Shown here: piece by piece, positions 1-30,852 of the stretch | How positions within the stretch are numbered: position 1 is the first letter of the stretch | Layout: each line of letters begins with the position of its first letter | Source: Planctomycetota bacterium | GTDB taxonomy: Bacteria; Planctomycetota; Phycisphaerae; WQYP01 | NCBI GenBank assembly: GCA_021799715.1 | Contig: JAJYZY010000007.1 | Location: 1 to 30,852 of the forward strand | Direction: 5' to 3' | DNA: 30,852 bases | Made by a program: the position numbers and the translations under genes | Notes under the pieces: generated by a model | The model's input: only the letters and a program-made list of their open reading frames with translations | The model's database searches: none | Told to the model about the DNA's origin: nothing

Positions 1-279
1 CGCCCGTTCCGCCGCGTTGTTGGTCCCGTCTACTGCATCTTCCCAGAGAAAGACCGTCAATTCCTTTTCATGTTTCCGCAACCGTGCGGCCAGACGATTC
101 GCATGGGGTTCTTCCAACTCGTAGCACCGTGCACGATAATGACTCAATTCTCCCATACGCTTGTCATGTTGTTTGATAAAATAATTAAACCGCCTGGCCA
201 GATCGCAGCATCGCGCCACGCTGGCCGTCTGATTCCCGGCGCGCCGGGACACTTCACCATCCATGGTGAAACCAAGCAT
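1..279 (-). pseudogene. IS66-family transposase, C-terminal fragment, running off the left edge
   Basis: The minus strand is open from an ATG at 279 (or a second in-frame ATG at 264) to the window edge, 93 codons with no stop. The translation contains FIKQHDKRMGEL, then LRKHEKELTVFL, then DGTNNAAERA at the edge. The TNNxAER signature close to the C-terminal end of the catalytic domain, preceded by a helical stretch rich in Lys, Arg and Glu, is typical of IS66-type DDE transposases. Those proteins are normally about 450-550 residues, with roughly 350 residues before this motif. Here an in-frame TAA lies a short way upstream of the first ATG, so the N-terminal and catalytic parts are missing. 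I read it as a truncated remnant; an intact copy is not possible on the visible side. The part beyond base 1 cannot be seen. Its neighbour is a broken recombinase, so the left end looks like decayed mobile DNA. Confidence 0.7.
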
Positions 280-310
280 AACACCGATTACCCCATCGCG
301 CCAGTGCCGT

Positions 311-727
<417 letters not shown>

Positions 728-837
728 GTTTTTGCGAACCGCCGGTTATCTGTCGGCAGCCGTTCGCAATTCCAATCTTTGTATCCGCCCCGGCGGTTTG
801 ATGCAACTGTTTGGCGGCTCTAAAAAGCTCAATATAT

Positions 838-866
838 TTGACCTGTTGTGCCAATAACGGAATAAT
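838..866 (+). promoter_or_regulatory. Candidate sigma-70-type promoter for the rhomboid gene
   Basis: TTGACC at 838-843 and AATAAT at 861-866 are separated by 17 bases, and the gene starts at 910 after a CAGAGG ribosome binding motif. The spacing and position fit a housekeeping promoter. No transcript evidence is available from sequence alone. Confidence 0.45.
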
Positions 867-909
867 AAGGGCTTCTTTGGCGGATATGCGGGTTGGTCCA
901 GAGGCATAG

Positions 910-2088
910 ATGATCCCGATAGGTACAGATGCACCCCGGCGGCGCACACCATGGATGAATTGGGCCATCATTGCGCTGTGTTTTATCATCTATTTCATTT
1001 CCCATCCGGACAATCCCAATGCCCATTATCTGGGGGTGAACTCCGGATGGGGTAAGTTTCTGCTGTGGCGGCAGCACCTGCATTTGTATCAGTTTGTCAC
1101 CTATCTGTTTCTCCATGCCAATATCATGCACATACTGGGAAACATGCTGTTTTTATGGGTCTTTGGTGATGTCGTCAACGAACGCCTGGGCCACATTCCT
1201 TATTTATTGTTTTTCCTGGCCGGAGGAATTTTTGCCGGGGTCGGACAGGTGTTAACTTCCGGAGCGCCAACGCTGGGGGCTTCGGGTGCCATTGCGGCCG
1301 TGGCGGGCATGTTTCTGGTGCTGGCTCCGCTGACCAATATTCGCGTCTGGTTTTTCTTTTTCATATTCAACGTGCCGAGCCTGTTATTTGTCCTCTTTGA
1401 AATTGTCACGTTTGATCTTGCCGGGGAAATATTTCCCGGACGCAATGATGATGTCGCCCATTTTGCCCACCTGACGGGCTACACCACCGGCTTTACCGTG
1501 GGAATTATCCTTCTGGCCCTGCGACTGGTGCCGCGCGATCAATCCGACTTGCCGGCATTGCTCAATCGCTGGCGGCGCAGACACGTGTACCGCTCCATGG
1601 TGGCTGCCGGATTTAATCCTTTTGCCGGCGCAGCATCGGGCGGAAGCATTGTCCGGCCCGACGGCCCCATGCCGTTACGTTCGGATTCTCCCGATTATTC
1701 TCGCTGCCAGGAGTTGCGAAATCGCATTACCGAATTGCGGAAAGATCATCAACTCTCGGAGGCCGCCAATGTATATCTGGAGTTGAAAAAACTGGATCCC
1801 GGGCACGTTCTGGCGGCGCAAACCCAGTTGGATATTGCCAACCAACTCATGGCGGCCGGACATTATCCGCAGGCGGCCAATGCGTATGAAGATTACCTGA
1901 AGTACTACGGCACCGGCACCAACTGCGATCAGGTGCAGTTGGTGCTGGCATTGATTTACACCCGTTATTTTATCAATCGCAACCGGGCCATAGATCTGTT
2001 TCAAAAAGCGTTGCCCAAACTGCATGACGGCACGCAGCGCGACATGGCGCAAAAGGAACTCGCCGCCCTCAAAGCCATCAAGGCCTGA
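910..2088 (+). CDS. Rhomboid-family intramembrane serine protease with C-terminal TPR-like region
   Basis: This is a predicted intramembrane protease that cleaves transmembrane substrates in the cytoplasmic membrane. The catalytic serine lies in GASG (Ser125) and the partner histidine in HFAHLTG (His187). HILGNM (His74, Asn78) supplies the residues that form the oxyanion site in rhomboids. Several hydrophobic helices cover residues about 15-205. Residues about 260-390 are hydrophilic and helical, with repeated pairs such as NVYLELKKLDPG and QAANAYEDYLKYY, like tetratricopeptide repeats. The tail makes the protein longer (392 residues) than a minimal rhomboid core and could bind substrates or partners. 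The start is supported by AGAGG 7 bases upstream. It ends 3 bases from the stop of the convergent CNNM gene. The protease call is firm; the substrate is unknown. Confidence 0.93.
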   Translation: MIPIGTDAPRRRTPWMNWAIIALCFIIYFISHPDNPNAHYLGVNSGWGKFLLWRQHLHLYQFVTYLFLHANIMHILGNMLFLWVFGDVVNERLGHIPYLLFFLAGGIFAGVGQVLTSGAPTLGASGAIAAVAGMFLVLAPLTNIRVWFFFFIFNVPSLLFVLFEIVTFDLAGEIFPGRNDDVAHFAHLTGYTTGFTVGIILLALRLVPRDQSDLPALLNRWRRRHVYRSMVAAGFNPFAGAASGGSIVRPDGPMPLRSDSPDYSRCQELRNRITELRKDHQLSEAANVYLELKKLDPGHVLAAQTQLDIANQLMAAGHYPQAANAYEDYLKYYGTGTNCDQVQLVLALIYTRYFINRNRAIDLFQKALPKLHDGTQRDMAQKELAALKAIKA

Positions 2089-2091
2089 ACG

Positions 2092-3132
2092 TCACCAGCT
2101 TTGCAGTTCACCGATGAGTTCTTCCACCAGATCCTTCATGGTCACCAGACCGACAGGATGCCCCTGCCGATTGACCACAATGGCAATCGTGTGATGCGCG
2201 GATTGCATAAGCGTGATGGCGGAACGCACGGATTGTTCCGGAAACAGGGTAATCGGCTGCTTGAGTTTGCTCTTGATATTAAAGCCATCTTTCTGCGCCA
2301 GCATATCCACCACGGATATTACGCCGAGAACATCTTCCGTGCTGCGCCCCAGTACCGGCAGGCGGGAAACATGATACCGCCGTACCAGGGCCAGAAACCC
2401 CACGCGGCTGATGGTCTGCGGAATGCCAATGACCCGATTCCATGGCACCATCACATCTCCCACCACCACATGCGCCATGCGCAACGCGCGGGTTATCAAA
2501 TCCCGCTGCGTGTCGCTGATCAGTCCGGTAGCGGAAGACTCTTCCGCAAAGCGCAGCACCGCCGGTGCCGATCCGGTTTTTGCATCACCCGGACGAAATA
2601 GCCGCAGGGCCAGAATATTCAGCAGCAGCAGCAGGGGCAGCAATGGAACAACGGTAATAATCCGAAGAGCGGACTTTAGAAATCCCACGAGGCGATACGT
2701 CCATTGATCGGCGTGAATCATGAACATGTCTTTGGGAATAATTTCCGCAAACAAAAGCATGAAGGGTGTAAGTAGAAAAGCCAGCACCAGCAGTTGGAGT
2801 TGATCCGGAACATGGGCGTAGCGCAATAGCACCGTGGCCCCGGCTGAAACTACAAAGTTGCAGATATTCTGCCAGATCAGCAAACCGGCCAGCACGGCGG
2901 ATGGTTCGCGCAGCCAGCGCTCAATTTGCAGGGCCGCCGGATCTTTTCGCCATGATCGCAACTGCAGGCGGAGCCGCGAAACGGTGTAAAGACCGGTTTC
3001 CATTCCGCTGAAAATCATGGACCCGAGCAATCCGAGAATGGCCAGAATCACCCACGGCCAGATTGCCGCCAACCGCGGTATCACCCATGCCAATGCCCCG
3101 CCATGGGCTGCAAAATATAAAGCCCGGATCAT
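2092..3132 (-). CDS. CNNM/CBS-domain membrane protein (HlyC/CorC-type, short form)
   Basis: This 346-residue protein has an N-terminal CNNM (DUF21) transmembrane domain with helices at about 18-45, 95-115, 120-140 and 160-180, and the family phrase FSGMETGLYTV. It is followed by a pair of CBS domains containing VGDVMVPWNRV, SRLPVLGR and a final DLVEELIGEL. It stops right after the second CBS domain and lacks the C-terminal CorC_HlyC domain of its upstream neighbour. Family members are linked to Mg2+ or Co2+ efflux and divalent-cation homeostasis; older annotations call them hemolysins. The ATG overlaps the upstream gene's TGA (ATGA) and has GAGGGG just upstream, so the two genes are probably translationally coupled. 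A heteromeric complex with the neighbour is a reasonable inference. Confidence 0.88.
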   Translation of the reverse strand: MIRALYFAAHGGALAWVIPRLAAIWPWVILAILGLLGSMIFSGMETGLYTVSRLRLQLRSWRKDPAALQIERWLREPSAVLAGLLIWQNICNFVVSAGATVLLRYAHVPDQLQLLVLAFLLTPFMLLFAEIIPKDMFMIHADQWTYRLVGFLKSALRIITVVPLLPLLLLLNILALRLFRPGDAKTGSAPAVLRFAEESSATGLISDTQRDLITRALRMAHVVVGDVMVPWNRVIGIPQTISRVGFLALVRRYHVSRLPVLGRSTEDVLGVISVVDMLAQKDGFNIKSKLKQPITLFPEQSVRSAITLMQSAHHTIAIVVNRQGHPVGLVTMKDLVEELIGELQSW

Positions 3133-4490
3133 AGCCGCCCCTCTGGATGTGGTGGATCGTTGTTTTGGCCTTGAGAAGAATCGTTGGCCTGATCGCGCAG
3201 GATAATTTTTACCTGCTCCACCCTTCGTCCGCGCATGGATTCAACCGTTAATTGCAGGTGGTCCAGTGATACCACGTCACCGGGACGCGGCACACGATTA
3301 AGCTGCGCGTAAATAAGTCCGCCCACCGTGGAAATATGCGGGGCTTTTACCGGATCGCCGAAAAGTTCGCCGCATTCAATGAGTGATAAATCACCGGAGA
3401 CTATAAATTCATCCGGGGCAATCTGTTTAACGGGAATTTTAACTGGATCATTGGGTTCATAAATCTCCCCGATAAGTTGCTCGACAACATCTTCCAGGGC
3501 GATCATCCCGGCGATGCCGCCATACTCATCCACCGCCATCGCCATTTGAATGTGCTTTTCCCGGAAACCCGCCAGCAGCCGATCCAGTGTCTGCAATTCC
3601 GGCACAAAATAAACCGGCCGCAAAAGTGTTGTCAGCGCCGCGGATGTGGCGGGTGTTTCAAGCAGAAACGTCTTGGCGTAAATGACCCCCAGAACGTTAT
3701 CAATATCACGATCATAAACCGGGATTTTGGAAAGGTGGCTGCGTTCAATAAGCTCACCAAGTTCGGACATGGGCCGCTGGATATTAAATGCCACCATATC
3801 CACCCGGGGCACCATCACATGGCGCACTCGGATTTCCCGCAACCACAGCACCTGCTGCAGCACCTGATTTTCCGCAACATCAATAACGCCCTGATCCCGG
3901 CTCATCAACAGCAGTTCACGCAATTCCACCAGCGATAAATTGGGGCCGGCCTTGCGACCCAGCAGGCGATGCGAAGGATTGATCAATACCCGTTCAATGA
4001 GGTTTAATGCCGGACTGGCCGCGCGCATCAGTATTGTCATCGGACCCGCCGCCAGCGGTGCCAAATACCGGTTGAATCGCCGGGCGAAAATCTTGGGCAT
4101 CAATTCGCCGAAGTACGCGACAATCAGTACCGGCACAAGACTCAAAGCGATAACCGCGAGATGGCCATAATGACGGTTAAGGCGTTGCAGCAGGATGGTG
4201 CTAAGCACAAATATGAGAATGGTACACGCCATATTGACCAGCAGTATCAGCACCAGCAGCGGCCGCCCGCGTTCACGCAACGCCGCCGCCATGATTTGTC
4301 CGCGTTTACCGCTGTGTTTGAATTGATACAGTTCATGCCGGGTCAGCGAAAAAAACACCGTCTCCACACCGGCAAATACAGCCGCGATAGCCAGCATTGC
4401 CAGCATGGGCAGCAGAAGGTCAATGTTGTGTATGAAAAACGCCGCCATGGTCCGTCCCGCTCCGGCCAGCACGTTGACCGTGTCGATCAT
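3129..4490 (-). CDS. CNNM/CBS/CorC_HlyC-domain membrane protein (full-length form)
   Basis: The protein carries the full architecture of the HlyC/CorC family. A CNNM membrane domain covers about the first 190 residues, including the FAGVETVFFSLTRHEL phrase. It is followed by tandem CBS domains (RHVMVPRVDMVAF, SKIPVYDRDIDNVLGVIY and DEYGGIAGMIALEDVVEQL) and a C-terminal CorC_HlyC domain of about 80 residues (DEFIVSGDLSL, ISTVGGLIYAQLNRVPRPGD). CBS pairs usually bind adenine nucleotides and gate the transport domain. The likely role is divalent metal (Mg/Co) homeostasis at the cytoplasmic membrane. The frame also allows a TTG start at 4517 without a visible ribosome binding site; I prefer ATG at 4490, although its GGAG motif is 14 bases away. 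It is first in a two-gene operon with the short paralogue. Confidence 0.88.
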   Translation of the reverse strand: MIDTVNVLAGAGRTMAAFFIHNIDLLLPMLAMLAIAAVFAGVETVFFSLTRHELYQFKHSGKRGQIMAAALRERGRPLLVLILLVNMACTILIFVLSTILLQRLNRHYGHLAVIALSLVPVLIVAYFGELMPKIFARRFNRYLAPLAAGPMTILMRAASPALNLIERVLINPSHRLLGRKAGPNLSLVELRELLLMSRDQGVIDVAENQVLQQVLWLREIRVRHVMVPRVDMVAFNIQRPMSELGELIERSHLSKIPVYDRDIDNVLGVIYAKTFLLETPATSAALTTLLRPVYFVPELQTLDRLLAGFREKHIQMAMAVDEYGGIAGMIALEDVVEQLIGEIYEPNDPVKIPVKQIAPDEFIVSGDLSLIECGELFGDPVKAPHISTVGGLIYAQLNRVPRPGDVVSLDHLQLTVESMRGRRVEQVKIILRDQANDSSQGQNNDPPHPEGRL

Positions 4491-4640
4491 CTTGTGCGTT
4501 AAAGCTCCGAATTGCAAGGCCCATTGGCGCGCCGCCGACGGTTCGTACCGCCAATCACCGCAAACCGCGCGGTTATCATGCTGCTATTGATTTCCGACGC
4601 CCGGTTGGCTGCACTGGCACACAAAAGTTAAAACCGGATT

Positions 4641-4659
4641 ATGCATGGCATTCATGCAT
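4641..4659. promoter_or_regulatory. Inverted repeat between divergent genes, possible operator
   Basis: ATGCATG and CATGCAT form a perfect 7-base inverted repeat around GCATT. It lies in the 216-base gap between the divergent CNNM operon and the lipoprotein gene, where a dimeric regulator could act on both. No regulator is visible nearby and the repeat is short. Confidence 0.3.
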
Positions 4660-4706
4660 CGTTAATATCTCATGGTTATCCTCTAAGCGCGGTTTTTGAT
4701 TGTTGA

Positions 4707-6374
4707 ATGGAACATTGCGTGCGGTGGTTTTGCTTGTTGCTGCGATCATTCATCCTCCCGGCCCGTGTTGCGCGCTATAGCCTCGTGGGGATACTGTTGT
4801 TGTTTCTGGGCGCAGTGTGCGGATGTGCCGCCCCCGACACCGCATCACAACTGGTGCTCCGGCAAAATAAACTTCTGGGGATATTGCAAAATGTTTCCGA
4901 CGCCTCCGACCGGCGAAAAAGGGCGGATCGGCATTTGCTGAAAATCATGGCACCCGACAACCCAGCCCGGCTGACCGCACTGGTGCGCGTGGTGCAGGGT
5001 TATGGCCAGGCCCCGACGATGAAGATATATGCCATGGATCAGCTCATGACGGCGGACAAGCTTCTGGGAATCGCGGTCCTGGCGCGGCAGCTTCCGCGTT
5101 TTCAGCATTGGCGCGTATTGAGCCATGCCTGTGCCCTGGCGCGGGCCACCGGAAATCCCGCCATGTTGGACCCATTGATTCTTTCGCTCAATCGCCCGGC
5201 ACGGCGTTTTGCTATTCCACAACGCCCCGAATCCCTGGCAATTCGCTCTTTGTTCCCCGAAGGTCTGCGGCGTTGCCTGGCGGAGAAGCTCATCGCGGGA
5301 CACACTCTGAATGCTCGCCTGGCGGCTCTGAGTGTGTTGTATTATCTGCAATCCCGCAAAGAGTTGTATTCATTAATCATGAAGCAGGGACATGCACCTG
5401 ACGCATTGATGTCCGCCCTTCATTGGTATGCGCGAAAGTTCGGTTACGTTCCACATACCGCAGAACAAGTGGCTTGGATTGAGGAATTATTTGCCGGCCG
5501 GTTTTCAAGGCTGGTCCAATTGGCCCAATTGCACTGTCGCTTTGTGCCGCCGGCGGGAAGACACCGGCTGGCGGCGGCATGCAAATCCGTAACTGCCGGT
5601 AATCCCGCAAATAGGCCGTCGTCGCGGGCTGCTACATCGGGCTTAAAATCTCATCGCGGCAATATCCGCGCCGGGACGTGCATGCCGGACGGAATTCCGC
5701 CACGACTTATTGGCCTGCTGGCCATGCTGGCCAATCCGCAACTCTTTGTGCCGCGCCAAAACTTGATTGCCATTGTGCAGCGCGATTATGCCTCCCGTCG
5801 GCATATCCGCCGGCCGGGCCCATATCCGGGATCTCCCGATAATCCTAATCCTTCATGGGCCGACAATGCGGGAAAATTATCCTATTGCGATTTGTTGCTG
5901 GTGCAAACGCTTTATTCGGCACTGGCGCGCCGTTATTTCCGCGCGGAACTTACGCAACTGGGCAGACGATCTCGGCACAACACCAGAGCGGAGGAAGGTG
6001 GATTGATCCAATTGCCGGCTATTGATCGGCCAAGCGGCCACACAATGCCGCGCTTGCGCCTCAAAGATTACAGATCATTGCGGCACATTAACAGCGGCGT
6101 CTACATGACCGGTCCGGCGCTGATGTTGGACACACCATCGGGATTGGCACAATATATTTTCCATTTTCAGAAAATGGATAATCAACGGTACACCGGCCCC
6201 GCTCCCGGTGATCTGCGCTATGTCCGCGCCGCGCGCTGCGTGGTGGTGATATTCACATCCCTGAGCCGATACAGCTTTGATGCCACCGCGGATTTTCCGG
6301 ACGGGGCGGTCTTGGATTTGGGCGTGTTTTCAAAAAGCCGTACTGCACGGTTCGCAAGCCATGACTGGCCATAA
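4707..6374 (+). CDS. Predicted lipoprotein of unknown function
   Basis: I do not recognise the family. The N-terminus has basic residues and a hydrophobic stretch (about 24-37) ending in AVCGC, a lipobox-like site with Cys40 as the likely lipidated residue, so the protein is probably anchored to a membrane outside the cytoplasm. Residues about 50-290 are mostly short amphipathic helices, such as LTALVRVVQGYGQAP, LLGIAVLARQLP and LNARLAALSVLYYL, which suggests HEAT- or TPR-like helical repeats. A loop rich in Ser, Arg and Gly (about 295-330) is followed by a second helical block and a more beta-rich C-terminal part ending near 555. No clear ribosome binding site precedes ATG 4707. It stands alone on the plus strand, divergent from the CNNM operon. 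Confidence 0.7.
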   Translation: MEHCVRWFCLLLRSFILPARVARYSLVGILLLFLGAVCGCAAPDTASQLVLRQNKLLGILQNVSDASDRRKRADRHLLKIMAPDNPARLTALVRVVQGYGQAPTMKIYAMDQLMTADKLLGIAVLARQLPRFQHWRVLSHACALARATGNPAMLDPLILSLNRPARRFAIPQRPESLAIRSLFPEGLRRCLAEKLIAGHTLNARLAALSVLYYLQSRKELYSLIMKQGHAPDALMSALHWYARKFGYVPHTAEQVAWIEELFAGRFSRLVQLAQLHCRFVPPAGRHRLAAACKSVTAGNPANRPSSRAATSGLKSHRGNIRAGTCMPDGIPPRLIGLLAMLANPQLFVPRQNLIAIVQRDYASRRHIRRPGPYPGSPDNPNPSWADNAGKLSYCDLLLVQTLYSALARRYFRAELTQLGRRSRHNTRAEEGGLIQLPAIDRPSGHTMPRLRLKDYRSLRHINSGVYMTGPALMLDTPSGLAQYIFHFQKMDNQRYTGPAPGDLRYVRAARCVVVIFTSLSRYSFDATADFPDGAVLDLGVFSKSRTARFASHDWP

Positions 6375-7018
6375 CGGGTTCGTAACATTGCGGCTCAATG
6401 ATCAGTCCCGGTGCGCAATCAACTTCGTGCTATCGTTTGCGACTCCAGCGAAACGGCCGCGGGTTTCCACCGGGCGGCGTAGGCGCAGGCCAACAACAAA
6501 GCGCATTGGGACCTTTCAGGCTCATGCCGTCGGTCCCCGGGGCGTGCTTGGAAAATACCCTCGTTCTGAACCGCAGATTCCGCGGATGTTCGCAGATCAT
6601 GGTTGTCAAAACGCCGGTACAATTGCCGTTCGAGGTTATTGCGATATGCTGCCTCCATCAACCAAACTGGTGGGCGATGATTCCCGTCCCAACTGCCCAA
6701 CCAATCGCCGGATCACATCCCATCTGCGCCCATCGACGTCATCAGCGGTACCGTCCGCCTTCTTTCGCGCCGGCAGATTCTGTCGCAGCAACGAACACGA
6801 TTGCAATGCCGCGGAGACGGCCATGTACGAACCGAAAACAATGGACAGCCCGGCCCGGTGTTATAGAACCCCGAACTAACGCCGGTTATGTATCGTCGCC
6901 GTGGTTGAGTCCCTTTTGCATTCTTATTTAGATTTGTCACCCCAGGCCCGAACGTGGTGGCGAAACGCTAAGAATCAAACTATACTCGCGGGCTAGAATG
7001 AACAGGATAAATCAGATC
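6375..7018. other. Intergenic stretch without a convincing gene
   Basis: About 640 bases lie between the lipoprotein and the dehydrogenase. The open frames here have no family signature, are rich in Arg and Pro, and lack ribosome binding sites. The stretch contains one copy of the dispersed repeat (6411-6479) and a TATACT box at 6981-6986 that could be the -10 of the dehydrogenase promoter, without a good -35. Confidence 0.5.
6411..6479 (+). repeat. Dispersed repeat, copy A
   Basis: Read on the plus strand, this segment begins GTGCGCAATCAACT and continues through CTCCAGCGAAACGGCCGCGG to a GGTTTCCACCG core. It aligns along about 60 bases with segments at 9641-9699 and 30571-30634 read on the minus strand. 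By eye it matches them at roughly 70 percent of positions. Copies A and B share an open frame reading SFATPA-x-RPRV, so an ancient coding origin is possible. Confidence 0.55.
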
Positions 7019-7945
7019 ATGAATCATATCATTGTTGTCACCGAGGGACTTGAAGCGGTGCCCTTCGCCTGGTTGAAACAGCACGCGACGGTTCGTGAAA
7101 TATCATATAAAGACCGCCCCGCGCTCAATGCCGCGCTCGCCGATGCTGAGGGTCTTATTGTCCGCACGTATACACAGGTTAACGCGGATCTTCTTGCCGG
7201 GGCGGCAAAACTGCGGGTCGTTGGACGGGCCGGGGTTGGATTGGAAAATATTGATCAGGACGCCTGCGCCGGCCGCGGCATTCAGGTTATCTCCACTCCG
7301 CAGGCCAATACGCACGCGGTTGTGGAATATGTGTTTAATCTTATTTTTACACTTGCCCGGCCCGTGGTAAACCTCAAGACTCCCATTTCCGCGGATGAAT
7401 TTCACCGTTTTCGCAAAACCAGTCGCGGCCTGGAATTGCATGGCAAAACCTTGGGCATTCTGGGCATGGGCCGCATTGGCCGGGCCGTGGCGCGCGTGGC
7501 CCACGCCTTTGGCATGAATATCATCTACAACGATGTCGTGAATGTGGCCGCGCATGTTGATGTTCCGGCGCAAAGCGTGGAAAAGCCGGAGTTGTATCGC
7601 CGCTGCGATATATTGACGGTTCATGTCAGCCATCGTCCCGGCAACGCGGGAATGATCAACCGCGATGTGTTCGATCTGATGGGGAAACAGGCCATCATAG
7701 TTAATACGGCGCGCGGCGAAGTGATTGATGCGCACGCCCTGGAGGAAGCTTTGAGATCGGGCAAAATCGGCGGAGCGGCTTTGGATGTTCACGAACCCGA
7801 GCCGCCGGGTGCCGATTATCCGCTTTGGGGCGCGCCCAACCTGATTTTCGCGCCCCATCTGGCCGCGCGCACCCAAGGTGCCATGGACGCCATGAGTTGG
7901 GTCGCCCGTGATGTTGTGGAATATCTGAATTCACATGGCTCGTAA
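7019..7945 (+). CDS. D-2-hydroxyacid dehydrogenase (phosphoglycerate dehydrogenase-like, no ACT domain)
   Basis: This is a cytoplasmic NAD(P)-dependent oxidoreductase that interconverts a D-2-hydroxyacid and a 2-oxoacid. The Rossmann motif GMGRIG follows KTLGIL near residue 145. The family triad is present: Arg in NTARGEV, Glu in DVHEPEP (the second Glu) and His in APHLAART, with the family's usual spacing. VGRAGVGLENID is the standard substrate-loop phrase of the phosphoglycerate and glyoxylate reductase group. At about 309 residues it lacks the C-terminal regulatory domains of long SerA enzymes, so 3-phosphoglycerate is only one candidate substrate. I chose ATG 7019, with AGGA 11 bases upstream; an in-frame ATG at 6998 has a poorer context. 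It appears monocistronic. Confidence 0.88.
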   Translation: MNHIIVVTEGLEAVPFAWLKQHATVREISYKDRPALNAALADAEGLIVRTYTQVNADLLAGAAKLRVVGRAGVGLENIDQDACAGRGIQVISTPQANTHAVVEYVFNLIFTLARPVVNLKTPISADEFHRFRKTSRGLELHGKTLGILGMGRIGRAVARVAHAFGMNIIYNDVVNVAAHVDVPAQSVEKPELYRRCDILTVHVSHRPGNAGMINRDVFDLMGKQAIIVNTARGEVIDAHALEEALRSGKIGGAALDVHEPEPPGADYPLWGAPNLIFAPHLAARTQGAMDAMSWVARDVVEYLNSHGS

Positions 7946-8324
7946 GCGCCATATTCCGCCGCGTGCAATCAGTTTTGTCCGGGCCGATCAATTGCACGCC
8001 GACAATATATTCAGCAAGAAATGGCCCGCCCCAAAACCGGGAACGCCGGGCGGTTATGACCGCCGCCAGCGGCGTCCAGGGCCTGCCACCAGAGCGTGTG
8101 AATAACTCTCCCGAAAACAATCGCCCGTGCTGTGCATGGGCGTGGAACAGGTGGTGCACCCGCTCGCATGCGGGGCCGTCCGGCGGTATTCTATGCCGGT
8201 GCGCAAGAATAGGTGAATCGGGCTTGGGCGCACAGGTTCTCTGGAATGAAAGCATCCGCGCTACGGGACAACGTGCGGGTAGCTGGGCAAGGAAGTGGGC
8301 ACGAGCCAAAAGAAGGATTTCCTC
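7946..8324. other. Intergenic stretch without a convincing gene
   Basis: About 380 bases separate the dehydrogenase from the glycosyltransferase. Open frames on both strands are compositionally poor and carry no motif. A small hairpin, GGCGGT-TATG-ACCGCC, lies near 8051-8066 without a following T-run. I see no promoter worth naming. Confidence 0.45.
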
Positions 8325-9596
8325 TTGGTACGGCACAAACAACAAGAGCGTGCAATAAAAGAAAGCGATATTGCCGGCAAGCGGTTTGTCTACCGCGCCG
8401 CCGGCCGCCGTTCCATGCGCCTGACGCTTCGCACGGATCATCGCCTGGAGGGGGCACCATCCATCAACGAGCATAGTTGGGCGATTGAAGATGGAGCATT
8501 GGTACTGCGCCACCGTAACGGCCGGCCGACGGTTACGCTTGGCACCGCGGACGGCCGGCATTTCACTGGTACCGACCTCACCACCACTCCGCCCGAGACC
8601 GCCCGGTTGTCACCGGATTGGCGGGCCGCCTTCGGCCCGCTTAACGCGCTGGTGCGCGAAATGCGTTATGCCCTTCTGGCGGATAAGCGGCCGGCTCCGT
8701 TAATGCAGTCGCGGGCTACGCTGCTGGAAAACAGCGTGGCGGTTCGATTCGGCAGCAAAACCATTCGCTGGATTTTTCCGTTCTCCGGGGTCAAGCGTTT
8801 TATGCAAAAGGCTATATTGCCCTGGGCACTGCCGAATTGCGACGTGATCAACGAACCTGCTCCCGCGGATTTTGTCATCGGCGTATATCTCAATGATGTG
8901 ACAATCACCACAAGTTTTGCGGATTTTTCCGGACAAAAATTTCTGCTTTCCGTTGAGAAAGAGACACGCCACCCCAAAATACCGAATTGTCTTAGTTTTG
9001 TTCAGAACCCGCGGCCCGACGATGATGCCGCATACATTCGATATGCTCCGACCTTCTGCTGCTGGGTGCCTCCGCGGGACACCGCTAAGACGCGCAAATG
9101 CTCGGTGGTGGATAATGGACAATATGCCTGGCGCGTTGAAATGATCCGTGATCTGGCCGGGCAAATCGGCGACGTGGATGTTTTCGGCAAACTTTCAGGT
9201 CGTCCGCTGGGCGGTTATCACCGCAGCAGCAACAGCCGCTTCGGCAATGACAAATACCTGGGCATTGAAAATCATTGCTTTTATTTATCCCTGGAGCGGG
9301 CCGTCGCGGATGATTATATAACCGAAAAATTCACGGACGCCATTTTATGTAACGCCGTGCCCATTTATGACGGGGCGGGAAACATTGATGTCTATTGCCA
9401 CCCGGATGCGTATATTAAAGCTTCGGACGTTGGCAGCATTGACTGGAATCAGTGGAAAAAGGAATATGACCGGCGGCTGCCGGCCTTGCGAGCGCAAAAG
9501 GAATTGATACGCACACGATTAAATATTTTTTCCTATTTTCACCTTATTACCGAAGATTTGTCATTGCTTGACAAGCTCCGCCCCATCACCCGATAA
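8325..9596 (+). CDS. Glycosyltransferase family 10 (fucosyltransferase-like) with N-terminal beta-rich module
   Basis: The C-terminal half carries the GT10 signature: YLGIENHCFYLSLE, then DDYITEKFTDAILCNAVPIY, then a DAYI segment, as in alpha-1,3-fucosyltransferases, where this region binds the nucleotide sugar. The upstream part, with FGKLSGRPLGG and an acceptor-side region from about residue 110, fits a complete enzyme. Residues about 18-80 form a separate module (GKRFVYRAAGRRSMRL, HSWAIEDGALVLRHRNGRP) that looks like an all-beta barrel and is not part of GT10. A role in cell-surface glycan assembly is likely. The longest frame starts at GTG 8295, whose AAGGAA touches the codon. TTG 8325 has AAGGA 7 bases upstream and is preferred. 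No other glycan genes adjoin it, so the sugar donor and acceptor are unknown. Confidence 0.85.
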   Translation: MVRHKQQERAIKESDIAGKRFVYRAAGRRSMRLTLRTDHRLEGAPSINEHSWAIEDGALVLRHRNGRPTVTLGTADGRHFTGTDLTTTPPETARLSPDWRAAFGPLNALVREMRYALLADKRPAPLMQSRATLLENSVAVRFGSKTIRWIFPFSGVKRFMQKAILPWALPNCDVINEPAPADFVIGVYLNDVTITTSFADFSGQKFLLSVEKETRHPKIPNCLSFVQNPRPDDDAAYIRYAPTFCCWVPPRDTAKTRKCSVVDNGQYAWRVEMIRDLAGQIGDVDVFGKLSGRPLGGYHRSSNSRFGNDKYLGIENHCFYLSLERAVADDYITEKFTDAILCNAVPIYDGAGNIDVYCHPDAYIKASDVGSIDWNQWKKEYDRRLPALRAQKELIRTRLNIFSYFHLITEDLSLLDKLRPITR

Positions 9597-9640
9597 CGGC
9601 TCTTCAGGCATAACGCCATGCGATGCCCAAAGCTCTGCTG

Positions 9641-9699
9641 TGAACACCCGCGGCCGGTCGGCTGGGGTGGCAAAGGAAGACACCAAGTTAACCATGCAC
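9641..9699 (-). repeat. Dispersed repeat, copy B
   Basis: Read on the minus strand it starts GTGCATGGTTAACTTGGTG and contains CCACCCCAGCCGACCGGCCG. It matches copy C at roughly four positions in five, with small indels. It lies just downstream of the GT10 gene and before the palindrome cluster. Confidence 0.6.
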
Positions 9700-9809
9700 T
9701 GGTCCTACGGGAATCGGAGGCCCTTGCGTGTTCGTCTAAACAGATCACGCGGAAATGCGCACTGCGTGATTTGAATCACGTCCGCGCGTTTCCACTCGCG
9801 TATCGACGG

Positions 9810-9882
9810 CTAACGGCGTTTCTATCGGCGCGCCGATAGAAACGACCATATGTCGATAGAAGCGCCGATAGAACGTCGTTAG
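9810..9882. repeat. Nested palindromes built on CGATAGAA
   Basis: Positions 9817-9844 are a perfect 28-base palindrome with left arm CGTTTCTATCGGCG. A wider inverted repeat flanks it: 9810-9831 (CTAACGGCG start) against 9862-9882 (CGTCGTTAG end), matching except for one substitution and one indel. The word CGATAGAA occurs directly at 9834, 9854 and 9866, and inverted at 9820. No T-run follows, so it does not look like a terminator. A recombination site, protein-binding cluster or small mobile repeat are all possible. The rest of the 9597-10108 gap holds nothing else I can name. Confidence 0.75.
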
Positions 9883-10105
9883 GTACCGCAACTCTTTATT
9901 TTGCAGACACATAACGCGGCCAATGCACGAAGGAAACGATTTTTGGCGGCGACAGAAGCTGTTGCGACCCGTACCGACCGGAAGAGAATTGCCGGAATTA
10001 TCTGCGAAAGCCCACAGCAATAACCCGGCTAAAACACGATAGACAGAATGGCTGAAAAGTAATACGGACACACTTCCACCATTTCGCGCTTTAGTGCTAA
10101 ATAAG

Positions 10106-10124
10106 AGCCTACGGGGCGTAGGCT
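10106..10124 (-). terminator. Hairpin overlapping the stop codon of the nuclease gene, possible weak terminator
   Basis: AGCCTACG and CGTAGGCT pair perfectly around a 3-base loop. The stop codon TAG lies inside the hairpin, and the minus strand continues CTTATTT, which is only partly U-rich. It could terminate transcription or protect the mRNA 3' end. Confidence 0.4.
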
Positions 10125-10858
10125 ACCAGGTCGTTCTTAATATGCGGATTACGTGAAATTAACAGGCCGTGCAATTCTTTCCAATCATCTCCTGTGACAA
10201 GGTGGCCAATCCCCTGCATATTCGCGCGCACGAAACCAGCGTTCCGCAGCACGGCGTTGGACCGTAGTTCATTTAAACTAATTTCCGCAGTTAATGAACA
10301 TAACTTCTCAATATTTCGAAATATCGCTGTCCCTGGCCGCCAACTGGCATGTTGCCTGTTTAACTCGCCTTTAGCAACAAAGATGTCAGTAATACTTTTC
10401 ACCGGCATGCACCGGTACATCAACAGCAAGTCATCTTGCGAGCAATCTTTTCGTACTGCCCATGCAATTTCATGGTCCGACAACTTCGACTGTTCGCTCC
10501 GAACCGCGCCCTGAATCCATACGGCCTTCGGAGCATTGAAACGATTTCTTAGCTCCACAATTTTTACGTTGTCCGGAGCATCAGGCCAATCGTTTTGCCA
10601 ACATACGATGTAGTCGCACTTTGCGGGGTCGTGTCCATGCTGTCGAAAATTGCTTGCACGATACTCAAATTCTATCTTAACCTCGCCTTTCTCCCCATTT
10701 AATCGTTCAGCGATGCAATCGGGAAAACGCTCCTGCACACGCCTGACGCGGAAGCCCAAAAATTCGGCGTGGGCTGCGAACAGGAATAACACCCCCATCT
10801 CATTTCTGGGGAGAAAGTCTGCATTGAGTTTCGCGTGCTCTGTTCCCTGGCCCTGCAT
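10109..10858 (-). CDS. Predicted PD-(D/E)xK-like nuclease fused to an EVE/PUA-like domain (candidate modification-dependent restriction enzyme)
   Basis: The N-terminal half has a fold-type pattern of restriction-like nucleases. A helix (GVLFLFAAHAEFLGF) leads to ERFPDC with Asp47, then EVKIEFEYRASNF with Glu63 and Glu65, then CDYIVCWQNDW. The ExE replaces the usual ExK, so the nuclease call is by pattern, not by a perfect motif. The C-terminal half (about 125-249) begins with a beta-rich phrase, DDLLLMYRCMPVKSITDIF, and ends ISLNELRSNAVLRNAGFVR...GHLVTGDDWKELHGLL, which resembles EVE/PUA-superfamily domains that read modified bases. Such fusions occur in type IV-like restriction. I chose ATG 10858, with GGAG 10 bases upstream; the frame extends to 10924. 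The gene stands alone in a patch with repeats and a tRNA and looks horizontally acquired. Confidence 0.6.
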   Translation of the reverse strand: MQGQGTEHAKLNADFLPRNEMGVLFLFAAHAEFLGFRVRRVQERFPDCIAERLNGEKGEVKIEFEYRASNFRQHGHDPAKCDYIVCWQNDWPDAPDNVKIVELRNRFNAPKAVWIQGAVRSEQSKLSDHEIAWAVRKDCSQDDLLLMYRCMPVKSITDIFVAKGELNRQHASWRPGTAIFRNIEKLCSLTAEISLNELRSNAVLRNAGFVRANMQGIGHLVTGDDWKELHGLLISRNPHIKNDLVAYAP

Positions 10859-11043
10859 TTTCAATGTACTCCAAAGTCCTCGTAGTCCCCTTGTCGGTGC
10901 CGTGTACCGGGACGATAACAGCAATTGATCTGATCATACCAAGAAAGTCCGCTTTAGCACGCCCCAAAAAACCACAAACGCGAAATAAGCTTTTTTCCTG
11001 CGCGGTGCGCCGGTAGAATACTCCCAAAATAAAAGGAGAAGCC

Positions 11044-11286
11044 ATGTACAAAATCCAAATAAACCCAACCGCACTGCACCTCATCCAAAAACACCCGGTA
11101 GCAATCCCACTTTGCGTCGTGGCCAGTATCACATTGCTGCAATGGGTAATACGCTTGATAACGAGAGCCGGGCGCGAGGAGCACCAACAAACGACCATCA
11201 AACCCACACAAACCATAGATGGGCAACGCGCACACAACGCCCTCGAACACATGGTTCAAGACCAGAACACGCAGGACAAAAATTGA
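11044..11286 (+). CDS. Small single-pass membrane protein of unknown function
   Basis: The 80-residue protein begins MYKIQINPTALHLIQKHP, followed by one hydrophobic helix (about 19-39, VAIPLCVVASITLLQWVIRL) and a polar tail rich in Gln, Thr and His. The start is strongly supported: AAAAGGAGAAGCC precedes the ATG, with AGGAG at 6 bases, among the best ribosome binding sites in the window. A weak TAGAAT box at 11014-11019 could be its -10. I recognise no family. It is divergent from the predicted nuclease, with about 185 bases between starts, and lies just before tRNA-Gln. A toxin, holin-like or immunity role is conceivable but nothing in the sequence proves it. Confidence 0.6.
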   Translation: MYKIQINPTALHLIQKHPVAIPLCVVASITLLQWVIRLITRAGREEHQQTTIKPTQTIDGQRAHNALEHMVQDQNTQDKN

Positions 11287-11330
11287 AGGTGCCCAAGGGA
11301 ATCGGACCGGAATAATAAAATGCGGGAAAA

Positions 11331-11401
11331 CTGGGGGACTAGGATTCGAACCTAGACAAACAGAGTCAGAGTCTGCTGTGCTACCGTTACACCATCCCCC
11401 A
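11331..11401 (-). tRNA. tRNA-Gln (anticodon CTG)
   Basis: The minus strand folds as a 71-nt cloverleaf. Acceptor arms TGGGGGA and TCCCCCA pair fully, followed by discriminator G. The short D stem is GTG/CAC; the anticodon arm is GCAGA-CTCTGAC-TCTGT with anticodon CTG; the T arm is CTAGG-TTCGAAT-CCTAG. CCA is not encoded. It forms the right border of the accessory patch with the predicted nuclease. Confidence 0.93.
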
Positions 11402-11518
11402 AGGGATGATCACTATCCTAAACAATAGCCGGGATTCGGACAAGCGTTGCAACTTTGGCCCTGTGGCGAGCGGAGATTTGCCGCGTCGTGTTGTTTGGTG
11501 GCGGCCAGGGCACCGCCC

Positions 11519-11540
11519 GCCGGTGGATAAATCCACCGGC
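11519..11540. repeat. Perfect 10-bp hairpin in an intergenic gap
   Basis: GCCGGTGGAT and ATCCACCGGC form an inverted repeat with a 2-base centre, in the 259-base gap between tRNA-Gln and the PEP-CTERM gene. No T-run follows on either strand, so it is not a clear rho-independent terminator. It could still end transcripts of the convergent end of the gene at 11661. Confidence 0.5.
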
Positions 11541-11660
11541 TCACATCAGGTTGCGCGCGACCGATGGGTTTGCATGGATGGCCGGGGGGTGCGGACCCGT
11601 GGACCGGCATTCTGCAATTAGATGATTGGCCCGTGTTCTGCGGATCGCGCGGGCGATAAA

Positions 11661-13319
11661 TCAATATTTCCGCTTTTTAAGCATGGCCAACATGGACCCG
11701 GCCAGAAGAATCGCTGCGGCTGCGGGTTCGGGCACCGTAACCGGATCGACAAAGTTCCAGGCCAGGGCGTAGGTTTCAGTACTGGATATCATATTGCTGC
11801 CGCCGAGCATTTCCACGGCCAAGTCGTATTGGCCGGGGGCCAGAGTAGCCATCCCAAGAGTGGAATTAACGTTAATCTGTTGCAGATTATCCAGCATGCT
11901 GGTGCTGCTGGCGACTTCCTGCCCGGAGGAGTTCAGCAAAAACAGCAGCAGATGATTGATGCCGCTGGCCTGATAATCCTTATTCCATGTTAACGTGGCG
12001 GTTAAATCCCAACTGTTAACCGATGTTCCCGGCAGATTAAAGTCATAATTGTCAACTGCATTTTTGCTCGATGAAGCGGTTATGGACGCGAGATTCCATC
12101 CGGTTGTTGCCGCCACCGCCGGTCCGCTGAAACTGGCAGTTGGCGCGGTGGTCGTACTGGCCGATGAACCGCTGATGGCGGAACTGGTGCCGGCGGAGTA
12201 CGCATGTTCCCCGCCCACCAGATTTTCGTATGAGTTATAGACATTCACCATGCCGGCACCATAACGCGGATCCAGCGGAGTAATGGCGTTGACGGTGGTG
12301 GGGTTGTAAGTATAGGTGCCACTGTTGGCGGTGTATGAATTAGTCCAGCCTTGTATTTTGGTGGCCCCATTTAACAACAGCGCCTTAACAGTGCGCATAT
12401 CCGTGGCGGCGGAGGCAGTTCCCGCACCACCCATATTGTCATTGCCGGCCTGGATTAACAGAGCCGCCGAGCCTGATACCAGCGGCGCGGTATAACTGGT
12501 GTAACTGCCCGGGGCAATGAGATCCGGCGCGGATCGGCCATCCCACGTTGGCCCTACCCAGGTGGAAGGCGTGCCGCCGACGCCGGTATAGGCACCAACC
12601 GCGATGCCGTTATACATATCCGCCGGGGCATTGACATAACTTGGGGTCGGGGTGCTGGTGGTCTGGCCGTCGCCAATAGCGGTTACAAACAAGGTGTTGT
12701 ATTCCGCGGCGTAGTTGTCCCATATCTGATCCAGATACTGGCTGGTGGAGGAAGTCACGCCGGGATAAACAAAGCTCTGATTCACAACCGATGGCGCTTC
12801 GCCGATGGAGCTGTTAATCGGGGCTGTGCCCGCGTAAAGGGTATTGTAATAGTCATTCTCCGCATACACATAAACGTGTGACACGTCCGGAGCCACGCCC
12901 GCGCCGGCCCCGCCATAAAAAAGTGAAGCGACATATTCCGCGTGCCAGGACGCGTCAGCGCTGTTGTACGATCCGGACGAATTCCCGCTTGCATCGATAA
13001 AAGTGAATTGGGCGTTGGTACTGAGATTGGCCGGGTTGGGTTCAAAAGCGTTGAGCGTGGTGCTGCTGACCGAAGCCTCCACCTGCGCCACATTGACGCC
13101 CGTGCCGTTAAGCGCCGGTGCCACGCTTTGCAATTGCGTCAGGCCGATCTGATCGAAGGTGGTGGTGGCGTAAAGAGCATTGGTGGCGGCAAACGCCGCC
13201 GCCAACGCCACCGCCGCGCCGGCGCACCGCGCGGCATTGTTATAAGATGTAGACGTATTACTATCTACAAGCGTAATTGTTTTAGGACTCAACGACATCG
13301 GGGTGGGTTTGGTATTCAT
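11661..13319 (-). CDS. PEP-CTERM exported subtilase-like (S8) protein with an altered catalytic Asp
   Basis: An N-terminal signal segment (AAVALAAAFAATNALYA) precedes a subtilase-like fold. Each S8 block can be recognised: GVNVAQVEAS (the Asp block, with Glu81 instead of Asp), SWHAEYVASLFYG (His126), VVNQSF (oxyanion Asn180), TLFVTAIGDG, then APDLIAPGSYTSYTAPLVSG with Ser275. A C-terminal beta region follows, with SWDLTATLTWNKDYQ and LAPGQYDLAVEML. The protein ends VPEPAAAAILLAGSMLAMLK plus a basic tail, a PEP-CTERM sorting signal processed by an exosortase, which is not in this window. It is likely exported, then anchored or released at the cell surface. ATG 13319 has GGAG 7 bases upstream; the frame extends to 13355. 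Activity is uncertain because of the Glu substitution. Confidence 0.82.
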   Translation of the reverse strand: MNTKPTPMSLSPKTITLVDSNTSTSYNNAARCAGAAVALAAAFAATNALYATTTFDQIGLTQLQSVAPALNGTGVNVAQVEASVSSTTLNAFEPNPANLSTNAQFTFIDASGNSSGSYNSADASWHAEYVASLFYGGAGAGVAPDVSHVYVYAENDYYNTLYAGTAPINSSIGEAPSVVNQSFVYPGVTSSTSQYLDQIWDNYAAEYNTLFVTAIGDGQTTSTPTPSYVNAPADMYNGIAVGAYTGVGGTPSTWVGPTWDGRSAPDLIAPGSYTSYTAPLVSGSAALLIQAGNDNMGGAGTASAATDMRTVKALLLNGATKIQGWTNSYTANSGTYTYNPTTVNAITPLDPRYGAGMVNVYNSYENLVGGEHAYSAGTSSAISGSSASTTTAPTASFSGPAVAATTGWNLASITASSSKNAVDNYDFNLPGTSVNSWDLTATLTWNKDYQASGINHLLLFLLNSSGQEVASSTSMLDNLQQINVNSTLGMATLAPGQYDLAVEMLGGSNMISSTETYALAWNFVDPVTVPEPAAAAILLAGSMLAMLKKRKY

Positions 13320-13534
13320 CGGCAGGCTCCGCAACGGGCGCTTTGGCCCAAACAACTCTGGCGACCGAAGGCCCGGCCGCCGGCGAGTAACAACATGTCT
13401 TGCATCGGATCAACGGTGCCCGGCACGTAAGCAAAAAGCGTCAGGTTTTCCGGCGGAAAAGTTATCAGTCCCGGCGTGGTGAAATCAACGTTTTCCGGAG
13501 TTATTTGCGGACTCTGCGGGGGGGTATAAACGGG

Positions 13535-14425
13535 TCAATCCGGCATTGTTCCTGACGGCCGCCGGGCCAGGTTGAGAAAATCTTTAAGCAATCGGCTTTC
13601 AAATCTCCGGCGATGCCGACAGATTCCGATAATGCGCGCCGGTGCCGGGGCTGAAAGCTCCCGATAACAACATTTTCGGCCATCATCCGCGCGGGCGGCC
13701 ATTTGCGGAATCAGGGAAATTCCCATTCCCAGCCCGACCATCTCCTGCACAGTAAGCAATTGGGAACTCCGGCAGCGGACGAGCGGCAGGCAGTGTTTGT
13801 CGCGGCAAAAGTTCAGTACCTGTGATCCCAGGCAATGCACCGGATCAAGCAGCACAAAGGGTTGATCCTGTAAGTCCGCTATGTTGATGTTTTTGCGCCG
13901 CGCTAACGCATGGTTTTTCGGCATGGCCAATAACAGCGGCTCGGTGAAGATCGCTTCGCTTTCCAGCAGCGGCGCATCGATGGGCAGGGCCAAAATGGCC
14001 GCGTCTATTTCCCCTTCCAGACATGCCCGGACAAGATGCTCGGTAATATCCTCCATAATCTGAACCTGCGCGCCGGGCCGCAGACGGTTAAAACTTTTTA
14101 TTAACGGCGGCAGCACATAGGGGGCAATGGTGGGAATGGCGCCAATGTTCAGTGTGCCAAGCGCCCCATCATCAGCGGCGACGGCCTTGCGCGCGTCTTC
14201 GATGGCGGCGAGAACGGCGTTGGCTTTTTCCAGAAAGCGGCTGCCCGCATCGGTCATGAGCACTTTTTTCCCCGCACGGTCAAAAAGGGGTTGTCCCAGT
14301 TCGCGCTCCAGTTTTTTTATCTGCTGGCTTAAGGATGGCTGGGCCACCTGACAGTGCCTGGCCGCGCGGGTGAAATGACGGTACCGCACCACGGCAAGAA
14401 AATATTTTATTTGATGCAGCTCCAT
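13535..14425 (-). CDS. oxyR: OxyR-type LysR-family transcriptional regulator
   Basis: The first 60 residues are a LysR helix-turn-helix: MELHQIKYFLAVVRYRHFTR, then AQPSLSQQIKKLERELGQPL. The effector domain carries LLDPVHCLGSQVLNFC, where Cys198 and Cys207 match in spacing the peroxide-sensing Cys199 and Cys208 of Escherichia coli OxyR, followed by the OxyR-like segment GLGMGISLIPQMAA. The regulator is therefore predicted to form an intramolecular disulfide with H2O2 and activate antioxidant genes. AGGA lies 8 bases before the ATG. No catalase or peroxiredoxin gene is nearby, so the targets are elsewhere. A site ATAG-N7-CTAT overlaps the start codon and may allow autorepression. The C-terminal end is slightly extended and basic compared with the enterobacterial protein. 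Confidence 0.88.
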   Translation of the reverse strand: MELHQIKYFLAVVRYRHFTRAARHCQVAQPSLSQQIKKLERELGQPLFDRAGKKVLMTDAGSRFLEKANAVLAAIEDARKAVAADDGALGTLNIGAIPTIAPYVLPPLIKSFNRLRPGAQVQIMEDITEHLVRACLEGEIDAAILALPIDAPLLESEAIFTEPLLLAMPKNHALARRKNINIADLQDQPFVLLDPVHCLGSQVLNFCRDKHCLPLVRCRSSQLLTVQEMVGLGMGISLIPQMAARADDGRKCCYRELSAPAPARIIGICRHRRRFESRLLKDFLNLARRPSGTMPD

Positions 14426-14438
14426 AGCGTAATCCTAT
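14424..14438. promoter_or_regulatory. Possible OxyR half-site ATAG-N7-CTAT over the oxyR start codon
   Basis: ATAG at 14424-14427 and CTAT at 14435-14438 are separated by seven bases, the core arrangement of OxyR contact sites. It overlaps the oxyR start and ribosome binding site. Only one full pair is present instead of the tetrameric array, and the flanking spacer is not a good match. Confidence 0.3.
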
Positions 14439-14544
14439 GATGATAACACCAATAATAGGAATCATATCTTATATGGTAAACTCTGGGATGAGAAGCGGAG
14501 GGGCATGGCTGGAAACATCGCCGTGGGCGAGAGCAACAAACCGG

Positions 14545-15291
14545 CTATTTGCTGAATTTTTCTGAAAAATTCCGGCCAGCTAAAAATTCCTTGCCGATGG
14601 TGTAAATAATCTTATACCCGGCCATGGCCACGCCGCGCACTGTGCCGGAGATTTTGGATTTGCCGATGCGGCGGCGGTAATCCACCGGAACTTCCATGGT
14701 GCGCAAGCCGACAATCGCGGCGCGAATCTGCATCTGGACGGTCCATCCAAAATTGCGGTCATCCATGTGCAATTGCCGCAGTGCCTTCACGGATATAGCG
14801 CGAAATGGGCCCAGGTCGGTATAGCGTGTGGACCACAAAAGCCGCATGAGCAGGCATGCCAGGGCACCGCCAAAACGCTGTTGGATGGTCAATGAACCGC
14901 GCTGCCGATGGCCCAGCGTGCGGGATCCAATGACCATATCGGCGCGATTGTCCGCGATGGGTTGCACCAGCAGGCCCATTTGCCGCGGATAATCGCTGAA
15001 ATCGCCATCGATAAACACGAGAATATCCGCATTTTCCGCCGCGGCGATGCCGGCAAGGCAGGCGCTGCCGTAGCCGCGGATAGGGGCGGGTACCACTTTG
15101 GCTCCGGCCCGCCGTGCGAGGTCCGCGGTTTTATCCGTCGAGCCATTATCCGCTACGATAATCTCCGTTACCCATGCGGGAATATCGGCAATGACCTGCC
15201 CGATCGATTGTTCTTCATTCATGGCGGGAATAATAACCGCAACGCGGAGTGAGTTTATGTCGGCAAGCGTGGTGGACGGTTCATTCATCAT
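14545..15291 (-). CDS. Glycosyltransferase family 2, dolichyl-phosphate mannose synthase-like
   Basis: A GT-A fold glycosyltransferase, likely cytoplasmic and membrane-associated, that transfers a sugar from a nucleotide to polyprenyl phosphate. Residues about 15-60 contain VAVIIPAMNEEQSIGQVI and EIIVADNGSTDKTADLA. The metal-binding acidic motif is FIDGDFSDYP, and GSRTLGHRQRGSLT with QQRFGGALACLL is typical of the DPM1/DPG synthase group. The C-terminal end has the YRRRIGKSKISGTVRG basic loop. It lacks the C-terminal transmembrane helices of GtrB-type members. It ends a run of same-strand genes, 66 bases downstream of a GT-C enzyme that could use the polyprenyl-linked sugar it makes. That pairing is inferred from order and family. 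Confidence 0.87.
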   Translation of the reverse strand: MMNEPSTTLADINSLRVAVIIPAMNEEQSIGQVIADIPAWVTEIIVADNGSTDKTADLARRAGAKVVPAPIRGYGSACLAGIAAAENADILVFIDGDFSDYPRQMGLLVQPIADNRADMVIGSRTLGHRQRGSLTIQQRFGGALACLLMRLLWSTRYTDLGPFRAISVKALRQLHMDDRNFGWTVQMQIRAAIVGLRTMEVPVDYRRRIGKSKISGTVRGVAMAGYKIIYTIGKEFLAGRNFSEKFSK

Positions 15292-15357
15292 GGGAGTTTA
15301 CGGTCCAAGTATCTGATTTGCACGCGCTTGAAAAAACCGACAGCGCGCCCAACGGCG

Positions 15358-16809
15358 CTATTGGTTTGTTTCGGGATGCTCCGCAATGGTAACAAACCAA
15401 TTGGCCGCTTTCGGCCTGAGGAATTCTAAAAGCAGCAGTGCGTATACCGGCCCGTGTTCCACCCAGATCATCCACGGATAAAAATAATGGCTGTGATATA
15501 GCCCCAGCGTCAATGACCAGACCAGAATCGATACGCGTGGATAAACCGCCAGTATGGGAAGCATCCAGGTGTAGTACCATGGAAAATCCGTCGGACTTAA
15601 CAGAAAAATCAGCATAATTGAAAAAAGCGCTGTCCGCATCGCATTGCTTCCGGTTGCGGCCCGCCGATTGAGAATCATCAGACCAACAAGATAAATAACG
15701 GCAATGGTGATGCGCGCTGCCATGGCGGGGCGGTTATAGGCGGTGGCCGGAAAGACCCTGTGCCAGAACATGGAAACCAGCCGAAATACGCCGTCATTCT
15801 CGTGCCAATAACGGCCATAGCTCATCAGGGAGTGAAGGGCGGGGGCCGCGGTTACAAACATCGGTGCCAGCGCACCGCAACTCACCGCCACCAGCACAGC
15901 GATGACCATGAACAATTGCTTTCGATCCTGTAACAGCGGCCGCAACAATAACGGGGCCAACACCACGGGCCAGAATTTTGCGCCAATGGCCAGGCCTAGA
16001 GCGGCGGCAGCGGATTTGGGGCGGTTGCTCACCAGCATCAGCGCAAAAAGCGCCACAAACGCCAGTGCCATGGCGTCCATGTGCGCTTCATTATAAAACG
16101 CGTTGATCAGCACGGGGTTCCACCAGTAAATCAGCAGCCATGACATTGGCCGATGCAGGCGGCGCAGAATCATGGCAATCAATATGGCCGCCGCACCGTC
16201 AAATAACAGATAGACACAACGCAATGCGGTGGCACTGAACGGCGCAATCCTGGCCGCCAGTGCCATTGCCAATTCGCCAACCGGCGGATAAATGGTAGGC
16301 AGGTTGGCGTGGTTGATGTTCCGCATCACGGTGCGATGGGCCTGCGCCATGGCGGTTAAAGATGCGGGAATGGCGGCATTGGAATGATCCAGAACTGCCT
16401 TGGGGCTGTATTGCCATGGATTATGGCCCTGAGCCATTACCGCGCCATCCCAGAGGAAACGGTAGTAATCGGTTGATAATACCGGCGTTGAGCCAAGGAG
16501 AATCACGCGGCATAGCAAGCCGATCAGCAGCATCCAGAAAAACAGATGTTTTCCCATGCGGTGCCGCAGAAACATACAACTTGCCAGAAAGACCGCACCA
16601 GCCAAAACATTGCCGGCGACAAATAAATTGCGGATGGTCAGCGAGTGCGGCGCTTGTTGCGCGAGTTGCAGCGATTGCAGCCGCAGCCACAGTGCCAATG
16701 CCACAAGTATGCAGCCGGTAGCCAGCCAGGTTACGGTGGATGCCGCTGACGGTGGACGCGGCGGGTGGGTGGCAGGTGTTATCACCGCAGGAAATTCATC
16801 GCGCCCCAT
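15358..16809 (-). CDS. GT-C family integral-membrane glycosyltransferase (GT87/mannosyltransferase-like)
   Basis: The 483-residue protein has roughly ten or more hydrophobic helices, beginning at about residue 28 (WLATGCILVALALWL) and ending near 465. The first extracytoplasmic loop contains STDYYRFLWDGAVMAQGHNP, with acidic residues in the position expected of GT-C catalytic loops, followed by PTIYPPVGELAMAL. A later segment reads PTDFPWYYTWMLPI, as in GT87 alpha-mannosyltransferases. It would transfer a sugar from a polyprenyl-phosphate donor on the outer face of the membrane. The neighbouring GT2 could make that donor. The sugar and the acceptor are not determined by the sequence. The start is at ATG 16809, 26 bases downstream of the previous gene. 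Confidence 0.8.
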   Translation of the reverse strand: MGRDEFPAVITPATHPPRPPSAASTVTWLATGCILVALALWLRLQSLQLAQQAPHSLTIRNLFVAGNVLAGAVFLASCMFLRHRMGKHLFFWMLLIGLLCRVILLGSTPVLSTDYYRFLWDGAVMAQGHNPWQYSPKAVLDHSNAAIPASLTAMAQAHRTVMRNINHANLPTIYPPVGELAMALAARIAPFSATALRCVYLLFDGAAAILIAMILRRLHRPMSWLLIYWWNPVLINAFYNEAHMDAMALAFVALFALMLVSNRPKSAAAALGLAIGAKFWPVVLAPLLLRPLLQDRKQLFMVIAVLVAVSCGALAPMFVTAAPALHSLMSYGRYWHENDGVFRLVSMFWHRVFPATAYNRPAMAARITIAVIYLVGLMILNRRAATGSNAMRTALFSIMLIFLLSPTDFPWYYTWMLPILAVYPRVSILVWSLTLGLYHSHYFYPWMIWVEHGPVYALLLLEFLRPKAANWFVTIAEHPETNQ

Positions 16810-16835
16810 GTACCACCTTGAAAGTCAATGGAATA

Positions 16836-17603
16836 TCACTGTGCGCCCGGCGTGGTTGCGGTTTGAGAGTGGGTATGATCCGCCTCTTTTAGCAGACGAT
16901 CAATCAGGGAAGATTCGCCGGCTTGTTGGGTGAATTCCAGCCCGCCGTCATTTTGCAGATAAATGACATACAGCCGGCCGGGTTTCACGGGCCGATACAC
17001 CGCCTGTCCCTGCACAATATCCAGGCCGAGTTTTTTGGCGGAATTCGGGTGTTGCATCAATTGCTGAATATGCTGCCAGAGATCAAGCGTAAAGGTATCC
17101 GGGCGGCCGGATTTCCCATCCAGGCACGGCGGCACGCCGTGCGAATCCAGCAGGGTGGTGCCGAGTTGCGGCGATTGTTTGCTGGAAAATATCCGGCGGA
17201 AAAAAGCCAGGGACTTCCCTCGCAGCAGATCACCGTCTTCCACAAACTTGGTCTGAAATTTAAGCACATAACCATCTACGTATGGCGTATCACCGGGAAT
17301 GACAATTTTCCTGATCGGCAACGGCTTACGGCGACCATCGGCACCGGTGACAAATTCTTCCCACAAAAGCGTGGTCTGCAGCACCTGTCGCTTGCCGTTG
17401 GTAACTTGCCCATCCACCACCAGTTCGGCCATGCGGCGCTTTCCGGTCAGTCGGTTGATAACTGTTTCCAGATGCTTGCGTTCACGTTCGAGTTGACGGA
17501 TGCGGGCGTTGCGCGATGCGTAATAAATGGCCAAGTTTACCCCGGCGGCCATCAATGTTGTCAACACCACCAGCACAATGACGCGTTTGAGAAAATTCCG
17601 CAT
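16836..17603 (-). CDS. Membrane-anchored protein with coiled coil, unknown function
   Basis: I do not recognise the family. One N-terminal helix (about 8-29, VIVLVVLTTLMAAGVNLAIY) is followed by a short charged coiled coil, ARIRQLERERKHLETVINRL. A soluble domain of about 200 residues follows, containing AELVVDGQVTNGKRQVLQ, DTPYVDGYVLKFQTKFVEDG and a KSLAFFRRIF segment. It is probably anchored in the inner membrane with the domain outside. It sits 12 bases downstream of the secreted 534-residue protein and 26 bases upstream of the GT-C gene, so it is part of the same likely operon. The C-terminal tail is polar and Thr-rich. Confidence 0.65.
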   Translation of the reverse strand: MRNFLKRVIVLVVLTTLMAAGVNLAIYYASRNARIRQLERERKHLETVINRLTGKRRMAELVVDGQVTNGKRQVLQTTLLWEEFVTGADGRRKPLPIRKIVIPGDTPYVDGYVLKFQTKFVEDGDLLRGKSLAFFRRIFSSKQSPQLGTTLLDSHGVPPCLDGKSGRPDTFTLDLWQHIQQLMQHPNSAKKLGLDIVQGQAVYRPVKPGRLYVIYLQNDGGLEFTQQAGESSLIDRLLKEADHTHSQTATTPGAQ

Positions 17604-17615
17604 CGCTGAATCCTT

Positions 17616-19220
17616 TTATTCTTTCAGTGCCGCCAGTCGGGCTTTCCATTTTTTAGTCATGGCCGCAGCCGTGGTCGGCGTCCAGACGCTTCCGTCCGCT
17701 CCCTGGTATTTTATCAACACGCCCTTTGAATTCACCCAGAGGTTGGCGATACCCGGATCCAGTTGTTCCGTGAGATGATGCAAGACCATGGATTGTCCAT
17801 TAATGGTGAGGCGTTGCGTGCCGCGCACGCGCAGCAGCCGCAGCCCCAGGCGGCGCGTGCCGGAGTTGAATGTGACAAATCCCATGGCGGACGGTTTGGA
17901 CACATTAACCAACCGCGGCCAGAAATATTTTAAGGTCAACGGTAAATAGGCGGGCATGTAGGATGGCAAATCAAAATGGGTCGGTTTATTGGCCTGGCCC
18001 GGCAAAACATGCCGCCGCTGCATGTACACGGTCATCCAGCGGTGATGAACGAACATATCCGTGGCGCGGCCATGCTTGTCCAGCGCCGGCACATAGGCGG
18101 ATTGTTCATCCCCGGTTTCATGAACCCAGTGTATCTGCATGTTGGGATAGGGAATTTTAATGTGTTCAAGTATTTGTTTGTTGGTTTTGGGATCAATCAC
18201 GATGCGCTCCTGGCGCATTTTTATCTCCTGCGGGTTGGTAATCGGTACCAGCGTTTCAACCGCTTTGTCCCAGGTGGTGTAATGCGTCGCGGGTCCGGGC
18301 GTTTTGCCCTGCTGTTTGTACGCCCAGAAGCAGATCACTTTGGACAGTATCACGTCGCCATCCGGTAAAAAAGTCCGGGCATTGGTGGCCGCAAACACGC
18401 CGCGGTAACCATCTTGCATGCCGGGATGGCATGACAACATGACATATCCGATATCCTTCCCGTTGACTGTGATCTGGTACAGGTGCGGATGAATGGCTTT
18501 TTTCGCCAACATCTCCGCGGTGATCCCCGTGAGCCATTTGCGCCCGGCGATCACCGCCGCCGCCCGCTGCTGTTGCAGTTTTGCCATATTCAACAGGCGA
18601 AAGGTTTTAATCATGGCGGCAAAGCATGCCCGCGCGCCTTCGGCCTGGCCGGCGGGGCTGAAAAATGTCAGCAGATAATAGAGTTTGGGGGCCGCGCGAA
18701 CAATCAGTTGCTGTCGCATGACGGGTTGATTGTTAGAGGCGGTGGTAAGTTGCAGGATCAGAACCGCCGCGGGTTTGCCGGAGTTGATAATCATCCGCCG
18801 TTCCAGTGTCCGCACCTTCGGATAGTTATGTTTGGCTTCCGCGACCGTTTCATCAAGCAGCGTTTTAAGGGGGACATCTTTTTCCAGTTCGCTTAAGTGC
18901 ACGATAATTCCCCATCGCAGGGAACTATTCACAAACGTTACCATATTGCCTGGCAATACCGGAATGGTACCATTTTTCTGTGGTGGCGGGGCCTTGAATT
19001 TGCGCTGCAGAACTTCGCAATTCAGGGGCGGGCGCAATTGAAAACCGTCCAGGGCATCAATCCAGAGCGGTGCCAGCATTTTCGAGCCGGGCGTTTGAGC
19101 CTTGGCGGTGCCGGGTAAAATCGCACACAGCAGAAAGCCCAGAGCTGGTATGACAGTCCATGCGGTCAGCCGTCGCAAAAGGGATATCCGGAATGATGGT
19201 TGTATCGCAAATGCGCGCAT
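17616..19220 (-). CDS. Exported protein of unknown function, possible DcrB-like N-terminal part
   Basis: A signal peptide covers about the first 40 residues: a basic start, hydrophobic core WTVIPALGFLLCAIL, then a likely cleavage after TAKA. Residues about 50-215 (LDGFQLRPPLNCEV, TFVNSSLRWGIIVHLSELEK, KLYYLLTFFSPAGQAEGA, CFAAMIKTFRLL) have the rhythm of small beta-alpha domains such as DcrB/PsbP-like folds. The rest (about 240-534) repeats beta-rich phrases such as HLYQITVNGKDIGYVML and RRLGLRLLRVRGTQRLTING. I cannot name a function. It lies 23 bases downstream of the 194-residue membrane protein, and the set of three seems to be conserved context for a surface process linked to the GT genes that follow. 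Confidence 0.65.
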   Translation of the reverse strand: MRAFAIQPSFRISLLRRLTAWTVIPALGFLLCAILPGTAKAQTPGSKMLAPLWIDALDGFQLRPPLNCEVLQRKFKAPPPQKNGTIPVLPGNMVTFVNSSLRWGIIVHLSELEKDVPLKTLLDETVAEAKHNYPKVRTLERRMIINSGKPAAVLILQLTTASNNQPVMRQQLIVRAAPKLYYLLTFFSPAGQAEGARACFAAMIKTFRLLNMAKLQQQRAAAVIAGRKWLTGITAEMLAKKAIHPHLYQITVNGKDIGYVMLSCHPGMQDGYRGVFAATNARTFLPDGDVILSKVICFWAYKQQGKTPGPATHYTTWDKAVETLVPITNPQEIKMRQERIVIDPKTNKQILEHIKIPYPNMQIHWVHETGDEQSAYVPALDKHGRATDMFVHHRWMTVYMQRRHVLPGQANKPTHFDLPSYMPAYLPLTLKYFWPRLVNVSKPSAMGFVTFNSGTRRLGLRLLRVRGTQRLTINGQSMVLHHLTEQLDPGIANLWVNSKGVLIKYQGADGSVWTPTTAAAMTKKWKARLAALKE

Positions 19221-19243
19221 TGAAAACTCCGTGCGAGATTAAA

Positions 19244-19828
19244 TTAATTGGATTGGGTCTGTCGCACCCACTGGACCAGCGTATTAAATTCCTGCTCATC
19301 GAGGGGTAAATCCAGGTTGTCACCGGTGTAGCTGATTAAATTCACCACCCGGCCATGGCGCATGGCCGCCACCCAGATAAATCGGCCTTGCGGGCCGCCC
19401 ATGGCTTTGTAAATATACATGTTGCCACGGCCAAAGGTGGTTTTCACATACACATTGCTCTCATGGGGCCATCCGCCGGAGCGCATTTTCCGGTATACAT
19501 GATCAGCCAGGGACTTGGCTGGAGCGTGCAGCCCCTTCGCCAGCACCAGATAAACCTGCTGATAATGCCGATCACGGCCTTCCAGATCAATATTGCCGGA
19601 CGTGATGTATTGCAGTCCCTGTGAACTTTTAATTGCCGCGTGCATATTGCCCCTGCCGCCGTACAGCGAACTGCCGTCCAGATGGGTTATCAGGGTAACC
19701 GCATACGCACTGCCAATGGCCAGCACCAGCAAAATGGCCAAGGCTCCCAGCAGCAGCCGTTTGCGCGTAGTCGAATTGTCCGTCAATAATTGTTCCGCCA
19801 TACCTCTATCATAAGCGAAATCTTCCAT
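19244..19828 (-). CDS. Single-pass membrane protein of unknown function
   Basis: This is the first gene of the likely minus-strand operon. A transmembrane helix (about 25-45, LLLGALAILLVLAIGSAYAV) leads to an extracytoplasmic domain of about 145 residues with QYITSGNIDLEGRDRHYQQV, KMRSGGWPHESNVYVKTTFG and FIWVAAMRHGRVVNLISY. The domain is beta-rich with basic patches. The frame starts at ATG 19828; an internal ATG at 19801 gives a shorter cytoplasmic tail. It is divergent from the ABC ATPase gene across about 90 bases, where both promoters should lie. No family is recognised. Confidence 0.62.
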   Translation of the reverse strand: MEDFAYDRGMAEQLLTDNSTTRKRLLLGALAILLVLAIGSAYAVTLITHLDGSSLYGGRGNMHAAIKSSQGLQYITSGNIDLEGRDRHYQQVYLVLAKGLHAPAKSLADHVYRKMRSGGWPHESNVYVKTTFGRGNMYIYKAMGGPQGRFIWVAAMRHGRVVNLISYTGDNLDLPLDEQEFNTLVQWVRQTQSN

Positions 19829-19919
19829 TAGAAAAACTTAAATTATCGCCGTTCACCGGGTGCCGCATGATACACGGGTGAAGGCTCTGGATTTGCCGCG
19901 GCGCTTTCATGCCCCGGCA

Positions 19920-20714
19920 ATGCCGCATATTATTAAATCCATGATGCAGACGAATCCGAAAATACACTCAGGCGGTATAGTTATTAAGGCAGTGGAGAAA
20001 ACGTATCGGCTTGGACGGCGCACTGTGCGGGCGCTGGCGGGCGTGGATATGACCATTCAAGCGGGTGAATTTGTTGCAATTATGGGAGCCAGTGGTTCAG
20101 GAAAATCCACCTTGCTGCATCTCTGTGCCCTGCTGGATACGCCGGATGCCGGCAGCATTATCGTTGACGGCCAAAACCTCTCCGAACTCACAGAGCGTCA
20201 AGCCACGCTGTTTCGGCGGCAAACCGTGGGGGTGGTATTTCAGAGTTTTAATCTTGTGCCCACATTAACGCTGCTGGATAATGTTCTGCTGACCGCCCGA
20301 CTGGCGGGAAAATATGATGAATCGGTGCGTCAGCGCGCCGTGGAACTCGCCGGGGCGCTGGGGCTGGCAGACCGCATAACCCACCGGCCCGATGCGCTTT
20401 CCGGCGGTGAGCAACAGCGTGTGGCCATTGCGCGTGCTTTATTGCTCAAGCCGCGCGTGCTGCTGGCTGATGAACCCACGGGAAATCTGGACTCTATCAG
20501 TGCGGGAAATTTCTGGCGTTTGCTGAAAGGTGTATTGGCGGATTCCATAGATTCGCCAATCACGGTGGTGGTTGTCACGCATGAACCCGCGGCGGCCGCG
20601 TATGCCAACCGCGTGCTGGTGCTGCGTGATGGAAAACTTGCGGGAAGTTTTGGTGTGGAGGGGCAGGATGATGCCGGCAGCATTGCAGCTCGCTATCAGC
20701 ACACTCTGGCGTAA
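19920..20714 (+). CDS. ABC transporter ATP-binding protein (LolD/MacB type)
   Basis: This cytoplasmic ATPase powers the FtsX-family permease encoded directly downstream. The core motifs are complete: Walker A GASGSGKST near residue 57, Q-loop VVFQSFNLV, signature LSGGEQQRVAIARAL, Walker B VLLADEPTGNLD and H-loop VVTHEP. The short linker after the signature and the TGNLD ending are typical of the LolD/MacB/FtsE subfamily, which does mechanotransmission instead of classical import. The start is ambiguous: the frame extends to a GTG at 19860, and ATGs lie at 19920 and 19941, none with a good ribosome binding site. Its 3' end overlaps the permease by about 47 bases in another frame, showing coupling. 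The substrate (lipoprotein, peptide or lipid) cannot be told. Confidence 0.92.
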   Translation: MPHIIKSMMQTNPKIHSGGIVIKAVEKTYRLGRRTVRALAGVDMTIQAGEFVAIMGASGSGKSTLLHLCALLDTPDAGSIIVDGQNLSELTERQATLFRRQTVGVVFQSFNLVPTLTLLDNVLLTARLAGKYDESVRQRAVELAGALGLADRITHRPDALSGGEQQRVAIARALLLKPRVLLADEPTGNLDSISAGNFWRLLKGVLADSIDSPITVVVVTHEPAAAAYANRVLVLRDGKLAGSFGVEGQDDAGSIAARYQHTLA

Positions 20715-23271
20715 GCCCGTTAAGCCCCTGTTAACCGCCCTGGTAATCACCGCGGCGGTGGCACTGGTGATGACGGCCTGCGGCGTGCTTTCCAGCATGA
20801 AAGCGTCGCTGCGCCATAATCTCGCGGCGGTACTGGGACAGGTTAGCGCCCGCATCACACCCATTACGCAGGGTGCGGATTCCGCGATTCCACCCGGAAT
20901 ATTGCAAAAAGCGCAAAACTCTCCGGCGGTGCAATATGCCGCCGGTCGGACCATGGCGTTTTCCCGCATCAGCATCGCCGGTCACACCGTACCGACACAC
21001 TTGATTGTCGGCAGTTGGCCGGCGGCGCAGAAGATTATTCCTCCCGTATTTTCCAGTGGTGGCCCGCTGACCAGTCCAACCGGACAGATTCTGCTGAATG
21101 TCGCTTTGGCCCGGCGACTTCATGCCGCCGTAGGCATGACGGCAACGTTGTTCGGCCCCGCCGGATCGCAAAAGGTGAAAATTGTCGGCCTGGTGCGCAG
21201 GTCGGCGGTCAAACGATATTTTTCATTTCCATCCGCGTACATTACCGGCCGGACACTGCAAAAAATCACCGGGGCGGCTCCGCGCTGGAGCCGTATTGAT
21301 ATAAAATTTAAGTCAGGAATCAAACAGAACAAGGGCATTGCAGCGCTGAAGAAAGCGGTGGGGCCGGGGGTGAAAATCCGGTCCATGGGAAAAAGTCGCA
21401 AACCCTTTGCGCCCATGGAGAACATGCTCCAGCGCCTCCGCTGGCTTGTAGCCATTCCAACCGCATTGGGGGCGGGCCTGCTGATTCTGGCGGTCTTTGC
21501 CATCGGCATTCAGGAACGGGTCAGATTTTTCGGGCAGTTGCGGTGTATCGGGGCGGCGCGGCAACAGGTGGCATTTACCGCGCTGGTAGAGTCGCTGTTG
21601 CCAATGGTTGGCGGAGTGCTGGTGGGCTTAACCGCCGGGACCGGCGCGGCATGGTTTCTCGTGCATCATCTGCGCCATGGGCACCTGATTTTTCATCCGG
21701 GGGTGGAGAGTTTCGTCATTGCCGGGACGGCGGGATTGCTGGCGGCGGCAGTAGGTGTTGCCCTGCCGGTATATAAAGCGTGGCGGGTGACACCCATGGC
21801 CGCCGTGGCCAATATCGGCAAGGTGCCGGGCACAAAATCGTTGCGGCCCGCATTGTGGGTGGGAATCACCGCGTTGCTTCTGCAGATTCTGCTCTGGCAG
21901 ATTCCCAATCCAATCTGGGCGCTGTGGGCGTATGTACTGGTGGGTGGGCCATTGGTGCTGCTGGCGGCGGCGGCGCTGGCACCGGTTACCGTGGCGGCAT
22001 TCGAGCGACTGTTCAAACGGCCTCTGGCCTGGTTGTGGCGTATTGAGCCGACATTATTTTCCGCCTCCGCGTCCCCCTATCGCGCGGGGATGATGGCGGC
22101 AGCGTTGCTGGCGGCGATTTCTTTTTTTGTTTCCATGCGGGCACGCGGCATTGGCCTGCTGGAATCGTGGGAATTTCCGGCACAGTTTCCCGATGCTTTT
22201 GTGTTCAGCCCCATCACGCCGCTTTCAGAAAAGCGCGCTGCGGAAATACCGCAGCACGTCGCCGGCGTGACCGGTGTTTCCGCCCTGACGGCTTTTTGGA
22301 TTCCCGCCAGGATTGGCTCGGCCAGGCAACAGCAGGTGCTGTTTGTCGCTGTGCAGCCGCGGAGCTTTCTGCGCATGCTGGGTGTGCAATTTACACAGGG
22401 AAATCGGACGGAGGCTCTGCGGGCCATGCGCGCGGGCACGGGCGTATTAATTGCGGGCGATGCGCTGCATTCCCTGGGTCTTGGGGCAGGAAAATCTCTG
22501 GCTGTCGGCACAATAACGGGCGTCAAACATCTCCGGGTGGCGGGAGTGATCACATCGGCGGGGGTTTCCATTGCCCAGAGTTTTCTGCGGGTGCGGCAGG
22601 CGTTTCATCAGGCGGCGGCGGTGGCCATTATCGGTACGCTGGCGCAGGCCAGGGAAGATTTCGGCATTAACGGTCCGAATCTGGTGATGCTGACGCTCAA
22701 AGCCAATGTCAGCGGCGTCAAGGCGGTGGCAGGGGTGAAGGCGTTTCTCGCGTCCGGCGGCAAACAATCTTTCCTGCAGCGCTTGCTGAATTTCCAGCGC
22801 TTTGCCCTGCACGGCACATCGGTGCGGCGGATGAAGCGCGGATTGGATTATGTTATCACGCGCGTGATGCGGGCGCTGTCGCTGGCCGCTCTGGGCGGCA
22901 TGCTGCTGGCGGCCATCGCAGTGGCGGCCATGGCGGCGGCGGCGGTGCGGCAACGGCGTTATGAATTTGGCATTCTCCGGGCGGTGGGTGCCGGGCGGTG
23001 GCAATTGTTGCGCATTGTTCTGGCCGAGTTGTCACTGATTGTTCTGGCGGCCATTATTCTGGGCTGTGCGCTGGGGCAGTACATAGCATATATGGGGACA
23101 CTGGTGGATCATCGCATCAGCGGTTTTGACTCCCGCTATGCCTGGGCTTGGAGCGCCATGCTTTTCTCGGCATTCGTGGCCTGCGCGGCCACGCTGGCCG
23201 CGGGCTTTATACCCGCCTGGCGCGCGGCTATTGTCGGGGTAAGGTCGCTGCTGGCACCGGGACGGGAATAA
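20668..23271 (+). CDS. FtsX-family ABC permease with about ten transmembrane helices
   Basis: The start ATGATG at 20668 has GGAGG about eight bases upstream and begins inside the ATPase gene; the open frame extends 5' to 20572 but only with antisense-like residues. Hydrophobic helices occur near residues 20-40, 250-275, 295-325, 350-370, 390-410, 412-440, 475-495, 755-780, 805-830 and 840-860. Two FtsX-type blocks stand out: RVRFFGQLRCIGAARQQVAF and RRYEFGILRAVGAGRWQLLR, the standard loop after the second helix of each repeat. Two large extracytoplasmic domains lie between (about 45-245 and 500-750). This is the long, duplicated layout of lipoprotein- or lipid-handling permeases, so one gene may form the whole membrane part with two ATPase copies. 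Confidence 0.88.
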   Translation: MMPAALQLAISTLWRKPVKPLLTALVITAAVALVMTACGVLSSMKASLRHNLAAVLGQVSARITPITQGADSAIPPGILQKAQNSPAVQYAAGRTMAFSRISIAGHTVPTHLIVGSWPAAQKIIPPVFSSGGPLTSPTGQILLNVALARRLHAAVGMTATLFGPAGSQKVKIVGLVRRSAVKRYFSFPSAYITGRTLQKITGAAPRWSRIDIKFKSGIKQNKGIAALKKAVGPGVKIRSMGKSRKPFAPMENMLQRLRWLVAIPTALGAGLLILAVFAIGIQERVRFFGQLRCIGAARQQVAFTALVESLLPMVGGVLVGLTAGTGAAWFLVHHLRHGHLIFHPGVESFVIAGTAGLLAAAVGVALPVYKAWRVTPMAAVANIGKVPGTKSLRPALWVGITALLLQILLWQIPNPIWALWAYVLVGGPLVLLAAAALAPVTVAAFERLFKRPLAWLWRIEPTLFSASASPYRAGMMAAALLAAISFFVSMRARGIGLLESWEFPAQFPDAFVFSPITPLSEKRAAEIPQHVAGVTGVSALTAFWIPARIGSARQQQVLFVAVQPRSFLRMLGVQFTQGNRTEALRAMRAGTGVLIAGDALHSLGLGAGKSLAVGTITGVKHLRVAGVITSAGVSIAQSFLRVRQAFHQAAAVAIIGTLAQAREDFGINGPNLVMLTLKANVSGVKAVAGVKAFLASGGKQSFLQRLLNFQRFALHGTSVRRMKRGLDYVITRVMRALSLAALGGMLLAAIAVAAMAAAAVRQRRYEFGILRAVGAGRWQLLRIVLAELSLIVLAAIILGCALGQYIAYMGTLVDHRISGFDSRYAWAWSAMLFSAFVACAATLAAGFIPAWRAAIVGVRSLLAPGRE

Positions 23272-23290
23272 CAACCGCTGAAGTGGAATT

Positions 23291-25384
23291 TTAATTTACC
23301 GGCGGCATGTCGATCGGTGCCAGCACCTGTGCCGTGCGGCAGGGCAGGTAAATCTGGATGCTCTGGTTGCGGCCATACATCGCGACATCCTGCCGCGGAT
23401 AAATCACGTCGCCCGCCACGCGGCCAAATCCGTCAAAAACCGGGCTGTCGGTATCTAGAATCAACCGATAATCACACGGATCAGGCACGGGTATGCGCAA
23501 CGCGGTGTACGATTCCGTAGGATGAAAATTGAACACAAATACCAGTGGCCCGCGTCGAAACGCCAGTTGCCGGGTGTCTTCATGCACCAGAAGCTGTTCA
23601 ATAAACGGATCGTCAAGTACGTGGCGCTGTTCATCAAGCAGTTGCATGGCCCGATCAAATATTTTCAACCCCAGATAATGCAGATCATCACGGTCGCACA
23701 GCGACCAGAGCCGCCGCGCGTGCTGGTAGGAATAGTTGTTTCCGGGTCGCGGGAAATCCACCCATTCCGGGTGGCCGAATTCATTGCCCATGAAGTTCAG
23801 ATACGCTTCGCCCGCCAGGGCAAATGTGATCAGCCGGATCATTTTGTGCAGCGCCAACCCCCGATCGATTATCGGATGCGGATTGAATTTACTCATGTTC
23901 CAGTACATCTGTTGGTCCATAAGCCAGAACGCCAGTGTTTTGTCACCCACCAGCGCCTGATCATGGCTTTCCGCGTAACCGACATGTTTTTCCTGCCGCC
24001 TGCGATTCATCAGTGTGTGGTACAACCCGCCGAGATTCCACTGTTCATCCCGCTGTTCCTTCAGCAGTTTAATCCAGTAATCCGGGACGCCCATGGCCAG
24101 GCGATAATCAAATCCGATCCCGCCTTCGGCCACGGGCCGCGCCATGCCGGGCATGCCGGAAACATCCTCCGCGATGGTGATGGCCTGCGGCCGCAGCGCA
24201 TGGACCAGTTCATTGGCGGTTTGCAGATATGCCACCGCGCTGTCATCGATGTTGGAACCAAAATAGCTGTCATAGCTGGAAAATGTGGCACCCAGGCCAT
24301 GATCCAGATAGATCATGCTGGTCACGCCGTCAAAACGGAAACCGTCAAAGTGCATGTCTTCCAGCCAGAATCGCAGATTGCTCAACAGAAACCGCTGAAC
24401 TTCCAGCACGCCGTAATTAAAGCACATCGAATCCCAGGCGATGTGCTGCCCGCGGGGGCCGGCGTGGAAATACTGGAACTCGGAGCCGTCAAATCGGTTT
24501 AACCCCTCATTGAGATTTTTTATCGCGTGGCTGTGCACCACGTCCAGCAGCACGGCAATGCCCATGCCGTGCGCGGCATCAATGAGCCGCTTGAGTTCCT
24601 CCGGTGTGCCGAAGCGCGACGATACCGCGAAGAAATTGCTGACGTGATAGCCGAATGAACCATAATATGGATGCTCCATGATCGCCATGAGCTGAATGGC
24701 GTTGTAATCCAGATCGGCGATCCGCGGCAGGACGTTGCGCGTGAATTCATTGAATGTTCCCACTTTCGGTTCTTCCTGCGCCATGCCGATATGCGCTTCA
24801 TAAATGCGCAGGCCCCCTTTCCGCGCAGGGGCATACGGATGCTTAAAACTGTACACCTCCGGCGGATTCCAGTATTGCCCGACAAAATCAACGGAGTTTT
24901 CCACCTGCACCACGCGCCGGATGTAGGCGGGTATCCGATCCATTCGCCCGGCGGCGGAATCCACCTGCACTTTAACTTTGCTGCCGTGGGCCAGGGCCGC
25001 TTCGCCCGGTTTCACATCGGGCAGAAAAATGGCCCATACGCCGAAATCATCACGTGTCATGCGGTGGCTGGAGCGGTTCCAGGAATTGAAATCCCCGATC
25101 AAGTGAAGTTGTGCCGCAGCCGGTGCCCACTCGCGATACCAGATTCCCGATTTCCCATCTTTTTTTCCGCAGTTAAATCCGAAGTAGTGGTGGCCCCGGC
25201 TTATCGAATTCAGCAGGCCGCCGGCCCTTTCTATCCCCTCCCGCATGTGCACATAATGGTTCCAGCGCTGCCGCAGTTGCGGGGCATAAGGCTCCAGCCA
25301 TTGATCACCGGCAATCAGGCCGGTTCCATCGCATCCTGCTGGAATTTCCGAAGCGCTATTCCTTGAACGTTTCTCAGCCGCCAT
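23291..25384 (-). CDS. glgB: 1,4-alpha-glucan branching enzyme, GH13_8 (eukaryotic-type)
   Basis: The enzyme cuts alpha-1,4 glucan chains and rejoins them by alpha-1,6 linkage in glycogen synthesis, in the cytoplasm. An N-terminal CBM48-type region (YREWAPAAAQLHLIGDFN) precedes the (beta/alpha)8 barrel. The nucleophile is Asp352 in FDGFRFDGVTSM, the acid/base is Glu406 in TIAEDVSGMPG, and Asp475 lies in YAESHDQALVGDKT. The phrases EAHIGMAQEEPKVGTFNEF, IQLMAIMEHPYYGSFGYHV and YFHAGPRGQHIAWDS are those of eukaryotic and plant branching enzymes (subfamily GH13_8), not the common bacterial GH13_9 form. ATG 25384 has AGAGGA 5 bases upstream; the frame extends to 25450 with an unlikely N-terminus. 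It converges on the permease gene with only 19 bases between stops. No other glycogen genes are in the window. Confidence 0.93.
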   Translation of the reverse strand: MAAEKRSRNSASEIPAGCDGTGLIAGDQWLEPYAPQLRQRWNHYVHMREGIERAGGLLNSISRGHHYFGFNCGKKDGKSGIWYREWAPAAAQLHLIGDFNSWNRSSHRMTRDDFGVWAIFLPDVKPGEAALAHGSKVKVQVDSAAGRMDRIPAYIRRVVQVENSVDFVGQYWNPPEVYSFKHPYAPARKGGLRIYEAHIGMAQEEPKVGTFNEFTRNVLPRIADLDYNAIQLMAIMEHPYYGSFGYHVSNFFAVSSRFGTPEELKRLIDAAHGMGIAVLLDVVHSHAIKNLNEGLNRFDGSEFQYFHAGPRGQHIAWDSMCFNYGVLEVQRFLLSNLRFWLEDMHFDGFRFDGVTSMIYLDHGLGATFSSYDSYFGSNIDDSAVAYLQTANELVHALRPQAITIAEDVSGMPGMARPVAEGGIGFDYRLAMGVPDYWIKLLKEQRDEQWNLGGLYHTLMNRRRQEKHVGYAESHDQALVGDKTLAFWLMDQQMYWNMSKFNPHPIIDRGLALHKMIRLITFALAGEAYLNFMGNEFGHPEWVDFPRPGNNYSYQHARRLWSLCDRDDLHYLGLKIFDRAMQLLDEQRHVLDDPFIEQLLVHEDTRQLAFRRGPLVFVFNFHPTESYTALRIPVPDPCDYRLILDTDSPVFDGFGRVAGDVIYPRQDVAMYGRNQSIQIYLPCRTAQVLAPIDMPPVN

Positions 25385-25565
25385 AACTATCCTCTCGCTG
25401 GAAATGGCCGCGTGTGTACTTGAACACAACTCACGCCTTGGAAACATCATACCCTAAGCGGTTAATCGTTGCCTGCCGCACACCGGTACGCGGCAGGCCC
25501 GCCGGACGGTTTGCAGATCATCGGCGGGTCATACCGGAGTCCGCGCCGGTCGGTGCTTCCATAAG

Positions 25566-25596
25566 TTGCTGCAAATGGTGAAACAGTTGGTATGAT
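25566..25596 (+). promoter_or_regulatory. Candidate promoter for mltA
   Basis: TTGCTG at 25566-25571 and TATGAT at 25591-25596 have a 19-base spacer, slightly long. They predict a start of transcription about 70 bases before the preferred mltA ATG, which supports the shorter gene model. Confidence 0.35.
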
Positions 25597-25674
25597 ATGG
25601 ACATGGTTGGCGCTCCATGGACCGAACCGGTACGTATGGATATACAGCACGATGTCGTTTGTGAAGGATCACGC

Positions 25675-27057
25675 ATGAAAAACATTACTCGTCGAATCAT
25701 GGGCTTCTTGACAATCAGTGTATTGGGCCTTGCCGGTTGTGCCACGCACAACAACACCATCATCAAAGCTCCGCTCATGAATGTGGACAACCAGTTGGCT
25801 CCGGGTGAATGGGGCCTGCGCAAAGTGCCGGAGGGGCAATATCCCAACATGCAGGCCGCCTTTATGGATAAGACCGGACTCATCAGGGCAATTAACCGTT
25901 CCATCAAGTTCATGCAGTCTCCGTCAAGCCAGAAGTTTTTTCCCGACGGCCCCATTACCCACAGTCAGGAACTCTCTTCGCTCTTTGATTTCAAATATAT
26001 GCTGCGCAATGTGCAGTCGCCGGCTAAATTTCAGCAGCTTATTGATACGCGCTATGATGTGTACATTGCGAAAGGCTATGACAATCGCGGCAGTGTCTGG
26101 TTTACCGGATATTACACGCCGATTCTCTATGGCAGCCTGACGGAAACATCCCGCTACCGTTACCCGGTATACAAGCGCCCGAAAAATCTTGTCAGCAACC
26201 CGATTACGGGGCAGATTCTCGGAGAACGCATGCCCGATGGTTCGTATCAGCCCTATCCAACCCGGGAGCAGATATTGCAACAGCATCTGCTGGCCGGTGA
26301 TGAATTGGTCTGGTTTTCCAACCCGCTGGATGCCTATGTGGCCGAGATTCAAGGCTCCGCCAAGGTCATACTCACCACCGGGCAAACCATTACAATCGGC
26401 TACGCCGGAGACAATGGCCGCACGTATACCGGGTTGGGTGAATTGCTGGTCAAACAGGGAAAAATCAGCGCCCGCAGGCTCTCTTTGCCCGCTATTCAAA
26501 CCTATTTCCAGATGCACCCCAGGCAAGTGGAAAGTGATATCATGCAAAACCACTTCATGGCCTTTCTGAAACTTTATAATCCCGCGCACTGGCCTCTGGG
26601 ATCTTTAGGCGTAAAAGTGACGGCCCACCGCAGCTTGGCAACGGATAAAACCATTACCGCTCCGCCATACCAGAGCATTTTTCCGCGTGCCGCCATGACT
26701 TTTGTGGAAACCAATGCCCCCAACACCGCGGGGGTTGTGGCACCCTATACCGGCTTTATGCTCGATCAGGACACCGGCGGAGCCATTCGCGCGGCGGGTC
26801 GCGCGGATATGTACATGGGAATTGGCCCGGTAGCCCAGACGCAGGCGGGTTATGAACTAAGCAAAGGAAAACTCTATTATCTGTTTCTCAAACCCGGCCT
26901 GACACCCATGGGCGGTATGCCGCTGGAGAATCAGGCCGTATCCGGCAACGGCAACAGCTCAACCGCCGCACCGTCCGGTCAAACAACCACAACCGGCCCC
27001 CTGGTGCAACCCACCAATCCGGGATATTTCAACGAAATGTTCCCCGGCGCGAAATAA
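25675..27057 (+). CDS. mltA: MltA-type murein lytic transglycosylase, lipoprotein
   Basis: This enzyme cleaves peptidoglycan between MurNAc and GlcNAc to form 1,6-anhydro ends. A short signal ends in the lipobox LAGC with Cys22 (Ala at +2), so it is predicted to be anchored in the outer membrane. The 3D/MltA region contains VWFTGYYTPILYGS, RYRYPVYKRP, FSNPLDAYVAEIQGSAKVIL, FTG-type repeats and the C-terminal double-psi signature GFMLDQDTGGAIRAAGRADM followed by YMGIG, in which the Asp residues align with the catalytic region of MltA. A low-complexity Gly/Ser/Thr tail (about 415-450) is an extra. ATG 25675 has AAGGA seven bases upstream; an earlier in-frame start at 25597 would bury the lipobox. 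Planctomycetes were long thought to lack peptidoglycan, so its presence is informative. Confidence 0.92.
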   Translation: MKNITRRIMGFLTISVLGLAGCATHNNTIIKAPLMNVDNQLAPGEWGLRKVPEGQYPNMQAAFMDKTGLIRAINRSIKFMQSPSSQKFFPDGPITHSQELSSLFDFKYMLRNVQSPAKFQQLIDTRYDVYIAKGYDNRGSVWFTGYYTPILYGSLTETSRYRYPVYKRPKNLVSNPITGQILGERMPDGSYQPYPTREQILQQHLLAGDELVWFSNPLDAYVAEIQGSAKVILTTGQTITIGYAGDNGRTYTGLGELLVKQGKISARRLSLPAIQTYFQMHPRQVESDIMQNHFMAFLKLYNPAHWPLGSLGVKVTAHRSLATDKTITAPPYQSIFPRAAMTFVETNAPNTAGVVAPYTGFMLDQDTGGAIRAAGRADMYMGIGPVAQTQAGYELSKGKLYYLFLKPGLTPMGGMPLENQAVSGNGNSSTAAPSGQTTTTGPLVQPTNPGYFNEMFPGAK

Positions 27058-27291
27058 AATTGTGCTGGCTACCGGCTGGTGATATGTATTGCCGTAATCT
27101 CTTGCTTTCAACGTATTTTAAGTCGGGCCTCCGGCTAAACGTTTCGGCCATCTGAGGGGCGTTATCCACGCTGCCAAGACGGCAGAATTCACATAAATCT
27201 TGATGACAGTGGCAGTTTCCAAGCTTCGGATACGGATACATGGCTTTATGCTAAAAATGCCATAAGTTGTTTATGTATATGCACTTATAGC

Positions 27292-27297
27292 TATAAT
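27292..27297 (+). promoter_or_regulatory. Perfect -10 box for the receiver/groESL region
   Basis: TATAAT at 27292-27297 lies in an AT-rich stretch. Upstream -35 candidates are TTGTTT at 27267 (19-base spacer) and TTTATG at 27270 (16-base spacer), both imperfect. The preceding part of the gap (27058-27265) holds nothing I can name. It probably drives the receiver-like gene and may continue into groES. Confidence 0.5.
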
Positions 27298-27391
27298 CGC
27301 GGCGAAAAATCGTTTGCGGTACGGTCTTTGCTACTAGGCCCCTGCGTAGTGTTACCGGTGGACGGACACGGAAAAAGGTTTGCCATGAGTC

Positions 27392-27847
27392 ATGCAGTAC
27401 AGGTCGCGCTTAAATCTTCTGATGACCCAGCCTCGGTGGCAGGGATTGCTTCCGGCCATGCCTTGGCCGCAGACGGTCTCGCGATTGTTGGAACCCATGC
27501 AGGTGCAGACGTTTCTGGCCCGCAATTGGGTGGAAACTCAAAGCCTGGCGCAACGCCATGAAATGCATGTAATGGTGCTGGATTCCCGCATTACCGAGGA
27601 TCCCGATGTGCATGTGGATTTCTCGACGTTGTTGCGGTTGATACAAAGTGTTCGCCCCGCGGATGCAAAGGGTGAATCGGCTCCGCTGGTGATTGTCCTT
27701 TCGACGCAGTTGTCGGATCGACTCATGCGGGAGGCCCTGCGGAGAAATGTATTCTCCGTTTTGCCCGAGCCGGTGGATGTCAATGAATTGCTGGATACCC
27801 TGGCGCGTGCGTTACGCCGGTCTTATGGAGATCAATGGCCGGCCTGA
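27392..27847 (+). CDS. Degenerate receiver-domain (CheY-like) protein
   Basis: The C-terminal two thirds match a response-regulator receiver without an output domain. HVMVLDSRI places Asp54 (numbered from the second ATG at 27422) at the phosphorylation site, APLVIVLST gives the conserved Ser/Thr strand, and FSVLPEPVDVNELLDTLARAL is the last strand and helix. The conserved Lys before Pro is replaced by Glu116, and the N-terminal acidic pair is not seen, so normal phosphorylation chemistry is doubtful. The start is uncertain: ATG 27392 or ATG 27422. A second frame starting at ATG 27385, with AAGG seven bases upstream, encodes 58 residues to 27561 and overlaps it by ATGA. It lies 99 bases upstream of groES, so it may regulate or simply precede the chaperonin operon. 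Confidence 0.6.
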   Translation: MQYRSRLNLLMTQPRWQGLLPAMPWPQTVSRLLEPMQVQTFLARNWVETQSLAQRHEMHVMVLDSRITEDPDVHVDFSTLLRLIQSVRPADAKGESAPLVIVLSTQLSDRLMREALRRNVFSVLPEPVDVNELLDTLARALRRSYGDQWPA

Positions 27848-27946
27848 TTGGCCGGGATGTGTTATTTAAACCAATGCCGACGCCCGCGGGTGGTGATCGG
27901 AAAAATGTGTTGAAAATTCATTGGGTTTTTTTTAGGAGTTTATATT

Positions 27947-28240
27947 ATGGCTGCTGGAGTTCGTCCCCTCGGCGACAAGATTCTTCTCAAACGTCTGGAA
28001 GCGGAAGGCGTAACCAAAAGTGGCATCGTCCTGCCGGAAACCGCCAAAGAAAAGCCGAAACGCGGCAAGGTTCTGGCCATTGGCGACGGCAAATTGCTGG
28101 ACAACGGCGATCGCGCCAAGTTTCAGGTGAAAAAGGGCGATGAAGTGATTTTCGCCAGCTATGCCGGTACGGAAATCAAAGTTGACGGCGATGAACTTCT
28201 GATTCTCAGTGAAGATGAAGTTCTGGCCATCGTGGAATAA
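27947..28240 (+). CDS. groES: Co-chaperonin GroES
   Basis: The 97-residue protein caps the GroEL ring during ATP-driven protein folding in the cytoplasm. It has the standard 10-kDa chaperonin phrases: VRPLGDKILLKRLEAE, the mobile loop VTKSGIVLPETAKEKP, RGKVLAIGDGK and GDEVIFASYAGTEIKVDG, ending LILSEDEVLAIVE. Length is normal. The start is well supported by TTTAGGAG eight bases before ATG. groEL follows after 61 bases. There is no CIRCE (TTAGCACTC-N9-GAGTGCTAA) in the upstream sequence, so HrcA control of this copy is not indicated. Confidence 0.97.
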   Translation: MAAGVRPLGDKILLKRLEAEGVTKSGIVLPETAKEKPKRGKVLAIGDGKLLDNGDRAKFQVKKGDEVIFASYAGTEIKVDGDELLILSEDEVLAIVE

Positions 28241-28301
28241 GTCTGTCGCCGGTTCCGGTGAACAGTGATAAGTAAATGTTTATTATTCGGAGATACAAAC
28301 C

Positions 28302-29924
28302 ATGTCCGCAAAAATGATTGAATTTGATACCGCCGCCCGCGAAGCCATTCGCCGTGGCGTGCATACTTTGGCCAAAGCGGTCAAGGTAACCCTTGGTCCT
28401 TCGGGCCGCAATGTGGTTATTGAAAAATCCTTCGGCAGTCCCACCGTCACCAAAGATGGTGTTACCGTGGCCAAGGAAATTGAGCTTGAAGATCCATTTG
28501 AAAATCTCGGTGCTCAGTTGGTAAAAGAAGTGGCCAGCAAGACCAGCACGGTGGCCGGAGACGGCACCACAACCGCGACGGTCTACGCCGAAGCCATTTA
28601 TGAAGAGGGCCTGCGCAATGTTACCGCGGGTGCCAATCCGACGCATCTCAAACGCGGTATTGATAAAGCGGTGGAAGCTGTTCTCAATTACCTCAAGAAT
28701 ATCTCGGTTAAAGTTGAGAATTCAAAGCAGATTGCCCAGGTGGGCACCAGTTCCGCCAATCAGGACTCCCAGATTGGCCAGATGATTGCCGATGCCATGG
28801 ATAAAGTCGGCAAGGACGGCGTTATCACGGTGGAAGAAGGCAAGGGCCTTGATACCACCGTGGAACTCGTGGAAGGTTTGCAGTTTGACAAGGGCTACAT
28901 TTCGCCGCACTTCGCAGATCCCAAAACCATGGATGCCACCTTTGAAGACTGCTACATTCTGATCCATGAAAAGAAGATCAGTTCCATCAAGGATATGCTC
29001 CCGATTCTCGGCAAAGTCGCCGAAGCGGGCAAAGCGCTGCTGATTATCGCCGAAGATGTGGAAGGCGAAGCGCTGGCCACTCTGGTGGTCAACAAGCTCC
29101 GCGGCACACTGAAAGTTGTGGCGGTCAAGGCCCCCGGCTTTGGTGATCGTCGCAAATCCATGCTTGAGGATATCGCCATTGTCACCGGCGGCAAGGCCAT
29201 TTTTGAAGAACTCGGCGTTTCACTGGAATCGCTGGATATCAAAGACCTTGGGCGGGCCAAGAAAGTTCACATTGAAAAAGAAGCGACCACCATTATTGAA
29301 GGTGCCGGCAAAGGCGACGCCATCAAGGGCCGCATTGAGCAAATTAAGAATGAAATGGATCGCACCACCAGCGATTACGACCGTGAGAAGCTCCAGGAAC
29401 GCCTGGCCAAACTGGCCGGCGGCGTAGCGCTGATCAAAGTCGGCGCTCCAACCGAAGCCGCGATGAAGGAAAAGAAGGCCCGTGTTGAAGACGCCCTTCA
29501 TGCCTGCCGCGCGGCGGTTGAAGAAGGCATTCTTCCCGGCGGCGGCGTGAGCGTGTTGCGGGCCATTTCTTCCATCGACAAGCTGAAACTTGAAGGTGAT
29601 GAGAAGATCGGTGCCGATATCGTCAAACGGGCGCTGTTTGCTCCAATCAAACAGATTTCTGAAAATGCCGGCATTGACGGCAGCATCGTGGCGCAAAAGG
29701 TTCAGGAATCCAAGGACACCAACTTCGGTTTCAATGCCTTGACGCATGAATATGGTGATATGCTGAAAATGGGCGTGATTGTTCCAACCAAAGTGGAACG
29801 CACCGCTCTGACCAACGCGGCATCCATCGCCAGCCTGCTGCTGACCACCGATGCGGTCATCAGCGATCTGCCCAAGAAGGATGACAAGAAGGCCGGTGCC
29901 GCCGACCACTCGGACGAGTATTGA
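28302..29924 (+). CDS. groEL: Chaperonin GroEL
   Basis: This is the 60-kDa chaperonin that encloses and folds client proteins with GroES. ATP-site motifs are intact: [10 protein letters not shown] (residues 30-39), [10 protein letters not shown] (51-60) and [10 protein letters not shown] (85-94). The apical domain contains [15 protein letters not shown] and [19 protein letters not shown], and the C-terminal equatorial part contains [15 protein letters not shown]. The protein ends [14 protein letters not shown] without the GGM repeat tail of many bacterial GroELs. GGAG lies about nine bases before the ATG. It forms an operon with groES and is closed by a strong terminator. Confidence 0.98.
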
Positions 29925-29973
29925 AACCCGTAAGTCAACCTCCGGGCAAAGTCCTGGACGTTTTTTACATACC

Positions 29974-30013
29974 AGCCCGCGCGATCAGCCCTGATCGCGC
30001 GGGCTTTTTTTTT
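29974..30013 (+). terminator. Rho-independent terminator of groES-groEL
   Basis: A perfect 15-bp stem (AGCCCGCGCGATCAG with its complement) around a 2-base centre is followed directly by nine T residues at 30005-30013. It lies 50 bases after the groEL stop. This is the strongest terminator in the window. Confidence 0.95.
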
Positions 30014-30852
30014 ACGTGCGGGCGAGATTGCCGCAATAGTGGATGAAAATAAAAGTATCCATCCCGCATTGCATTGGTCGCGTGGGAAGTGCCGGAGAAT
30101 GTGCGCATTTTCCAGATGTTTCATCAGCAGGTCCATCATGTGCCAAGTGCGGACGGGGGCGGTTTGTTGCACGAAAACTTTCCCGGAAGCTTGGGTTGAC
30201 GGATTTCCTCCGGGATTTGTCGGTATTCCGGCGGCGTCAATAATGCGTTCATCCGGATTGAGAACGCACGCATGATTGCCTTGCGGCATTCCTCTGCCAA
30301 ATTGGCCAACCGGGTGCGGGATGCCACCGCGCGACGGGATGAAACTGGTGGACTTGCAGGCGCACTACCCGCAAAAGACCCCGCGCCGCGGGAGGCTTGC
30401 GCCATCGACGGATATGAATCCGTCTTGGCGATGGCGGGGAACGGACGGATGCGTGCATCCCGGCTCAGTAGCGTGGATTGTAGCGGCAATCGGTTAAGCC
30501 TTCTGCCGGCGCGACAGCGAGAGAAGTGGTTAGGGCCAGTGCAAAAGCAATTCCGCCAGCATCGTGCAGCCGCGCGGTGGAAACCGGCGGCCGGTTGGCT
30601 GGGGGGCAAATGAAAACACGAGTTAATGATGCACAGTTCCTTGGCCCATTGATTCCGCCGCATCTGATTCGCGACAGAGGCGGCTGGACTCGCCTCCGCG
30701 AGAGTTGCGGCGATGCGCATAATTTCGCCCATCGTCAGGTCACGCAAACGGGTTTAGAGCGGTTCTCAAAAGTCGTGTCGCATGCGGGGGCAATAATTCG
30801 CGCATGCGTAATTTGCGCCAGGGCGGTTTTTGTGGCATAGTAGTGACATGCG
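30014..30852. other. Right-end stretch without a convincing gene
   Basis: About 840 bases to the window edge. Several frames of 60-200 codons are open on both strands, but they overlap one another, have skewed composition and show no family signature. The stretch holds hairpins at 30407-30424 (GACGGAT-ATGA-ATCCGTC) and 30447-30460 (GGATGC-GT-GCATCC), several CGCATGCG palindromes near 30779-30812, and repeat copy C. A gene continuing beyond the right edge cannot be excluded. Confidence 0.5.
30571..30634 (-). repeat. Dispersed repeat, copy C
   Basis: Read on the minus strand it begins GTGCATCATTAACTCGTG and continues through CCCCAGCCAACCGGCCGCCG to GGTTTCCACCG. It aligns with copy B along its length with two small deletions and shares the GGTTTCCACCG core with copy A. 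It lies in gene-free DNA downstream of groEL. Confidence 0.6.

Follow-up and report, generated by a model that had tools for sequence, protein, structure and literature searches.

The window analysed here, i.e. the whole stretch of 30,852 nucleotides from a Planctomycetota bacterium, encodes a 249-residue protein in which a modified-base reader, the fold of which is clear in the predicted structure, is joined to a half with a predicted nuclease fold, and which likely works like a modification-dependent restriction enzyme. We give a probability of roughly 0.6 to the reading that the protein is a modification-dependent endonuclease of a solitary, type IV-like kind, with an EVE domain that would read a modified base and an all-acidic nuclease half that would cut nearby, to antiviral effect. 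Fusions of EVE and PD(D/E)xK domains have already been reported as a class of putative type IV restriction enzymes (Bell, Wolf and Koonin 2020, PMC7641849), and we regard the window protein as a predicted type IV-like enzyme of this proposed class, with a nuclease half that is unnamed in the libraries searched.

Table 1 Features of the locus in the window (positions refer to the forward strand).
Feature	Coordinates	Strand	Remarks
EVE/ExE-nuclease-like protein gene, 249 aa	10109..10858	-	from the list of open reading frames (ORFs); stop codon included; ATG at 10858
N-terminal domain, residues ~14-108	10535..10819	-	predicted restriction-nuclease-like core with E20, D47, E63, E65
C-terminal EVE (PUA-superfamily) domain, residues ~109-249	10112..10534	-	
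Possible Shine-Dalgarno GGAG	10869..10872	-	10 nt before the ATG; read from the sequence
80-aa ORF with one hydrophobic stretch	11044-11286	+	good Shine-Dalgarno AGGAG at 11034-11038
tRNA-Gln	11330-11402	-	
Family-10 glycosyltransferase (GT10) gene	8295-9596	+	fucosyltransferase C-terminal domain, Pfam E 2.8e-13
Perfect 28-nt palindrome	9817-9844		arms 9817-9830 and 9831-9844
Copy related to the palindrome, 21 nt, 81%	9853-9873		
Subtilase gene	11661-13355	-	Pfam E 1.9e-16
LysR-type gene	13535-14425	-	

The predicted reader-nuclease fusion

The preliminary description of this DNA had claimed a 249-residue ORF with the motifs FPDC, EFE and CDYIVCWQNDW; indeed, the minus-strand ORF has this length when read from its ATG, and all three motifs are present in the protein. 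An upstream TTG at 10924 would extend it to 271 residues, whereas the ATG has the GGAG ahead of it. A protein of a pooled set (P0001), encoded on a contig of 2492 bases, is identical to the window protein except for one residue at position 179, from which we conclude that the gene is no accident of this assembly.

The AlphaFold model of the 249-residue protein (pLDDT 89.9, pTM 0.84) and structure comparison point to an EVE/PUA-like barrel in the C-terminal half and to a restriction-like core in the N-terminal half. This supports the reader-nuclease layout with an EVE/PUA-like C-terminal half that had been put forward from the sequence, and against which a model lacking either fold would have counted. 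Profile searches had been suggested as well: the Pfam EVE model PF01878 did not match the window protein at E 1, and 4 of the 18 full-length relatives matched it at E 0.5 or below, the best one at 7.8e-4. An EVE-domain sequence profile gave only weak matches to the PDB (E 0.1 to 0.38), in which other EVE chains were aligned.

MspJI and other SRA-type modification-dependent restriction enzymes differ from the window protein in that their reader is an SRA domain instead of EVE and their lysine is canonical. The EVE-PD(D/E)XK class has the same two-part design of an EVE reader and a restriction-fold nuclease, the latter being predicted here, and, according to the legend of Fig. 7 of the respective study, the classes marked accordingly can carry the EVE domain on either side (PMC7641849); the class has (D/E)xK, whereas the window protein has ExE, and its family may or may not fall within this class. 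VcaM4I, an EVE-HNH modification-dependent endonuclease (PDB 6yex), carries an HNH nuclease and an N-terminal EVE domain, in contrast to the C-terminal one here (PMC7897488), and shares 6% sequence identity with the window protein; the hydrophobic pocket of its EVE domain, which takes up the flipped base, is formed by P24, W82 and Y130 (PMC7897488). Restriction by EVE-domain nucleases in Planctomycetota had no match in the open-access literature searched.

An all-acidic site in the nuclease-like half

In the predicted structure, the N-terminal domain follows the PD-(D/E)xK-type core order of helix, three strands, helix and strand, and the PD and (D/E)x acidic half-motifs (P46, D47 and E63) sit at strands 2 and 3. 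Searching about 5.8 billion proteins, we obtained a list of 49 homologues, including P0001, 18 of which (P0001-P0018) cover 83-99% of the query and 31 of which (P0019-P0049) cover 30-45%, i.e. the N-terminal part. E20, P46, D47, E63 and E65 occur without exception (49/49 proteins), and H76 and W87 each in 48/49; this search used no motif pattern, but favours proteins sharing exact five-residue words with the query. (The scan of genome contigs described below relied on patterns with an IEFE or NE.GVV motif and is thus unusable for counting ExE.) Since position 65 holds a lysine in none of the 49 proteins, we do not claim canonical PD-(D/E)xK membership for this domain.

The preliminary description had considered ExE in place of ExK as odd, which does not hold, since BamHI likewise has a glutamate for the catalytic lysine; according to the same source, the lysine is replaced by glutamine in BglII and NotI and by asparagine in MspI (PMC4081073). 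As BamHI is active, the presence of ExE does not by itself mean that activity is lost. BamHI was absent among the 50 structural matches listed, by which a likeness is not excluded. It presumably has further acidic site residues at comparable places. Unlike the proposed window enzyme, BamHI reads a fixed sequence.

The N-terminal half was not named by any Pfam model, either in the window protein or in the 49 proteins other than P0001, nor by any NCBIfam model in the window protein and the 31 N-domain-only proteins, and PADLOC, applied here to the window protein alone, gave no match. The nuclease half therefore looks like a member of a family that is undescribed in the searched databases, in line with the less-described family proposed before. 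Its structural matches are weak: with the N-domain, Foldseek returned no PDB or BFVD match at E 0.001 or better (best BFVD match: a VRR-NUC protein, 0.041), and the matches of its sequence profile to the PDB were chance-like (Vps26, E 0.34). Such weak matches, together with the lysine missing in 49/49 proteins, which would suggest a loss of catalysis, could also mean that the protein reads a base without cutting, the N-domain being a nuclease-derived DNA-binding or regulatory domain. We consider this unlikely, because the four invariant acidic positions argue for a kept metal site, a change from lysine to glutamate is known from an active enzyme (PMC4081073), and the N-domain is retained alongside partner domains of different kinds.

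Partner domains of the N-terminal domain

Among the 31 N-domain-only proteins, 15 match HNH_repeat (PF18780, best 8e-22), one (P0038) has an EVE match ahead of the N-domain (PF01878, 2.9e-7), and MazE_antitoxin was matched weakly in four (best 0.0034). The scan of genome contigs turned up 150 encoding loci, and the 80 best ones were retained; a motif pattern located the N-domain in 64 of these 80 loci and missed it in 16. In 29 of the 64 loci, more than 80 extra residues follow the domain, and in another 29 they precede it; two loci have them on both sides and four on neither, a tally of lengths and not of identified domains. Judged from these sequences, partners on either side would suit a catalytic module that is combined with various heads. 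It is possible, and we put it forward tentatively, that the N-domain founds an undescribed ExE nuclease family, i.e. a plug-in cutter with interchangeable readers (arrays of HNH repeats, AbrB/MazE-like domains, and EVE before or after the cutter); certain members would be the EVE-nuclease accessory of HmaABC/DUF499 systems.

HNH_repeat is named "homing endonuclease associated repeat" in Pfam, a term without a match in the open-access literature searched, and its presence in about half of the N-domain-only proteins would also suit a selfish or homing-type endonuclease that spreads itself by cutting DNA and does not protect its host. So would the patchy and mostly single-gene spread, the many relatives without a recognised defence neighbour, which form the majority, and the nuclease family COG4636, which has a displaced lysine and was proposed to be selfish (PMC551604). 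This explanation appears rather improbable to us, however, given that some copies lie in defence loci and that a modified-base reader, as present in the full-length members, should by reasoning be superfluous in a homing enzyme.

Distribution and mobility

The titles of the best 80 of the 150 loci name Planctomycetota, Deltaproteobacteria, Myxococcales, Acidobacteria, Verrucomicrobia, Nitrospirae, Alphaproteobacteria, two archaea and others. Within the order of a related genome (G001), the N-domain was matched at E 0.001 in 4 of 28 genomes, compared with 26 of 28 for a flanking window protein. Across a sample of the phylum, 15 of 294 genomes, some of which may be incomplete, matched the full-length profile at E 1e-15, six of them over the whole length. 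The starred branches of a quick tree of 31 proteins force at least four changes for Planctomycetota, which suits horizontal spread and does not prove it. One Phycisphaerales genome (loci L001 and L037) has three N-domain matches on separate contigs.

A reading as phage or plasmid cargo was discarded, since the respective collections are nearly empty of matches: none of 50,697 phage records matched, one of 72,556 plasmid records did so weakly (E 2e-3, 47% of the query), and the count for IMG/VR was 2 of 28 matching stretches. A full-length homologue with 37% identity (L081:8001-8708) lies on a putatively viral IMG/VR contig.

The locus in the window

The codon adaptation of the 249-residue protein gene (0.550) and of the small ORF (0.571) is the lowest of the 21 window genes, the others ranging from 0.618 to 0.720, with an index that was trained on these other 19 genes and favours them. 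The third-position GC of the 249-residue protein gene is likewise the lowest (0.53). The patch had been described as AT-rich, which is partly confirmed: GC is 0.472-0.508 in four 500-base windows (10000-11249) versus 0.553 in the whole window. Its description as repeat-rich finds weak support, as 9500-11500 holds one palindrome with its copy (Table 1), both located in the gap that separates the GT10 gene from the nuclease gene, and a few short pairs, but no tandem repeat; the 10-nt core of the palindrome is not repeated exactly anywhere else in the window.

The claimed tRNA-Gln was found, and Rfam at gathering thresholds yielded only two tRNAs in the window. A tRNA-borne island was considered and is not supported: the 3' end of the tRNA has no second copy within the window with up to three mismatches allowed.

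The left flank up to ~9597 (dehydrogenase and GT10) is kept in L097, L098 and L099, and in L101 up to the end of its contig; in L100, the dehydrogenase is present and GT10 is missing. L102, L104 and L105 retain the right flank from ~11660 (subtilase onwards), and L103 has the GT2 gene and its neighbour and no subtilase match. Where both flanks were found in a relative, they lie on different contigs, so that no clean empty site was obtained, and neither the 249-residue protein gene nor a tRNA was found in the flank stretches fetched from relatives. The GT10 gene lies beside the dehydrogenase gene in several related genomes, and the subtilase ends in a C-terminal tail resembling PEP-CTERM, with a match below the cut-off (E 0.42). 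Nine genomes gave no match to the LysR gene of the right flank at E 1e-60; in L102 and L104, no such gene is visible between subtilase and GT2, and in L105 a 29-residue LysR piece lies between them (L105:4757-4843), as if the gene had been lost.

A divergent small membrane protein had been proposed to form a pair with the nuclease gene. The 80-residue ORF and its Shine-Dalgarno sequence are there, but it may or may not be a real gene and its role as a partner was rejected, since about 5.8 billion proteins contain no relative other than the window's own copy, and in L002, a closest relative, no ORF of at least 60 residues is found in the 180 bases upstream of the homologue. The 148 bases upstream of the homologue in L001 are uninformative on this ORF.

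Defence context of the relatives

The match reaches the EVE half in 37 of the best 80 loci, 16 of which have more than 3 kb on both sides. Three of these 37 loci showed a defence context, the clearest being L033. Here, the order upstream is HmaA (E 3.4e-185), HmaB (2.6e-125), a 206-residue protein and HmaC (5.5e-118), and the homologue starts 12 bp after HmaC; three further picked genes follow and then Gabija GajA (2.3e-210) and GajB (1.1e-252). Two co-directional genes (219 and 240 aa; L033:10712-12098, plus strand) lie right after the homologue and before Gabija, the first without a PADLOC match. Stand-alone EVE proteins are described to occur with a helicase, a COG1743 methylase and a DUF499 system (BREX-related; PMC7641849), and this COG1743/DUF499 kind of system has been equated with Hma (PMC12839542). 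L033 fits this picture with an EVE-nuclease fusion in place of the stand-alone EVE protein; no HmaABC or DUF499 genes were seen beside the window gene.

In L023, a methylase and a type II restriction enzyme (2.2e-97) lie upstream, and a methylase ORF overlaps the end of the homologue gene; in L016 a methylase lies on the opposite strand, 1.0 kb off. L020 is a weaker candidate, where a nucleotidyltransferase, which matches solved nucleotidyltransferases and PADLOC PDC-S09 (5.7e-12), overlaps the start of the homologue gene; genes around it are what we take to be HEPN- and HicB-like, and no solved relatives of them were found. The N-domain protein of L048, which is not one of the 37 loci, has a methylase and a helicase-like protein next to it.

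Among 1006 neighbours of at least 80 residues in the 80 loci, no specific neighbour and no antitoxin-like gene recurred, and the families found in at least three loci were generic (regulators, kinases, ABC). This last result bears on an RNA-directed enzyme, the EVE domain of which would read modified RNA, e.g. tRNA, and the nuclease half of which would cut RNA as a toxin or stress effector. EVE and YTH folds read RNA too, many YTH-RNA structures appeared in the structural match lists of the protein and its EVE half, the L020 homologue adjoins the nucleotidyltransferase, and EVE proteins have been linked to tRNA and toxin-antitoxin modules (PMC7641849). Nevertheless, with no recurring antitoxin-like neighbour, we regard this as very improbable. 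Counting against it as well, restriction-fold nucleases act mostly on DNA.

For the near neighbours, the 145 nearest of 198 proteins (up to 3.5 kb away, at least 100 residues) were compared with all 120 far ones as a control. The 25 of 124 Pfam families listed for the near set include two N6/N4 methylases and two phage-integrase domains and are mostly ordinary. Defence-family models numbered 76 near (25 listed, PDC-S13 and PD-Lambda-3_B being among the matches of this family tally) and 46 far (25 listed, 20 of them from one L033 protein), with families counted instead of proteins, and at this level an enrichment of near (145) over far (120) neighbours is not established. A defence context is thus found in a minority of the relatives. 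The preliminary description had regarded homologues confined to housekeeping surroundings as counterevidence, which is not the picture seen in L033, L023 and L016.

Proposed mechanism and significance

In a modification-dependent endonuclease of this kind, the EVE half would bind DNA and hold a modified base, probably a pyrimidine, flipped out into its pocket, and the restriction-type N-terminal half would bind Mg2+ at E20, D47, E63 and E65 and cut the DNA near this base. The host would make no such modification, and therefore no partner methylase would be needed and the gene could move alone; its probable use would be against viruses that disguise their DNA. Taken as a whole, the preliminary description stands in its ORF and motifs, the EVE/PUA-type half, the reader-nuclease layout of a less-described family, the tRNA-Gln and, in part, the AT-rich patch; the repeat-rich patch is weak, the small membrane protein partner and the tRNA-borne island are not supported, and the type IV-like interpretation has its defence context in a minority of relatives.

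Compact modification-dependent enzymes encoded by one gene are of use in the mapping of modified bases and help to understand the bacterial response to phages with modified DNA. Should the N-domain indeed cut, a widespread module that is unnamed in the searched family libraries would become open to annotation in many phyla, and its site, which has no lysine, would allow a clean test of how restriction-fold nucleases function in the absence of this residue.
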